Part shown: in pieces, positions 1 to 64,000 of the stretch
Layout of the letters: every line of letters starts with the position of its first letter
Position numbering within the stretch: position 1 is the first letter of the stretch
Source: Methanoculleus chikugoensis
Lineage (GTDB): Archaea > Halobacteriota > Methanomicrobia > Methanomicrobiales > Methanoculleaceae
Assembly: GCF_900095385.1 (NCBI RefSeq)
Contig: NZ_FMID01000046.1
Location: 1 to 64,000 of the forward strand
Reading direction: 5' to 3'
Length of the DNA stretch: 64,000 nucleotides
Program-made: the position numbers and the translations under genes
The notes under the pieces: model-generated
Seen by the model: only the letters and a program-made list of their open reading frames with translations
Told to the model about the DNA's origin: nothing
The model's database searches: none

Positions 1-32
1 AAAAATCTCTATGGCACGTCAGTTTTAGGCTT

Positions 33-110
33 GGAGACAGGGGAGGGGGCTCGCCCCCTCCCCGTCAGCCCCTCCCCAAACGGCGATATCCCCACGGTTC
101 ACTGCACCAT
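33..110 (+). repeat. GC-hairpin intergenic repeat, copy R1
   Basis: Core of a repeat family seen at seven places in this window. It has a G-rich arm, a mirrored C-rich arm, then CGTCAGCCCCTCCCC, GGCGATATCCCCACGG and a TTCACTG end. An AT-richer tail (about 110-170) aligns loosely with the tails of copies R2 and R6 (shared TTTGTT, CTTCAG and AACTCCT steps). It fills the gap downstream of the CNNM-type gene that ends at 281. Nothing else is supported in 1-280. Confidence 0.75.
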
Positions 111-280
111 GACATATTCTCGTTTTGACTGCTTTGTTGCCACACAGCGAGGGCCTTCAGTTTCTCTAACTCCTATCGTTCTGACAGTCGTATATTGCTC
201 TCTCGATTACTCAAGTTTCAGACAGCCGTACGTGCCTCCGTTAAGACATCCCGGACTAAAACAGGTCTCACCAGACCCGG

Positions 281-1600
281 TCACTCCTTCTTCCCTTTTC
301 CGGCCCCCACCGGGGTCACGAGCACCTTATCGACCCGGTGGCCGTCCATATCGAGCACCTCAAACCGGAGACTGTTCCAGGTGAACCGATCTCCGGTATT
401 CGGCGTCCGCTCAAGATACATCATCACGAACCCGCCGAGCGTCTGGTAATAGCCGCGCCCCTCCCCGGGCAGGGTAGCCGTCACGTCAAAGAGATCGTGA
501 AACTCATCGACCGGGAGCATCCCGTCGAGCAGCCACGACCCATCTTCACGGCGAATCGCCGTGCCCTCCGGAGGATACTCTGCCGACGGGATATCCCCGA
601 CGATCGACTCCATGATATCATGGATGGTGACCAGCCCCTGAATACTCCCATACTCATCGGTGACGAGGGCGATTCGTGCCCCGGAGGTCTTGAACTCGTC
701 GAGCACCGAGAGTGCCGGGACACTCTCGGGCACGAAGAAGGCGGGCTCGATTGCTTTCGAGAGGTCGGGAGGTTCGCCCGCGATCATCCGCGCCCAGAGG
801 CTGCGGACCGAGACGGTGCCGAGCAGGTTGTCGAGGTGGTCGCGGTAGACCGGGAAATAGACATGCCGGGAATCCACCATCTTCTGCCAGTTCTCTTCGA
901 CGGGATCTTCGACGTCCACGGCCACGATATCGGGCCGGGGAGTCATCAGCACGCTGACACGCCGGTCGCCGAGGCGGAAGACGCTCTCCACCATATCCTG
1001 CTCCGCCTCCTCGAAGACGCCCGCCCGGGTGGCCTGCCCGATAAGAACCCTGACATCCTCCTCCGTCACCTCGGGCCCCGAAGGTTGCCGAACCCTGAGC
1101 AGCATCAGAACCCCCTCGGTCGAGGCGCTCAGCAGCCGGACGAGCGGTGCGGCAACCAGCGAGAGGAACCGTATCGGGCGCGAGACCAGCGATGCAATCC
1201 GGTCGGCGTTAGTCATGGCCACCCGTTTCGGCACCAGTTCGCCGATCACAAGCGTCAGGTAGGTGATAACGGCGACGACGGTTGCGACCGCGAGCGGGCC
1301 GCTGTATGGCGCGATCAAGGGAAATTTAGCAAATTCTTCCGCAAGAGGCCCCGCGAGCGTCGCCCCTCCGAACGCTCCGGCCAGGATCCCGACGAGGGTG
1401 ATGCCGATCTGGATGGTGGAGAGGAACTGCGTCGGATCGTCGGCAAGTTCGATGGCGGCGGCGGCCCCGGCGTCGCCTTCCGCTGCTCTCTTCTGCAGGC
1501 GTGCCGTTCGTGCAGAGATGAGCGCAAACTCCGCCATCGAAAAGAAGCCGTTCGCGAGGATCAGGAGAACGATGATCGCGATATCGGTGGCAGGTGGCAT
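281..1600 (-). CDS. CNNM/CorC-HlyC family membrane protein with CBS pair
   Basis: A 439-residue member of the HlyC/CorC (CNNM, DUF21) family, whose members are linked to Mg2+/Co2+ efflux or divalent-cation homeostasis at the cytoplasmic membrane. The N-terminal transmembrane domain spans about residues 3-190, with hydrophobic helices near 5-28, 60-83 and 100-125 and the motif GELVPKR. It is followed by a CBS-domain pair (about 210-330) and a C-terminal CorC_HlyC transporter-associated domain (about 350-432, LGGFVMMYLERTPNTGD). The frame stays open upstream to 1972, but that part runs through the divergent peroxiredoxin gene and has no family similarity. The ATG at 1600 starts MPPATDIAI, directly before the first helix, and a TTTAAGG box lies about 25 bases upstream. 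The transported ion cannot be read from the sequence. Confidence 0.9.
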   Translation of the reverse strand: MPPATDIAIIVLLILANGFFSMAEFALISARTARLQKRAAEGDAGAAAAIELADDPTQFLSTIQIGITLVGILAGAFGGATLAGPLAEEFAKFPLIAPYSGPLAVATVVAVITYLTLVIGELVPKRVAMTNADRIASLVSRPIRFLSLVAAPLVRLLSASTEGVLMLLRVRQPSGPEVTEEDVRVLIGQATRAGVFEEAEQDMVESVFRLGDRRVSVLMTPRPDIVAVDVEDPVEENWQKMVDSRHVYFPVYRDHLDNLLGTVSVRSLWARMIAGEPPDLSKAIEPAFFVPESVPALSVLDEFKTSGARIALVTDEYGSIQGLVTIHDIMESIVGDIPSAEYPPEGTAIRREDGSWLLDGMLPVDEFHDLFDVTATLPGEGRGYYQTLGGFVMMYLERTPNTGDRFTWNSLRFEVLDMDGHRVDKVLVTPVGAGKGKKE

Positions 1601-1670
1601 TGTACTATTCTTGCCAGCAGGAACCTTAAACCTGCGGGACTTCCCCGGCAGAGAGAGGACCGTTCGTGGG

Positions 1671-1681
1671 AAAAATTTATC
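1671..1681 (+). promoter_or_regulatory. TATA box of the peroxiredoxin gene
   Basis: AAAAATTTATC lies about 35 bases before the ATG at 1713, where archaeal TBP sites are expected. A GGTGATAC ribosome binding site directly precedes the ATG. Confidence 0.5.
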
Positions 1682-1712
1682 GTCGCCGGGACAGAGTCCC
1701 ATCCGGTGATAC

Positions 1713-2210
1713 ATGGTGGTCGAAGTCGGCGAGCAGGCCGGGTATTTCTCGATACCGGACCAGAACGGGAACACGATCCGATTATCGGCGTTCCGGGGGA
1801 AACGGGTTCTCCTCTCGTTCCATCCGCTGGCATGGACCCGCATCTGCGCCGAACAGATGAAGGCGCTCGAAGCGAACCGGGAGGCCTTCGACGCCCTCGG
1901 TGCCGTCGCCCTCGGCATCAGCGTGGACTCCGTCCCCTGCAAACGGGCGTGGGCGGGGAGCCTCGGTATCAAGAAGACCCGGCTCCTTGCGGATTTCTGG
2001 CCGCACGGTGCCGTGGCACAGATGTACGGCGTCTTCGATAGCCAAAAAGGCTACTCCCGGCGGGCGAACGTCGTCGTCGACGAGGCAGGAAGCATCATAT
2101 TCGTTGCGGAATACCCGGCGACGACGGTGCCCGATATGCAGGACGTCCTCGACGCTCTCCGCGTGCCGGAGAAGAGAAGGCGAGCGGTGGAGCGGGCGCC
2201 GGAGATATAG
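1713..2210 (+). CDS. peroxiredoxin (AhpC/TSA family)
   Basis: A 165-residue thioredoxin-fold peroxidase, expected to reduce H2O2 and organic hydroperoxides in the cytoplasm. The active-site motif PLAWTRIC gives the family pattern PxxxTxxC, with the peroxidatic cysteine at residue 45. A second cysteine at residue 76 (SVPCKRAW) is not at the C(P)+5 position used by PrxQ/BCP enzymes. The protein is therefore either 1-Cys or uses an unusual resolving cysteine. It is shorter than typical 2-Cys AhpC. It is divergent from the CNNM-type gene and convergent with the NSS symporter, 12 bases away. The ATG at 1713 has a GGTGAT site and a TATA box. The fold assignment is secure; the electron donor is unknown. 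Confidence 0.88.
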   Translation: MVVEVGEQAGYFSIPDQNGNTIRLSAFRGKRVLLSFHPLAWTRICAEQMKALEANREAFDALGAVALGISVDSVPCKRAWAGSLGIKKTRLLADFWPHGAVAQMYGVFDSQKGYSRRANVVVDEAGSIIFVAEYPATTVPDMQDVLDALRVPEKRRRAVERAPEI

Positions 2211-2222
2211 CCCGGCGTCTTG

Positions 2223-3518
2223 TCATCCCGCAACCCGGAAGAAACTCCCGATAAGCGTGATCAGCAGGATTGCCGGAACGCCGTAGCGGATGAGCGCCAT
2301 ATAGGCTCTCTGCTGCCACCCACATCCGCCGATCTCCGCACAGATCCGGGTTCGGTTCATGAACCATCCCCCGACGACGCTCACGATCAGCCCGGCGACG
2401 ATGAGGCCGATCGTCCCGAATGCGTAGTCAGCCAGGTCGAGGAACGGTGTCCCGAGGACCTCGAGGTTCAGGGCGGTGTAACTGAGAGCGGACGGAAGCC
2501 CGAGGAGCATGATTACAGCGAAGACAAGGAGCGTGGCACGCTTCCGCGGGTAGCCGTAGGAGTCCATCAGCGCCGCCGTCGGAACCTCGAGCATGGAGAC
2601 CGCCGAGGTGAGCGCCGCAGCAAAGAGCATCAGGAAGAAGAGCGCTCCGAGCAGCATGCCGTACTGGATCTGTGTAAAGACCGTGGGCAGGGTGATGAAT
2701 GCGAGGTTCACCCCGGCCGCGGGGTCAAGGCCCGCGGTGAAGACCAGGGGAAAGATCACGAGCCCGGCAAGGATCGCAATCAGCATATCGGCAACGGCGA
2801 TGATGCCGGCGTTCCGGAAGAGGGCCTCTTTCCCGAGGTAACTCCCGAAGGTGAGCAGGACGCCCATGCCCACGGAGAGCGAGAAGAAGGCCTGCCCAAA
2901 GGCCGCGATCCAGACGCCCGGGTCGGTCAGCCTGGAGAAGTCGGGGGAGAGGTAGAACCCGATCCCCTCGACCGCTCCGGGCTCGGTGAGCGAAAATACC
3001 ACGAGAAAGAGGAGGATCGCGAAGAGTGCCGGGATGAGGTACCGGGAGAGCCTCTCGATCCCCTCCCTGACCCCGGACCGCACCGTCACATAGACCGCGA
3101 GCCCCGAGAGGAGGAAGAAGACGAGCGGGAGGTAAGAACCTGTAAACGCATCGAACTCTATCGGCCGGTTGAAGGCGAAGGAGAGCGCGTATGCGAGCAC
3201 CCAGCCCGTGATCACGAGGTAGTAGCCGAGGACCAGGCTGGCGACGGCGACGATGACAAGGCCTGCGGCGGTGAACCGTTGCCGTATCGAGCGGAAGGCG
3301 GAGATGACCGACGTCCCCGTCGAGCGACCGATGGCGAGTTCCAGCACCATCAGGGGGAGGCCGAAGAGGAAGACGGCGATCAGGTACGGGACCAGGAACG
3401 CGCCGCCCCCGTTAGCGCCCACGATGTAGGGGAACCGCCAGATGTTCCCTATACCCACAGCCGAGCCGACGCTTGCAAGGATGAACCCCAGGGTTGACGA
3501 CCATTGTTCCCGTTCCAT
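2223..3518 (-). CDS. NSS-family sodium:neurotransmitter-type symporter
   Basis: A 431-residue polytopic membrane protein of the neurotransmitter:sodium symporter (SNF/LeuT) family, expected to import an amino acid or related small molecule with Na+. The first helix carries the family signature SVGSAVGIGNIWRFPY followed by NGGGAFLVPYL, and about twelve hydrophobic segments follow. The frame starts with a GTG at 3527. The ATG three codons later (3518) sits five bases after GGTGA, so it was chosen. A TATA box (GAATATAAAGG) lies about 50 bases upstream. Methanogens use such carriers for amino acids and osmolytes. The substrate cannot be deduced here. Confidence 0.9.
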   Translation of the reverse strand: MEREQWSSTLGFILASVGSAVGIGNIWRFPYIVGANGGGAFLVPYLIAVFLFGLPLMVLELAIGRSTGTSVISAFRSIRQRFTAAGLVIVAVASLVLGYYLVITGWVLAYALSFAFNRPIEFDAFTGSYLPLVFFLLSGLAVYVTVRSGVREGIERLSRYLIPALFAILLFLVVFSLTEPGAVEGIGFYLSPDFSRLTDPGVWIAAFGQAFFSLSVGMGVLLTFGSYLGKEALFRNAGIIAVADMLIAILAGLVIFPLVFTAGLDPAAGVNLAFITLPTVFTQIQYGMLLGALFFLMLFAAALTSAVSMLEVPTAALMDSYGYPRKRATLLVFAVIMLLGLPSALSYTALNLEVLGTPFLDLADYAFGTIGLIVAGLIVSVVGGWFMNRTRICAEIGGCGWQQRAYMALIRYGVPAILLITLIGSFFRVAG

Positions 3519-3566
3519 ATCACTCACCGGTTGAGGGCGGTTTCCCAGGGGTAAGAAGGCGCTCCG

Positions 3567-3577
3567 CCTTTATATTC
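3567..3577 (-). promoter_or_regulatory. TATA box of the NSS symporter gene
   Basis: Read on the minus strand this is GAATATAAAGG, about 50 bases before the ATG at 3518. On the plus strand the same bases read CCTTTATATTC, so the site could also serve the divergent gene at 3694. Confidence 0.45.
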
Positions 3578-3693
3578 ATCTCCGCCGGATACCCCCGACC
3601 ACTGCACTTTTGTAGCGGGTGCTCCCATACGAGTGCGGTCAGGAGCAGCATGAGCACCGGATCCCGGAAATATCCCGGCAGGGGGGAAAGAGC

Positions 3694-4485
3694 GTGAACG
3701 GAAGGTATCCGTTCCTCGTCTCGATCCCTCACGGCGGCACCGCCATCCCGCCCGAACTCCGCGGTCTCGTCAACCTCACGCGAAAGGAGATTGTCTTCAA
3801 TAGCGATCCCCACACCCGCCGCATCTACGGGTTCGACGATAGGGTGGAGGCGATGGTCGACTTCGACGTCTCGAGGATCTTCGTCGATACCAACCGGGCG
3901 CCCTACGACTACCCGCCGCGGACGCAGGACGGCGTGGTCAAGGTCATCACGCAAGACGGAACCCCGGTCTTCAAGAGAGGGCAGACGCCCGGCAGGGAAC
4001 TGATAGGAACCCTCCTGCAGAACTACTACCACCCCTTTCACAAACAACTGGCCGAGGCGCTCGATACCCGGGCGATCGAGATCGCTTTCGACTGCCACAG
4101 CATGCTGCCGAGATCCCCGCCGGTCAGGATGGACGCCGGACGCCCCCGCCCGCTCTTCTGCCTGAGCAACCGGGGCGATCGGAACGGGAGACCGAAAGGG
4201 GCGGGCGGTCTCGTGACCTGCCCCCCGGAGTGGCTCCAGGCGCTCACCCGGTCGTTCCAGGCGGAGTTCGACGGCGAGGGCCGGGTTGCGATGAACGATC
4301 CCTTCCGGGGCGGGTTCATATCGGTGGCGCACTACCGGCGGCGGCGGATCCCCTGGGTTCAGGTCGAGATCAACCGCGGCCTCTACGAGACCGAAGGCCG
4401 CGAAGCCGATGAGGCACGGCTCGTTGAACTCCGGCGGAGGATCTTCTCGGCCCTCACCGGGTTCTGGGACGAGGTTTCGGGGTGA
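3694..4485 (+). CDS. N-formylglutamate amidohydrolase family protein
   Basis: A 263-residue protein of the N-formylglutamate amidohydrolase (HutG-like) family, metal-dependent hydrolases that release formate or act on related amides. The family landmarks SIPHGG (near residue 10) and FDCHSM (near residue 140) are present, as is the late VEINRGLY segment. The frame opens at 3619, but the residues before GTG 3694 look unlike the family. This GTG has a G-rich ribosome binding site 8-13 bases upstream and starts VNGRYPFLVSIPHGG. No other histidine-degradation gene is near, so the substrate in this archaeon is uncertain. It is divergent from the NSS transporter. Confidence 0.85.
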   Translation: MNGRYPFLVSIPHGGTAIPPELRGLVNLTRKEIVFNSDPHTRRIYGFDDRVEAMVDFDVSRIFVDTNRAPYDYPPRTQDGVVKVITQDGTPVFKRGQTPGRELIGTLLQNYYHPFHKQLAEALDTRAIEIAFDCHSMLPRSPPVRMDAGRPRPLFCLSNRGDRNGRPKGAGGLVTCPPEWLQALTRSFQAEFDGEGRVAMNDPFRGGFISVAHYRRRRIPWVQVEINRGLYETEGREADEARLVELRRRIFSALTGFWDEVSG

Positions 4486-4650
4486 AAACTCTGTGGAAGT
4501 CCATTTTGGAGAAACGTTTCTAGAAAACTTTGCTCTATAGAACGTGTCGTGCCACGGTTGCAATGAATCCATAGGTTGATCGTTACAAGGTTCGTGCGGT
4601 TTGCACCTTCGGTGCTCACGCTTTCCATACCCGGCAATATCCAGCAGCCA

Positions 4651-4780
4651 CAGTGGCACGGATTTCAAGGGAATATCGCCGCAGGGGGAGGGGCTGACGG
4701 GGAGGGGGGCATGCCCCCCTCCCCTGTCCCCACCCCCCAAGGTGATACTCCCACGGTCCACTGTATGGGTTCTTTCCTCA
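4651..4780 (-). repeat. GC-hairpin intergenic repeat, copy R2 (full length)
   Basis: Reads in the minus orientation relative to R1. The centre (4699-4724) is a perfect 26-base palindrome of G and C runs around CATG, flanked by TATCGCC at 4674-4680 and GGTGATA at 4741-4747. One end is CTTGAAATCCGTG (complement near 4656-4669); the other is CACGGTCCACTGTAT at 4752-4766. A decayed tail (TTTCCTC, ACTTTTCAGG) runs to about 4830. The gap 4486-4979 between the amidohydrolase and recQ is mostly this element; the only other candidate signal is CTTTATTAC near 4848. Confidence 0.8.
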
Positions 4781-4979
4781 TTGCAGTCGTGTTATTGCCG
4801 GTACTCAGACTTTTCAGGTGCTTGAAGCCTGGATAGGCACACGCACCTTTATTACAATTTCCACGATCCAGAAGGAGTTCAACAGAGCCTATCTGAGGAT
4901 TCTTATCAGATCAAGCCGTATTCCACCGGAATTTTCCGGCCGAAGATACTATGCCGGTAGAACCCCCACTTATATACCG

Positions 4980-6239
<1,260 letters not shown>

Positions 6240-6321
6240 AACACCGCAACATCCCGTCCCACTCCTTTCAGAGGAAACATCTATTACCGGGACAATAGAA
6301 TGGGCTTCGAGGAGATTACTC

Positions 6322-6543
6322 ATGAAGAGGTTGACCCGTTCGACGACCGACCGGTGGATCGCCGGGATATGCGGCGGCATAGGAGAGTATCTTGAGATCG
6401 ACCCGAACGTCATCCGGGTGATCTGGATCATCTTCACCGTGCCCACAGGATTCTTCCCCGGGATCATCATCTACATCCTGCTCTGGATTCTCCTGCCCGA
6501 GGAGGGGCAGGCGCGCCCGGTGGGGACGTTCGGCGAAGCTTAA
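6322..6543 (+). CDS. PspC-domain small membrane protein
   Basis: A 73-residue PspC-family protein. The usual pattern is present: a basic N-terminus, WIAGICGGIGEYLEIDPNVIR, then one hydrophobic helix (VIWIIFTVPTGFFPGIIIY) running into ILLWILLPEE. PspC proteins take part in envelope-stress responses in bacteria; in archaea the role is not settled. The frame is open further upstream, but ATG 6322 has a GGAG site at 6311 and the domain begins immediately after it. It lies downstream of recQ on the same strand and could share its transcript. Its stop faces repeat R3 and the 3' end of uvrB. Confidence 0.85.
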   Translation: MKRLTRSTTDRWIAGICGGIGEYLEIDPNVIRVIWIIFTVPTGFFPGIIIYILLWILLPEEGQARPVGTFGEA

Positions 6544-6721
6544 GAGAGGGCAGGGTGCGGCCGGGAGGCTGCACCCGCTTTTTCTTTGCGGAGGAGAGGC
6601 GGTCGTGGGTGCCGGAGAATGTTTTAAACAGGAAAACCAGGCCTGACATACTGCTCGTCTCATAACGGGAGTCTTAATCAGGCTTCCTTTGATCGCTCGC
6701 CCGTATACGGCTTTCTACCGG

Positions 6722-6905
6722 CTATCGCCACGAACTGCCCCCGCCCCTCGTGGGCGGGGGAGGAGGCCGAAGGCCGGGTGGGGTGGGGGTTACAGATATC
6801 CTTTTACGAGGTAGAGACGGGGGAGGGGGCCAGCCCCCTCCCCCGTCAGCCTCTCCCCCAGTGGCGATACTCTCACGGTCCACTGTACCGGGCTCTTTCA
6901 TCGTT
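6722..6905 (+). repeat. GC-hairpin intergenic repeat, copy R3 (composite, two modules)
   Basis: The longest plus-oriented copy. It starts TATCGCCACG, then a C-rich/G-rich hairpin (module A: GCCCCCGCCCC, GGGCGGGGGAGGAGGCCG, GGGTGGGGTGGGGGTTACA), then GGTAGAGACGG and the R1-type hairpin (module B), GTGGCGATA and CACGGTCCACTGTACCGGG. Module A recurs inverted in copy R4b near 15365-15440. The gap 6544-7007 lies between the convergent ends of the PspC gene and uvrB and holds nothing else recognisable. Confidence 0.8.
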
Positions 6906-7007
6906 TTGACCGTTCAATCTGCCAGAGGAGATTACTGAGGGCGCCACTTACCCCGTCGCAGCGCCTCCCTGGCCCATGCTTCGCGGCAATCTGGAGCCTT
7001 AGCCTTC

Positions 7008-8939
7008 CTACCGTCCCTTCCCCTCCTGCAGCCTCTTAATCATATCCCGTAGCGCAATCGCCCGCTCGAACTCCAGGCGTTCTGCCGCCTCCCGCATATC
7101 GGCCTCGAGTTCGATGATCAGGTTCGGGATCTCGGACTTCGGGACGTGCTTGATATCGGTGATATCCACCTCTTTCTCGCGGATCGGCTTTCTGATCGTC
7201 TGCGGCGTGATGCCATGCTCTGCGTTGTACGCAAGCTGCATCGCCCGCCGCCGCTCCGTCTCGGCCATCGCCTTCTTGATCGAGTCGGTCATCGTGTCGG
7301 CGTAGAGCACCACCTTCGCGTTGACGTTCCGGGCCGCCCGCCCGATCGTCTGGACGAGGCTCCTCGCATCGCGGAGGAACCCCTCCTTGTCGGCGTCGAG
7401 GATACCGACGAACCCGACCTCGGGGATGTCGAGCCCCTCCCGCAGGAGGTTGATCCCCACGAGAACGTCGTACTTCCCGAGCCGGAGCTGCCGGATGATC
7501 TCCGTCCGCTCGATGGTCTCGATCTCCGAGTGGAGGTAGCGCGTCTTGATCCCCTGGTCGGCGAGATACTCCGAGAGCTCCTCGGCGAGCCGTTTCGTGA
7601 GGGTCGTCAGCAGTATACGGTCGCCGCGATCGATCGTGGCCCGGATCTCCGCCATCACGTTCGGGATCTGCCCCTCGATCGGCCGGATCTCGACCGCAGG
7701 ATCGACGAGCCCCGTCGGCCGTATGATCTGCTCCGCGACGCTCGAACGCTTCAGTTCGTAGTCGCCGGGGGTCGCCGAGACGAAGATAGCGCTTCTCATG
7801 TAGCCCGCCGAGAACTCGTCGAACTTCAGCGGCCGGTTGTCGAACGCCGACGGCAGCCGGAACCCGTACTCCACGAGCGACTTCTTCCGCGAGTAATCGC
7901 CGTTGTACATCCCCCTGACCTGGGGCAGGGTCTGGTGGCTCTCGTCGATCACCATCAGGAAGTCCTCGGGGAAGTAGTCCAGCAGGCAGTAGGGCTTCTC
8001 CCCGGCCTTTCGCCCGTCGAAGTGGCGGGAGTAGTTCTCGATCCCCTTGCAGGTCCCGGTCTCGCGGATCATATCGATGTCGTAGAGCGTCCGCTGCCGG
8101 AGGCGGTGCGCCTCGATCATACCGAGGGTCGGGAGCCACTCCTCGAGTTCCTCCTCTATCGAGACGATCGCCCGCTCCTTCACCTCGTCGGGGGCGACGA
8201 AGTGGCGGGCAGGGTAGACGAAGAAGTAGTCCATCGCCTCGAGCCGCTCTCCCGAGTTCTTGTCGATCTCGCTGATCCGGTCGATCTCGTTCCCGAAGAG
8301 TTCGACACGGATGATGTTGTTGAAGTAGCCGGGGATGATATCGATGGTGTCGCCCTTCACGCGGAACCGGCCCGGCATGAGCTCCATCTCGTTTCGCTCG
8401 AACTGGATATCGATAAGCCTCCGAATAATATCGTCCCGCCGCATCCGGTCCCCGACCTTCACCTCGAACCCCATCCCCTGGAAGTTCGCGGGGTTCCCGA
8501 GGCCGTAGATGCAGGAGACCGAGGCGACGATGATGGTGTCGGGACGGGAGAGGACCGACGCGGTGGCCGCGAGGCGCATCTGTTCGATCTTGGGGTTTAT
8601 CTGGGCATCCTTCTCGATGTAAAGGTCGCGCTTCGCGATGTAGGACTCGGGCTGGTAGTAGTCGTAGTAGGAGACGAAGTACTCCACCCGGTTATCGGGG
8701 AAGAACGACTTGAACTCGTTGTAGAGCTGGGCCGCGAGCGTCTTGTTGTGCGCGATGACGAGGGTGGGTTTCTGGACCGCCTCGACGACATTTGCTATCG
8801 TGAACGTCTTCCCCGACCCCGTGACCCCGAGGAGGGTCTGGAACCGCTCGCCCCGGGCGAGCCCGTCGGTGAGTTTCCGGATCGCGTCGGGCTGCGATCC
8901 GGTCGGCTTGAACTCCGCCTTCAGTTGAAATGCCGTCAT
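7008..8939 (-). CDS. uvrB: UvrB, excinuclease ABC subunit B
   Basis: A 643-residue bacterial-type UvrB, the damage-verifying helicase of nucleotide excision repair. It receives DNA from UvrA and then binds UvrC. Visible landmarks are Walker A GVTGSGKT (about residues 38-45), the beta-hairpin region YYDYYQPESYI (about 90-100), the DESH box MVIDESHQTLPQ, the motif VGINLLREGLDIPEV, the QTIGRAARN helicase motif VI and a C-terminal UVR helix pair (ADMREAAERLEFERA). The length is normal for the family and no domain is missing. The ATG overlaps the stop of uvrC by four bases, so translation is probably coupled in the uvrA-uvrC-uvrB operon. Confidence 0.97.
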   Translation of the reverse strand: MTAFQLKAEFKPTGSQPDAIRKLTDGLARGERFQTLLGVTGSGKTFTIANVVEAVQKPTLVIAHNKTLAAQLYNEFKSFFPDNRVEYFVSYYDYYQPESYIAKRDLYIEKDAQINPKIEQMRLAATASVLSRPDTIIVASVSCIYGLGNPANFQGMGFEVKVGDRMRRDDIIRRLIDIQFERNEMELMPGRFRVKGDTIDIIPGYFNNIIRVELFGNEIDRISEIDKNSGERLEAMDYFFVYPARHFVAPDEVKERAIVSIEEELEEWLPTLGMIEAHRLRQRTLYDIDMIRETGTCKGIENYSRHFDGRKAGEKPYCLLDYFPEDFLMVIDESHQTLPQVRGMYNGDYSRKKSLVEYGFRLPSAFDNRPLKFDEFSAGYMRSAIFVSATPGDYELKRSSVAEQIIRPTGLVDPAVEIRPIEGQIPNVMAEIRATIDRGDRILLTTLTKRLAEELSEYLADQGIKTRYLHSEIETIERTEIIRQLRLGKYDVLVGINLLREGLDIPEVGFVGILDADKEGFLRDARSLVQTIGRAARNVNAKVVLYADTMTDSIKKAMAETERRRAMQLAYNAEHGITPQTIRKPIREKEVDITDIKHVPKSEIPNLIIELEADMREAAERLEFERAIALRDMIKRLQEGKGR

Positions 8940-10482
8940 GGTAAGACCGCCTTCTTCCGCAGGGTTCTGTGATACGTGATCGCAAACCGGTGTGCCTCGT
9001 CGCGGATCTCCTGGAGGAAGAGCGACGCCTTCTCGTGCCGCTCAAGCGGCAGAGGGTGGGAGAAGCCCGGCACGAAGACCTCCTCCTCGCGCTCCGCGAT
9101 CGCCGCGATCGGGACTTTGATCCCGAGGTCTCTCAGCACCGCGGTTGCCGCCGCCAGCTGCCCCTTCCCGCCGTCGATGAGGACCAGGTCGGGGAGTTCG
9201 CCCCCCTCCTTCTGCAGCCGCGAGTAGCGGCGCCTGACCACCTCGGCGATGGCCGCGAAGTCGTCGATGCCCTCGACCGTCCGTATCCGGAACCGCCGGT
9301 AGTTCCGTTTGTCGGGCTTCCCCCAGAGGAACCGGACCATCGAGCCCACCATCGCCGTCCCGGAGAGATGGGAGATATCGAAGCACTCGATCGCGACCGG
9401 GAGGTTCGGGAGGTGCAACCGGCGTTTGAGTTCGTCCAGTTTTATCCGGTCGCCGAAGAACGCGATCTCCACGTTCTTCCGCACCAGGTCGAGCAGGTTC
9501 TTCTTCTCGCCCCGCTGCGGCACGACCACCCGGACCTTGCCGCCCCGGAGGTGAGAGAGGTAGCCGGCGACGGCGTCGTCGACCGGAACGGGCAGGATCA
9601 CCTCCTGCGGCGGTTCGTGGTCGGCGTAGTAGCGGGCGAGGAACTCCTCCAGGAACCCCTCCGTCTCGTCGAAGGTGTACTCGCGCTTCCCCGAGAGCGT
9701 TCCCCGGTCGACGTTGAAGAGCATCAGAAAGACGGTTCCTTCGCTCACGATATAGTTGACGATGTCTTCATTGTAGGTCTTCTGCCGGTCGACGTGCTGG
9801 CGTTCGCGCAGCCCCTCGAGTGCCGCGATCTGGTCGCGGAGTTCCATCGCCCGCTCATACTCCTGCCGCTCTGCCGAGGCTGCCATCTCCTCGCGGAGCG
9901 TCCGGATGAGCCCGGCGATATCGCCTTTCAGGACGGCCTCCGCCCTTCTCGCCCGCTCCCGGTAGTCGTCCTCGCCGATCCTTCCCGTGCAGGGGGCGCT
10001 GCACGAGCCGATGTGTGCACGGAGGCACGGACGCCGGGGGAGACGCCGGCACGACCGGAGCCCGAAGAGCGATTTCAACAGGCGGAGCAAGTCCTCGCGC
10101 TCCCGGGCGGAGACGAACGGCCCGTAGTAGCGGCCGTTCTCGTCGGGCTGGCGGGCGGTGTGAATCCGTGGATAGGCCTCGTCGGTGACGTGAATGTAGG
10201 CGTACCGCTTCGCGTCCTTTAAGTCGATGTTGTACTTCGGCTGGTGCTTCTTGATCAGGGTGTTCTCGAGGATGAACGCCTCGACCTCGGTGTCGGTGAC
10301 GATGAAGTCGATTGAGGCGATCGCGGCGACGAGGCATCGCGTCTTCGGGTCGAGGTCGTGCCGGGAGAAGTAGCTCGATACGCGCCGCTTCAGGTTCTTC
10401 GCCTTCCCGACGTAGATGATGGTGCCCTCATCATCCGAAAAAAGGTAGCACCCGGGCTCGGTTGGAAGACTCTGGGGGTCGA

Positions 10483-10486
<4 letters not shown>
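8936..10486 (-). CDS. uvrC: UvrC, excinuclease ABC subunit C, short form without HhH domain
   Basis: A 516-residue UvrC, the dual-incision nuclease of excision repair. The N-terminal GIY-YIG nuclease is seen in GCYLF and [18 protein letters not shown] (about residues 12-45). A UVR interaction helix ([19 protein letters not shown]) lies near 200, and the RNase H-like nuclease ([33 protein letters not shown]) follows. The chain stops at [13 protein letters not shown], where longer bacterial UvrCs go on into tandem helix-hairpin-helix motifs, so that DNA-binding part is absent. It overlaps uvrA and uvrB by four bases each. The order A-C-B is unlike the scattered uvr genes of many bacteria. Confidence 0.95.
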
Positions 10487-13287
<2,801 letters not shown>

Positions 13288-13340
13288 TTTCCTGTCCTGA
13301 TAAATTGATCTTCTGAGCTCATAGCCGTTTGCGATCCAAA

Positions 13341-13353
13341 ATTTTTAAATACT
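13341..13353 (-). promoter_or_regulatory. TATA box of the uvrA-uvrC-uvrB operon
   Basis: On the minus strand the run AGTATTTAAAAAT lies 54-66 bases before the uvrA ATG. It is the only strongly AT-rich stretch in this gap and would give a leader of roughly 30 bases. An AGGACAGG site precedes the ATG. Confidence 0.55.
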
Positions 13354-13478
13354 ACCTTGGTGTTTCGCCCGGGATCGGGACCATCCCGGTGAGAGAGAAC
13401 AGGCCTCGTTCGGCCGCAACGGGGAGCGGACCCGCCCGGCAAAGAGATTCGCAAAAGGGTGTTGTGAGGCGGTAGGAA

Positions 13479-13934
13479 TTACCACGCCTCGGGGTATGCC
13501 ATATTCGTGTAGATATCTTCGAGCCGGGCTTTGTGTCCCTTCTCCATGTTCGCGAGCTGGACGAAGACCATCTTCTGTTCTGCATCCGCGGAGGCGGCGG
13601 CAAGCTGCGTGTACATCTGGGCAGCCTGAAGTTCTTTCTTGATGGCGAGGACCAGACCGTCGAGCGGCTTCATATCGACCGAGAGCACAGGCTCATCGAT
13701 GGAGTCGGTGACCTTGTAATCTCTGGCCGCAACAAAGTGCATCTGCTTTGCGTCGCGGAGCAGCAGGCCCTGAAGGTACTCCCGGTGGCCCTTCTCTTCC
13801 TCAGCAAGGTCGAGGAAGATCGTTTTCAGGTTTGCATCCTTCACCCTATCAGCGACCGACTTGTAGAAGGTATACGACTCTACTTCGTTGTCGATGGCGT
13901 TTGTGATAATCTTCTGGAAGTCTTCGGAATCCAT
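13479..13934 (-). CDS. rubrerythrin/ferritin-like diiron protein
   Basis: A 151-residue four-helix-bundle protein of the rubrerythrin/ferritin-like group. The iron-ligand pattern is seen as NAIDNEVESYTFY (first helix), AEEEKGHREYL (second), AIKKELQAAQMY (third) and ANMEKGHKARLEDIY (fourth). There are no C-terminal rubredoxin cysteines, so it is the erythrin domain alone. Such proteins reduce peroxide or handle iron in anaerobes. It is monocistronic, with an inverted repeat (13993-14010) covering its likely TATA region, which suggests repression. It is divergent from the DUF5591 gene. The exact reaction is not determined by sequence. Confidence 0.87.
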   Translation of the reverse strand: MDSEDFQKIITNAIDNEVESYTFYKSVADRVKDANLKTIFLDLAEEEKGHREYLQGLLLRDAKQMHFVAARDYKVTDSIDEPVLSVDMKPLDGLVLAIKKELQAAQMYTQLAAASADAEQKMVFVQLANMEKGHKARLEDIYTNMAYPEAW

Positions 13935-13992
13935 GACTCTTATCCCCTGTCTTTGTTGAGAGTTCCGGCCCCTGGGACCGGTCGCATATTTG

Positions 13993-14010
13993 GTTCGTAA
14001 TAAAACGAAC
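13993..14010. promoter_or_regulatory. inverted repeat over the rubrerythrin TATA region (candidate operator)
   Basis: A perfect GTTCGT-N6-ACGAAC dyad lies about 60-76 bases upstream of the ATG at 13934. The AATAAA between the arms, read on the minus strand as TTTATT, is the best TATA candidate for the gene. A second imperfect dyad (AACTA, TAGTT) follows at 14008-14021. Repressor binding here would block TBP. The regulator is unknown. Confidence 0.4.
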
Positions 14011-14262
14011 TAAAGTTAGTTGGGAGGGCGGACATTTATACTTTCCCCTTTAACCCGGCTTCCGGCTGTACCTCGCTCCCGTGGACAAACAGGGCATCCG
14101 GAAAACCTTCATGATACCGGTCTCCACCTGTTCTGCCGGTGCGCTCCCGGGCAGCGATTCACGGTTTTTTCGCCCGGGCGAATTCCGATACCGGCCCTCG
14201 AAGGGGAGAGGTTTTTGCAATTCCCGGTCCAACGCTCTATTCACGATGGGGAACATGTTTTC

Positions 14263-14988
14263 ATGCGGAAGGATCGGATAGTGCGGGGAGGGGGCGCCCC
14301 CCGGCGGGTCGTCGAGGTCGTGCAGGACAGGCACGGGAACCCGATCGAGATATTCGACCCGCCGTTCTACCGCAACGAGTTCGAAGACGCCTACCGGTTC
14401 ATCATCGACGACTACGTCGTTGCGCCAAAAGAGATCGCCCTCTTCCTCCCCTGCGCCGTGCGGAAACCTTACAGCCAGAGCCCGAGCCACAAACTCTTCC
14501 GGCGGGTCATCGACGGCGTCCTTGCCCCGGAGGACTACCATATCGTCATCTTCGGCACCTGCGGGACCGTTCCCGCGGAGCTCGAGTGCATGTACCCCTA
14601 CCGGAACTACCACTACATGCTCGGCAAGACCACGGACGAGCGAATCCGGCGGGACTTCCACCGGATCGAGGTCTACCGGCTCAAGGGCTACCTTGAGAAG
14701 ACACGGGATACCTACCGGCACCGGCTCGCCTACTGCATCGGGCCGTTCCGGAAGGCCATGGTGGAAGCGGCGGAAGCGACCGGGATCGCCGTCGACCTCC
14801 TCCCCTCCGATCCGATGATCGAGCGGCTCTACGATATCGACTGCCCCTTCCCGGAGGGCAGCCTCTCGATGCAGGGCTATGTCGATGAGTTCCGCGAGGG
14901 GCTTGAGAAGCTCGCGGGGGAGATACGCGCCGGGGACACGACGGCTCTGGAAGGCTGCCCGGAGCGGCGCGGGCCGGTGAGGGCTTGA
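14263..14988 (+). CDS. stand-alone DUF5591 (archaeosine-synthase-like) protein
   Basis: About 241 residues matching the DUF5591 domain of archaeosine synthase ArcS. The diagnostic segment is ALFLPCAVRKPYSQSPSHK (near residues 59-77), followed by IFGTCGTVPAELE. In ArcS this domain sits between a TGT-like domain and a PUA domain and acts on preQ0-modified tRNA. Here it stands alone, with neither partner domain. The frame is open to 14020, but the upstream part looks non-coding. ATG 14263 has a GATGGGGA site about 11 bases before it. It may be one part of a split enzyme or a paralogue with another role. The RuBisCO gene lies convergent, across a 744-base repeat-filled gap. Confidence 0.75.
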   Translation: MRKDRIVRGGGAPRRVVEVVQDRHGNPIEIFDPPFYRNEFEDAYRFIIDDYVVAPKEIALFLPCAVRKPYSQSPSHKLFRRVIDGVLAPEDYHIVIFGTCGTVPAELECMYPYRNYHYMLGKTTDERIRRDFHRIEVYRLKGYLEKTRDTYRHRLAYCIGPFRKAMVEAAEATGIAVDLLPSDPMIERLYDIDCPFPEGSLSMQGYVDEFREGLEKLAGEIRAGDTTALEGCPERRGPVRA

Positions 14989-15068
14989 GAAGACCCGGAA
15001 AGGAGCACTTTTTCGGAGGGGCAGGACACCGAAAGTTTCTGATTGCTTGCGAACTTTGAATTGCGCCT

Positions 15069-15130
15069 GATCGCCCCCCACCCCAGGGGGCGGGGGCAGT
15101 GCGTGGCGATACCAGGGGAAATCGGTTGAT
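15069..15130 (-). repeat. GC-hairpin repeat fragment R4a
   Basis: A short module-A fragment: CCACCCCAGGGGGCGGGG, CAGTGCGTGGCGATA and a degenerate GGGAAATCGG end. The same GGGGGCAGTGCGTGGCGATA string recurs in copy R4b at 15418-15437. It lies just past the stop of the DUF5591 gene. Confidence 0.65.
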
Positions 15131-15232
15131 GGGGCTACGTGGTTGTGGCAAGGCTGATCTGCAAAACAAAGACTGTTTCACGTAAATGTCGTGGTTAAGG
15201 GAGACAGATCCTGTCCATCCGCGGTTTCGGGC

Positions 15233-15460
15233 ACGGCTTCCGTGGGGGTATCGCCATTGGGGAGGCGGCTCGCGGGGAGTGCGATGGGCGGAACGCCCGG
15301 AGCGCGACCACCGTTAGGTGGGGAGGGGGGACGCCCCCTCCCCTGTCTCTACCCCATAAATATCCATGTAACCCCCACCCCACCCGGCCTCCGGCCTCCT
15401 CCCCCGCCCCAGGGGGCGGGGGCAGTGCGTGGCGATAACCCCACGGAATCCGTGCATGCG
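15233..15460 (-). repeat. GC-hairpin intergenic repeat, copy R4b (composite with insertion)
   Basis: In the minus orientation this copy aligns with R3 through both modules: GTGCATGC end, TATCGCCACGCACTGCC, GGAGGAGGCCGGAGGCCGGG, GGTTACATGGATATTTAT, GGTAGAGACAGGGG, then GGCGATACCCCCACGG. Module B is interrupted at about 15277-15325 by a GC-rich segment (GCGATGGGCGGAACGCCCGG) that has a relative at 49001-49047. The gap 14989-15732 also holds R4a and R5. The stretch 15470-15605 shows nothing recognisable. Confidence 0.78.
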
Positions 15461-15609
15461 ATCTCGACTGGCAGAGGGTACGAGTTACAACCCAAACTTC
15501 AGAGCAACGAACCTCAATACAGTACTGCTCCAGGTTACACAGGCAAAAACAGTGGCTGGAATGGGTTGCAGGATAACCTAATCCGGTTCTTCTCCCGAGT
15601 TGTCCCCGG

Positions 15610-15700
15610 GCGGTGGACCGTGGTGGATATCGCCACGGGGGGAGGGGTCGGGAGGGGGTCTCCCCCTCCCCGTCTGATAAGGGACGGGATGAGTCCCATG
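15610..15700 (-). repeat. GC-hairpin intergenic repeat, copy R5
   Basis: CGGTGGACCGTGGTGGATATC at its left end matches the GGTCCACTG end of other copies in inverted form. Next come GCCACGGGGGGAGGGG and a hairpin of G and C runs (15645-15672), ending in CCCGTCTGATAAGGGACGGG. It lies about 30 bases beyond the 3' end of rbcL. Confidence 0.72.
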
Positions 15701-15732
15701 GAAATGGCCGGGGGACTTCTTGTCAAACCCCC

Positions 15733-17025
15733 TCACTTCGGCTTATAGTACCCCCACTTCTCGAGCGCTTCCCGGAGCGCCGTGGCCTTCTTGGCCTTCT
15801 CCCCAAGCGTCTCACCGTCCTTCCAGGCCTCGATCGCCTGCATGGTGGCCTCCGCGCCCGCCCGGGTGCCCTTCGGGTGACCGTGGATGCCGCCGCTGAC
15901 GAGGAGGACAAGTTCGGTGCCGTAGATATCGAGCACGTCCGGCACGAGCCCGGGGTGGAGCCCGCCTGAAGAGACGGGGAAGGCGCTCCTGATACTGCCC
16001 CAGTCCTGGTCGAGGGCCATGTGGTCGACGGCGTTCGTATGCTTCTCCCGGAGCACGTCCGCAAGCACCGTTGCTTCCGCCCGGGTGCCGACCAGTTTCC
16101 CGACGGCGGTCCCGGTATGGATCTGCGAAACACCGACAAGGCGCATCATCTTCGCCAGGAACTGCATCGTGACCCCGTGCTTCTCGTCCCGATCGAAGGC
16201 CGCGTGCATCGCCCGGTGGGCGTGGATGGCAAGCCCGAGGTCGGAGCAGTAGTCCCGGAGGGTCGCGACGGCCGCCGTCCCTGCTACCACGACATCGATC
16301 ATCGCGTAGTTCCAGCCGTAATCGGCAAGCATCTTCGCCCGCTGCTTCATGACCTCCGTCTCGGCCGTGATGTTGATGAACGCGGACTTCACGTCGCCGG
16401 TCTCCTGTTCGGCCTTATCCCGCATCTTCGCCATCGCCCGGACGCGGTCCTCGAACCGGTTGAACGGCTGGGACGTCAGGTTCTCGTCGTCCTTGACGAA
16501 GTCGAACCCGCCCATCCAGGTCTCGTAGCCGACCTCTGCGTGCTCTTCTGCGGTGAAACCCACCTTCGGCTTCGGGACCGCGCCCGTGAGCGGCCGCCCC
16601 CGGACCTTCATCATATCCCGGATCCCCTCCATCCCGAAGTGCGGCCCCTTGAAGTGCCGGAGGTATTCGGCAGGGAGCGAGGCGTCGATCAACCGGAGAC
16701 GGTCGAGCGCCTTCATCCCGAAGATGTTCCCGGCGATCCCGCTCAGGAGCTGGGCCGCGTTCCCCTCCTCCCAGAGGGCGAGCGGGTATGCGATCTTCAC
16801 GTAGTTCCCCTCGATCTCGAACGCCTTCGCCTGGAGATCCCGCATCCGGGGCGGCAGGGTAAAGAGCGTCGTCCAGGTCCCGGTCGAACTCTCGGAAGCG
16901 ATTCTCCCGACCGCCTCCTCCCTGCTGATCCCCTCCGCAGGCTCGAAGTAGTAGAGAGTTACGAGTTCGTCCGGGCCGGGAGTGTGGTTTAAATCAACAA
17001 ACTCTTCGTACCAGTCAATCGCCAT
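15733..17025 (-). CDS. rbcL: form III ribulose-bisphosphate carboxylase large chain
   Basis: A 430-residue archaeal form III RuBisCO. It carboxylates ribulose 1,5-bisphosphate to two 3-phosphoglycerates, in archaea as part of nucleotide salvage or the reductive hexulose-phosphate pathway. The catalytic lysine lies in VPKPKVG (Lys152). The carbamylated lysine and metal ligands are in DFVKDDEN (Lys178, Asp180, Glu181), and HAHRAMHAAF supplies the histidine region. No small-subunit gene is near, as expected for form III. The ATG has a strong GAGGTGAT site. A TATA-like ATTCTATA lies about 60 bases upstream. No phosphoribulokinase or e2b2 isomerase gene is in the window to decide between the two pathways. 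Confidence 0.96.
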   Translation of the reverse strand: MAIDWYEEFVDLNHTPGPDELVTLYYFEPAEGISREEAVGRIASESSTGTWTTLFTLPPRMRDLQAKAFEIEGNYVKIAYPLALWEEGNAAQLLSGIAGNIFGMKALDRLRLIDASLPAEYLRHFKGPHFGMEGIRDMMKVRGRPLTGAVPKPKVGFTAEEHAEVGYETWMGGFDFVKDDENLTSQPFNRFEDRVRAMAKMRDKAEQETGDVKSAFINITAETEVMKQRAKMLADYGWNYAMIDVVVAGTAAVATLRDYCSDLGLAIHAHRAMHAAFDRDEKHGVTMQFLAKMMRLVGVSQIHTGTAVGKLVGTRAEATVLADVLREKHTNAVDHMALDQDWGSIRSAFPVSSGGLHPGLVPDVLDIYGTELVLLVSGGIHGHPKGTRAGAEATMQAIEAWKDGETLGEKAKKATALREALEKWGYYKPK

Positions 17026-17164
17026 GAAATCACCTCTGAAAGGATGGGGTTCCGGGGTGAAAAACCTTCCATTCTGAGCAGGGTATAGAATGCCGGAATC
17101 ACTTTCTCCCCGCAGGCGCCGGATTTATCTGCCGGCGGGTCGAGAGGAAATCAGAAGGAGTCTT

Positions 17165-18016
17165 ATGGAACGAACCGCCGATAATTTGCGCCCGCTTTTC
17201 GATTACGATGCAGAGAGACCGCCCGCGATCGAGATTGCCGGCACCGACGTCTCGGTCAGCGACCTGACCTACCGGACTGCCCCGGATCGGGGGATTCGGG
17301 CCTACCTGGTGGCCCCGGCAGAAGTTGACCGGTCGAAACGCTCCGCTGCCATTCTCTTCCTCCACCCGGGACTTGGTTCCCGCGCCACGTTCCTCGCCGA
17401 GGCCGTGGCCCTTGCCGGGATGGGCGCGGTCTCCCTGCTCGTCGACGCTCCCTGGGCCGCCGATACGGCAGCAGCCTGGGGTCAGGCAGTCACGGATCCC
17501 AAGGAGGCCGTGAGGGAGTATACCCGGACGGTGATCGACCTTCGCCGGGGGATAGATCTCCTCGTAGCGCAGCCAACCGTCGATCCGGACCGGATCGGGT
17601 TCGTGGGCCACAGTGTCGGGGCGCTTTTCGGGGCGGTGCTCGCCGGCGTCGATCGGAGGGTGAAGGCCGCGGTCCTGATGGCGGGCACCGGGAGGTTTGT
17701 CGACGTCGCCGCGGTGAACCTGCCCGACCTGCGGGGCGAACGGCTCGAACACTACCGCCGGACGCTCGCGGAACTCGACCCTGCCGTCTGGGTCGGCCGT
17801 GCCGCACCCACCCCGCTCTTCTTCCAGGCCGCTCTTCGCGACGAGTTCTTCACGGAGGAGCAGGCCCGGGAGTTCTTCGAGCAGGCGGGCGATCCAAAGT
17901 CGATAAAGTGGTACGACGCGGGCCATTACCTGAACGAAACCGCCCGCCGCGACCGTATCGCGTGGCTTATCAAGCACCTCTCGCTGGAGCGGCGGGAGCC
18001 GGGCGGTTCCCGGTAG
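17165..18016 (+). CDS. alpha/beta hydrolase (dienelactone-hydrolase-like)
   Basis: A 283-residue alpha/beta-hydrolase-fold protein. The oxyanion strand reads AAILFLHPGLGSR, the nucleophile elbow is GHSVGALFG (Ser in GHSVG) and the late histidine is in YDAGHYLN. The best family look is dienelactone hydrolase or esterase; no substrate can be assigned. The frame is open to 17090, but ATG 17165 sits five bases after AAGGAG and was preferred; the upstream 25 codons are arginine-rich and unconvincing. It is divergent from rbcL, with only about 140 bases between the starts. Confidence 0.8.
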   Translation: MERTADNLRPLFDYDAERPPAIEIAGTDVSVSDLTYRTAPDRGIRAYLVAPAEVDRSKRSAAILFLHPGLGSRATFLAEAVALAGMGAVSLLVDAPWAADTAAAWGQAVTDPKEAVREYTRTVIDLRRGIDLLVAQPTVDPDRIGFVGHSVGALFGAVLAGVDRRVKAAVLMAGTGRFVDVAAVNLPDLRGERLEHYRRTLAELDPAVWVGRAAPTPLFFQAALRDEFFTEEQAREFFEQAGDPKSIKWYDAGHYLNETARRDRIAWLIKHLSLERREPGGSR

Positions 18017-18206
18017 CAGGGCAGGAGACCCTGTTGCTACAAATACTCTCATTTGTCATAAATGGTAAACATTATTATGTAGAGGATTCTTACTAATACG
18101 TGGCCAGGCATCATGCGCGATGGGACCCTGCCTGCGCCTCGTCTGTCATGCCCTTAGACGCGCTGCTGCACGTCCGTCATACACCCATCCAATCATTTTT
18201 TAACGT

Positions 18207-18539
18207 TCACTCGGAGATCCCGTCAAGAACCTTCTCGATTCTGTCCACCTTCGCCTCGATCCGCTCCACTGACTGCCGCAGCATCTGCAGTTCCGCGCCG
18301 GCACCCTTCTGTTCGGCGACATTCGCCACCTGCCCCTCGATCCACTCCTTGATCCTTACGGCAATGATGATGAGCAGCGTCAGGATACCGAAATTTATGA
18401 TGATCCAGACCGATCCGGCGAGCATGCTGTTCCACGAATCCGAACCGCCCATCCAACCGACGAGAAGGCTGAACGCGAGCAATGCAATGACAGCGCCCCA
18501 TGACACCTTCAGGTAGAGTTTCCACCTATCCTGTTTCAT
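18207..18539 (-). CDS. small two-helix membrane protein with C-terminal coiled coil
   Basis: A 110-residue hypothetical protein. Two hydrophobic helices are visible (about residues 13-28, WGAVIALLAFSLLVGW, and 41-62, AGSVWIIINFGILTLLIIIAV). They are followed by a charged helix with heptad spacing (ELQMLRQSVERIEAKVDRIE), a likely coiled coil in the cytoplasm. It overlaps the upstream regulator gene by 14 bases on the same strand, so the two form an operon and probably work together. A GAGGTCGAAGG site precedes the ATG. No family was recognised. Regulator-plus-membrane-protein pairs of this kind are common in Methanomicrobiales, but their job is unknown. Confidence 0.7.
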   Translation of the reverse strand: MKQDRWKLYLKVSWGAVIALLAFSLLVGWMGGSDSWNSMLAGSVWIIINFGILTLLIIIAVRIKEWIEGQVANVAEQKGAGAELQMLRQSVERIEAKVDRIEKVLDGISE

Positions 18540-18849
18540 CCTTCGACCTCTTTAGCGACGTAATGACATCCAGGTTCAGCACCACCTCAAACGGCACCGC
18601 CCGGTAGTACCTCCGGAGGTACGGCGGCTCGTCCGACGTCAGGCTGGCCCCCTCCGCGAGACCGAGTTTCTCGAGCTGCCGGAGATAAATGGCGGCCAGT
18701 GGGCGCGATATGCCGAGTTCTTCGGCTATCTCGCGAGCATACTTCTCTTCGACCGTGATCGCCCCGAGTACGGCAAGCCGCTGCTCGTTCCCGAGCAGGG
18801 AGAGCAGCCGCGCCAGTTCGGGGAGAGTGCTGAAAGACAATGTCAACAT
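18526..18849 (-). CDS. ArsR-like winged-helix transcriptional regulator
   Basis: A 107-residue DNA-binding protein. The winged helix-turn-helix runs through LLSLLGNEQRLAVLGAI, then KYAREIAEELGISRPLAAIYL (recognition helix) and LEKLGL, with a short wing and a C-terminal VVLNLDVITSLKRSK helix. There is no cysteine metal-binding box, so a metal sensor of classical ArsR type is unlikely. It is the first gene of a two-gene operon with the membrane protein that overlaps it by 14 bases. A 26-base dyad overlaps its start codon, consistent with autoregulation. The signal sensed is unknown. Confidence 0.78.
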   Translation of the reverse strand: MLTLSFSTLPELARLLSLLGNEQRLAVLGAITVEEKYAREIAEELGISRPLAAIYLRQLEKLGLAEGASLTSDEPPYLRRYYRAVPFEVVLNLDVITSLKRSKDETG

Positions 18850-18873
18850 GTGTTAATTATTTTTTACACACAT
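18848..18873. promoter_or_regulatory. dyad at the start of the ArsR-like gene (candidate operator)
   Basis: ATGTGT-N14-ACACAT with an AT-rich centre. It overlaps the start codon (18847-18849) and the only TATA-like sequence upstream of the regulator gene. This suggests autoregulation by the encoded winged-helix protein. Confidence 0.4.
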
Positions 18874-18897
18874 CAATCTTCCCATACGAAGCCCCGC

Positions 18898-19038
18898 ATG
18901 GGAAAGGAGAACGACCGGGAGAAGTGCGCCCTGAAGGTGCTGCACGGCGACTTTGCAGGCCTATCTTTCGCCGCCGGGGGCTCGCCGGCGGATCGCGCGA
19001 AGGCGGCCCTTCGTGCAGCGGATGCATGGAACGGGTAG
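18898..19038 (+). CDS. possible small protein, 46 residues
   Basis: An ATG at 18898 opens 46 codons (MGKENDREKCALKVLHGDF...) with codon use close to its neighbours. The AT-rich dyad 25-50 bases upstream could act as its promoter in the divergent direction. One cysteine is present and there is no membrane segment. No family was recognised and the start lacks a clear ribosome binding site. It may be a chance reading frame. Confidence 0.25.
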   Translation: MGKENDREKCALKVLHGDFAGLSFAAGGSPADRAKAALRAADAWNG

Positions 19039-19356
19039 CGACCGGGGAGAACTTCCGGGAGGCATATGCCGCCCCGGAACCGTCCGGTGGATCAGGATAG
19101 GTGGGTGTAGGAGAGCCACATAACGCGTTCTCCCCGCCGGCATCGGATCCGGCCTTGTGCGGTTGATGGCATCTGCGTGGGCACCGCCCGGACCCGGTCT
19201 ATTCAGGGCAATCACAGTACACGCCTGTGTGGTTTTGGCCGGCGGATCTTCTCCGGCCCGATCAACGTGCTGCCCCTGCGGTGGGAATGATTCCGCACCG
19301 ACAAACAGAAATTGGCCCGGCCGGTGATATATTGTTACGACGACCAAAGCTGGAAA
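19039..19356. other. intergenic stretch without a recognisable gene
   Basis: GC-rich sequence between the possible small gene and the 3' end of tfuA. I see no convincing reading frame, RNA gene or member of the hairpin repeat family here. Confidence 0.5.
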
Positions 19357-19376
19357 ATTGAACCGCGCGGTTCAAT
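19357..19376. repeat. 20-base perfect palindrome at the end of tfuA
   Basis: ATTGAACCGCGCGGTTCAAT is fully self-complementary and spans the tfuA stop codon (19372-19374). As RNA it would form a 10-bp stem with no loop, so a protein-binding dyad is more likely than an intrinsic terminator. There is no T-run on the minus strand side. Confidence 0.5.
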
Positions 19377-20022
19377 GCTTCCCGCGGATATCCCCGATAT
19401 ATTCGAGCGCGAGCAGAGCGTCCTCACGTTTCCGGTCGACGGCGTGCTCCCCGGCAAACGCGAGAAAACGGGCGAGGTCCTCCGGGTCCGCCTTTCCTTC
19501 AGCCGCCTCGACGACCGCATCGTAGGTCCGGTCGGGGAAGTAGAGCCCCCGGGCGGCCTCGAGAAGGCCCCGGGCTGCATCGGCGCCGATCACGTTGTAC
19601 TCAAGCGCCTGCTGGATGGTTGCCCGGATGTTCACAAGCGGCTCGGAGAGCGGAATAAACGTCTCAGGGTCGAAGAGGAGCGCCACCTCGTCGTCGGCGA
19701 CGAGTCTCCCCTCCCGGTAAGCCCGGTAGATCTCCCCGACCCCTTCCATCCCGAGGCTGTCGAGTTCCGCGGCCCGGAGCGCCCCCATGCTGGAGGCGCC
19801 GACGACCCGCACCCCGGCCCGGAGCGCGGCGAGGACCTCCCGGTGGGCGACGGCGCAGTCCTGGAAGAAGACGCCGTCGATGAGCCCGATGATCCGGGCT
19901 CCGTCTTCGGCAGCCCGGGTTATGTCGCCCCGCTTTGCCGGAGGACGGTAATCGGCGTCGAGGATTGCCCGGGCAGTCTCGCGGTCACAGCTGGGACCGA
20001 GGAAGACGACGACTTCGTGCAT
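19372..20022 (-). CDS. tfuA: TfuA-like protein, partner of YcaO in thioamidation
   Basis: A 216-residue TfuA-core protein. The family pattern is visible in VVFLGPSCDRETARAIL (N-terminus), IIGLIDGVFFQDCAVAHREVL and VVGASSMGALRAAELDSLGM. With YcaO, TfuA is required for thioamide formation at the thioglycine of methyl-coenzyme M reductase McrA. It has been proposed to deliver sulfide from a ThiS-like thiocarboxylate. The frame's first codon is a GTG, but ATG 20022 is seven bases after GGAGG and was chosen. It overlaps ycaO by 38 bases, implying coupled translation, and ends the moeB-moaD-moaE-ycaO-tfuA run. Confidence 0.92.
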   Translation of the reverse strand: MHEVVVFLGPSCDRETARAILDADYRPPAKRGDITRAAEDGARIIGLIDGVFFQDCAVAHREVLAALRAGVRVVGASSMGALRAAELDSLGMEGVGEIYRAYREGRLVADDEVALLFDPETFIPLSEPLVNIRATIQQALEYNVIGADAARGLLEAARGLYFPDRTYDAVVEAAEGKADPEDLARFLAFAGEHAVDRKREDALLALEYIGDIRGKH

Positions 20023-21199
20023 CACGGCACCTCCTGCCCATCCGGTCCTGGTCCATCGCGTACATCTCCAGCCCCGGCACGATCACCCGGACGACCGGGA
20101 TGCCGATCTCCGGCCGCGTGAGGTCGACCACGATCACCCGGGAGAGCCCGACAGCACCGAGCCGGTCGACGACGTGGTTGATGTCGGTGAGGAAGTCGTC
20201 GCTGTCGAACGACGGCATCTCCGGGAACCGGACCGTCTCGTTCTCCGCGAACCAGTGCCGGTTCAGCCGCTTCGTCCGGTCGTAGCCGATCCTCTTTCTT
20301 ATGTCCGCCGTATCGGTATCCTCCCTCGCGCCGTGGATCTGGGTCAGCCTGCTCTGCGCAACCTCCGTGAGCGCCCGGAGGACCGCGATATGGGCGCTCG
20401 TATGCGACCCCATCCCGATCGTGAGGAGTGTGGGGTCCTTGAGCACGACGTCGTCGGCCACCGCGGCCACCGTGGGGATCCCGATGTCGCTCGTGATATC
20501 CTTGAGTGTCACCTCGACACCGGCAGCCGCGAACTTCCCGAGCAGGCCGGCGGCGAGCCCGTCGTCGATCCCCTCAATCCGGGGGCCGGTGTTCCGGGTC
20601 ACCTCCACAAGCGACCAGGCGTCGCGCTCGACCACCTCCATCAGGGCGTGGAAGGTCGCCTCCTCGAGGGTGTTTCCGGAAGCAAGCCCGTTGGTGTTGG
20701 TCCGGAAGAGACGTCCATAGGTCATCGGGAGGGGGTGGTAGACCGCGTGGGCGGGAACGAGCACCTCCGCCTCCTGCACAATGTCGTATCCCCGGACCCA
20801 GGGGACGGCTATATCGGGCGGAACCCGATCGGGCAGGATCAGGTCCGCCGGGTCGATAGCCATCTTCCGGGCCGAGACCTCGCTGTACCGCCCGACGACC
20901 GTCTCCCGACCATCCATCTCGCCCGAGTAGCGCTCGATCCCCTCCATCACGGCGGAGACCTCCGCCTCGATAGGAGTGGCGCCTTTCCCGTTGTAGACCG
21001 ATATCGCTCCGGCCCCGGCGGTCGGCCGGATGCTCGAGAAGACCGGGATGCCGATCCGGTCGAGGTTCGTGATGTCGGCGATCCGGGTGATCCCCGCCGC
21101 CGGGAGCTTCGCCCGCGCCCGGGCAAGTGTCTCCTCGGGCGGAACCGTGCGCTGGGTCTCCTTCGAGTAAGCCTTCCGGCACGACTGCAGCCGGATCAT
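19985..21199 (-). CDS. ycaO: YcaO cyclodehydratase-like enzyme, McrA thioamidation type
   Basis: A 404-residue YcaO-fold ATP-dependent enzyme. It activates a peptide-backbone amide by phosphorylation so that sulfur can replace oxygen. The ATP/Mg2+ motifs are visible in AEVSAVMEGIERYSGE (residues about 79-94) and in NGLASGNTLEEATFHALMEV followed by VERDA (about 170-194). The C-terminus (RDARSRRLPRSQL) lacks the PxPxP end of azole-forming YcaO proteins. Pairing with TfuA in a methanogen points to the McrA thioglycine. Its ATG overlaps the moaE stop by four bases and its 3' end overlaps tfuA by 38. McrA itself is not in the window. Confidence 0.93.
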   Translation of the reverse strand: MIRLQSCRKAYSKETQRTVPPEETLARARAKLPAAGITRIADITNLDRIGIPVFSSIRPTAGAGAISVYNGKGATPIEAEVSAVMEGIERYSGEMDGRETVVGRYSEVSARKMAIDPADLILPDRVPPDIAVPWVRGYDIVQEAEVLVPAHAVYHPLPMTYGRLFRTNTNGLASGNTLEEATFHALMEVVERDAWSLVEVTRNTGPRIEGIDDGLAAGLLGKFAAAGVEVTLKDITSDIGIPTVAAVADDVVLKDPTLLTIGMGSHTSAHIAVLRALTEVAQSRLTQIHGAREDTDTADIRKRIGYDRTKRLNRHWFAENETVRFPEMPSFDSDDFLTDINHVVDRLGAVGLSRVIVVDLTRPEIGIPVVRVIVPGLEMYAMDQDRMGRRCRDARSRRLPRSQL

Positions 21200-21612
21200 G
21201 CATCGCCCCCGTGGGACTCGCCCGGCACCCAGCGTTCGCCGTCCTCCCCGATCTCCTTCTTCCAGATCGGCACGCTCCGCTTGATCCGCTCAAGGATGTA
21301 CTCGCAGGCATCGAAAGCCTCCTTCCGGTGGCCGGCCCCGACGACGATGAGGAGGATGTTCTCGCCGACCCGGAGCCGTCCGGTCCGGTGGATGATCTCG
21401 ACGGCTGTTATGGGATAGTTTGCAAATGCTTCATCCCGGATCGCCTCCAGTTCCCTCACCGCGACCTCCTCGTAGGCCTCAAGTTCCATCACGTCGATTC
21501 CGCCGTCGCCCCTGACGACGCCGAGAAAGGTGACGAGAGCCCCCATATCGGGCCTCCTTACCCGGCCAATCACCTCGTTCACATCAAAATCGTCTTGCGT
21601 TACGCTGATCAT
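21196..21612 (-). CDS. moaE: MoaE, molybdopterin synthase catalytic subunit
   Basis: A 138-residue MoaE. With thiocarboxylated MoaD it converts precursor Z (cPMP) to molybdopterin, the cofactor base for formylmethanofuran and formate dehydrogenases. Landmarks are GALVTFLGVVRG, LEAYEEVAVREL, HRTGRLRVGE, GAGHRKEAFDAC and the catalytic IKRSVPIWKKE. The frame opens at an ATG overlapping the moaD stop (21630), but ATG 21612 lies seven bases after GGAGG and matches the usual MoaE start (MISVTQDDFDV). It overlaps ycaO by four bases. Confidence 0.93.
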   Translation of the reverse strand: MISVTQDDFDVNEVIGRVRRPDMGALVTFLGVVRGDGGIDVMELEAYEEVAVRELEAIRDEAFANYPITAVEIIHRTGRLRVGENILLIVVGAGHRKEAFDACEYILERIKRSVPIWKKEIGEDGERWVPGESHGGDA

Positions 21613-21626
21613 TCCGGCCTCCTCCG

Positions 21627-21905
21627 TCATCCCCCCGCTACCGGCGGGAAGAGGGCGACCTCGTCCCCGTCGGCAAGCGTGAGCGTCATGGCCTCCGCAC
21701 GCCGCACGCGCTTACCATTGTGCATCAGTATCACATATCCCCGGAGTTCGCCGCTCTCCTCAAAGAGCGCTTCCTCTGCCTGCTCCGAGGTCTCCCCGAC
21801 CGCCGCAAGCAGCATGCTCATCGTCGCCCCTGGAGGGACCTCCAGCATGAGATCGCCCCCAATTGCCTCCCGCAACCGGGCAAACGCCCTGACCCGAACC
21901 TGCAT
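21627..21905 (-). CDS. moaD: MoaD/ThiS-type ubiquitin-like sulfur carrier
   Basis: A 92-residue beta-grasp sulfur carrier ending in the obligatory Gly-Gly (FPPVAGG). The C-terminal glycine is adenylated by an E1-like enzyme and turned into a thiocarboxylate that donates sulfur. Other landmarks are VRVRAFARLREAIGG and LADGDEVALFPP. ATG 21905 was chosen over the upstream frame start at 21941 because GGAG lies about eight bases before it and MQVRVRAF is the usual start. The neighbours are moeB 14 bases upstream and moaE downstream. It could serve molybdopterin synthesis, thioamidation, or both. Confidence 0.92.
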   Translation of the reverse strand: MQVRVRAFARLREAIGGDLMLEVPPGATMSMLLAAVGETSEQAEEALFEESGELRGYVILMHNGKRVRRAEAMTLTLADGDEVALFPPVAGG

Positions 21906-21919
21906 CTCTTCTCCTCGCC

Positions 21920-22654
21920 TCAACACCGACCGATCCCGCACGCGCTGCAGTCTTCCTGCCGCTCGACCGGCAGCGTCGTCATCGTGGCGGCATGCCCATC
22001 CCAGACGAGAAGCCGGCCCGTGAGGAGATCACCGGTGCCGGTGATATACTTGATCGCCTCGTTTGCCTGGATAAGCCCGATGATCCCGGGCGTAGTGCCG
22101 ACCACAGGGGTGACGGCCTCGACGGGCGGGGCTACCGGGAAGATGCACTCGAGGCAGGCCGTCCGGCCGGGGATGATCGTTGTCGCCTGCCCGTCGAACC
22201 CCCTGACAGCCCCGTGGACGAGAGGCACGCCGGCTTGAAGCGCCACCCGGTTGAGGGTGTAGCGCACCGCGAAGTTATCGGCGGCATCGACGATAAGATC
22301 GGCCCCGCTCACGAGCAGAGCGGCGTTCTCGTCGTCGACGGTCGTGCAGGTGGCGACAACCCTGATCTCCGGGTTCTGCGCCCGGAGTTTCCCGGCCGCC
22401 GACTCGACCTTTGCTCGCCCGACGTCACGATCTCCGTGGAGCACCTGCCGGTTCAGGTTGGTCCGGTCCACAATGTCCCCGTCGACCAGCCGGATCTCGC
22501 CGATACCGGCGGCGGCAAGATAGAGAGCAACCGGACACCCGAGCCCGCCGGCACCGACGATGACGACACGGGCTCGTGCAAGCTGTTCCTGCGCCTCAAC
22601 GCCAAAGAGCGCAATCTGCCGCTGATAGCGTTCCAGTCCCCGATCCGTGAACAT
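21920..22654 (-). CDS. moeB: MoeB/ThiF-like E1 adenylyltransferase
   Basis: A 244-residue E1-like enzyme that adenylates the C-terminal glycine of a MoaD/ThiS carrier. The start RYQRQIALFG is typical. The nucleotide loop is VVIVGAGGLGCPVALYLA (about residues 30-47), and the Mg2+/ATP residues lie in VDGDIVDRTNLNRQ and DAADNFAVRY. Two CxxC pairs (CLEC and CSAC) form the zinc site. There is no rhodanese domain. It is the first gene of the moeB-moaD-moaE-ycaO-tfuA run. A TATA-like CATAAATTG lies about 65 bases upstream on the minus strand. Its carrier partner is probably the adjacent MoaD. Confidence 0.92.
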   Translation of the reverse strand: MFTDRGLERYQRQIALFGVEAQEQLARARVVIVGAGGLGCPVALYLAAAGIGEIRLVDGDIVDRTNLNRQVLHGDRDVGRAKVESAAGKLRAQNPEIRVVATCTTVDDENAALLVSGADLIVDAADNFAVRYTLNRVALQAGVPLVHGAVRGFDGQATTIIPGRTACLECIFPVAPPVEAVTPVVGTTPGIIGLIQANEAIKYITGTGDLLTGRLLVWDGHAATMTTLPVERQEDCSACGIGRC

Positions 22655-22835
22655 CCTCTATCACTCATCCTCGCTGTGGAGAGGCAAACATTCGCTTCCG
22701 TAGATGAATACGCAATTTATGTGGTGCCCACGGCAATTTGAACGTTTTGATCCCGTGAAATCTCCCCGGTCGGGATCTCTCCGGCGAGCACAGCGGGAAA
22801 TCCGGCACCGCCACAGGTCACCCCCTGCCGGGAAA

Positions 22836-22846
22836 CGTATATATCG
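22836..22846 (+). promoter_or_regulatory. TATA box of the FemAB/GNAT-like gene
   Basis: CGTATATATCG lies about 60 bases before the ATG at 22903. The gene has a strong GGAGGGAGAGC ribosome binding site after it. Confidence 0.55.
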
Positions 22847-22902
22847 TTGAGGATGGATAATCCGCACGACCCTGCAGGCGAACCGGAGCAGGGAGGGAGA
22901 GC

Positions 22903-23931
22903 ATGACAACAGGGCTTATCGACGATAGGGAAACATGGGACACATTCGTAGACGAAAGCGCCTCCGGCCGCCTCTTCCACAAATGGGACTTCATGAAGAT
23001 AACACAGAAGCATACCGGCTTTCGGTTCCTCCCCTACGGAGTCTTCAAGGGCAACGAGCTGATCGCCGTCATGCCGCTCTTCCGGAAGCAGACGCACGGG
23101 ATCAACATTCTCCTCTCCCCACCCCCGCTCCAGTCGGTGGTACCGTACCTCGGGTTCGTCATGGGACGCCGTTACGACACCGCCAAGCAGAGCAAGAAGG
23201 AATCGATGCTCAAACTGGTCGGTGACGATCTCGAGAGCGAGTTTGCGGCCCTGGCCCCGAACTACCTCTCCATAACCCAGGTTCCGGGTTTCATCGATGT
23301 TCGACGGTTTCTCAGGGAGGGGTACCAGACCCGGCTTCATTTCACCTACCTGATCGCCCTCGATCCGCCGCTCGACGAGATCTGGAACAGTTTCTCCTCC
23401 AACCTCCGGACAAAACTGCGAAAGGTCGAGAAGAACGGCTACCGCCTCGAGAAGAGCACCGACATCTCGATCTTCTACTCAACGGTCGCGGAGCGGTTCA
23501 GCGACCCCGAGATGAACATACCGATGATCAGCTGCGCCTACTTCGAGGAACTCTTCCGGGCATACCCCGACGAACTCGGGCTCTACTACCTCTACGACGA
23601 CGAAGGCGCCGTAACGGGCGTGCAGGCGACCCAGGAATACAAGGCCTTCACCCTCTGGATGGGAGCACCGAAGATGACCGCGATGCCCGGCAACGAATTC
23701 CTGCAGTGGCTGCTCCTCCAGAAGGCAAAGGATGAGGGATACCGGCAGATGGAGAATGTCGGGGCGAACAACGAGAACCTGAACCTCTTCAAGTCCAAGT
23801 TCAACCCCTCCCTCACCCTCTTTCTGGAACTGAGCCGGGAGGATCTCCTCGGCAGGGTTGCACGGTGGGCCTACAGCACCATCGCAAGCAAGGGTCCGGT
23901 GAAGCGAAAGGTTCTCTCGTATATCGAGTGA
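22903..23931 (+). CDS. FemAB/BioF2-type GNAT-fold acyltransferase
   Basis: A 342-residue protein with the layout of FemAB or BioF2-like acetyltransferases, tandem GNAT folds that join amino acids or acyl groups to glycans or lipids. Recognisable parts are SGRLFHKWDFMKI near residue 22, LIAVMPLFRK, LPPLDEIWNSFSSNLRTKLRKVEKNGY (written here in part) and a late GNEFLQWLLLQKAKDEGYRQMENVGANN. No signal peptide or membrane helix is seen. Archaea have no murein, so the acceptor must be something else, for example a surface glycan or pseudo-peptide. It is monocistronic, with a clear TATA box. Fold confidence is fair; function is open. Confidence 0.72.
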   Translation: MTTGLIDDRETWDTFVDESASGRLFHKWDFMKITQKHTGFRFLPYGVFKGNELIAVMPLFRKQTHGINILLSPPPLQSVVPYLGFVMGRRYDTAKQSKKESMLKLVGDDLESEFAALAPNYLSITQVPGFIDVRRFLREGYQTRLHFTYLIALDPPLDEIWNSFSSNLRTKLRKVEKNGYRLEKSTDISIFYSTVAERFSDPEMNIPMISCAYFEELFRAYPDELGLYYLYDDEGAVTGVQATQEYKAFTLWMGAPKMTAMPGNEFLQWLLLQKAKDEGYRQMENVGANNENLNLFKSKFNPSLTLFLELSREDLLGRVARWAYSTIASKGPVKRKVLSYIE

Positions 23932-23943
23932 CGATCCGGCGTG

Positions 23944-24636
23944 CTATTCCCCGCCTTCGAGCCCGATCAGCGCTGGCGACGGCGGCCTCCCGACGAGCGC
24001 CAGGGCGTCGGATACCCTGTCGGTGATTGTGAGAGTGCTGCCGGTCCTCTCCCGGTACTCCCGTACGAGGTAAGCAGCGTGGTTGCGGTAGGTCCGGTCC
24101 CGGCTGATGAAGATCAGGTCTTCCTCGAGGTTGGCGAGCAGCGTCTCCCAGATGAGTTCGTCGCCGATGGTATCTGTCCCGGTGCTCTTTGGGGGGTTGC
24201 CGAGAAGTTTGCGGCGGTGAGCCCGCGTGACGAGTTCATCGGTCCGGTGAAAGATCCGCACGGCAGGATCGCCAAAGAGGGCGTTGAACGCCCGGGCAAC
24301 CGGATCGGCGGCAGGGTCTATAATCATGCTCTCGATATCGTCGCAGAGGGCGCCGATAGCCATGTTGTACTCCTCGGCGGCGCGCTGCAACGAAGCAACA
24401 TTCGGATAGCTACGGATGACAGACGGCAGGCGAAGCTCGCCGGACTCCCGTCGCCGCATATCGTCCACGATGCGGTCGAGAATGCGCGACCGGTTGCGGA
24501 GAAACTCGTCGATGATGATGTCGGGAAAGGCAAGGTGCACCGCCAGCGCAGCGATATCCGCAATGATCTCTTCCGGAGACTCGTCGGACCCGTAGAGTTC
24601 GAGGAAGAGGTTCGTATCAATACATACGGCAGTCAT
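23944..24636 (-). CDS. PIN-domain (DUF4935-like) putative nuclease
   Basis: A 230-residue PIN-like protein. The first acidic motif is CIDTNLFLELYGS close to the N-terminus, and a later one is DLIFISRDRTYRNHAAYL, placing Asp residues where PIN RNases bind Mg2+. The length and the middle helical part fit the DUF4935 group rather than the short VapC toxins. No antitoxin-like gene is adjacent. The frame starts at a GTG (24657), but ATG 24636 gives the normal PIN start MTAVCIDTN. It is convergent with the GNAT-like gene, 12 bases away. The RNA target is unknown. Confidence 0.75.
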   Translation of the reverse strand: MTAVCIDTNLFLELYGSDESPEEIIADIAALAVHLAFPDIIIDEFLRNRSRILDRIVDDMRRRESGELRLPSVIRSYPNVASLQRAAEEYNMAIGALCDDIESMIIDPAADPVARAFNALFGDPAVRIFHRTDELVTRAHRRKLLGNPPKSTGTDTIGDELIWETLLANLEEDLIFISRDRTYRNHAAYLVREYRERTGSTLTITDRVSDALALVGRPPSPALIGLEGGE

Positions 24637-24792
24637 ACCATCGCCGGATGATGCCACACGCCGAGATAAGGATTTCCGGAGTTGGTGTCCTCGACGAATG
24701 CAAAGACCTCCCCGGCTGATGGCGCCGGCCCGAAACCTACAAAATTTCCATTATTTTCCAGGAATATCAATGCCGTTGCCGAATCAAAATGC

Positions 24793-24807
24793 TTAAGATA
24801 TATATCG
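24793..24807 (+). promoter_or_regulatory. TATA box of the hybrid sensor kinase gene
   Basis: TTAAGATATATATCG lies about 30 bases before the ATG at 24833, so the leader would be very short. AAGGTGGTGC precedes the ATG and could be the ribosome binding site if transcription starts further upstream. Confidence 0.5.
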
Positions 24808-24832
24808 ACTACCCTCAACAATAAGGTGGTGC

Positions 24833-27628
24833 ATGTATCGAATTCTTGTAGTCGATGACGAACCGACGCTTCTCGAACTGAACCGGATCTACCTGGAGCA
24901 GTCCGGAGACATGCAGGTCGAGACGACGTCGTCACCGCTACAGGCTCTCGATATGCTCTCGGAAGCCCCCTACGACGCTATCGTTGCCGACTACGAGATG
25001 CCGGAGATGGACGGTATCACACTCTTAAAGGAGGTCCGCAGCAGGGGCTTTTCAATACCGTTCATCATCTTCTCCGGCCGCGGCCGCGAGGAGGTCATCA
25101 TCGAGGCGCTCAACAACGGGGCGGACTTCTACCTCCAGAAAGGCGGCAACCCCTCCGCACAGTTTGCCGAACTCCAGAACATGATCCTCCAGGCAGTCCG
25201 GAGAAAAGAAGCCGAGGAGGAGGTACAGCGGGCCGGGGACCTGTACCGGAGCGTCTTCGAGCATACCGGCTCCGCCACCATCATCATCGAGGGGGACATG
25301 ACGATCTCCCTCATAAACAGCGAGGCCGCCCGCCTTTCCGGCTATTCCCGGGAAGAAGTGGAAGGAAAGATCTCCTGGACAACCTTCGTCGCTCCCGAAG
25401 ACCTGGAGCGGCTGACGAGTTACCACCGGCAGCGGCGGACTGAACCCGACTCGATGCCGGGCACCTATGAGTTCCGGCTGGTCGACCGACAGGGCAGACG
25501 GAAGGATATGCACCTGACGATCGGTTCCATCCCGGGGACGGACCGCTTTGTTGCGTCGATGATCGATGTCACCGACCGGAAACGGTTCGAGGAAGACCTG
25601 AACGCGGCGCACGAGGAGGTGACCGCGGCGTTCGAGGAGGCGAGAGCGGGGCAGGAGGCGCTCGAAGCGCAGTGCCGCGAGATGGAGGATTACCAGGCAA
25701 ACCTCCGGGGCATCATAAACTTTCTTCCCGACCCGACGTTTGTGCTCGACCGCGCGGGGAAGGTCACTATCTGGAACCGGGCAATCGAAGAGGTGACCGG
25801 GGTCACAAAGAGCCGGATCATCGGAGCGGGGCTGGAAGCCGTCTGCAAGGCGGTGCCCGGACTCCGGTCCCCGCTGGTGGCGGAGACCGTCCTCTCCCGG
25901 GTGGGCGGCGAGAGCATCGCACGGGAAGTCCATATCACTTCTCCCCCCACAGGGGAGGAGGTCTGTCTCTGGGCGAAAGCATCGCCGCTCTACGATGCGC
26001 AGGGGCGGCTCTCCGGGGCAATCGAGTCTCTGCGGGACATCACCGAGTCGAAACGGATGGAAGCGCAGATCCAGCACCGGGTAGACCTCGAACAGGTGGT
26101 AAGTTCGATCTCCACGAAGTTCATCGGCCTCGATCCGGCAGACCTCGACGGCACTCTCGAAGAGACGCTCCGGGTGCTCGGGTTGTTCCTCGATGTCGAC
26201 CGGAGTTACATCTTCCGCTTCTCCCCCGACCTCACCAGCGCAGAGAACACTCACGAGTGGTGTGCGGAGGGGGTAGAGCCGCAGATAGACGTGTTGCAGA
26301 ACCTGCCCGCCGGCGTGATCTCCTGGGGGATGGAGCAGATCAGGGCACGGACGTCGATCTGCATCTCCGATATTGCCGATCTCCCACAGGAGGCAGCGGC
26401 GGAGCGCGACTTTCTCCGGGGGTACGGAGTTATGTCGATCATCCTGGTGCCGATCGCGAACGCCGACGAGATCCTCGGGGTCGTCGGGTTTGAGACCACC
26501 CGCAAGGCGCGGGCCTGGTCGGATGAAGACCATACGCTGCTTGAGATTGTCGGCAACCTCTTTGCCGATCTCTTCTCCCGGATTCGCGCCCAGGAGAGAC
26601 TGCGCGAGAGCGAGGAGCGGTTCAGGAGCCTCGTGGAGCGGTCGCACGACTGCTACATCCGTGCTACGACGAAGCCGCAGGCAATCGAGTACATCAGCCC
26701 CTCGTGCGAGAGTCTGACCGGGTACACCCGGGAGGAGATCCTGAGTGAGCCGGATTTCATCAGGCAGTTGATCCACCCCGACGACCGGAAGACATTCTTC
26801 GCCCTGCTCCAGGAACGGGACGCATGCGCCAGCCAGCCGTACGTCTTCCGGATACGCCGGAAGGACGGGCGCTACATCTGGGTTGAAGCCTGCACGATCC
26901 CCGTTTACGGGAACGACGGACGCCCGGTTGCAATCGACTACGCAATCCATGACATAGACGCCTGGAAGCAGACCGAGGCGGCGCTCATCCAGGCCAACAA
27001 GAAACTGACCCTGATGAACAGCATCGTGCGGCATGATATCCTGAACCAGGTCACGGTGGTGCTCGGGCATATCGCCCTCCTCCGGGACCAGCCGCTCGAT
27101 CCGGCCGTCGTCGCCGCCTTCGAGAAGCAGCAGGCCGCGATCGAGATAATACGGTCGCAGATCGGGTTCACGCGGGATTACCAGGATCTCGGCATCCGGG
27201 CTCCCCGGTGGTTCCCCGTCGAGCCCCTGGTCACGGGCGCCTCAAAAGCCCTACGGCCGATCGGGATCCGGATCTCTACCGAGCTCAACGGGCTCTCCGT
27301 CTATGCCGACCCGCTCCTCTCTTCCGTCTTCTTCAATCTCCTGGAGAATGCCGTGCGGCACGGCAAGACGGTGACCGAGATCCGCGTCACGGTCGTGCCG
27401 GACGGCGGCGGAGCCCGGATAGTCTGGGAGGATAACGGGGTCGGTGTCCCCGGAGAGCACAAGGAGCGGATATTCGAACGGGGTTTCGGGAGCCACACGG
27501 GGCTCGGGCTCTTCCTGGTGAAAGAAGTTCTCTCGATCACGGGGATCGCCATCCGGGAGACGGGCGAGCCCGGAAGAGGGGCGCGGTTCGAGATGGCGGT
27601 CCCGGAGGAGCACGTCCGGTATGGATGA
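24833..27628 (+). CDS. hybrid receiver-PAS-PAS-GAF-PAS sensor histidine kinase
   Basis: A 931-residue soluble signal-transduction protein. The N-terminal receiver domain (1-120) has DDEP, the phospho-acceptor region AIVADYEMPEMDG and IIFSGRG. Two PAS domains follow (about 130-250 and 285-400), then a GAF domain (about 420-570), a third PAS (about 580-705), the H-box IVRHDILNQVTVV and a HATPase domain (LLENAVRHGK N-box, VWEDNGVGVP, GLGLFLVKEV). RHDILNQ is typical of methanogen kinases. No membrane helix is present, so a cytoplasmic signal is likely. An N-terminal receiver means it may accept a phosphate from another kinase. No separate output regulator is adjacent. Confidence 0.93.
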   Translation: MYRILVVDDEPTLLELNRIYLEQSGDMQVETTSSPLQALDMLSEAPYDAIVADYEMPEMDGITLLKEVRSRGFSIPFIIFSGRGREEVIIEALNNGADFYLQKGGNPSAQFAELQNMILQAVRRKEAEEEVQRAGDLYRSVFEHTGSATIIIEGDMTISLINSEAARLSGYSREEVEGKISWTTFVAPEDLERLTSYHRQRRTEPDSMPGTYEFRLVDRQGRRKDMHLTIGSIPGTDRFVASMIDVTDRKRFEEDLNAAHEEVTAAFEEARAGQEALEAQCREMEDYQANLRGIINFLPDPTFVLDRAGKVTIWNRAIEEVTGVTKSRIIGAGLEAVCKAVPGLRSPLVAETVLSRVGGESIAREVHITSPPTGEEVCLWAKASPLYDAQGRLSGAIESLRDITESKRMEAQIQHRVDLEQVVSSISTKFIGLDPADLDGTLEETLRVLGLFLDVDRSYIFRFSPDLTSAENTHEWCAEGVEPQIDVLQNLPAGVISWGMEQIRARTSICISDIADLPQEAAAERDFLRGYGVMSIILVPIANADEILGVVGFETTRKARAWSDEDHTLLEIVGNLFADLFSRIRAQERLRESEERFRSLVERSHDCYIRATTKPQAIEYISPSCESLTGYTREEILSEPDFIRQLIHPDDRKTFFALLQERDACASQPYVFRIRRKDGRYIWVEACTIPVYGNDGRPVAIDYAIHDIDAWKQTEAALIQANKKLTLMNSIVRHDILNQVTVVLGHIALLRDQPLDPAVVAAFEKQQAAIEIIRSQIGFTRDYQDLGIRAPRWFPVEPLVTGASKALRPIGIRISTELNGLSVYADPLLSSVFFNLLENAVRHGKTVTEIRVTVVPDGGGARIVWEDNGVGVPGEHKERIFERGFGSHTGLGLFLVKEVLSITGIAIRETGEPGRGARFEMAVPEEHVRYG

Positions 27629-27667
27629 CGGCCTGCCAAAAAAAGAGACGAGCGGCAGGTCTTCTTC

Positions 27668-29098
27668 CTACCGCCGCCCGTACTTCCTGAACATATACCA
27701 GAGCCCCGCACCGATCCCGGCCATCACCAGGATGCCGAGCACCGCGACGTAGGACTGTTCCTTCACCACGATCCGGTACTCGTCCTCTTCTTCGTCCTGG
27801 TCGCATTTTGCCAGCGCGACGACCTTGTATTCACCGGCGACGATATCGGCGGGCGGGATCACCGTCACCTGCACCGTCGCCCGTTCGCCGGCCTCAAGGC
27901 TCGCGACCGATGCCGGGTCGACGGTCACCCGCCACCCTTCCGGTGCGCTCATGTTGATCCCGATGTTGGTCAACGCTCCCCCGACACCGGCGTTCGTTAC
28001 CGTCATATCGAACGTGAGGGTGTCGCCGCGGTTGATCTCGTGGCGGTAACTCTTCGCATAGGTCCGCAGATCGTACGACCCCCGGAGCCGGAGCGTCAGG
28101 TCTTCCTCGTACTGCCGGGCCGAGGATCCGATCACCGCCGTGAAGTTGTACTCGCCGACGTCCACCGAGTAGGGCGGGATGAGATCAAGGTACAGGGTCT
28201 TCTCCTCGCCTGACGGGACGTAGATCTCCGAGACCTCTTCGGTGGCGCCGCTGCTCTCCTTGAACCGGGCGTACCACTGCTCGGGGAGGCCCTCGACGGA
28301 GAGAGTGTAGGTATCGTCGTTCCTGCCGGTGTTCTTCAGGGTCATCTCATACTGCGGGTTCGAGCCGATCGCCACGATCCTGGATGGGGACTTCACCCGA
28401 ACCTCGGCAAAGAAGTTCTCTTTCTCGAGCGGCACGATCCCGAGGTCGACCGTCTGGCCGATCCGGATCTCGACATTCTTCTTCTCCCATTCCCGGTATC
28501 CGGGCCGGGTGACCTTTACTGTGTAGGTGCCCATCGGGGCGCCGATGGAGACCTTGCCTTCAGCAGTCGCAAGCATCCCTTCGATCCTGGTATCACGGTC
28601 GTAGAGACCGACGTCGGCACCTTTCACCACGTTACCTTCCTTGTCCACCACGGTGGCTTCAAGCGTTCCCACTTCACCGCTGTGCGTCTTCGTGATCTTA
28701 ACGTAGACCCAGACCGTGCCTTCGCCGATGCCCACGCGGATGGGGTACTCCCCCACCGCGGCATGGCCGGATGTCTCGGCCACCAGGCGGACGGTCTTCG
28801 TCTCGCCGGCCGGGATCAGCATCCGGTAGACCTCGCGATCGTCGGCCTCGAACCGGATCTTCCAGTTGTCGGTGCCGCGGAACGTCCAGTAGTTGAGGAG
28901 GCATGTCCCGGTATCGCCGCGGTTCGTGACCGCAAGGTCGAATACGGCAGTATCGCCCGCCTCGATCACCTCGCCGGGGAAGTCGCACCGGATCTCCGTC
29001 GAGAGCGTCCCGCCCTGTGCGGCCGAAACTGCCGGGACGGCCGACGCGGCGAGGAGGAGCACGAGAAGGATACATATAGATGTTCTTCTGCCGGTCAT
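27668..29098 (-). CDS. surface protein with NEW3 repeats and C-terminal membrane anchor
   Basis: A 476-residue secreted, membrane-anchored protein of the kind grouped as COG1470. A signal peptide covers about residues 1-27 (SICILLVLLLAASAVPAVSA). The body has a NEW3-like beta-sandwich (about 35-130), a carboxypeptidase-regulatory-like domain (about 145-215, GKVSIGAPMGTYTVKVTRPGY) and two more NEW3-like domains (220-440). A C-terminal helix (VAVLGILVMAGIGAGLWYMF) and a basic tail anchor it. It lies 4 bases after the ABC permease on the same strand, forming an ATPase-permease-NEW3 operon. The protein is probably an outer accessory of that exporter. Confidence 0.82.
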   Translation of the reverse strand: MTGRRTSICILLVLLLAASAVPAVSAAQGGTLSTEIRCDFPGEVIEAGDTAVFDLAVTNRGDTGTCLLNYWTFRGTDNWKIRFEADDREVYRMLIPAGETKTVRLVAETSGHAAVGEYPIRVGIGEGTVWVYVKITKTHSGEVGTLEATVVDKEGNVVKGADVGLYDRDTRIEGMLATAEGKVSIGAPMGTYTVKVTRPGYREWEKKNVEIRIGQTVDLGIVPLEKENFFAEVRVKSPSRIVAIGSNPQYEMTLKNTGRNDDTYTLSVEGLPEQWYARFKESSGATEEVSEIYVPSGEEKTLYLDLIPPYSVDVGEYNFTAVIGSSARQYEEDLTLRLRGSYDLRTYAKSYRHEINRGDTLTFDMTVTNAGVGGALTNIGINMSAPEGWRVTVDPASVASLEAGERATVQVTVIPPADIVAGEYKVVALAKCDQDEEEDEYRIVVKEQSYVAVLGILVMAGIGAGLWYMFRKYGRR

Positions 29099-29102
29099 CG
29101 TC

Positions 29103-30197
29103 TCACCTGATATCCATCCGCATGAACTTCACGTAGGTCGCTGCGAAGAAGGCCGACGGGAAGACGATGAGCGCGGCGATGTTCATCCAGACCCGGCCGA
29201 GAGCACCGGCAAGGCCGGGCTTCTCCTCGGGTGCCGTGTCGTAAGGCGACGCGATCATCGAGGAAAGCTGTGGGTTCGTCACCGCTATCGCGACGGTGTA
29301 GTAGTTCATCTGCGGCGAGAGGAGGTTCGAGATATCGCTGATGAGCCTCCGTTTCTCGATATAGGTCTTCATCTCCTCTTCGTATGCCTTCCACTCCGGG
29401 TCTTCGGTTCCGCCGTAGACCACGCTCTGCGCAACGGTGGTGGTAGAATACCCCCCGCTGCTCGAGGTCCGCACGACTCCTTTGGGCATGGGACCCATTT
29501 CAGGGGGCTCGGGCGGGTCGCCCGCGAAAGCGTTCGCGGCCATCGCCCCGAACATGGGAAGGAGCGAGGAGACGGCGAAGAATATGACGAGGGTGTAGAT
29601 CAGCGCGTTCCCGCTCTCCTTCGCGACCGTCGACATCGTGAGCGCGACGGCGAAGTAGGCGAGCAGGAACCCGAGCGAGACCGCCCCGAAGACCAGGATG
29701 GCGGCAAACTCCTCCGCCGTCGGGACGACCGAGAAGAGGAGGAGCATGGCGATGGCAATGGCAAGAGCGAGCGCCATGGCGAACCCGAGCGCACCGATGC
29801 CCCCGAGCGCCTTGCCGTTGATGATCTCGTCGCGGTAGACCGGGTGGGAGAGGAGCGACTTCAGCGACCGGGTCTCTTTCTCTTTTGAGACCAGGTCGAA
29901 CCCGATGGCGATGGCAAGGATGCCGCCGAGCATCGTCATGTAACTCATCATGGAGATGAAGACGTACATGATCGAGGGTTTCTGGGGCATCCAGTTTCTG
30001 TACGGGTCGTCAAACTCCTCCATCTGCCGGAGTTGCTCGGTATACGCCTCCAGGCTGTTGTTATAGTTCTCGATGCCGTCGTAGATGCTGATCGTCGATA
30101 TCACGAGGAGCAGGCCGAGAATGATGACAAAGCGCCTGCTGGTGATGTGGTCGGAGAACTCTTTTCGTGCTACGTTGAGCAATCGATCGAGTGCCAT
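29103..30197 (-). CDS. ABC-2 type transporter permease
   Basis: A 364-residue membrane protein of the ABC-2 (NatB/CcmB-like) permease group. One helix near the N-terminus (FVIILGLLLVISTISIY) is followed by a large extracellular loop, then a cluster of helices including MTMLGGILAIAIGFDLVSKEKE and the family motif SLLSHPVYRDEIINGK. A second big loop (about 215-320) precedes the last helix. The frame continues upstream, but ATG 30197 has an ideal GGAGGTGA site eight bases before it. It lies 4 bases from the ATPase gene. The exported substrate is unknown. Confidence 0.88.
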   Translation of the reverse strand: MALDRLLNVARKEFSDHITSRRFVIILGLLLVISTISIYDGIENYNNSLEAYTEQLRQMEEFDDPYRNWMPQKPSIMYVFISMMSYMTMLGGILAIAIGFDLVSKEKETRSLKSLLSHPVYRDEIINGKALGGIGALGFAMALALAIAIAMLLLFSVVPTAEEFAAILVFGAVSLGFLLAYFAVALTMSTVAKESGNALIYTLVIFFAVSSLLPMFGAMAANAFAGDPPEPPEMGPMPKGVVRTSSSGGYSTTTVAQSVVYGGTEDPEWKAYEEEMKTYIEKRRLISDISNLLSPQMNYYTVAIAVTNPQLSSMIASPYDTAPEEKPGLAGALGRVWMNIAALIVFPSAFFAATYVKFMRMDIR

Positions 30198-30201
30198 CGT
30201 C

Positions 30202-31107
30202 TCACCTCCGGTAGGCCGCCATGAAGACGTCCTCGATCTCGGGCTCCTCAAGGCGCATCTCCCGGACATGCACCCCCTGTTCGAAGAGGGCCGCGGAAAG
30301 CCGGTCCCGGATATCGGCCTTTGCCCGGACGACCGCACGGTTGGCGTTCCCTTCGACGGAGATGATCGCGGGGTCGTCGATCGCCGGCAGGTGCTCCCGG
30401 GTCTCGATGACGATACGGACGGCGTCGCCGTCTGAGGGTGCCAGCGCCCGGGCGACTTCTTCGAGCGTCCCCTGCGCGACAAGTCTTCCTTTCGCGAGCA
30501 GCCCCACGGTCCGGCAGACCTCCCTGACCTCGGAGAGGATGTGGGAGGAGACGAAGATCGTCTTCCCTTCGCCGGCGAGGTGCGTGACGAGTTCCCGGTA
30601 CTCCCGGACACCCTCGGGATCGAGGTTCGCCGTCGGTTCGTCGAGGAAGAGCACCTTCGGATCGTTGATCAGTGCCTGAGCTAGCCCGAGCCGCTGCTTC
30701 ATACCGCGGGAGTACTCTCCGGCCTTCTGGGCGACGCCGTCGAGGTGGACGAGTTCGAGCAGTTCGGCGATCCGCTCCTTTCTTGTTTTCGCATCCATCC
30801 CGTAGAACCGGGCGAAGTAGTCCAGGTTCTGCTCGCCGGTCATGTTCCCGTAGAACCCGACGTCTTCGGGGAGGTAACCGATGATCTTCTTTACGTTCAG
30901 CGGGTCTTTTGCAACCTCGATCCCGTCGACGAAGCACCGGCCGCCGGTGGGCTCGATCATGCCGGTGAGCATCAGGATCGTCGTGCTCTTCCCCGCTCCG
31001 TTCGGGCCGAGGAAGCCGAATATCTCGCCTTCCCCGACTTCCAGATCCAGGCCGTCGACGGCCGGATTTCCATTGTATACCTTCGTGAGGCTCTCCGTTC
31101 GTATCAT
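30202..31107 (-). CDS. ABC transporter ATP-binding protein (ABC-2 exporter)
   Basis: A 301-residue DrrA/NatA-type ATPase. Walker A is GPNGAGKST (about residues 34-42), the Q-loop region is GYLPEDVGFYGNMTGEQNL, the signature is YSRGMKQRLGLAQAL and Walker B is VLFLDEPTANLDP, followed by the switch histidine in SSHILSEV. A C-terminal regulatory extension (about 215-301) is typical. It is the first gene of the ATPase-permease-NEW3 protein operon. It is preceded by GTGGGAGTG and, further up, an AT-rich GTTAATAAG box. Confidence 0.92.
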   Translation of the reverse strand: MIRTESLTKVYNGNPAVDGLDLEVGEGEIFGFLGPNGAGKSTTILMLTGMIEPTGGRCFVDGIEVAKDPLNVKKIIGYLPEDVGFYGNMTGEQNLDYFARFYGMDAKTRKERIAELLELVHLDGVAQKAGEYSRGMKQRLGLAQALINDPKVLFLDEPTANLDPEGVREYRELVTHLAGEGKTIFVSSHILSEVREVCRTVGLLAKGRLVAQGTLEEVARALAPSDGDAVRIVIETREHLPAIDDPAIISVEGNANRAVVRAKADIRDRLSAALFEQGVHVREMRLEEPEIEDVFMAAYRR

Positions 31108-31591
31108 TTTACACTCCCACCAGGGCCTGTCCGGCAGCGTTCTACTGCAGACTATGACACCCTCTTATTAACGTTTTCTGTGACAATCGTCTACACTTCA
31201 GGTGATGATCGCGATTCCGGTCTCTAAGGCGTCACGATTATTCCGACAGAGCCCTAAGATGCGTCGTGAATCGGGCACTGGACTGCGTATCGGCCCTCGC
31301 GCGGCACCAATCATAAGTCCTGCAGCGACGTCCTCCGAGGATAAGGGCCATGCTCATACCCCGTTTCGGTGTTCGACGACAGAGTATAGGGAGGGTTGGG
31401 AGATAAGGCGATGGTAAACCACGAAAAAAATCGAACCTACCCATGGCAGGCATTCGGGCACCGGCAGGCCGGGGGACTTCGATAACGGGTATCCAGAACT
31501 GCTCGACCGTCCTTCATCCTTAAGACCTCCTGAAGAAGGTCGCTATGCAAAAACCTTTTCTCCCGCCGGCCTGAAGGTTCTTCTGATTGAT
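31108..31591. other. intergenic region between divergent ABC operon and lipoprotein gene
   Basis: No credible gene. It should hold both promoters: an AT-rich stretch at 31155-31175 (TTATTAACGTTTTC) for the minus-strand ABC operon and an unclear one for the gene at 31592. Reading frames inside it are short and of mixed codon use. No member of the hairpin repeat family was found. Confidence 0.5.
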
Positions 31592-32599
31592 ATGAGAAGG
31601 CTATTCGGTACGGCAGCGGTCGCCGTGCTTCTCTTCCTGGTGCTCGCGGCTGGGTGCACGTCGTCCCAGCCTCCAGCGGGCTACGTAACGATCCGGAGCG
31701 TCGACGTCAGCATCCCGGACGGTCAGCCGCCGTCGAACGTCACCCGGGTCACGGCGGTCCCCTACCTCGATGCGGTCTACGCGGATGTGGACGGCGTCGA
31801 CCTCCAGGTCGTTGCAAAAGAGGCCGGGACGGATATCGTCGTCGGAGAGACGGTTCGTTCCATCGGCACCCTGGTCTCGGGGAAGACGGCGAAGGAGGAG
31901 GTCACGCTCACGCTCGAGAACGGCCGGGGTTACGACATCTGGGTGACGATATGGCAGGACGGGCGTATGCGGGAGTCCGGTTCGGTGAACGTCTTCCTCC
32001 CCGACAGGACGGTCGCCACGCAGCGACTGGCCTACTCGCTCCTCACCGTCTCCGCGATCGACGTCATGACTCCGGATATCGACGCCGACCCGATCACGCT
32101 CGACATCATCACCGGGATCGCAAATAGCGGCGGTTCTTCCGGGAACCTCGTGATGGAGATCCGGGCAGTCAACCTCCAGACGGGGATCACGGCCGTCCGC
32201 GAGTCCCGGCCGCTCGGGACGGTTCCGGGAGACTCGGCCACGAAGAAGGTGAGCATCACGGTGCCGAACGGTTACGATTACGAGATCCGCATCCGGCTCG
32301 TCGAGGACGGCGCGGCCTTCGCGACCAGCACCGGCCGGATCACCCTGGCCCCACAACCGCAGGTGATCCTCGCCGACGGTTCGGTCTTCAGCCCCGCGAA
32401 GAGCACGTCGCCGGTCGCTCTCCCGTTTCCGACCCCGGCCCCGACCCCCACGAAGCCGTCCTCCGCGCAGGTAGGGCAGTTCAGGGTGCAGAGCAGCGGT
32501 GCGCCGACGCCGACGTACACACCCGGGTTTGAGGCCGCACTTGCCGCCGCCGGGCTCTTCGGTGCCGGAATCGCGGTGCTTGCGCGAAGGAGGAGGTAG
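31592..32599 (+). CDS. surface lipoprotein with C-terminal PGF-CTERM signal
   Basis: A 335-residue secreted protein. The N-terminus is a lipoprotein signal peptide ending in the lipobox LAAGC (Cys about 22). Two beta-rich repeats follow (about 30-145 and 146-255), each with VTLTLENGRGYDIWV- or VSITVPNGYDYEIRI-like strands. A Thr/Pro/Ser-rich linker (about 270-310) leads to TPGFEAALAAAGLFGAGIAV and an RRRR end, the tripartite pattern of PGF-CTERM proteins handled by archaeosortase. Both ends therefore carry membrane-attachment signals. It is followed one base later by a small membrane protein gene. The function is unknown. Confidence 0.82.
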   Translation: MRRLFGTAAVAVLLFLVLAAGCTSSQPPAGYVTIRSVDVSIPDGQPPSNVTRVTAVPYLDAVYADVDGVDLQVVAKEAGTDIVVGETVRSIGTLVSGKTAKEEVTLTLENGRGYDIWVTIWQDGRMRESGSVNVFLPDRTVATQRLAYSLLTVSAIDVMTPDIDADPITLDIITGIANSGGSSGNLVMEIRAVNLQTGITAVRESRPLGTVPGDSATKKVSITVPNGYDYEIRIRLVEDGAAFATSTGRITLAPQPQVILADGSVFSPAKSTSPVALPFPTPAPTPTKPSSAQVGQFRVQSSGAPTPTYTPGFEAALAAAGLFGAGIAVLARRRR

Positions 32600-32600
32600 G

Positions 32601-32849
32601 ATGGCACCGGAGGAGGGCCTCACCGCGTGGAGGGTTTACCTCTACGCCGTCTCGTTCATCGCGCTCATCGTCGCGATCCTGGGTGCCGTGAGCCTCATCG
32701 CGATCGGGATCGAGGTCTTCGTCTACCCGGCCCCCCAGCCCTACCCGGTGCCGCAGTACCATCCCGAACTTCCCGGGAGCGTGGCGCAGGTCGTGGTGGG
32801 GCTCGTCGTCTGGGGCTACCACTGGATTCTGCTCAGAAAAGAGCACTGA
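32601..32849 (+). CDS. small membrane protein, DUF5671-like
   Basis: An 82-residue protein with two hydrophobic helices (VYLYAVSFIALIVAILGAVSL and VAQVVVGLVVWGYHWIL) joined by a proline/tyrosine-rich loop. WRVYLYAVSFIAL resembles DUF5671 proteins, but the match is only by eye. ATG 32601 comes directly after the stop of the lipoprotein gene, with AGGAGGTAGG ending at it. Coupled translation with that gene is therefore likely. It may help anchor or process the lipoprotein; this is only inference. Confidence 0.75.
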   Translation: MAPEEGLTAWRVYLYAVSFIALIVAILGAVSLIAIGIEVFVYPAPQPYPVPQYHPELPGSVAQVVVGLVVWGYHWILLRKEH

Positions 32850-32856
32850 AGAGGAT

Positions 32857-33588
32857 TCACCTCTTTTCGAGGGATCTCGCGGCAACCAGCAGTCCCGCAA
32901 TCGCCCCCGCCGCACTGAATCCGGGGAGCGGGGTGGGCACCGTCTCCGCCGGAGAGGTGGTGGGCGGCGTCGCCGAGACGGAGAAGTGGGGTGAGGGCTG
33001 CACCCGGGTGTAGACGTGAACCGTCCCTCCCGGCGGCGGCAACGACGGGAACTGGTGCCGCGACATCGTCCCTCTCTCCTTATCGCTGAAGACGAACTCT
33101 TCCGGAGGCGGGAGTGTGGTGTTCACCGCGACCCGGAGGGTCCCGCCCTCGACGACGCCCGCGAATGCACCGTCGATGGAGATCTCCTCGCCGTCGGGAC
33201 CGTAGATCAGGTACCAGCCGGTCTCGTTCACCTCCGCGTCCGGGGCGGGCTGCTCGACCTGATAGCGCTGCGGGAAGAGGTCGATCGTCTCTCCGGCGGC
33301 CGGGGCTCGCTCGATGAACCCGGTATACATCAGGCGGTCTCCATCACGGACGGTATACTTCCGTGCGGGCGGGGCCGCCGGATCCACCGCCACGACAAAC
33401 TCGGTATCGACGATCGTTCCCTTATACTCGCCGTCGAAGGAGACCTCCGCGCCGTCGCCGTTGAACCAGTGGACGACATAACGCCCGGTGTTCATATCGC
33501 CGGCCGCCGACGCCGGGATAACCGCGGCAAGGAGGAGGATGCACGCGAGGCAGACAGTTCTCGTCGCACCTCCGGCTGAGTGATACAT
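32857..33588 (-). CDS. secreted tandem-repeat protein with PGF-type C-terminal anchor
   Basis: A 243-residue secreted protein. The signal peptide is seen in VCLACILLLAAVIPASAAG (about 12-30). Two tandem beta-rich repeats of about 70 residues follow, GRYVVHWFNGDGAEVSFDG and GWYLIYGPDGEEISIDGAFAG being equivalent starts, each with a TF/TLRVAV strand and a late GxTI/VxVY strand. The end is a Thr/Pro linker, LPGFSAAGAIAGLLVAARS and a basic EKR, a PGF-CTERM-like sorting signal. The repeats look PEGA-like in spirit. It is convergent with the small membrane protein gene, 7 bases away. Its function is unknown. Confidence 0.78.
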   Translation of the reverse strand: MYHSAGGATRTVCLACILLLAAVIPASAAGDMNTGRYVVHWFNGDGAEVSFDGEYKGTIVDTEFVVAVDPAAPPARKYTVRDGDRLMYTGFIERAPAAGETIDLFPQRYQVEQPAPDAEVNETGWYLIYGPDGEEISIDGAFAGVVEGGTLRVAVNTTLPPPEEFVFSDKERGTMSRHQFPSLPPPGGTVHVYTRVQPSPHFSVSATPPTTSPAETVPTPLPGFSAAGAIAGLLVAARSLEKR

Positions 33589-33634
33589 GAAAGAAGAGGG
33601 GAGAGGGCACTATATATCGTTTCTGTGCCTGCCG

Positions 33635-34090
33635 TCACGCACTCTGCGCCACGCCGTAGACGGTTCCGTTCCATTCGCAGAGGGCATACTTCGCGAGAAT
33701 CCGCCGCATCTCCTCTGTCGTTATGCGGAGCGAGCTGCACTTTTCATGTTCTTTTCCGAACGGGCTATACGAAGAACGGGGATCGAGCCAGAGGAGCGCA
33801 TCGAACAGGGGGCCTTTCGAGACCAGAACACGCTTCCCATCGAGGATCAGCGCGCCGAGCGCCGGGTGGTCCCGGAAATCGCCTTCGGTGAGATGCGTCA
33901 CGGAAGCGGCGTCCACAGACCCTTCCCGGGGAAACGCAGCAAGGTGCGTCTCGTCGATCAGGTTGTTCCAGTGAAGGAACCCGAGCGCGATGACGCACAG
34001 GATAGCAAGGACGACAAGTGCCCCGAAGAACGGACCGCTCCCCCATTCAAGATCTTCCGCCGTTTTACCCGGTCGTCCGTTCCCTTCCAT
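33635..34090 (-). CDS. hypothetical membrane-anchored protein
   Basis: A 151-residue protein with one N-terminal membrane helix (FFGALVVLAILCVIALGFL, about 21-39) and a soluble part outside the membrane. Two cysteines (CSSLRI and ALCEWNG) could form a disulfide. GTVYGVAQ ends the chain. A GGTGAAGG site precedes the ATG. It lies 46 bases upstream of the tandem-repeat protein on the same strand and might share its transcript. No family was recognised. Confidence 0.65.
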   Translation of the reverse strand: MEGNGRPGKTAEDLEWGSGPFFGALVVLAILCVIALGFLHWNNLIDETHLAAFPREGSVDAASVTHLTEGDFRDHPALGALILDGKRVLVSKGPLFDALLWLDPRSSYSPFGKEHEKCSSLRITTEEMRRILAKYALCEWNGTVYGVAQSA

Positions 34091-34198
34091 CCTTCACCAC
34101 CACCCGAGCCCCCGGAGCACGGCTGCCGTTTTCGGTGGAGGAGACTTGGCCGCCGGGGCATATGAGGATTTCGCGGCCAAGGGGAAGATCCGGGGCTC

Positions 34199-36115
34199 CT
34201 ATTCCCTCTCGCCCTCGAACCGGTATGCTCCGTTCGGCACGATGATCTCGAACCTGGCACCCGTCCCGGATCTACCGGTCTCCCGGATCGTCATCCCGGT
34301 GATCCCGAGGATCCCCGCGACCAGGAAGAGCCCGTGGCCGTACCGGCGCTTATAGGTCTCGCGGAATATTGCCTCCTTCTCGCCGTCCGGGATGCCGGTG
34401 CCGTCATCCTCGCAGAGGATCAGCAGGTCCGGCCCGGCCCTCGTGCACGAGAACCGGACCTCCGTCACGCTTCCGCCGTGGCGGACGGCGTTGTCGATGA
34501 GATTGTAAAAGACCTTCTTCACCATCGGGTCCGCATAGATCTCAAGGCCCGAGAGGTCGGCGCGGACGTCGATCCCTGTCGGGAGGGCGAGATAGGAGAC
34601 GCTCTCCGCGACAAGGTCCTGCGGCTTCTGCCAGACCGGCGCCTTCACCCCCATGTCGTGGTAGTCCCGGCTGAACTCAATCTGCTTCTGAATCTCGTCC
34701 ACGGCGGCATGAGCACGCTCCAGACAGGTCTGAACCCCGGGATTCTCGCTGTCCTCCCCGGCAAACTCGATATAAGCACGTGCGACGGTGATCTGGTTGA
34801 GAATGTCGTGGCGGGTGATCCCGGCGAGAAGGTTCAACTTCGCGTTTGCCTGAACAAGCGCCTCCTCGGCGTGCTGCTGTTCGGTGATATCTTCTCCGGA
34901 ACTCAGGATCCCGCAGACGGCACCATTCTCGTCACGGAGCACGGTGTTGTGCCACGCGATGATCCGTTCTCCGCCGTCTGTAGCGACGACCGGCATCTTC
35001 ACGCGCTCATTCCCCCCGGTCTCGCCCTCTCTCAACTCCGCAAAAAGCGCACGGAAACGCTCCCGCTCCGCCGGCGGGATGAACCGCTCGGCCCAGGCCT
35101 CGCCCACGGCCGCATCCGCCGGGCAGCCGAGAACCTCGGACGCCCGGCGGTTGATGAGGGCGACCCGCCCGTCTCCATCGAGGACGACGAAGAGGGCTCC
35201 GGCGATGTCCAGGTACTGCGCGAGCCGGTTCTTCTCCCGCCTGAGCCGCTCTTCACTCGATTTCAGGCCGGTAAAGACCAGCGCATAGGGCTGCCGGATC
35301 CCCGTCTCGACGAACGCGACGTAGATAAGCCCGAACGAGAGCACCATCAGGAGGTGGCCGATCATGTTTGAGGGCCCGTAGACGCTGATATAAAGCGTAA
35401 AGGCAAGTTCCGAGGCGATCAGCACGAGGACGGCCGCGAGCAGGTGGGCCGCCACCCGGGGCGAGAAGGCGTCCCGCACCCGGTAGACGGCGACCGCCCC
35501 GAGGGCGAGCAGCGCCGCTATAATATACTCGCTCCAGATCTTGAACGGCGTCAGCCCCGAACCCACGATGTAGCAGTCGGGAAAGACCGGGACGACGAAG
35601 ATCGAGAGGAGCAGGAGCACGGTGACCCCGAAAAACGCGGCAAAAACCTCCCGGGAGCCGGGGTTTCTCCGGAGCAGGAGAGGCGCGGCAAGCAGCGTCC
35701 CGGCGAGGAGGTAGCGCGAGGCGATCCAGAGTTGCGTCGGGAGGTTTGCGTCGTAGCCGACGAATATCCCCATGCCGTCATACGCGAGGGTGTGGACCAG
35801 TGCGATGCCGGCCACGAAGAGCATCCCGGTGCCGGCGACCAGCAGGTAGCCGTTCTCCCGCATCGTCCGGGCGTTCCATGCCACGATGAAGACGCCCGTC
35901 GCAATCGCGATGGCGACGAATTCGGCGATCGTGTGGAAGAGGAGGAAACTGTACAGGCCTGTTGCCGCAAGACCGGCCAGAAGCACCGTAAGGACGATGA
36001 ACGATCGCCAGATGCCGGATTCCGCGGCCCCCTGTTCTATGCGGCCCCACCGGCTCTCTGCTCCGCTCCGGGTTGTACGCGCCGAAGAATCTGTCTGCAT
36101 AGAGTTGGTCTGCAT
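34199..36115 (-). CDS. MASE-type membrane sensor histidine kinase with PAS
   Basis: A 638-residue sensor kinase. The N-terminal half has about seven hydrophobic helices (about residues 35-285), starting WRSFIVLTVLLAGLAATGLYSF and including HTLAYDGMGIF, the arrangement of MASE3 sensory domains. A PAS domain follows (about 300-420), then the H-box ITRHDILNQITVAR and a HATPase domain (VFYNLIDNAVRHGG, EDDGTGIPDGEK, GHGLFLVAGILG). It is close in its kinase core to the hybrid kinase at 24.8 kb. The frame is open to 36217, but ATG 36115 follows AAAGGAGCC directly. No response regulator is adjacent. Confidence 0.9.
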   Translation of the reverse strand: MQTNSMQTDSSARTTRSGAESRWGRIEQGAAESGIWRSFIVLTVLLAGLAATGLYSFLLFHTIAEFVAIAIATGVFIVAWNARTMRENGYLLVAGTGMLFVAGIALVHTLAYDGMGIFVGYDANLPTQLWIASRYLLAGTLLAAPLLLRRNPGSREVFAAFFGVTVLLLLSIFVVPVFPDCYIVGSGLTPFKIWSEYIIAALLALGAVAVYRVRDAFSPRVAAHLLAAVLVLIASELAFTLYISVYGPSNMIGHLLMVLSFGLIYVAFVETGIRQPYALVFTGLKSSEERLRREKNRLAQYLDIAGALFVVLDGDGRVALINRRASEVLGCPADAAVGEAWAERFIPPAERERFRALFAELREGETGGNERVKMPVVATDGGERIIAWHNTVLRDENGAVCGILSSGEDITEQQHAEEALVQANAKLNLLAGITRHDILNQITVARAYIEFAGEDSENPGVQTCLERAHAAVDEIQKQIEFSRDYHDMGVKAPVWQKPQDLVAESVSYLALPTGIDVRADLSGLEIYADPMVKKVFYNLIDNAVRHGGSVTEVRFSCTRAGPDLLILCEDDGTGIPDGEKEAIFRETYKRRYGHGLFLVAGILGITGMTIRETGRSGTGARFEIIVPNGAYRFEGERE

Positions 36116-36365
36116 GGCTCCTTTCCGGTGCGGGCAGGGAACAGCGGGCCGGCTTCCGGACGTCCCGCCCGAACCCTGCCGTGGTGGTGCGACGCCGGGC
36201 CCGGACCATCCGCCCATGTTTCATCTCACTAATACATCCAATGGGCCATTAAAGTATTGGATGGGGAAAACCCAGATATGACGCAATTCAGAGAAAACAA
36301 GGATTATATTCTGAGAATCAGGAGATGTGCTCCCATGCGGATCGAGGCAGACCCCGAAGAGGATG

Positions 36366-39215
36366 CTACACCAGTTCGTTCCTCCGGAGGAACTCCCGGA
36401 TGTCACGGGACTCGACCCATCCCTCGTCAAGTTGCCTGACGATCGCGTTGATCCGCTCAACCTGCTCCCGGATCTTTGCCGACATCACCTCATCGTCGGC
36501 CAGATCGGCCATACCGAGGATCACCTGCAGGGGCAGCCGGATATGGTCCGCGAGAACCGCAAACTGCTCGATATTCTGCTCGATCTGGTAGAACGCCTGC
36601 AGCCGCATATCCTCGTAGCGCACCCGGTCCGAGACGTCCCTGCCGACAATCTGCACCCCTACAACGTGACCGTCTTCCACGATCGGAGACTCGTTCAGTT
36701 CGAGGAACGCCACCGACCCGTCTTTGCGGCGGAACTCGACCTCGATCCCCTCGACCGGTTCGCCCCGGGCGATCTTCTTTCGTCCCTCCTCCCAGACGGG
36801 GAGGGACGAGGGGACGACATAGTCGTGACACCTGTGGCCGATGAGTTCATCGGGAGTATAGCCGAGGAGGCGGGTCACCGCCGGGGAGATGTAGGTGATC
36901 CCCCGGTCACGGTGACAGGTGTAGATCATATCGAAGCTCCGTTGCGCAATCTCGCGGAACCGCTCCTCGCTCTCCGCGAGAGCGTTCTGCATCTCCCGCC
37001 AGTCGGTGATATCCTCCAGCATCGCGATCACCAGGCCTCCCTCCCCGGAGTCGTGAAGCAGCGACATGGTCAGCCGTCCCCAGACGATCCTGCCGTCCTT
37101 CGTCAGGTAGCGCCTCTCCCGGCGGAGACCCTTCATCAAAGCAGTCTCCTGGTGGAGAGAACCGGCCTCCTCCCGGTCGGGCGGGTAGATCAGGTCGTAT
37201 GACCGCATAGCATAGAGTTCATCCTCGTCGTAGCCGAACATACGCACGAACGCCGGGTTCGCCTCCATGATCCGTCCGTCCGGGTCGACGAGCGCGATCC
37301 CGGTTCCCGCCTGCTCGAAGATCCCCCGGAACCGCTCTTCGCTCTCCCGCAGGGCAAGTTCCGCTTTCTTCTGTTCGGTGATCTCCTGCCCCGTGACGGC
37401 CAGCATCCCGGCCCGCGGCCGGTAGATCTGCAGATCATACCATCGCCCGGTTCTCGGCTCCTGCAACCGCCGCTGCACCGGAAGACCGGTCTCTGCGACT
37501 TCCCCATAGAGAGCACGGGCACCCTCGCGGATCGCCGGGAAGATGTCGAAGAGTCGCTGCCCGACCAGTTCTTCCCGGCTGCGGTCGAATACCTCGGCCG
37601 CTTTCTCGTTCAGCTCGCTGATACGGTAATCGACAGGGTTCCCTTCGTCATCCCTGATAACCTCATAGAGGGTGTAACTCTCGAACATCTGCTCAAAGAG
37701 AAGGCGGTACTTCTCTTCGCTCTTCGCGAGAGCCTCATTCGCCCGCATCCGCTCAATGACCCGGCCGAGCCGCCCGGCAACGGCATCGATCAGGCGGCGT
37801 TCATCGACGAGAAACGGCGCACCGTCGTCTTCAGGCCGCGGGTGGCGGTAGCAGACCTCCACACTCCCGACGATCCTCCCCCGGACGACGATCGGGCTCT
37901 CCTGCCGCCGGGGGCTCTCGACAAAGCCGGCCGACCGGTACTCCCGGCCGTCGACCACGATCCGGGCGGCGGCATCTTCCGGATGGAGCCAGCCGACCGG
38001 GAGGAGAGCGGCAACGTCCCGGAGAACCTCTTCGACCGAGTTTCCCGGCCGCTCGATGACGCTGCTCACGGCGTAAAGCGTTGCAAGTTCCCTCACCCGG
38101 TTGTCCAGGGCGATCCGCTGCTCCCGCAGCATCTCTTCAGCCCTGCGCCGTTCCGTGACGTCTCCTGCAATGACGACGAGCCGGTCGTGCTGCGGCCGGT
38201 ACACCTTCAGTTCGTAGAAGGAGCCGATTTCCGGACTCGAGACCTCGCGGTGCACCGTCCTCCCGGTTGCGGCAACCTGGTAGAAGAGGTCGAGTGCAGC
38301 GGTGCCGATCGCCGGAATAGCCTTCGGGAGGTCTACTCCGACGACCTCCTCCGGCGGACGCCCGAGGCTTTCGGCGGCTTTGCGGTTGATCCGGACGACC
38401 CGGAGGCCGGCAGGGTTCTCTGAAGCATCGCGGAGTATCTCAAGAAGGAGGCCGGCGCCCGGCATCTGATCGAAGAGGAGGCGGTACTGGTGCCCGGATG
38501 TAGCAGCCCCGGCGTGTACCGGCGCGACGGCCACACCGAGCATCGCGGCGACGGCACGGACGAGGGCGTGCTCCTGCGGCAGGAACGGATCGTCTCTCTC
38601 CGGAACCCTCCGGCACTCGACCACAAGCTGCCGGGCTGAATGTCCTTCCGTATCAATCCCGGCAACAATCCTTCCGGGTCCCGGAACGGCGGTTCCGGGC
38701 TCTATCCGCACCGACACCAGTTCCGGGTGGCGGAACCCGCGGGGCAGAAGGGCGGCCGTCTCCCGGAAGACCTCATCGACATCGGCGCCGCCCTCGATCA
38801 CCCGGGCGACCGCGGAGAGGGTGCAGAGTTCCCTCGTCTGCCAGCAGGGTTCGTCCCGGCCGGTGACGTCGAGGTCGACCCCCGCCCAGAGGACGATCCT
38901 GCCCGCGGCGTCCCTGACCGGGATGCCTCTGCTCGCGATGGTGCGATATCCGCCGTCGACATCCCGGATCCGGTAGTTGCACCTCCACAAAAGACCGGTG
39001 TCGTTGCAGCGTTCCCACTGGGCGAGCATCCTCCCGGCGTCCTCCGGATGGAGGTTTCCCGCCCACGCGGGATCAGAGCGCTCTTCGAGCGTCGTCTTCC
39101 GGAGAGCAGGCGCCACGCCGTCGGGCCCGCTGATCCAGATTCTGCAGGGGATTGCCTCATCGGCAGGCAGGTCATGGTTGTCCGGAGCGGTCGCGGTGAA
39201 GTCTGGTGACGGCAT
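36366..39215 (-). CDS. multi-PAS/GAF sensor protein with H-box but no ATPase domain
   Basis: A 949-residue soluble sensor. In order: an N-terminal PAS (about 20-125), a GAF-like module (LCTLSAVARVIEG..., 130-235), PAS (about 245-360), the same GAF-like module again (LYAVSSVIERPGN..., 385-495), PAS (about 505-620), PAS (about 625-745) and PAS (about 750-870). The end is a helical pair beginning QFAVLADHIRLPLQVILGMADL. His891 sits like the H-box histidine of kinases (HxxRxPL), but the chain stops 58 residues later with no N, G1 or G2 ATP-binding boxes. The protein at 49.2 kb has the same end. It may be a phosphotransfer or dimerising sensor. Confidence 0.88.
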   Translation of the reverse strand: MPSPDFTATAPDNHDLPADEAIPCRIWISGPDGVAPALRKTTLEERSDPAWAGNLHPEDAGRMLAQWERCNDTGLLWRCNYRIRDVDGGYRTIASRGIPVRDAAGRIVLWAGVDLDVTGRDEPCWQTRELCTLSAVARVIEGGADVDEVFRETAALLPRGFRHPELVSVRIEPGTAVPGPGRIVAGIDTEGHSARQLVVECRRVPERDDPFLPQEHALVRAVAAMLGVAVAPVHAGAATSGHQYRLLFDQMPGAGLLLEILRDASENPAGLRVVRINRKAAESLGRPPEEVVGVDLPKAIPAIGTAALDLFYQVAATGRTVHREVSSPEIGSFYELKVYRPQHDRLVVIAGDVTERRRAEEMLREQRIALDNRVRELATLYAVSSVIERPGNSVEEVLRDVAALLPVGWLHPEDAAARIVVDGREYRSAGFVESPRRQESPIVVRGRIVGSVEVCYRHPRPEDDGAPFLVDERRLIDAVAGRLGRVIERMRANEALAKSEEKYRLLFEQMFESYTLYEVIRDDEGNPVDYRISELNEKAAEVFDRSREELVGQRLFDIFPAIREGARALYGEVAETGLPVQRRLQEPRTGRWYDLQIYRPRAGMLAVTGQEITEQKKAELALRESEERFRGIFEQAGTGIALVDPDGRIMEANPAFVRMFGYDEDELYAMRSYDLIYPPDREEAGSLHQETALMKGLRRERRYLTKDGRIVWGRLTMSLLHDSGEGGLVIAMLEDITDWREMQNALAESEERFREIAQRSFDMIYTCHRDRGITYISPAVTRLLGYTPDELIGHRCHDYVVPSSLPVWEEGRKKIARGEPVEGIEVEFRRKDGSVAFLELNESPIVEDGHVVGVQIVGRDVSDRVRYEDMRLQAFYQIEQNIEQFAVLADHIRLPLQVILGMADLADDEVMSAKIREQVERINAIVRQLDEGWVESRDIREFLRRNELV

Positions 39216-39440
39216 GGTTTAACACTGAAGGGGAGTCGGGCAGGGTGACGGAGATTGACGGCAGGCCGTCACCCGGGCATGCTGTGCTGGGGGCGATCGT
39301 TCCGATCAGTTAGGTCGAACTCGTCATAATGGTTCTGCTCGGTGAAAGGGCGACCCCCCATTCGAGCAATCGCGCCGGCGACAGATCCGGATATGCGCCC
39401 GGACACCCTTTAAGTGAGAAGCAGTTAAGGTTGTACGATC

Positions 39441-39488
39441 ATGACGGAGACCTGCGCCCGAACGGCTCCGGCCGGAGGCGGGCCGTGA
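39441..39488 (+). CDS. possible 15-residue leader peptide before the CPC-type ATPase
   Basis: ATG 39441 opens MTETCARTAPAGGGP and stops at a TGA that overlaps the GTG start of the metal ATPase (GTGA). A TTTAAGT box about 30 bases upstream would put the ATG near the 5' end of the message. It may couple translation of the ATPase to ribosome transit. With only fifteen codons, chance is a real alternative. Confidence 0.22.
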   Translation: MTETCARTAPAGGGP

Positions 39489-41404
39489 CGGAGCATGAGG
39501 AAGGTTCGTCCTGCCCCCGCTGCCGGGTCGGGGCCTCTCACGGGCAGGTCGTCGGCCGCCGGGAGATCGCGGTCTTCGGGGTCTCGGGCGTCCTCCTCCT
39601 CGCGGGGGTGCTCGTCGAGTACTTCACCCCGTACCCCTTCGCCGGGACGGCCCTGCTGCTCGCCGCCGCGGTCATATCCGGCTACGATGTCCTGAAAGCC
39701 GGATTCTTCGCCCTCATCCGGCTCCGGTTCAGCATCGCCGTGCTCATATCCATCGCGGCGGCAGGAGCGTTCCTGACCGGAAACCCCGCCGAGGGGGCGA
39801 CCGTGCTCTATCTCTACGCCGTCGCCGAGTTCCTGGAGGAGTACGCGGCCGGCAGGGCCGAACGCTCGATAACCTCGCTCCTCGACCTCGCGCCGCAGAC
39901 CGCCCGGGTCAGGCGGGACGGCGGCGAGACGATCGTCACCGTCGGGGAGATCGCGATCGTAAGACCGGGCGACACCGTTCCGCTCGACGGCATCGTCGTT
40001 GCCGGCACCTCGTCGGTCGACCAGGCGGCGATCACCGGGGAGAGCGTCCCGGTGGCAAAGGAGGTCGGGGACGGCGTCTACGCCGGGACACGGAATCTCG
40101 ACGGATACCTCGAAGTCCGGGTGACGAAACCGGAAAAAGAGAGCACGATAGCCCGGGTCGCCGCCCTGGTCGCGGAGGCCCAGGCCCACACCTCTCCCAC
40201 CGAAGCGTTCATCGAGCGGTTCTCCCGCTACTACACGCCGGCGGTCATCCTCCTTGCCGGCCTCCTCGTCGTCGTGCCGCCGCTCGCCTTCAGCGTCCCG
40301 TTCCTCGAAGCGTTCTACCGGGCGCTGATCCTGCTCGTCATCGCCTGCCCCTGTGCGCTCGCGATCTCCACCCCGGTCTCGATGGTCTCGGGGATCACGA
40401 CCGCGGCGCATAACGGCGTCCTGATCAAGGGCAGGGACTCGCTCGAGGCCGTGGGGCTTGCCCAGGTGGTCGTCTTCGACAAGACCGGGACGCTCACGAC
40501 CGGGAGGCTCGAGGTGGACGACGTGGTAGGGTTCGGGGTCCCGGAGGCGGAGGTTCTCGCCGTTGCCGCGTCGCTCGAGTCGCGCTCCGGCCACCCGATC
40601 GCGGAGGCGATCCGGCGGCGGGCAGAGGAGGAGGGCGCTGTCCTGCGGGACGTCGAGGAGTTCGTCTCGATCGCCGGGAGAGGGGTCCAGGGACAGATCG
40701 GCGGTGCGGCCTACACCCTCGGGAACGTTGCGCTCTTCGCCGACAGCGACGACCGGGCATGGCGGGCGGCGTACGACCGGCTGGAGAGCGAAGGGAAGAC
40801 CGTCGTCCTCGCCGGCACCGCCTCAGGGGTGATCGGGCTGATCGCTCTCTCGGACGTGGTGAAGAAGGATGCGGAAAATACGGTTGCCGCTCTTCAGGCG
40901 CGGGGCATCAGGACGGTGATGCTCACCGGGGACAACGAGCGTGTCGGTGAGGCGGTGGCCCGCCGCATCGGGATCGACGAGTGCCATGCCGGGCTTCTCC
41001 CCGAGGACAAGGTGACGATGGTCGAGCGGCTGATGGACCGTTACGGGCTCGTGGTGATGGTCGGCGACGGCGTGAACGACGCGCCGGCGCTTGCACGGGC
41101 GAACGTCGGGGTCGCGATGGGGGCGATAGGCTCAGACGTCGCGATCGAGGCGGCCGATATCGTCGTGATGGAGGACGACATTTCGAGGGTCGCCTACCTT
41201 GTCGCCCTCTCTGAGAAGACGGTCTCGGTCGTCCGGCAAAACGTCATAGCGGCGCTCGTGGTGAAACTCGGCATCGCCGGACTCGCGGTCTTCGGGCTGG
41301 TCACCCTCTGGATGGCGGTGGCGTTCGGGGACATGGGGCTCTCGCTTGCGGTCATCGCAAACGCCCTCAGGATAGGCCGGCCGGATACCGGCAATCCTCC
41401 ATGA
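39485..41404 (+). CDS. P1B-type heavy-metal ATPase, CPC motif (Zn/Cd/Pb type likely)
   Basis: A 639-residue metal-exporting P-type ATPase. It has the transmembrane motif VIACPCALAIS, phosphorylation site FDKTGTLT, actuator ITGESVP, the HP motif (GHPIAEAI), LTGDNE and GDGVNDAPAL. The last helix AFGDMGLSLAVIANALR carries the Asp and NALR pattern of Zn2+/Cd2+/Pb2+ pumps rather than copper pumps. The N-terminus has only a short CPRC metal site and no HMA domain. GTG 39485 was chosen: GGAGG is six bases upstream, while the frame further up is arginine-rich and unconvincing. It lies in a sensor/metal region with a second ATPase at 45 kb. Confidence 0.92.
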   Translation: MTEHEEGSSCPRCRVGASHGQVVGRREIAVFGVSGVLLLAGVLVEYFTPYPFAGTALLLAAAVISGYDVLKAGFFALIRLRFSIAVLISIAAAGAFLTGNPAEGATVLYLYAVAEFLEEYAAGRAERSITSLLDLAPQTARVRRDGGETIVTVGEIAIVRPGDTVPLDGIVVAGTSSVDQAAITGESVPVAKEVGDGVYAGTRNLDGYLEVRVTKPEKESTIARVAALVAEAQAHTSPTEAFIERFSRYYTPAVILLAGLLVVVPPLAFSVPFLEAFYRALILLVIACPCALAISTPVSMVSGITTAAHNGVLIKGRDSLEAVGLAQVVVFDKTGTLTTGRLEVDDVVGFGVPEAEVLAVAASLESRSGHPIAEAIRRRAEEEGAVLRDVEEFVSIAGRGVQGQIGGAAYTLGNVALFADSDDRAWRAAYDRLESEGKTVVLAGTASGVIGLIALSDVVKKDAENTVAALQARGIRTVMLTGDNERVGEAVARRIGIDECHAGLLPEDKVTMVERLMDRYGLVVMVGDGVNDAPALARANVGVAMGAIGSDVAIEAADIVVMEDDISRVAYLVALSEKTVSVVRQNVIAALVVKLGIAGLAVFGLVTLWMAVAFGDMGLSLAVIANALRIGRPDTGNPP

Positions 41405-41443
41405 AACTGCGGAGGACGGGTGCCGGGAAAAAAGGAAGTGGAT

Positions 41444-42310
41444 CTATTCAAAGAGAACAGTCTTCTCCGGCGTCCACGCCGGGTCGATGAACGAGAGAAG
41501 CCTCGTCGTCGAGTCAGCGGCGTTCCGGGTCTCTTTCACCTGGTCGGGCAGGACATAGGCGGCACTCCCGGCAGGAACCCGTATCGTCTCTCCGTCGGGC
41601 GTGGCGACCTCGATCTCCCCCTCGATGACATAGAGGAGATCGGACGAACCGAGAATCCCGTCATAGCCAAGATATCCGCCCGGGAGGAGTTCGACGCATG
41701 CAAGGCTGTAGCCGACCGGGATCGCCGTCTCGTTCATCAGCACCGGGTTTATGAGGGTGTAGACCGCCACGCCGGATTCGAGGCTCCACTCGATCCCTCC
41801 CCGGGGATCGGCGACGACGAACGGCGCACTGTCCGTCTTCACGTCGACCGCATCAAGCCCGTCCCCCGAGATCTCGATCTCGGGCGTGTAGGCCGGCTGG
41901 CTCACGGTGATGTAGCGGAGATCGGCATCCCCGGCCGAGGCTATCGACTGCAGCACCCCTTCCGGCAGGAGCACGGTCTCTCCCTCGCGGGCGGTCACCG
42001 TCTCGTTATCGCAGCGGATCTCCGCAGCACCATCGAGCACGTAGACGAGTTCCGCCGTCCCGATCAGGCGGTGCGGCGGCGTCGCGTTGCCCGGTGCGAT
42101 GGCGACATATCCCATGCTGTAGTTTGCCCGGATCTGCGGCGTCTCCGCACCGACGATCCCGGCGTAGGTTGCCTGGCCGTCGAATATGGGTATCGGGTCA
42201 ACCGGGGCGATCAGGCTGACACCCGATTCAGCCGGAGGCTCGTCGTCTGCGGCAAGGCATCCGGCGGAGAGGAGGATACAGACAACGAGAAGAGGAGCGA
42301 TTCGATACAT
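41444..42310 (-). CDS. bicupin lipoprotein
   Basis: A 288-residue exported protein. A lipoprotein signal peptide (LLVVCILLSAGC) ends in a lipobox cysteine near residue 18. Two cupin beta-barrels follow: the first around TAELVYVLDGAAEIRCDN (about 85-130), the second around SSDLLYVIEGEIEVATPDGE (about 225-265). Typical cupin metal histidines are scarce: the first barrel has PPHRL, while the second has no HxH. The second barrel is therefore probably not a classical metal site. The frame continues upstream, but ATG 42310 gives the signal peptide. It is convergent with the CPC ATPase and downstream of a PAS kinase on the same strand. Confidence 0.82.
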   Translation of the reverse strand: MYRIAPLLVVCILLSAGCLAADDEPPAESGVSLIAPVDPIPIFDGQATYAGIVGAETPQIRANYSMGYVAIAPGNATPPHRLIGTAELVYVLDGAAEIRCDNETVTAREGETVLLPEGVLQSIASAGDADLRYITVSQPAYTPEIEISGDGLDAVDVKTDSAPFVVADPRGGIEWSLESGVAVYTLINPVLMNETAIPVGYSLACVELLPGGYLGYDGILGSSDLLYVIEGEIEVATPDGETIRVPAGSAAYVLPDQVKETRNAADSTTRLLSFIDPAWTPEKTVLFE

Positions 42311-42372
42311 GGTGAAATGTTTGCGATGGGAGGAATAAACCCGATCGTCCGTAGCGGCATGCACGGGAGCGC

Positions 42373-44787
42373 TCAGGCGGAGGCACCTTCCCCGCGTCCG
42401 GCTTTCCTGAGGGTGAACCGGAACGCCGCACCCTGCTCCGGATGCCCCCTGACCCGGTCTTCGACCCAGATCCTGCCGCCGTAGCGCGCGACAAGCATCC
42501 GGCAGATCGAGAGGCCGAGCCCCTGGCTCCCCCGCCTGCCGCCCTCCCGCTCGAACCGGAAGAAGATCGCCTCCTTCAGATCGTCCGAAACCCCGGGACC
42601 GGTGTCGGCAACGGTGACGACGACGGTCTCTTCGTCCAGATCATCGACCGCCACCGTGACCTCGACACCCGGCCCGCCGTGCTTTGCGGCGTTGCCGATA
42701 AGGTTCGTGAAGATCTCGGGGAGGAGGTCGTCGGCGAAGACCTCCATGGGCTGCCCGGAATACCGGATGCAGAGGTCGGGGAAGTGGGCGATCTCTCCCC
42801 GGATCACGTCGTAGAGGTTCTGCCGCGCAAGGCCGTCCCGGCCCTCCTGGATCTTTCTGAGGGTGGCGACGTTTGCGGTGATCTCGATGCTCTTCCTGAT
42901 CCCGTCCTTCAGTTTCCGGGCGTGCCGGGCCGGCTCCCCCTCGAGCTCATCGATGAGGAGGTCGGCGTAGATGTTTGCGACGTTATCCGCGTTCCGGATA
43001 TCGTGAGTGAGGATGTCGAGGTAGAGGTTCGCCTCCCGGTTTGCCGCTTCGAGCCTCCGGTAGAGCATTCCCCGCACGATGCCGGCCCCAATCTCGCGGC
43101 CGACGGCTTCGAGGAGCGCACGCTCGTCGTGAGAGAAGAATCCCCGCTCCCTGGTTCCGATGAGGAGCGCCCCGACGACGTCCGACTCGACGACGAGCGG
43201 GATGCAGGCGAGTGCGGCAAACCCGAGTTCCCGGAGAAGGCGGGATCCCGGGGCGTTCGGGCCCCGGTCCTGTTCAAGGTAACACGGAAGGCCGGGAGCT
43301 ATGGAATCGGCAAACGATCTTCCAAAAACGGTCTCTGCCAGTTCCAGGCATGCATCCGGCATGTTTCGCCGGCACTGGAGAGCGGCCTCTTTCCGCCCGG
43401 AATCGAGGCGGTAGACTGCGCCGCCGTCGTAGCCGAGGAGATCGAGTGTCTGGCTGAGCGCCGTCTCCAGCAGTTCTCCCGGCAGATGGGTCGAAGCGGA
43501 TGTCCCGATGATCCGGTTAAGCAGAAGGAGATGCCGATTCCTCGCCTGCAGCTGCTCCTCCGCCTGTTTCCGGTGGCCGATGTCCCGCATGACGACCTGA
43601 ACCGCAGGCTGCCCCTCAAAGATCGTCCGTGCCCCCCTTCCCTCGATGGGAACCGTCGTCCCGTCGAGCCTGACGACCAGGAGTTCGACAAGCGGCGTCT
43701 CCACGCCCTGGAGATCCCGCACGGCGAAGGCCTCGATAAGATCCCGGGTATCCGGGTGGACGATATCGAGGATCGCCATCCCGATCACCTCTTTCGGGCG
43801 TGAAGCCCCGAACAATTTCAGGCCGGCGGGGTTGATGAAGATGATCCTCCCGTCGCGGTGGATCAGGGTCGCCTCGGCGGAGAGTTCGACGAGAGATCGG
43901 TATTTCTCCTCGCTCTCGCGGAGTTTTGCCTCCATCCGCTTCAAGGGGGTGATGTCCTGGACGCCGGCAAGGAATCCGCGGCAGGTGCCGCCGGTGTCGA
44001 TGATGGGAGTGGTCGCTATCAGTGTATGGATACGGCCGCCGCCTTTTCGAACCAGTTCAAACTCGAAGACCTCGCGCATGTTCCGGCCAAGGCTCTGCAG
44101 GTGTTCCCTCACCTCTCCGGCATCGTTCTCATCGACGAACGCATAGACCGGCGCTCCAATGACCCCGGCGATCGAATAGCCGATGATGTCGGCCATCTTC
44201 TGGTTGGCAAAGACCACGATGCCCTCTCTGTCGATCAGTGCGATGCCCTCGTTGAGGTTCTCGACGAGGAACCGGTACCGGTCTTCGCTCTCCCGCAGTA
44301 TCGCCTCGATCCGCCTCCTCTTTGCGGTATCCATACCCCTTCCAGGGCCGTCGACCCGGAAGGCACGGGCTTCGGAGACCGGGACGGTCCCGGGGCCGGA
44401 GGTGTCGGGAGAGAGGCGGACGAGTCGGCTGCCGCGAAGCGGGCCTTCATGAACGGCCCGGCACGAGCAGCGGAACCGTCCTTCGCCGCCGTCGGGCAAC
44501 CGCATTACACACACGAGCTCGGCAGCCGAAGCGCGGCCGGAGAGAAACGCAGCGACCTCGGATCTGCCCGACTCCCCGCAGATGCGGGGTATCAGGGCCT
44601 GGTGAGCGAAGCGATCCGGGTCGGTTCCGTCGGGCACGTCACGCGTGATGCCGAGCAGGTGCCGCAGGTGCTTGTTGATGCAGGCCACCTGGTTGTCCGG
44701 GCCGATAATAAGCAGCCCCTCGTCGAACGCATCCAGGATGCCGGAGAGCTCGAGGATATCGTCATGTGCAGGTGTGCATTCATACAT
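42373..44787 (-). CDS. PAS-PAS-PAS-GAF sensor histidine kinase
   Basis: An 804-residue soluble kinase. Domains in order: PAS (about 10-115), PAS (about 165-285), PAS (about 290-410), GAF (about 425-580), H-box YLDILTHDIRNADNVANIY (about 594-612) and a complete HATPase domain (LIGNAAKHGGPG, VADTGPGVSDD, GSQGLGLSICRMLV). THDIRN is another typical methanogen H-box. AGGAAGGTGATC precedes the ATG, and a CATTTTATCAG box lies about 55 bases upstream. The cupin lipoprotein gene starts 62 bases after its stop on the same strand. It sits between two metal ATPases, so a metal or redox signal is possible but not shown. Confidence 0.92.
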   Translation of the reverse strand: MYECTPAHDDILELSGILDAFDEGLLIIGPDNQVACINKHLRHLLGITRDVPDGTDPDRFAHQALIPRICGESGRSEVAAFLSGRASAAELVCVMRLPDGGEGRFRCSCRAVHEGPLRGSRLVRLSPDTSGPGTVPVSEARAFRVDGPGRGMDTAKRRRIEAILRESEDRYRFLVENLNEGIALIDREGIVVFANQKMADIIGYSIAGVIGAPVYAFVDENDAGEVREHLQSLGRNMREVFEFELVRKGGGRIHTLIATTPIIDTGGTCRGFLAGVQDITPLKRMEAKLRESEEKYRSLVELSAEATLIHRDGRIIFINPAGLKLFGASRPKEVIGMAILDIVHPDTRDLIEAFAVRDLQGVETPLVELLVVRLDGTTVPIEGRGARTIFEGQPAVQVVMRDIGHRKQAEEQLQARNRHLLLLNRIIGTSASTHLPGELLETALSQTLDLLGYDGGAVYRLDSGRKEAALQCRRNMPDACLELAETVFGRSFADSIAPGLPCYLEQDRGPNAPGSRLLRELGFAALACIPLVVESDVVGALLIGTRERGFFSHDERALLEAVGREIGAGIVRGMLYRRLEAANREANLYLDILTHDIRNADNVANIYADLLIDELEGEPARHARKLKDGIRKSIEITANVATLRKIQEGRDGLARQNLYDVIRGEIAHFPDLCIRYSGQPMEVFADDLLPEIFTNLIGNAAKHGGPGVEVTVAVDDLDEETVVVTVADTGPGVSDDLKEAIFFRFEREGGRRGSQGLGLSICRMLVARYGGRIWVEDRVRGHPEQGAAFRFTLRKAGRGEGASA

Positions 44788-44954
44788 CGGCCGGGATCAC
44801 CTTCCTTTACTCTCGGAGGAGTTTCATCCCCATGGGCTGATAAAATGTTCCCGCACACTCCTAACGGATCCGGCAAAAATTCAGAAGAATTCTGACGATC
44901 CTATCGGTCCTGCGGGCAAGTTCATCCGAGCACAGGCATTATGCTGTTTCCCAG

Positions 44955-44967
44955 AAGGTATAAATCT
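44955..44967 (+). promoter_or_regulatory. TATA box upstream of the CPH-type ATPase
   Basis: AAGGTATAAATCT is the best TATA sequence in the gap 44788-45113. It would give a leader of over 100 bases before the ATPase, long enough for the two short cysteine-containing reading frames at 45014-45052 and 45083-45154 and a CACCCG-N6-CGGGTG stem at 45076-45093. Confidence 0.5.
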
Positions 44968-45082
44968 GTTCATTTTCACCGGCGGATATCCGGCACCCAG
45001 AAGAAGGCAACCACATGTCCCGATGCTCTCAGGCCTGTGCGCGACCGATATAATTACATCCTGCAAGAACGGCATCACCCGC

Positions 45083-45154
45083 ATGAACGGGTGCGCGCGC
45101 GGAGCCGGCACACATGACGGGACCGCCGAGGAGAAGCGGACGGGGAGGGTATGA
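45083..45154 (+). CDS. possible 23-residue leader peptide before the CPH-type ATPase
   Basis: ATG 45083 opens [18 protein letters not shown]..., ending in a TGA one base before GTG 45156, an alternative start of the ATPase with GGAGG seven bases upstream. The start codon lies in the loop of a 6-bp stem. A still shorter frame (MSRCSQACARPI, 45014-45052) lies upstream. These short frames may be chance in GC-rich DNA. Confidence 0.2.
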
Positions 45155-47192
45155 GGTGGGCCACGACCACGATGAGGGCGGACGACGGTACGAGACGCAT
45201 CGAACAAAAGCCGCCGGGCAGAAGCCGCCGGAGACCCACCGGCCCGGCCATGGCACGCACCGCCACGCCCTCGATGACTTCCGGCGACGGTTCATCGTCT
45301 CGACGATACTGACGATTCCAATCCTTCTCCTCTCGGAGCCGGTTCAGGAACTTCTCGGGATCGCCATCCGGTTCCCGGGCTCGGACTATCTCCTCCTCGC
45401 TCTTGCGACCGCAGTCTACCTCTACGGCGGGTGGCCGTTTCTCACCGGCATCGTAAGCGAACTGCGGGCACGGATGCCCGGGATGATGACGCTCATCGCC
45501 GTCGCGATCACCGTCGCCTATGTATACAGTTCGGCGGTCGTCCTCGGCATCGTCGGCGAGGAGGGATTCTTCTGGGAACTCGCCACCCTGATCGACATCA
45601 TGCTCCTCGGGCACTGGGTGGAGATGCGCTCGGTTCTCGGGGCGTCGCGGGCGCTCGAGGAACTCGTCCGGGTCATGCCCTCGGAGGCGCACCTTCTCCG
45701 GGACGGGGGAACGGACGACGTGCCTGTCGACCGGCTCGAACCGGGCGACCGGGTTCTCGTCCGGCCCGGAGAGAAGGTGCCGGTGGACGGCACGGTGATC
45801 GAGGGGGCGACGAGCGTCAACGAGGCGATGCTCACCGGGGAGTCGCGCCCGGTGGAGAAGCGCCCGGGTGATGCGGTCATCGGCGGGGCGGTCATCGGCG
45901 AGGGTTCGGTCGTCGTCGAGGTCGAAAAGACGGGTGCGGAGACCTACCTCGCACAGGTGATCGACCTCGTGCGAAAGGCGCAGGAGAGCAGGTCGCGGAC
46001 GCAGGATCTCGCCGACCGGGCGGCGTTCCTCCTGGTGGCGATCGCCCTCTCGGTCGGCGCGGTGACGTTCGCGGCATGGCTCGCCCTCGGAGAGGGGGCC
46101 GGGTTTGCGGTGGAGCGGGCCGCGACCGTGATGGTCATCGCCTGTCCACACGCGCTCGGCCTCGCCGTCCCGCTCGTGATCGCGGTCTCGACGGCGCTTG
46201 CCGCCAAGTCGGGGTTCCTGATCCGGGACCGGAGCGCGTTCGAGCGGGCAAAGGATCTCACGGCGGTCGTCTTCGACAAGACCGGCACCCTGACGGAGGG
46301 ACGGTTCGGGGTCACGGACGTCCTCGCCTTCGGCGGTGCGGAGGAGGAGGACGTGATCGGGACGACGGCGTCGGTCGAAGCGCACTCCGAGCACCCGATA
46401 GCCCGGGGCATCGTCCGGAGCGCGGAGGAACGGCGACTTGCTCTGCTCCCGGTAGAAGGGTTCCGGGCGATCCCGGGGGTCGGCGTCGAGGGGAAGGTCG
46501 GCGGCCGAACCGTCCGGGTGGTCGGTCCGGGTTACCTCGCGGAGCAGGGCATCGGTACCGGGGACGGACAGGTTGAGGCGCTCCAGCGACAGGGCAAGAC
46601 CGTCGTCTTCCTGCTCGAGGATAACCGGCTCATGGGAGCGCTCGCGCTCGCCGACATCATCAGACCGGAGTCGGGGGAGGCGATCCGCCGGCTCAAAGAG
46701 ATGGGCGTCCGGTGCATGATGCTGACCGGGGACAACCGCGACGTCGCCGCGTGGGTGGCGGGGGAACTTGATCTTGACGAGTTCTTCGCGGGAGTCCTCC
46801 CCCATGAGAAGGCGGAGAAGATCCGGGAGGTGCAGCGGCGCTACCGGGTGGCGATGGTGGGGGACGGGATCAACGACGCACCCGCGCTTGTCGAGGCCGA
46901 TGTGGGCATCGCCATCGGGGCCGGAACCGACGTGGCCGTGGAGAGCGCCGATATCGTGCTCGTGAGAAGCGATCCGCGGGACGCGGCGGCGGTCATCGAC
47001 CTTGCGAAGAAGACCTACCGGAAGATGCTCGAGAACCTTCTCTGGGCAACGGGCTACAACACCGTCGCCATCCCGCTCGCAGCAGGTGTCCTGATCGGCG
47101 CCGGGATCCTTCTCACGCCGGCGGCAGGGGCGGTGCTGATGAGCGCAAGCACGGTGATCGTCGCGATCAATGCCCGGCTGCTCCGGGTGTAG
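45114..47192 (+). CDS. copB: P1B-type ATPase, CPH motif (CopB-like copper exporter)
   Basis: A 692-residue P-type ATPase. The transmembrane site reads [13 protein letters not shown], the CPH signature of CopB/P1B-3 pumps linked to Cu export. Other motifs are [33 protein letters not shown] and [10 protein letters not shown]. The N-terminus is histidine-rich ([19 protein letters not shown]), as in CopB. Two starts are possible: ATG 45114 with GGAG nine bases upstream, and GTG 45156 with GGAGG seven bases upstream. The ATG is given here, but the GTG would be equally good and would start [13 protein letters not shown] protein gene follows. Confidence 0.92.
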
Positions 47193-47292
47193 GGGCGGCC
47201 ACTGCACCACTTCCCGGGTGGTTGATTGAACCAGGAAGCTCAATGCGGTCAAATAGGGGAGCAGGGCCAGTATCTACCGGAGGTAGCCAATC

Positions 47293-48135
47293 ATGAAACG
47301 AGATACCGCAATCCAAGTATTCTCCCTCTTCATCGCCCTTGCCGTGGTGGTTCCTGCCGTGCAGGCCGCCCTCACGGTCGATGCCGGGAGCGACCGCACC
47401 GTCCTCGCCGGGGAGCCGGTGACCATCCTCGCTGCCTGCAGCGACACGGAGATCTTCGACGCGATGAACCTCTCGGCCTCCGTCGACTGGAGCACGGAAA
47501 CGACCGAAGCAGAGGTTGTGCAGGACGACAAGCAGAACGGCACCGTCCGGGCAACCCACACCTACCTCGCCGCGGGCACCTATGTGGTCACGGTAATGGT
47601 CGAAGACAACGCCACGGGTACCGTCGCCCGCGACACCCTGAACGTGACCGTGAACCCGCAGACGGCGGAGGTGAAAGTCGTCCCGAAGACCCTGAACCAG
47701 AAGAGCAACGGTGTCATGACCGTCTTTGTCAGCATCGCGGAATGGTTCGGGTTTGCCGGAGCCGACAGCGCGAACACGACGGTATCAGACCCCACTGAGT
47801 TCAGGATCGGGAACGCAACGCCGGAGAAGGTCAACTTCTGTATGAAAGACGGCGGCACGCTCATCCTGAAGTACCGGCACCAGGACCTCGACCTCGCCGC
47901 CGGCGACGGCAACCTGACGGTGACCGGCGGCGCCGTGACGGAGAACGGTAGCGTATCGGTCGCCGGTACCGGGGCCGTCTCCGTGATCAACCCGGGCAAC
48001 GGGAAGGAGGCGAAGTTCGGCAACGGTGACGGGCGTGCCCGGGCCGCGCTGGTGAAGGAGAAGGCGAAGAACCAGAAGGAGTTCCGCGAAGAGCAGCAGA
48101 AGTCCAACGGAAAAGCAAACGGACGGGCGCCGTAA
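47293..48135 (+). CDS. secreted PKD-domain protein
   Basis: A 280-residue exported protein. A signal peptide covers about residues 1-25 (FSLFIALAVVVPAVQA). A PKD-type beta-sandwich follows (about 26-120: DAGSDRTVLAGEPVT, THTYLAAGTYVVTVMVEDN). A second beta-rich part (about 122-240) contains NPGNGKEAKFGNGDGRA, and the C-terminus is a lysine-rich helix (KEKAKNQKEFREEQQKSNGK). There is no C-terminal sorting signal or anchor helix. An AGGTAGCC site lies close to the ATG. PKD domains are usual in archaeal surface proteins. The charged tail might bind anionic polymer, which is a guess. Confidence 0.78.
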   Translation: MKRDTAIQVFSLFIALAVVVPAVQAALTVDAGSDRTVLAGEPVTILAACSDTEIFDAMNLSASVDWSTETTEAEVVQDDKQNGTVRATHTYLAAGTYVVTVMVEDNATGTVARDTLNVTVNPQTAEVKVVPKTLNQKSNGVMTVFVSIAEWFGFAGADSANTTVSDPTEFRIGNATPEKVNFCMKDGGTLILKYRHQDLDLAAGDGNLTVTGGAVTENGSVSVAGTGAVSVINPGNGKEAKFGNGDGRARAALVKEKAKNQKEFREEQQKSNGKANGRAP

Positions 48136-48230
48136 CGGCGCATGTGGGGCGAAAACGCCCCCCATTCCTCCTGTTACTATAAAGGCCCGGATCAATTCTC
48201 TTATCGGTTTTGACGTCGACCGGTACATAC

Positions 48231-48590
48231 ATGGGGCGGTACGCCAGCGGCGACGTCGTCTTAGCCGCCATGTGCATCGGGGGAGGGGGCGCGCGGAAGG
48301 TGCGCCCGGTGGTTGTCGTTTCTTCAGGAGAGACCGGGAGCCTGCTGATCTGCCCGGTATCGAGCAGCCCGTCCACCGACGGAGTCTCGATCCCCCTCTC
48401 GCTCGACGACTTCGCCCGGGGCGGGCTCGACCTCTTCACCGAGAGTTACGCTCTCGCCGCCCACGCCGCCACCATCCGGACGGCGGACGTCGTCGGAAAG
48501 AAGGGCACGCTCCTGCCCGAAACCCTCGGCGCCATCAGGGAGGCCATGCCGGGGGTGCAGGAGAAGAGAGGGCGGGGGCGGCGGCGGTGA
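48231..48590 (+). CDS. MazF/PemK-like protein without visible antitoxin
   Basis: A 119-residue protein with the PemK/MazF layout: GDVVLAAM at the start, GGGARKVRPVVVVSSG (first strands and loop), LLICPVSSS (strand with the conserved Ser/Thr loop) and IRTADVVGKKG late. MazF enzymes cut single-stranded RNA. The usual MazE antitoxin gene is not upstream, where only about 95 bases separate it from the PKD gene, nor downstream. ATG 48231 is preferred to TTG 48210. A CTATAAAGG TATA box lies about 55 bases upstream. It may be a non-toxic MazF homologue or have a distant partner. Confidence 0.7.
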   Translation: MGRYASGDVVLAAMCIGGGGARKVRPVVVVSSGETGSLLICPVSSSPSTDGVSIPLSLDDFARGGLDLFTESYALAAHAATIRTADVVGKKGTLLPETLGAIREAMPGVQEKRGRGRRR

Positions 48591-48816
48591 ATGGGTTTTT
48601 CCCGGGAATGCCGTCCTGTTCATTTGCGCTCCTGGACACGGATTTTCACCCTGAACGCACTTGATGTGAGTTGCGACTGTCGGAACGTGCTACGATTCGT
48701 TACGTGATGGTTCGCAGAACAGGAGTTTGAGAACTCGAAGAGTTTCGAGGCAGGAGTTCGAGAAGGCTGAAAACCTTCATTATGCGACAAACAAAGCGAG
48801 TGGAGCGAGGAAATAT

Positions 48817-48932
48817 CCCGATGCAGTGGACCGTGAGAGTATCGCCGTGGGGGTGGGGACAGGGGAGGGGGGCTCGCCCCCCCCTGAAACCCCTCCCCCA
48901 ATGGCGATATCCACTTGAAATCCGTGCATGGG
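48817..48932 (+). repeat. GC-hairpin intergenic repeat, copy R6 (full length)
   Basis: Left end CCCGATGCAGTGGACCGTG, then AGTATCGCCGTGGGGG, the hairpin of G and C runs (48855-48884), CCCCTCCCCCAATGGCGATATC and the right end CACTTGAAATCCGTGCATGG. The tail (about 48725-48816) holds AACTCGAAGAGTTTCGAG and CAAACAAAGCGAGTGG, which align with tails of R1 and R2 in inverted form. It lies between the convergent mazF-like and PAS-sensor genes. Confidence 0.8.
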
Positions 48933-48980
48933 ACTTGAGACGCCCCAAACCACGACCTATTTCACGTAGCATCCCACCAA

Positions 48981-49096
48981 CTCACGCGAAGCCGGGAAGA
49001 GCGATGGTCGGAACGCCCGGAGCATGAGCACTGTCAAGGTGCGGAGGAGGGCGAAATAATTCCCCGGACTTCGCGGCTTCGCGCTCTTCGCGTGAG
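48981..49096 (+). repeat. 116-base element with 11-bp terminal inverted repeats
   Basis: CTCACGCGAAG at 48981-48991 and CTTCGCGTGAG at 49086-49096 are perfect complements. Inside, 49001-49047 (GCGATGGTCGGAACGCCCGG...) is closely related to the segment 15281-15325 that interrupts copy R4b. No reading frame fits it. It resembles a small non-autonomous mobile element. The remainder of 48591-49180 outside R6 and this element shows nothing. Confidence 0.55.
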
Positions 49097-49180
49097 GCGG
49101 CGATCTGCACCGGGATCCACCTGATACGGTGAAATGCCCATTACGATCCTATAAAACAACCCTGAGGCCGCAGCAACCCT

Positions 49181-50929
49181 TCAGAGTTCGTACCGTTTCA
49201 AAAACTCCCGGATCTTCCGCGACTCCATCCATTCCCGGTCGAGCTCGCCGATCTGCACATTGATCCGCCGGACCTGCTCCCGGAGTTTCTCCGCGACCGC
49301 TTCGTCGTCGAGGAGATCCGCAACCCCCATGATCACCTGGAGCGGGTGGCGGACGTGATCGGCAAGGACGGCGAACTGAGCGATATTCCGCTCGGTCATA
49401 TCGAACGCCTGCTCCCGGAGCCGCTCGTGCAGGATCCGCTCGGAGATATCCCTGCCGATCACCTGGAACCCCACGATCGCCTTCTTCTCGACGATCGGCG
49501 ACTCGTTCAGTTCCAGTATGGCGGTCTCCCCGTTCTTCCGCCGAACCTCGATCTGGAGCCCTTCGACCTGCTCGCCCCGGAGAACTCTCCGCCGTCCCTC
49601 TTTCCAGACCAGAAGGCTCGTCGGGAGAATGTAGTCCTCCCAATCAGTTCCCACCATCTCTTCGGGGGAATACCCGAGTATCCGCTCCATCGCCGGCGAT
49701 ATGTAGTTCAGCCCGTCGTCCCGGTATGACGTGACGATGAGGTCGAAACTCCGCTGAGCAATCCCCCGGAACTTCTCCTCGCTCTCCTCGAGCGCCGCTT
49801 CCACCTGCAGCCGTTCGATGATCCGGCCGAGCCGCTTCGTGATGGAGTCGAGCAGCATCTGCTCTTCCGGCAGAAACGGCCCTTTGCCGCCCTCCGGGAC
49901 CTCCGCGAGGTACCGCACCTCGACTTCACCGACCAGTTCGCCGTGAACGGCGATCGGGCTCTTCTGTTTCCAGGGGGAATCCACCGGATCGCCCCGATAG
50001 TACTCCCGGCCGTCGACGGTGATCCGCACCCCGGTACTGCCCGGGTACTGCCATCCCATGGGGAGGGTATCGGCAACCGCCTGCAGGAGTTTATCGAGCG
50101 TCATCCCGGGCGTCTCGACGAGGTGCGCGATGGTGTAGAGGCACCGGAGTTCGTCCATCCGTTTCTTCAGTTCGTGCGTCTTCTCCCGGAGCGCCTCCTC
50201 CACCCGGTTCTGCTCGGTCACGTCGAAGGCCGTCCCGGTAACGCCGACAATCGTCCCGTCAGCATCCCGAAACGGCTTGAGCGTCAGGTCGCGGACACGT
50301 CGCTTGCCGGCAATGGTGAACGTCACCGCATCCCGCACGGTCTTTCCCGTCTCAAGAACCCGCCGCTTGAGCGCGGTAAGGTGCTCGGCATCCTCGGGAA
50401 AAGCATCCTCTTCGCGCATGCCGATGATGGACGCGTCCGTGGACCCCAGCTGCTGGTTGTACGACCAGGTGTAGCGGAGTTCTTCATCCTGCACGAAGAC
50501 GACCACCGGGGACCCTTCGAGCGCGGCCCTGAAGTGATGCGCATTCAGATCCGCAGTGGCGTCCCGGATCTTGATGAGCCGCTGCCCGGTCACGGCGAAA
50601 GCCTGTTTGCTTGATATCGAGATCCAGCGCCGGGTGCCGTCGTGGGTCCGGGTACGGCAGAGAAGAGGAGGCAGGTCCGCGCCGTTTTCAAGGACGCGGT
50701 GAAGCAGCCGCACGGAGTCCTCGTCTTCGATGATCGGCAGGAAGTACGTGTCGAGGAGAGAACCGAACTCCATCCCGATGGCGTTCGTCTGCCGGATGCC
50801 GAGGGTTCGTGCGAGGGCGGGGTTGTACCACCTGACCTTCCGGTCGTCGCCTATCACAAGAAGTCCATCTTCGAGAGCATTGAGCACCGCGCGATGGAGA
50901 GGTGCCCGATCCTGGTGCGAGTCCGTCAT
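49181..50929 (-). CDS. PAS/GAF sensor protein with H-box but no ATPase domain
   Basis: A 582-residue soluble sensor, paralogue of the C-terminal half of the protein at 36.4 kb. Domains: PAS (about 12-125), PAS (about 130-250), GAF-like module (LYTIAHLVETPGM... TLPMGW..., about 265-375), PAS (about 385-505), then the helical pair beginning QFAVLADHVRHPLQVIMGVADL. His525 is in the H-box position (HxxRxPL). The chain ends 57 residues later with SRKIREFLKRYEL and has no HATPase domain. GGTGAGGT precedes the ATG, and a TTTTTAATG box lies about 50 bases upstream. It is divergent from the nitroreductase gene. Confidence 0.88.
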   Translation of the reverse strand: MTDSHQDRAPLHRAVLNALEDGLLVIGDDRKVRWYNPALARTLGIRQTNAIGMEFGSLLDTYFLPIIEDEDSVRLLHRVLENGADLPPLLCRTRTHDGTRRWISISSKQAFAVTGQRLIKIRDATADLNAHHFRAALEGSPVVVFVQDEELRYTWSYNQQLGSTDASIIGMREEDAFPEDAEHLTALKRRVLETGKTVRDAVTFTIAGKRRVRDLTLKPFRDADGTIVGVTGTAFDVTEQNRVEEALREKTHELKKRMDELRCLYTIAHLVETPGMTLDKLLQAVADTLPMGWQYPGSTGVRITVDGREYYRGDPVDSPWKQKSPIAVHGELVGEVEVRYLAEVPEGGKGPFLPEEQMLLDSITKRLGRIIERLQVEAALEESEEKFRGIAQRSFDLIVTSYRDDGLNYISPAMERILGYSPEEMVGTDWEDYILPTSLLVWKEGRRRVLRGEQVEGLQIEVRRKNGETAILELNESPIVEKKAIVGFQVIGRDISERILHERLREQAFDMTERNIAQFAVLADHVRHPLQVIMGVADLLDDEAVAEKLREQVRRINVQIGELDREWMESRKIREFLKRYEL

Positions 50930-51092
50930 ACCTCACCGGCATCAAAATATGGTCGCTGTAGTGGTTGTGCTCCGGGGACATTAAAAAGATTGCTATCTTG
51001 TCATCTAGTGAAACCCGGGTTTTTTCCGACCTCCCGGTCAATTTAGCGACATCTCCGGGTTGCCGAGGAATCAGACAGGAGGCCCGGAGAGG

Positions 51093-51127
51093 TGGCCTGC
51101 CAAGGTATAAATATCGCCGGCAGGCCA
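51093..51127. promoter_or_regulatory. inverted repeat flanking the nitroreductase TATA box
   Basis: Perfect 9-base arms TGGCCTGCC (51093-51101) and GGCAGGCCA (51119-51127) bracket GGTATAAATAT. The ATG is 13 bases after the right arm, so the message would be almost leaderless. The layout suits a repressor or activator that controls TBP access. Confidence 0.55.
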
Positions 51128-51139
51128 TAGTCGGAGTTC

Positions 51140-51727
51140 ATGATGACGGATGCCGAGTCCATCGAGACCTTCTCCGTGATCCGGGAGCGCCGGAGCGTCA
51201 GGAACTACACCGACCGGGACGTCCCGGACGCGGCCCTGAGAGCGATCATCGCTGCGGGCACCCAGGCCCCGACCGCCCTCGGGCTTCAACCCTGGCGGTT
51301 CGTGATCGTCAAAGACCGTGCTCTGATGCAACGGGTGTCCGATTACTGCAAACCGATCCTCATCGAGAGGATCGGAGAAGAGGCGGGAGCAGGGATGGAG
51401 GAGTTTCTCGCGGCGCTCAAGAACCCCGGGTTCAACATCTTCTACAACGCCCCGGTGCTGGTCCTGGTTCTCGGCGCCCAAAATGCCATATCGAGTTTCC
51501 TCGACTGCGCGCTCTGCGCGGAGAACATGATGCTTGCCGCCTGGGCGCTCGGTATCGGCAGTTGCTGGATCGGTTCGGCGGCTCTCGTCCAGGAGAATCC
51601 CGACCTTCTTACGGCGCTGAAGGTTCCGGACGATCACCAGATCGTGGCGCCGCTGATCTTCGGGTATCCCGGCCCCCTGTCACCGAAAGCGGCGCGCCGG
51701 GAGCCCCGGATAGACTGGGTCACCTGA
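51140..51727 (+). CDS. nitroreductase-family flavoprotein
   Basis: A 195-residue FMN-dependent oxidoreductase. The family start RERRSVRNYTDRDVP carries the FMN-phosphate arginines. APTALGLQPWRFVIV and DCALCAENMMLAAWALGIGSCWIG form the flavin-binding and dimer parts, and LIFGYPG closes the fold. Several cysteines (Cys 115, 118 and nearby) lie in the central helix. Such enzymes reduce nitro compounds, quinones or flavins with NAD(P)H or F420H2; the donor here is unknown. The start is ATG 51140 (or the next ATG, 51143). The TATA box inside an inverted repeat suggests tight control. Confidence 0.9.
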   Translation: MMTDAESIETFSVIRERRSVRNYTDRDVPDAALRAIIAAGTQAPTALGLQPWRFVIVKDRALMQRVSDYCKPILIERIGEEAGAGMEEFLAALKNPGFNIFYNAPVLVLVLGAQNAISSFLDCALCAENMMLAAWALGIGSCWIGSAALVQENPDLLTALKVPDDHQIVAPLIFGYPGPLSPKAARREPRIDWVT

Positions 51728-51738
51728 CCGTACCCCCT

Positions 51739-52794
51739 TCACCCGGAGGCGGTGCACGCGACCGCTTCCGCGGGGACGATCGGGAGCGTGATCCGCCGCT
51801 GGTTCCGGACTATCGCGAGGGTTGCGGGTTCCGCGATAGGCCAGGCGGCGAGGAACCGGTGCAGGTCGTCGACGCAGGTTACGCAGGTCTCGTTGATCGC
51901 GACTATCAGGTCGCCCGGCCTGAGCCCGGCCCGGCCGGCGGGGCTCGTCCGGTTCACCGAGACGACCTCGACCGCCTGGTTCGCGGCGAGGCCGAGCGCC
52001 AGAGCGAGGTGCTGCGGGAGCGGTTGCGACTGTCCGGCGATACCGAGGTAGCCGCGCCGCACCCTGCCGTCGGCGACCAGCTGCGGGAGAACCCACGAGG
52101 CGGTGCTCGAGGGGATCGAGAAGCAGATGCCCTGAGCCATCGGGATGATGGCCGTGTTGATCCCGATGACCCGGCCGCGGGAGTCCACCAACGGGCCGCC
52201 GGAGTTCCCGGGGTTCAGGGGAGCAGTGTGCTGGATGATGTTCTCAATCAGGCGGCCGTCCCGGCTCCGGAACGCCCTCCCGAGAGCGCTCAGGACTCCC
52301 GTCGAGACGGTCGAATCGAAGCCGAGCGGATTGCCGATGGCTATCGCGAGCTGTCCAACCGCGAGCGCCCCGGAGTCGCCGAACGACGCGTAGGGGAGAT
52401 CCGCCGTCCCGGCGCGGAGCACGGCGAGGTCGGTTGCCGGATCGGCCCCTATTAGGCGTGCAGGGAGAGCGGTGCCGTCCGCCGTGCGGACCTCGATCCT
52501 CCCCGCCCCCTGCACCACGTGGTTGTTGGTCAGGATGTAGCCCTCCGGCGATACGGCCACGCCCGATCCTGCTCCCACCTGCTCGCCGCGCCACCCGGGA
52601 GAGTTCTTCCCCACGACCACGCTCACGACCGCGGGGCCCACGGACTCGACGACCCGGACGACGGCGCGGGAGTAAGCGTCGAGGAGGTCGGCATCGGACT
52701 CCCCGGAATTGGGGCTTGCAGCGTGCCTTTCCTGAGCAGATTTTTGAGAAGAATCTTCAGTATGCTGGAAGAGTCTGTGCCCAATTTTATCCAT
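51739..52794 (-). CDS. HtrA/DegP-type serine protease with PDZ domain
   Basis: A 351-residue trypsin-like S1C protease. The catalytic triad is visible as His in TNNHVVQG, Asp in ADPATDLAVLR and Ser in NPGNSGGPLV. A PDZ domain follows (about 250-340; RRGYLGIAGQ, SPAGRAGLRPGDLIVAIN). The N-terminus (HRLFQHTEDSSQKSAQERHA) is polar, with no signal peptide or anchor helix, unlike most HtrA proteins, which are exported. It therefore appears cytoplasmic or uses an unrecognised export route. It is convergent with the nitroreductase gene, 11 bases apart. Confidence 0.93.
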   Translation of the reverse strand: MDKIGHRLFQHTEDSSQKSAQERHAASPNSGESDADLLDAYSRAVVRVVESVGPAVVSVVVGKNSPGWRGEQVGAGSGVAVSPEGYILTNNHVVQGAGRIEVRTADGTALPARLIGADPATDLAVLRAGTADLPYASFGDSGALAVGQLAIAIGNPLGFDSTVSTGVLSALGRAFRSRDGRLIENIIQHTAPLNPGNSGGPLVDSRGRVIGINTAIIPMAQGICFSIPSSTASWVLPQLVADGRVRRGYLGIAGQSQPLPQHLALALGLAANQAVEVVSVNRTSPAGRAGLRPGDLIVAINETCVTCVDDLHRFLAAWPIAEPATLAIVRNQRRITLPIVPAEAVACTASG

Positions 52795-52943
52795 CGTAGT
52801 TTATAATTAGAAACCAATAGTAATGTACTTTCCGCACGGGTCTACGGAGCAACGCTACCCCGGTTGCGCGGGATCGGTTTTTACCCGGGCGCGCGGACCT
52901 TCCTGCCGGAAAAGCCAAATAGGCCCAATCTCTATTGCCCCCC

Positions 52944-53642
52944 ATGCTCGGAACGGCTGTAATCGAAGTGGAGGGTGCGAGAGTCGACGTGCACCCTACG
53001 GATGTCAGGCGAATCCCGCAGGCCGGCGAGACCTATGAGATCGTGGAGATCGCGACCGATCGGGGAACGACCGTCTGCCGCTACTACGAAGCGCAGGGAG
53101 CCAGAAGCGGCGTCGTCATGGTGGGCGGTACCGGCGGCGGGTTCGACACCCCGGCACGGGGACTCTACCCGCGGCTGGCACAGGATCTTCCGAACGACCG
53201 GATCAGTGCGCTCCTGGTGCAGTACCGGCACCCGACCGACCTCGTGGAATCGGTCTTCGACACCGTCCTCGGGCTGCGCTACCTCGAGAGCCGGGGTGTC
53301 GCGGCCGCCGGGGTGGTCGGGCACTCGCTCGGGGGAGCGGTGGCAATCCAGGCGGCGGCGAACGTCCCGGCGGTCAGGGTCGTCGTCGCCATCGCCACCC
53401 AGGCCGCCGGGACGGAACCGGTCGCCGCCCTCGCCGGCCGTGCGGCGATCCTCCTAGTGCACGGGGACGTTGACCCGGTCCTCTCCCATACCTCCTCGGA
53501 GGAGGTCTACCGGCGTGCCGGCGAACCCAGGCGGCTGATCGTCTACGAAGGGGCGGGGCACACCCTCGACGAGACAGCCGCGAGCCTCTACGTCGAGGTG
53601 AAGGCGTGGCTCCTCAAGCACCTTCCGGGGACGCTCGTCTGA
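52944..53642 (+). CDS. alpha/beta hydrolase
   Basis: A 232-residue alpha/beta-hydrolase-fold protein. The oxyanion loop is VVMVGGTGGGFD, the nucleophile elbow is VVGHSLGGAVAIQAA (Ser in GHSLG), the acid is likely in VHGDVDPVLS and the histidine in YEGAGHTLDE. It resembles small dienelactone-hydrolase or esterase relatives; the substrate is unknown. The frame starts at a TTG (52935), but ATG 52944 is preferred. Its last 29 bases overlap the 3' end of the convergent glycerophosphodiesterase gene. Confidence 0.85.
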   Translation: MLGTAVIEVEGARVDVHPTDVRRIPQAGETYEIVEIATDRGTTVCRYYEAQGARSGVVMVGGTGGGFDTPARGLYPRLAQDLPNDRISALLVQYRHPTDLVESVFDTVLGLRYLESRGVAAAGVVGHSLGGAVAIQAAANVPAVRVVVAIATQAAGTEPVAALAGRAAILLVHGDVDPVLSHTSSEEVYRRAGEPRRLIVYEGAGHTLDETAASLYVEVKAWLLKHLPGTLV

Positions 53643-54318
53643 CCGATGCATCAAGGTATCGCCGCGCAGCGCAGGGATCGTCGCTGGAGAACCCGTCGAT
53701 GCCGAGCCGGAGCGCTTCACGGATATCGTCCTCCGTGGTTAAGAGCCAGGGGACGACGAGCAGCCCGGCCGCATGCGCCTCAGCCACCAGCTCGTGCGAG
53801 ACCCGATCCCACCTTGGAAGGAGGAGATCGGCCTGCACCGAGCGGGCGAGCCCGACGGGATCGGCGATCTCCTCAGAGTAGATGAGGCCCGCCGGAGTTC
53901 CGGGCAGGAGCCTCTTTACCGTCGCAACGCTCCCGGAATAAAACGAGACCAGAAAGAGCCGCTCCGGCATCATCTCCCTGAGCGCCGAGACGACGATCGC
54001 CTCCGTCCCCGGCTCCTTGATCTCCACGACAAGCCCCGTAACGTTGCGGACAAGGTCGAGAACCTCCCCCAGGGTAGGAATCCTCTCCCCCTCCCCGGCG
54101 TCCAGTCCAGCCAGGTCTTCGATGGTATATCCCCTGACCGCCCCGGCCCCGTTCGTCGTCCGGTCGACGGTCGCGTCGTGGATTGCGACTAAAATACCGT
54201 CCCGCGTGAGGCGCAGGTCGACCTCGACGAGATCCACGCACGCCATGCCCTTCCGGAGAGCGCTCAGGGTGTTCTCCGGCCCAAGAGCCCTCGCTCCCCG
54301 GTGTCCGACGATGAGCAT
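53614..54318 (-). CDS. glycerophosphodiester phosphodiesterase (GDPD family)
   Basis: A 234-residue TIM-barrel phosphodiesterase that hydrolyses glycerophosphodiesters to an alcohol and glycerol phosphate. The catalytic pattern is at the N-terminus: VGHRGARALGPENTLSA (first His), VDLVEVDLRLTRDG (metal ligands) and VAIHDATVDRTTNG (second His). LVVEIKEPG supplies the Glu and Lys. No signal peptide is seen, so it is cytoplasmic. The frame runs further upstream, but ATG 54318 is two residues before the first motif. In archaea the substrate could be a lipid head-group diester. It overlaps the convergent hydrolase gene by 29 bases. Confidence 0.9.
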   Translation of the reverse strand: MLIVGHRGARALGPENTLSALRKGMACVDLVEVDLRLTRDGILVAIHDATVDRTTNGAGAVRGYTIEDLAGLDAGEGERIPTLGEVLDLVRNVTGLVVEIKEPGTEAIVVSALREMMPERLFLVSFYSGSVATVKRLLPGTPAGLIYSEEIADPVGLARSVQADLLLPRWDRVSHELVAEAHAAGLLVVPWLLTTEDDIREALRLGIDGFSSDDPCAARRYLDASVRRASPEGA

Positions 54319-54484
54319 GGCGGTGCCGTGCACCCCGGGACCGGATATAGGTGGCGGATCGTGACCCTTTCCGGCAGAGCCGTCCATGCCCTTGAAGCAC
54401 TTCCCGGTGCGGTCCGGTTGCTTGCATGGCTCCTTTCAGAGTCGGATGCCGCCTCCGGCACCCGTGTACGACTGTAAAAATGGG

Positions 54485-54739
54485 TTACTTCTGCTGAACC
54501 TTCTGAAACTCTGATTTGATCTCTTCCTGGCTGTTGTACTGCTTATCCTCAAACTGGTTCAACGTGTCGAGGAGGCCCTGGGGTGCTCCGCTCTCCTTCG
54601 CCTGGGAGACAAGATTGTCTTTCGATGCGGGGAAATTGATCCTCGAAGTGATCTGTTCGATGATCCGGGGATCGAGTTCCTGCAGGGACCCGGCGACTTT
54701 CGACATCCCGCCCACGGCGGATTCTTTCATGCCTTTCAT
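54485..54739 (-). CDS. small DUF2795-family protein
   Basis: An 84-residue soluble protein resembling DUF2795: a long helix with ELDPRIIEQITSRINFPASK followed by LVSQAKESGAPQGLLDTLNQF and a lysine/glutamine-rich end. The INFPASK-to-LLDTLNQ part is the domain. ATG 54739 has GGTGA nine bases upstream and a TATA box (GGTATTTATTGC) about 70 bases upstream; the frame before it is not coding-like. Function is unknown; in other prokaryotes such proteins are small, abundant and often stress-linked. Confidence 0.7.
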   Translation of the reverse strand: MKGMKESAVGGMSKVAGSLQELDPRIIEQITSRINFPASKDNLVSQAKESGAPQGLLDTLNQFEDKQYNSQEEIKSEFQKVQQK

Positions 54740-54798
54740 GCTGCTCACCGTCCATATACGCGCTCCCTTGCCGGGAGGCGGCCCCAGGGAGGTAAGAT

Positions 54799-54810
54799 GC
54801 AATAAATACC
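54799..54810 (-). promoter_or_regulatory. TATA box of the DUF2795 gene
   Basis: Minus-strand GGTATTTATTGC, 60-71 bases before the ATG at 54739. The rest of the gap 54740-55042 shows only a second AT-rich stretch (AAAAGGTTAATTTTAC, 55006-55021), which is the likely promoter of the divergent binding-protein gene. Confidence 0.5.
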
Positions 54811-55042
54811 TATCGGCCGTACTACGGCGGGGATGATGACACCGTGCCGGCCGAAAGCGACCGGACTCCCCTGCGGTGAACGCCGGCAGAGCGCCGGAGA
54901 CTGCACCGGTTCGAGCGGAAGGGTGGCAGCGGCGGAGATTTGCTCCTAAACAAGAAATTTCGCTGGCTGTCAGCCCAACTGCCCCCCTCCAGCAGCGCCA
55001 AATCAAAAGGTTAATTTTACTCGTCTAACTAATCCATTTCTT

Positions 55043-55819
55043 ATGAAAAAGCATGGTATTCTCACGCTGCTCATAGGTATCGTTGCAGTGCTGGCAGTCG
55101 CGGGTGCAGGGTGCACCGGAACGACCGAGCCGGACTACATCGTCGGCATCGACGATGCGTATCCTCCCTACAGTTACGTCGATAAGGACGGCAACGCCCA
55201 GGGATTCGACGTCGATTCCATGAAGTGGATCGCCGAGAAGAAGGGTATCACGGTGACGTTCATGCCGGTGGAATGGAGCGGCATCATCCCCGCGCTCCAG
55301 GCAGGGAAGATCGATATGGTCTACGCAGGGATGTCGATCACCCCCGAGCGGCAGGAAGCGGTCAACTTCAGCAACCCCTACTGGACCGTCAACCAGGACG
55401 TCGTAGCCCGCGAGGACTCGAATGTGACGCTTGAAGACGTCCTTGCCGGCAAGGTGGTTCTCGGAGCGCAGCAGGGATGCACCGCCGCCCACTGGATCGA
55501 GGATAACCTGATCGAGAACGGAACGATGCCTGCCGATAACCTGAAGACCTACGCCAACACGCAGCTTGCCGTCAACGACCTCGAGGCGGGCAGGGTCGAC
55601 GCGGTCATGTACGACGACGTCTCCATCCAGGACATCATCAAGGGCAAGCCGGTCAAGACCATCGGCTCCGTCGAGACCAGGGAGCAGTTCGGCGTCGCCA
55701 TCAGAAAGGAGGACACCGCGCTCCTCGAGTTCATGAACGAGGCGATCGCGGAACTGCAGGCCGATCCCTACTGGGAAGAGCTCAAAGAGAAGCACAACCT
55801 CACAGAGAGCACAACCTGA
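55043..55819 (+). CDS. amino-acid ABC transporter substrate-binding lipoprotein
   Basis: A 258-residue family 3 solute-binding protein. The lipobox AGAGC puts a lipidated cysteine near residue 24. Ligand-binding landmarks are GIDDAYPPYSYVDKDGNAQGFDVD, MPVEWSGIIPALQAGKIDMV, MSITPERQEAVNFSNPYW and AVNDLEAGRVDAVMYDD. These point to polar amino acids such as glutamine, arginine or cystine. No permease or ATPase gene is adjacent, but a matching permease-ATPase-permease set lies at 59.2-61.4 kb on the same strand. It is followed by the His-tailed EamA gene in the same frame. Confidence 0.9.
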   Translation: MKKHGILTLLIGIVAVLAVAGAGCTGTTEPDYIVGIDDAYPPYSYVDKDGNAQGFDVDSMKWIAEKKGITVTFMPVEWSGIIPALQAGKIDMVYAGMSITPERQEAVNFSNPYWTVNQDVVAREDSNVTLEDVLAGKVVLGAQQGCTAAHWIEDNLIENGTMPADNLKTYANTQLAVNDLEAGRVDAVMYDDVSIQDIIKGKPVKTIGSVETREQFGVAIRKEDTALLEFMNEAIAELQADPYWEELKEKHNLTESTT

Positions 55820-55882
55820 AGTAACCGGGGACGATTCGTCCCCCCTTTTTCACGACGTTTAACCTTCCCGGAGGCACCTCTC

Positions 55883-57007
55883 CTGTACCCGCGCAAACCT
55901 GCCGCCATAGAGAACGGATCCACCCTGCCGTATTACCGGACACCCGTTCTCTGTGCGCTGGCGACGGCGATCCTGATCGGGGGGAGCGCCCCGTTCACGA
56001 AACTTCTCCTCGCCGATATCGGGTCGCTCGCTCTCGCCGCACTGGTCTCGCTCGGAAGCGGTTCCGGCGCCCTGCTCTTCTCCCTCGCCGGAACGGCGAC
56101 GGGAAGACGGCGGAGTCACATCGAGGCGCCGCCCGGGAAGAGCGATATCCCCTGGCTCATCGGCGTGACGCTCTTCGGAGGGCTTCTCGCGCCGGTAACC
56201 CTTGTGTTCAGCCTCCCGGGAACGCCTGCGGCGACGGCGGCCCTCCTCCTGAACTTCGAGGCCGTTGCGACGACGCTGATCGCCGCGACGATCTTTGGTG
56301 AGTGGGTGGGCCGCCGCGTCTGGGTTGCGCTCGGGTGCATCACCGCATCGTGCCTCCTCCTCACCGGGAACCCGGCAGGCGGACTCGGCCTCTCCCTCCC
56401 GGCGCTCGGCATCCTGCTCACCTGCCTCTTCTGGGCGGTCGACAACAACCTGGGGCAGCGGCTCTCGGCAAAGGACCCCCTCCTCGTCATCTCCGTAAAG
56501 GGGATCGGGGCCGGCACCGTCACGCTCCTCGTCGCGGCCGCCGCCGGAGAACACCTCCCGGCCGCGGCTCCGGCCGCCGCCGCGATGGCGGTCGGATTCC
56601 TCTGCTACGGTGGGCTGACGAGCATCCTCTTCCTCCTCGCCCTCCGGGGCATCGGCGCAGCCCGGGCAGGTTCGCTCCTTGCCGTCTCCCCGTTTTTCGG
56701 CGTCTTCTTCTCGCTCCTCCTCTTCGCCGAACTTCCAGCGGGCGCCTTCTACGTCGCGCTGCCCGTCATGGCCATCGGGGCCTGGCTGATGGTCTCCGAG
56801 GAGCACTCCCATCCCCACCGGCACCCGGCAACCGTCCACGAGCACCGCCACCGCCACGACGACCTCCACCACGATCACGACCACGAGGCCGGCGACCCGC
56901 CGCTCTCGGCGGCCGGGGAGCACTCCCACGTGCACGCCCATACCGAACTCGCCCACGAGCACCCGCACCAGCCCGACATCCACCACCGGCACCTCCACCG
57001 GCGTTAG
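55883..57007 (+). CDS. EamA/DMT-family transporter with histidine-rich C-terminus; start probably CTG
   Basis: A ten-helix EamA-type carrier of about 374 residues with a long histidine-rich tail (EEHSHPHRH, HEHRHRHDDLHHDHDH, HSHVHAHTELAHEHPH, HHRHLHRR; about 70 residues). The first ATG/GTG in frame is at 56165, but clear EamA sequence lies upstream of it (PVLCALATAILIGGSAPFTK, DIGSLALAALVSL). The frame is open from the previous stop at 55819 with no ATG, GTG or TTG. A GGAGG at 55870-55874 lies eight bases before CTG 55883, which is the best candidate start. The tail suggests metal binding; the cargo is unknown. Confidence 0.78.
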   Translation: MYPRKPAAIENGSTLPYYRTPVLCALATAILIGGSAPFTKLLLADIGSLALAALVSLGSGSGALLFSLAGTATGRRRSHIEAPPGKSDIPWLIGVTLFGGLLAPVTLVFSLPGTPAATAALLLNFEAVATTLIAATIFGEWVGRRVWVALGCITASCLLLTGNPAGGLGLSLPALGILLTCLFWAVDNNLGQRLSAKDPLLVISVKGIGAGTVTLLVAAAAGEHLPAAAPAAAAMAVGFLCYGGLTSILFLLALRGIGAARAGSLLAVSPFFGVFFSLLLFAELPAGAFYVALPVMAIGAWLMVSEEHSHPHRHPATVHEHRHRHDDLHHDHDHEAGDPPLSAAGEHSHVHAHTELAHEHPHQPDIHHRHLHRR

Positions 57008-57027
57008 AGTCTCCCGAGGGCGGCCGT

Positions 57028-58062
57028 TTATCCCCCGTAAAAGATGCTCGCGATCTTGTAGAGATCCATATCCACCGTCTTGAGGTTCGCCACCGCCTCC
57101 TCGAGCGGAACCGCGACGATATCATTCCCCCGGAGCGCGACCATCTTCCCGAAGTCCTGATCCCTGATGAGATCCGCCGCCGCCACCCCGAACCGGGTCG
57201 CGAGCACCCGATCGTGCGCCGTCGGCGACCCGCCGCGCTGGATGTGCCCGAGCACCGTCACCCGCACCTCCATATCGAGCCGTTTTTCGAGTTCGTCGCG
57301 CAGGTAGTTCCCGACACCGCCAAGCGTCACGTGGCCGAACTCGTCCTTCCGGGCGGACTGCGCGATCGCCTCCGCCATTCCCTTCGGCTGGGCGCCCTCG
57401 GCGACCACGACGATGCTGAACTTCTTCCCCCGCTCGTAGCGCACCCGGAGATGGTGGGTGACCTCGTCAAGGTCGAACGGGATCTCCGGGATGAGGATCT
57501 CGTCGGCTCCGCCCGCGATTCCGGCCACGGTCGCGATCCACCCGGCGTGCCGCCCCATCACCTCCACCACCATGATCCGGTGGTGCGACTCCGCCGTCGT
57601 GTGAAGGCGGTCGATCGCCTCGGTGACGATGGAAACCGCGGTGTCGAACCCGAATGTGTAGTCGGTCCCGCCGACATCGTTGTCGATGGTCTTCGGGACC
57701 CCGACGACCGGGATGCCCAGCTGGGAGAGTTTGTTCGCGACGCCGAGGGTATCCTCGCCCCCGATCGCAACGATCGCGTCGAGCCCGAACTTCCTGATAT
57801 TGTCGCGCAGCCGCTGGAGATCGGCCTCGTTCTTGAAGGGGTTCGTCCGCGACGTCCCGAGGATCGTCCCGCCCTTCGGGAGGATCCCCGTCACCGAGTA
57901 GTCGGTGAGCGGCTCGACGTTCCCGGCGACCAGCCCGAGCCATCCGTCCCGGATCCCGATTGCGTCGAACCCGTGCTTCGCCCCCGTCCGCACGACCGCC
58001 CGGATCACCGCGTTCAGGCCCGGGCAGTCTCCTCCCCCGGTGAGGATGCCGACCGTCGTCAT
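57028..58062 (-). CDS. pfp: 6-phosphofructokinase, pyrophosphate-dependent type likely
   Basis: A 344-residue PfkA-family enzyme acting on fructose 6-phosphate. The start GILTGGGDCPGLNAVIR is normal. The phosphoryl-donor site reads GGEDT (residues 101-105) with Asp104, and VPKTIDNDV with Lys124. In this family Asp104 plus Lys124 marks PPi use, while ATP enzymes have Gly104. GGEDTLGVA resembles actinobacterial PPi enzymes. Other active-site parts are EVMGRHAGW and GHIQRGGSPTAHDR. With PPi the reaction is reversible and could run towards gluconeogenesis. It lies one base after the aldolase gene on the same strand, so they form an operon. Confidence 0.92.
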   Translation of the reverse strand: MTTVGILTGGGDCPGLNAVIRAVVRTGAKHGFDAIGIRDGWLGLVAGNVEPLTDYSVTGILPKGGTILGTSRTNPFKNEADLQRLRDNIRKFGLDAIVAIGGEDTLGVANKLSQLGIPVVGVPKTIDNDVGGTDYTFGFDTAVSIVTEAIDRLHTTAESHHRIMVVEVMGRHAGWIATVAGIAGGADEILIPEIPFDLDEVTHHLRVRYERGKKFSIVVVAEGAQPKGMAEAIAQSARKDEFGHVTLGGVGNYLRDELEKRLDMEVRVTVLGHIQRGGSPTAHDRVLATRFGVAAADLIRDQDFGKMVALRGNDIVAVPLEEAVANLKTVDMDLYKIASIFYGG

Positions 58063-58063
58063 C

Positions 58064-58987
58064 CTAACACCTGCCTCCCATGCAGATCTTATTTGCCTCC
58101 TCCACGCTCGCATCGTCGAGGGTGATCGCCGATATCGCGTTGCAGAACCGGACCGCCTCGTCGAGCGGCCGCTGGTGGATGTTCCTGCCGGTCGCGTTCC
58201 CGACCGTGCCGCCGATGTGGATCTGGTCGTGGAGCTGCTGCAGGAACTCCTGCATATCGGCATGCGACCCGCCCGCACAGACGACGCCCGTCCTGCCGCC
58301 GGCCGCCACCGCCTCCCGGAGCAGGGCAGCGTCGATCGTGCCGCCCGCCTTCGGCGGGTTCACCTTCACGAAATCGCTCCCGAGGGTCGCCGCGACGCCC
58401 GCCGCGCCCGCGACCAGGTGGGGATCGCGTTCGTCCTTGACCGCCTTGCCCCGGGGGTACATCCAGAGCACGGTGATGAGGCCGTTTGCATGCGCGTTGT
58501 TGACGATCTGCGCCGCCTGGTAGAGCATCATCGGTTCGTACTCGCTCCCGAGGTAGATCGTGTAGCCGACGCCGAGGATCGCGAGCCCCGTCCGATCGCG
58601 GAGGTCGACGACCTGCCGGACGAGATGGAGTTCCGAACTGAGCGGATCGCGCTGGGCGGTTTTGACCAGGTGGGTCTTGGAGTTGAGTTTGACGAGGTAC
58701 GGCACGTCCCGGTAATCCTCACCGTAGCGGGCGATCATCCCGAGTTGGGTCGCAAAGACCCCGATCCTTGCCCGGATCGCGATCCGGAAGAGGTGTTCGG
58801 GATCGGCGTCGTCGGGGTGGATGCCTTCGCCGTAGAAATCGTCGTTGAGGTGCTCGACCTTCTGGTCCCCGGCAAAGAGCATCAACCTCCCGGTACCGTG
58901 CGTGATTCTCCGGTAATTATCCCGGTACCTCTCCTGCTCCTCGGAGGGCACATCGAGAGGGATCCTGATATCGGGTGCAGGTGGCAT
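58064..58987 (-). CDS. archaeal-type class I fructose-bisphosphate aldolase (DhnA/DeoC family)
   Basis: A 307-residue TIM-barrel aldolase of the archaeal/DhnA group, cleaving or forming fructose 1,6-bisphosphate. Landmarks are LMLFAGDQKVEHL (start of barrel), LVKLNSKTHLVK, VLWMYPRGKAV, the likely Schiff-base lysine in DFVKVNPPK and GVVCAGGSHAD. It is longer than the shortest archaeal enzymes (about 260 residues) but has no extra domain. It is the first gene of the aldolase-phosphofructokinase pair, which suggests joint control of the fructose 6-phosphate/triose phosphate step. RuBisCO at 16 kb could draw on the same sugar phosphates. Confidence 0.88.
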   Translation of the reverse strand: MPPAPDIRIPLDVPSEEQERYRDNYRRITHGTGRLMLFAGDQKVEHLNDDFYGEGIHPDDADPEHLFRIAIRARIGVFATQLGMIARYGEDYRDVPYLVKLNSKTHLVKTAQRDPLSSELHLVRQVVDLRDRTGLAILGVGYTIYLGSEYEPMMLYQAAQIVNNAHANGLITVLWMYPRGKAVKDERDPHLVAGAAGVAATLGSDFVKVNPPKAGGTIDAALLREAVAAGGRTGVVCAGGSHADMQEFLQQLHDQIHIGGTVGNATGRNIHQRPLDEAVRFCNAISAITLDDASVEEANKICMGGRC

Positions 58988-59149
58988 ACCCCATCTTCCC
59001 CCTCCCCCAGATACTTAAGTGTTGCTGGAACCCCGGAGAGCGCGGCGTGGAGGGCGTTCGCAGCGGATACGGCCGAATCCGTCTCCGGGAATAAAAATGT
59101 CCCGCGGTGGCGAGCAGCCGTCCCGCTCAATTGAAGGGGATTTGGGAAC

Positions 59150-59159
59150 GTTTATTTTG
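59150..59159 (+). promoter_or_regulatory. TATA box of the amino-acid ABC operon
   Basis: GTTTATTTTG lies about 85 bases before the ATG at 59238 and is the best AT-rich element in the gap 58988-59237. Confidence 0.4.
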
Positions 59160-59237
59160 CTCTCCGTCAGATTCATGCATAGAGTACCCGGCGCCGTTCT
59201 CCAGCCGGAGAGACTGCAGTGATTCAGGGATAGCCAA

Positions 59238-59915
59238 ATGGACGTTTTACCGATTCTCATCGACTGGTTGCCGTATCTCCTTTCAGGCATCGTCTCTACC
59301 CTCGGCCTTGTCCTCGTCGCCCTCGGCCTCGGAGTCCTTCTCGGACTGCCCATGGCTCTCGGCCAGGTGTACGGGGCGCGGCCGATTCGGTGGGTCGTCG
59401 GGGTCTACGTCTGGTTCTTCAGGGGCCTCCCCATCCTTGTCCTGCTCTTCCTCTTCTGGTTCGGCATATTCCCGGCAATCGGGCTCGGCCATCTCTCGGC
59501 GTTCGTCGTCGGGGCGGTCGTGCTGGGCCTCCGGGGGGCGGCATACCAGTCCCAGATCTTCCGGGGGGCCATCCAGTCGGTCGGTGAAGGACAGATGATC
59601 GCAGCGCGGTCCCTCGGGATGAGCAGGCTCACCGCCATCCGTTCGGTCATCCTTCCCCAGGCGATGCGCATAGCACTCCCGGGATGGTCGAACGAGTACC
59701 CCAACATCCTGACCGATTCGGCGGTCTGTTACGCGATCGGGGTCGTGGAACTGCTCACCATCACCTCAAGGATCGTCACGCAGACCCACATTACGATACC
59801 GATCTACCTCGCTGCAGCGGGGATCTTCATCGTCTTGAACTACGGGGGCCTCAAACTCCTGCACGGCCTGGAGAAGAGAATAGCAATCCCCGGATTCGGA
59901 ACCGGAGCGATGTAG
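59238..59915 (+). CDS. amino-acid ABC transporter permease (HisM/GlnP type)
   Basis: A 225-residue inner-membrane permease of the polar amino-acid uptake family. The EAA loop that docks the ATPase is visible in GEGQMIAARSLGMSRLTAIRSVILPQA. The N-terminal part has WFFRGLPILVLLFLFWFG, and about five membrane helices are present. It is the first gene of a permease-ATPase-permease operon and lies three bases before the ATPase gene. The paralogous permease is at 60.7 kb, so the transporter is a heterodimer. The substrate-binding lipoprotein is probably the one at 55.0 kb. Confidence 0.92.
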   Translation: MDVLPILIDWLPYLLSGIVSTLGLVLVALGLGVLLGLPMALGQVYGARPIRWVVGVYVWFFRGLPILVLLFLFWFGIFPAIGLGHLSAFVVGAVVLGLRGAAYQSQIFRGAIQSVGEGQMIAARSLGMSRLTAIRSVILPQAMRIALPGWSNEYPNILTDSAVCYAIGVVELLTITSRIVTQTHITIPIYLAAAGIFIVLNYGGLKLLHGLEKRIAIPGFGTGAM

Positions 59916-59918
59916 AGC

Positions 59919-60674
59919 ATGAACGACAACGACATTGTGCTGAAAGTCGAGGAGATATACAAGTCCTTCGGCGATACCGAGGTGCTGCGCGGGGTATCGT
60001 TCGACGTCCGCCGCGGCGAGACGAAGGTCTTCATCGGCCCCTCGGGGACCGGGAAAAGCACGCTTCTCCGGTGCATCAACCAGCTGACCATACCCGACCG
60101 CGGGAGGGTCTGGCTCGACGGGGAGGAGGTCACGAACTCGGGAGCCCGGATCAACTACTTCCGGCAGAAGATCGGGATGGTCTTCCAGAACTTCTTCCTC
60201 TTCGACCACCTCACCGCACTCAAGAACGTCGAACTGGCGCTCCTGAAGGTCAAGGGCATGGGCAAGGCGGAGGCGCGCGAGAAGGCGCTCACCGAACTCC
60301 GGCAGGTGGGGATGGAGGACTGGGCCGACCACTACCCGGCGGAACTCTCGGGCGGCCAGGCCCAGCGGGTCTCCATCGCACGGGCGCTTGCCATGGACCC
60401 GGACGTCATCCTCTTCGACGAACCGACCTCCGCGCTCGATCCCGAACTGACGAGGGAGGTGCTGGAGGTCATGAAGAAACTGGCCCGGAACGGGATGACG
60501 ATGCTCGTCGTCACCCACGAGATGGGGTTTGCCTGCTCGGTTGCAAACGAGGTTCTCTTCATGGAGAACGGCGTGGTTGCCGAACAGGGACCGCCCGACC
60601 TGCTCCTGAACGACCCGCGGTTCACCCGGATGAAGGACTTCATCGGCCGGATCGATTCCCGGATGGATGACTGA
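59919..60674 (+). CDS. amino-acid ABC transporter ATPase (GlnQ type)
   Basis: A 251-residue ABC ATPase of the polar amino-acid uptake family. Walker A is [11 protein letters not shown], the Q-loop is [18 protein letters not shown], the signature is [15 protein letters not shown], Walker B is [14 protein letters not shown] and the switch is VVTHEMGFA. Length and order are normal, with no regulatory extension. It lies between two permease genes (3 and 8 bases away), which indicates one transcript. Confidence 0.95.
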
Positions 60675-60682
60675 GGAGCAGC

Positions 60683-61369
60683 ATGGATCAGGCGGTATTC
60701 CTCTTCGAGATCCTCCTCCCGGCGCTGATGCAGGGGTTGGTCGTGACCCTGCAGTTGATCGCGTGCTCCGCCCCGTTCGGCCTTGCGTTCGGGATCGCCG
60801 TCGCGGTGGGAAGGCAGTACGGCCACCCCGTTATATCCTGGCTCTGCAAGACGTTCGTCTTTCTCATCAAGGGTACGCCGCTTCTCCTTCTCCTCTTCAT
60901 CCTCTACTTCGGGCTCCCGTCGATCGGGATAACCCTCACGGCGTTCGCGGCATCCGTGCTCGGCTTTATCCTCTGCAACAGCGCGTATAACGCCGAATAC
61001 ATCCGCGGCGCCCTCATATCGATCAAGGACGGCCAGATGGTCGCGGCGAGGTCGCTCGGGATGACCCGGTGGCAGGCGATCAAAAGCGTCATCCTGCCGC
61101 AGGCGCTCCGCCGGGCGATACCAGGGCTCTCAAACGAGTTCATCTACCTGATCAAGTACTCGTCGCTCGCCTACATGCTCACGGTGATCGAACTCGCCGG
61201 GGCGGGGAAACAGGTGGCGACGAAGTACTTCCTCTACACGGAGTCGTTTGCGGCCGTCGGCGTCGTCTACCTCGTGCTGGTCTCGATCACGACCGTCGCC
61301 GTCAGTATTCTCGAAAAGAGAGTGGCCGTTCCCGGGACGGTCCGGGCAACACCCTCGGCCCAGCTGTAA
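60683..61369 (+). CDS. amino-acid ABC transporter permease, second subunit
   Basis: A 228-residue HisM/GlnP-type permease, paralogous to the first. The EAA loop is KDGQMVAARSLGMTRWQAIKSVILPQA, and the N-terminal half has FLIKGTPLLLLLFILYFGLP. Its ATG is 8 bases after the ATPase stop, following TGAGGAGC. The two permeases together probably form the membrane channel for the binding protein at 55 kb. It ends the operon; a T-rich stretch (61370-61379) after the stop could help termination. Confidence 0.92.
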   Translation: MDQAVFLFEILLPALMQGLVVTLQLIACSAPFGLAFGIAVAVGRQYGHPVISWLCKTFVFLIKGTPLLLLLFILYFGLPSIGITLTAFAASVLGFILCNSAYNAEYIRGALISIKDGQMVAARSLGMTRWQAIKSVILPQALRRAIPGLSNEFIYLIKYSSLAYMLTVIELAGAGKQVATKYFLYTESFAAVGVVYLVLVSITTVAVSILEKRVAVPGTVRATPSAQL

Positions 61370-61451
61370 CTTTTTTCCCCGGGGCTGCCCCGGGCATTCC
61401 GGTCCGATAAACAGTGGTGATCTCTCTATCTCCAAAAAAAGCCGTAATCTC

Positions 61452-62213
61452 TCAACTATCCCCGGGACCCGGCCGTACGACCGCACCGGCAATCCCCCCG
61501 GCGGTCCCGAGGAGGGTGAAGAAGTATACCAGGGCGATCACGACCATCCCCTCGAGCATCTCGGCGAACCCGAAATCGTGCAACGCGGTCCAGAGCATCG
61601 GGATCAGGAAAAGGCCGGTCCCGAAGAGCGCCGCGACAAGCCCGGCCTCGAGGCCGTCTTCCGGCCTGCTCCCGGCGGAGTATCCCGCGATGAATCCGCC
61701 GACGAGCGGGACGACTATGATGAACGGGGCGATATAGACAAGCACGAGAGCCGAACCGGCGATGACGGCAGCGCCGATGCCGATCCCGACCCACCGGCCC
61801 CGCTCGCCTTCCCCGGCGGTGCCGCTCCTCCGGAGACCGTTTCGCACCGCCGTCCCGGCCGCCCCGCCGACGGCGCTGTAGGGGAGGAGGAGCGCCATAA
61901 GGATGAGGGCGTAGAAGAGGAACGTCATCCAGAACGGGGGATACTGCGGGTTGCCCTCCACCAGACTCGTGAGAGTCGTTGCGGAGGCCATGATCAGGGC
62001 CACGAGTACCCCGCAGATGGCACCGGAGATAGCCCCGTCCTTCACCGAGCCCGGGGTGAGGAGCCCGGCAATAAGTCCCCCGCAAACGAGGAACGCCACC
62101 GTTTCAAACGACCCGGGGAGGACCTTGAGAAGACCAAGGAGTGAGGCTGCACCGATCGTCAGTGCTCCCACAACCGCCCCGCGGAAGCGTCTGACTACGG
62201 CGCGCGATATCAT
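61452..62213 (-). CDS. DUF5518-like multi-helix membrane protein
   Basis: A 253-residue hydrophobic protein with about seven membrane helices in two similar halves. The glycine-rich motif CGGLIAGLLTPGSVKDGAISG in the first half (about residues 43-64) is echoed by VGGFIAGYSAGSRPEDGLEAG in the second. This glycine pattern is usual in DUF5518 and related archaeal membrane proteins. A charged loop (NGLRRSGTAGEGERGRW) separates the halves. There is no neighbour in an operon; it is convergent with the ABC permease. Its function is unknown. Confidence 0.75.
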   Translation of the reverse strand: MISRAVVRRFRGAVVGALTIGAASLLGLLKVLPGSFETVAFLVCGGLIAGLLTPGSVKDGAISGAICGVLVALIMASATTLTSLVEGNPQYPPFWMTFLFYALILMALLLPYSAVGGAAGTAVRNGLRRSGTAGEGERGRWVGIGIGAAVIAGSALVLVYIAPFIIVVPLVGGFIAGYSAGSRPEDGLEAGLVAALFGTGLFLIPMLWTALHDFGFAEMLEGMVVIALVYFFTLLGTAGGIAGAVVRPGPGDS

Positions 62214-62380
62214 GCGTGGATCTCATACCATCGCGCATTATCTGTTTCGGTTTATCCCGGCCGCCGGAGCAGAGGTATTATACACGAAGAGGGTATGGAA
62301 CAGGGATATGCCAGGAGACTGGAGAGCGACAATCCGGGGTCAGGCCTCAGACCCGTCCATCCCTCGACCGGACTTATACC

Positions 62381-64000
62381 ATGAGCATCACTGACCGCTG
62401 TCGCCGTACCATCGCCTTCACCCTTGATGTCATGCGGCAGCCAACGAAGGCCGACGGGACCCTCCGGTTCTCCGACCTCGCCTTCTTCCTCCGGTTCGCC
62501 CGGCCGATCAGGACGGTGGGCGTACTGGCCCTCGCAGCGACTGCTCTCGTCTCGGCGGCAAAGACCGTGCTCCCGCTCAGCATCAAGTTCTTCATCGACA
62601 ACATCCTGCTCGGCGGGACGGAGGCCTCCGACTCCCTCACCGCAGAAGCCGGCGGGCTCCTCTCGTCGCTCGACACCCTCATCGCCGCTCTCCTGGTGCT
62701 CGGGCTCTTCACCGGCGGCATGGACCTGTTGCGGAACTACTGGACCGCCCGGTTCCGGGAAGGTTACGCCTTCAACCTCCAGACCGCCCTCGTCGAGCAC
62801 GTCCTGAGTTTCCCGATCTCGTACTTCAAGTCGCAGCAGACCGGCTACATCATGTCCCGCCTCTCCGACGACGTCCAGATCCTGCAGTACACCGTCTCCC
62901 AGTATCTCCCCCTGATCATCGCAAACGGCCTCTACGTCGCCTTCACCCTCGCCATCCTCTGCATCCTGAGTCTGAAACTCACCCTCGTCGTCGCCGCCTT
63001 CATCCCGCTCTACCTCCTGGTCAACGCCGTCTTCATCCGGCGGATCCGCGCCGCCACCCACCGGGAGCGCGAACGGCAGGCTTACGTCTCCCGCGACATC
63101 CAGGAGGTGATCTCCGGCATCGACACCGTAAAGACGCACGCCGCGGAGGAGCGGGAGGTGAACCGGGTCTCCGGGACGCTTGCACGGATGGTCGATGCCC
63201 GGATCAAAAACACGATGCTCTCGGCGTTCTCGGAGTACTTCAGGATCGGCACGATGTCGCTCATGCTGATCGCCGTCTTCTGGGTCGGCGGGAACGAGGT
63301 GCTTGCCGGCGGCATGACCGTCGGGGACTTCGTCGCGTTCGCGGTCTACGTCGTGACGTTCGCCCCCACCGTCAACACCTTCTTCGCCTTCCCGGTCGTC
63401 ATGCAGCCCGCGGCGACGTCCGCCTCCCGCCTGCGCGACCTCTTCTCGATGGACGGCGAGCCGGTCGGCGGCGGAGTCGTGCCCGCCGTGGTGCAGGGCA
63501 GGATAGAGTTCTCCGGTGTCCGGTTCGGGTATACGGAGTCGGAACCGGTTCTCGCGGACGTGACCTTCGTCGCCCATCCCGGTGAGGTGGTCGCCGTCAT
63601 CGGGCGGACCGGCGCCGGGAAGACGACGCTCGTGAACCTGATCCTCCGGGCGTTCGCACCGCAGGAAGGCACGATCACACTCGACGGCCGCGATATCGCG
63701 TCGCTCGACCCCAGGTGGCTGCGGCGGCAGGTATCGCTCGTCTCGCAGGATCTCTTCCTCTTCCACACCACCATTGAGGAGAACATCTGCTACAGCAGGC
63801 CCGAGGCAACCTTCGAGGAGGTTGTCAAAGCCGCACGGAAAGCGCAGATCCACGACGAGATCATAGGGTTTTCGGACGGATACCGGACGATCGTCGGGGA
63901 GCGCGGGACGCAGCTCTCCGTCGGCCAGCGGCAGCGGGTCGCCATCGCACGGGCGTTTCTCAAAGACGCGCCCATCCTCATCCTCGACGAACCCACGTCC
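62381..64000 (+). CDS. ABC exporter, fused membrane and ATPase domains (3' end beyond the window)
   Basis: Partial: 540 codons are visible and the frame is open at the window edge. The membrane domain (about residues 30-330) has six helices and the coupling-helix neighbourhood SYFKSQQTGYIMSRLSDDVQ. The ATPase domain begins near 360 with Walker A GRTGAGKTTLV, the Q-loop VSLVSQDLFLFHTTIEENI, a slightly unusual signature LSVGQRQRVAIARA (Val for Gly) and Walker B ILILDEPTS at the edge. It is an MsbA/ABCB-type half transporter working as a dimer, probably a lipid or drug exporter. ATG 62381 starts MSITDRCRR. A GGTATTATACACG TATA box lies near 62272-62284. Confidence 0.93.
   Translation, partial: MSITDRCRRTIAFTLDVMRQPTKADGTLRFSDLAFFLRFARPIRTVGVLALAATALVSAAKTVLPLSIKFFIDNILLGGTEASDSLTAEAGGLLSSLDTLIAALLVLGLFTGGMDLLRNYWTARFREGYAFNLQTALVEHVLSFPISYFKSQQTGYIMSRLSDDVQILQYTVSQYLPLIIANGLYVAFTLAILCILSLKLTLVVAAFIPLYLLVNAVFIRRIRAATHRERERQAYVSRDIQEVISGIDTVKTHAAEEREVNRVSGTLARMVDARIKNTMLSAFSEYFRIGTMSLMLIAVFWVGGNEVLAGGMTVGDFVAFAVYVVTFAPTVNTFFAFPVVMQPAATSASRLRDLFSMDGEPVGGGVVPAVVQGRIEFSGVRFGYTESEPVLADVTFVAHPGEVVAVIGRTGAGKTTLVNLILRAFAPQEGTITLDGRDIASLDPRWLRRQVSLVSQDLFLFHTTIEENICYSRPEATFEEVVKAARKAQIHDEIIGFSDGYRTIVGERGTQLSVGQRQRVAIARAFLKDAPILILDEPTS

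Follow-up and report, generated by a model that had tools for sequence, protein, structure and literature searches.

Where does translation start in a gene whose reading frame offers no ATG, GTG or TTG over its first part? The question is raised by a gene for a transporter of the EamA family that lies in a 64,000-nt stretch of the genome of Methanoculleus chikugoensis (from here on, the window). The first-pass annotation left two possibilities, precisely that the CTG at 55883 is used as a start codon, or that mutation or a sequence error has removed the start. What it had read from the sequence was found again by direct reading: the frame is open back to the stop ending at 55819, has no ATG, GTG or TTG ahead of the GTG at 56165, and carries a GGAGG 8 nt ahead of the CTG. 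Direct reading and translation place the frame at 55820-57007, opening after the TGA at 55817-55819 and closing at the TAG at 57005-57007. The annotation had also placed the beginning of clear EamA sequence about 90 codons before 56165; this holds for the open frame, which starts 94 codons before that point when counted from the CTG, but recognisable EamA sequence begins only about 73 codons before it.

The predicted protein was assigned to the EamA / drug-metabolite transporter family by its profile match to Pfam EamA (PF00892), which scored 68.5 bits against a cut-off of 28.2 and comprised two stretches. The EamA match covers residues 22-161 counted from the CTG, and about half of the first match precedes codon 95. 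The gene is present in a single copy in the source genome, and the named records most similar to its protein are mostly from Methanoculleus. The features considered are collected in Table 1.

Table 1. Positions in the window of the EamA-family gene, its candidate initiation signals and its neighbours
Feature	Position	Strand	Basis
Upstream gene, solute-binding protein of an ABC transporter (PF00497)	55043..55819	+	ORF, Pfam
Terminator-like stem-loop with T-run, between upstream gene and Shine-Dalgarno (SD) motif	55827..55850	+	Folding; in most copies
SD motif GGAGG, 8 nt 5' of CTG	55870..55874	+	Same distance in 23/23 same-genus copies; 16S 3' end ATCACCTCCT
EamA-family gene, 374 aa counted from CTG	55883..57007	+	Translation, Pfam
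CTG, candidate start codon	55883..55885	+	CTG 22/23, TTG 1/23 in same-genus copies
N-terminal extension, codons 2-20, kept within the genus	55886..55942	+	Alignment, dN/dS
GTG, first canonical start in frame, codon 95; thought not to be the start	56165..56167	+	Frame reading
Histidine-rich C-terminal tail of the EamA protein	56798..57004	+	Alignment

For the comparison within the genus, which the named records identify as Methanoculleus, we used a set of 35 genomes, 25 of which had a match to the gene, at 26 places in all. The other 10 genomes, several of them rated 99% complete, had no match to the transporter, so that some members of the genus have lost it or lack it. We aligned 23 of the 26 matches and read separately the three left out, that is, L022, L112 (genome G022) and L111 (genome G007).

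In all the 23 aligned copies a GGAGG was found at positions -13 to -9, always 8 nt before codon 1, and codon 1 was CTG in 22 of them and TTG, a canonical start codon, in the remaining one (L020, genome G001). The pairwise difference was zero at every base of the GGAGG and at the second and third bases of codon 1, while between the two the spacer reached pairwise differences of up to 0.67 at a constant length of 8 nt. From the upstream stop (or over the 40 codons read) through codon 39, 19 of the 23 copies had no canonical start in frame. The four exceptions were L020 itself, with its TTG at codon 1, L015 (TTG at codon -22), L018 (TTG at -20 and ATG at 15) and L023 (ATG at 13). Over the first 32 alignment columns, codon 1 was the only position at which 21 or more of the 23 copies have a canonical or a near-cognate start codon. 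The codon taken alone is weak evidence, since 1 of the 30 other invariant leucine columns is likewise restricted to CTG and TTG; what carries the case for a CTG start is its place behind an invariant SD motif together with the absence of other starts. In fact, the gene shows both things expected of a CUG-start gene: no canonical start lies in frame close to where the conserved coding region begins (in the window, none before codon 95), and the CUG stands at SD distance and is kept or replaced only by start codons in the 23 aligned copies, the CTG of the unaligned copy in G022 being out of frame. Use of the CTG as a start, one of the two possibilities left by the annotation, is supported by these copies.

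The signature of coding sequence agrees with this position. Gaps in the alignment 3' of the CTG are made of whole codons, while the leader 5' of it has single-base gaps and, in three copies (L013, L016 and L017), a stop in frame 10 codons upstream of the CTG. Codons 2-8 had a dN/dS of 0.25 among the same-genus copies, which denotes purifying selection at the protein level; by alignment columns, the ratio was 0.44 for 2-16, 0.32 for 17-96 and 0.20 for 97-310, so that constraint is weaker over the whole of codons 2-16 than over codons 2-8. From the whole-codon gaps and the constraint on codons 2-8 after the CTG, and from the single-base gaps and stops before it, we infer that the coding sequence begins at codon 1 or very close to it.

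The three further matches and copies of other genera were read as well. In G022 (L112, 1450-1530) both the GGAGG and the CTG are kept, the CTG is out of the EamA frame, and an ATG in frame occurs about 14 codons in; this is either a switch of start site or an error of the draft genome. L022, from genome G017, likewise has an ATG in roughly this position, and its contig begins inside the N-terminal extension, after codon 1. In the protein tree L112, L022 and L023 group with L021 (support 99/90) inside a genus clade of 25 rows (100/100), hence the change in G022 looks derived, if it is not a draft error. L111, from G007, is a relative with 44% identity and an ATG of its own. As for the other genera, seven copies were fetched and six of them (L024-L027, L029 and L030, with L028 left out) were read; all six had an ATG in frame shortly before the first conserved segment, roughly at the equivalent of codons 13-16. 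As these outgroups start near codons 13-16, the CTG start and the N-terminal extension that follows it would be specific to Methanoculleus among the copies examined.

The same outgroups suggest another reading, that is, a start in the window near codons 13-15, the site of the outgroup ATG, either at the CTG of codon 15 or at some other near-cognate codon. An ATG is found near there in all six outgroup copies read and also in L018, L023, L022 and L112, and codon 15 of the window is itself CTG; the column of codon 15, however, also contains CTC, CTT, TTT, CCG and CCA, no SD motif was seen ahead of it, and codons 2-8 show selection at the protein level. We consider this reading improbable, even if it is the best of the alternatives. 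Still less probable is that the protein is made by read-through of the stop of the upstream gene, or by slippage from an out-of-frame start. In the window the two genes do share a frame and are 63 nt apart, but in L002 they are in different frames, and in L013, L016 and L017 an in-frame stop stands in the way of read-through. As regards slippage, no ATG, GTG or TTG was seen by eye in any frame of the window leader, and the same was true of 9 of the 19 copies scanned over the full leader, from the leader to codon 20 (the other four, window included, were scanned over part of it).

The second possibility of the annotation, loss of the start through mutation or a sequence error, which would leave a pseudogene or an artefact, could appeal to the lack of a canonical start near the 5' end and to G022, which indicates that the frame near the 5' end can be disrupted in a copy. 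It finds no support in the other copies and we regard it as very unlikely: codon 1 is conserved as described, no stop falls within any of the listed frames, and purifying selection acts along the gene. Equally unlikely is an internal start at the GTG of codon 95 giving a shorter protein. The annotation had named orthologues starting at the equivalent of 56165 as a finding that would refute it, and the copies do not bear this out: the GTG, although kept in 22 of the 23, has no SD-like motif in the preceding 22 nt (by eye), a start there would cost the protein roughly half of its first EamA match and conserved membrane segments, and the stretch ahead of it (columns 17-96) has a dN/dS of 0.32, which denotes purifying selection.

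With these alternatives set aside, the gene is very probably intact and its translation very probably starts at the CTG at 55883, which appears to be a real feature and not a sequencing error. The 16S rRNA of the source genome ends in GGATCACCTCCT, which pairs with the GGAGG. By strong pairing of the GGAGG with this 3' end, the small ribosomal subunit would be placed on the message; the initiator tRNA would then read CUG, presumably yielding methionine, and the strong SD motif at its fixed distance would probably compensate for the weak start codon. The motif, the codon and their conservation are read directly from the copies, while what we infer from them is that the CTG initiates, that methionine is inserted and that the motif compensates.

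Why the CTG has been kept is a more speculative matter. Our guess is that a weak start keeps expression low. It is conceivable, though we think it rather unlikely, that selection has kept the CTG as a device by which a weak start combined with a strong SD motif ties synthesis to the stringency of start selection by the archaeal initiation factors, thus throttling or regulating expression. The bacterial infC gene, with its AUU start and its regulation through start selection, offers an analogy. Where an ATG arose downstream, as in G022, such a device would have disappeared.

We also looked for CTG use elsewhere in the source genome. The survey covered 185,815 bases, or about 7% of the genome, made up of the window and a further 121,815 bases. 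A simple composition rule gave 118 gene-like frames there. In only 2 of the 118 does the frame run for more than 58 codons before a canonical start appears, the EamA gene (115) and L120 (151), so the late canonical start of the EamA frame is not a matter of chance. L120, a frame of 169 codons, is probably non-coding, and no second convincing CTG-start gene was found among the 118 frames. There is no sign of a general use of CTG on the roughly 7% examined. Surveys of SD spacing in the window were too noisy to yield a usual spacing.

Two neighbouring elements were also considered. The terminator-like stem-loop forms its pairs in 89.7% of cells across copies; neither its covariation nor the folding of the leader was better than in shuffled sequences. 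The EamA protein may be made by transcription through this stem-loop. The solute-binding protein upstream ends in NLTESTT in the window (55790-55819), while most same-genus copies end in NLK or similar; the difference is due to a small insertion near the stop, and L008 has it likewise. At the other end of the EamA gene, other genera of the order also conserve the histidine-rich tail, and relatives of the protein occur in many bacterial phyla, where most matches reach the end of the tail. Such a tail suggests that the protein may bind metal.

CTG starts are known in prokaryotes and are rare. A survey of bacteria and archaea found 2 switches to CUG among 61,358 ancestral AUG starts (PMC5622118); as here, CUG starts exist, but those switches are isolated events in triplets of related genomes, whereas the EamA CTG is kept through a genus. 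Ribosome profiling of Methanosarcina mazei gave a CTG start in 5% of 314 unannotated small ORFs (PMC11456600). This too is a methanogen, but those ORFs are of at most 70 aa, and the EamA gene codes for a full-length transporter conserved genus-wide. Another case is haloarchaeal leuA2 / HVO_1510, for which a CTG start in frame was proposed (PMC8305020): it is also an archaeal gene in which, for several species, the conserved N-terminus precedes the first canonical start. There, however, peptides upstream of the first alternative start were reported, while the EamA start is predicted from sequence; and there slippage is an equal option and the 5' ends of orthologues vary, while the SD motif, spacing and CTG of the EamA gene are conserved. 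In E. coli, complexes with CUG are described as less stable than those with AUG, GUG or UUG (PMC11497404). In the open-licence literature searched, we recognised no report of the EamA gene or of a genus-wide CTG start in archaea. On the present comparison, the EamA CTG would be a further and unusually well-conserved case of the known rare prokaryotic CTG starts, archaea included.

The case matters for annotation and for initiation. A gene finder limited to ATG, GTG and TTG would drop 94 residues of the protein or report the gene as broken. That a CTG start has lasted throughout a genus suggests that starts of this kind can be stable and not transient. Finally, the copies offer a natural test of archaeal initiation, in which SD motif and spacing are constant and CTG in 22 copies may be set against TTG in one.
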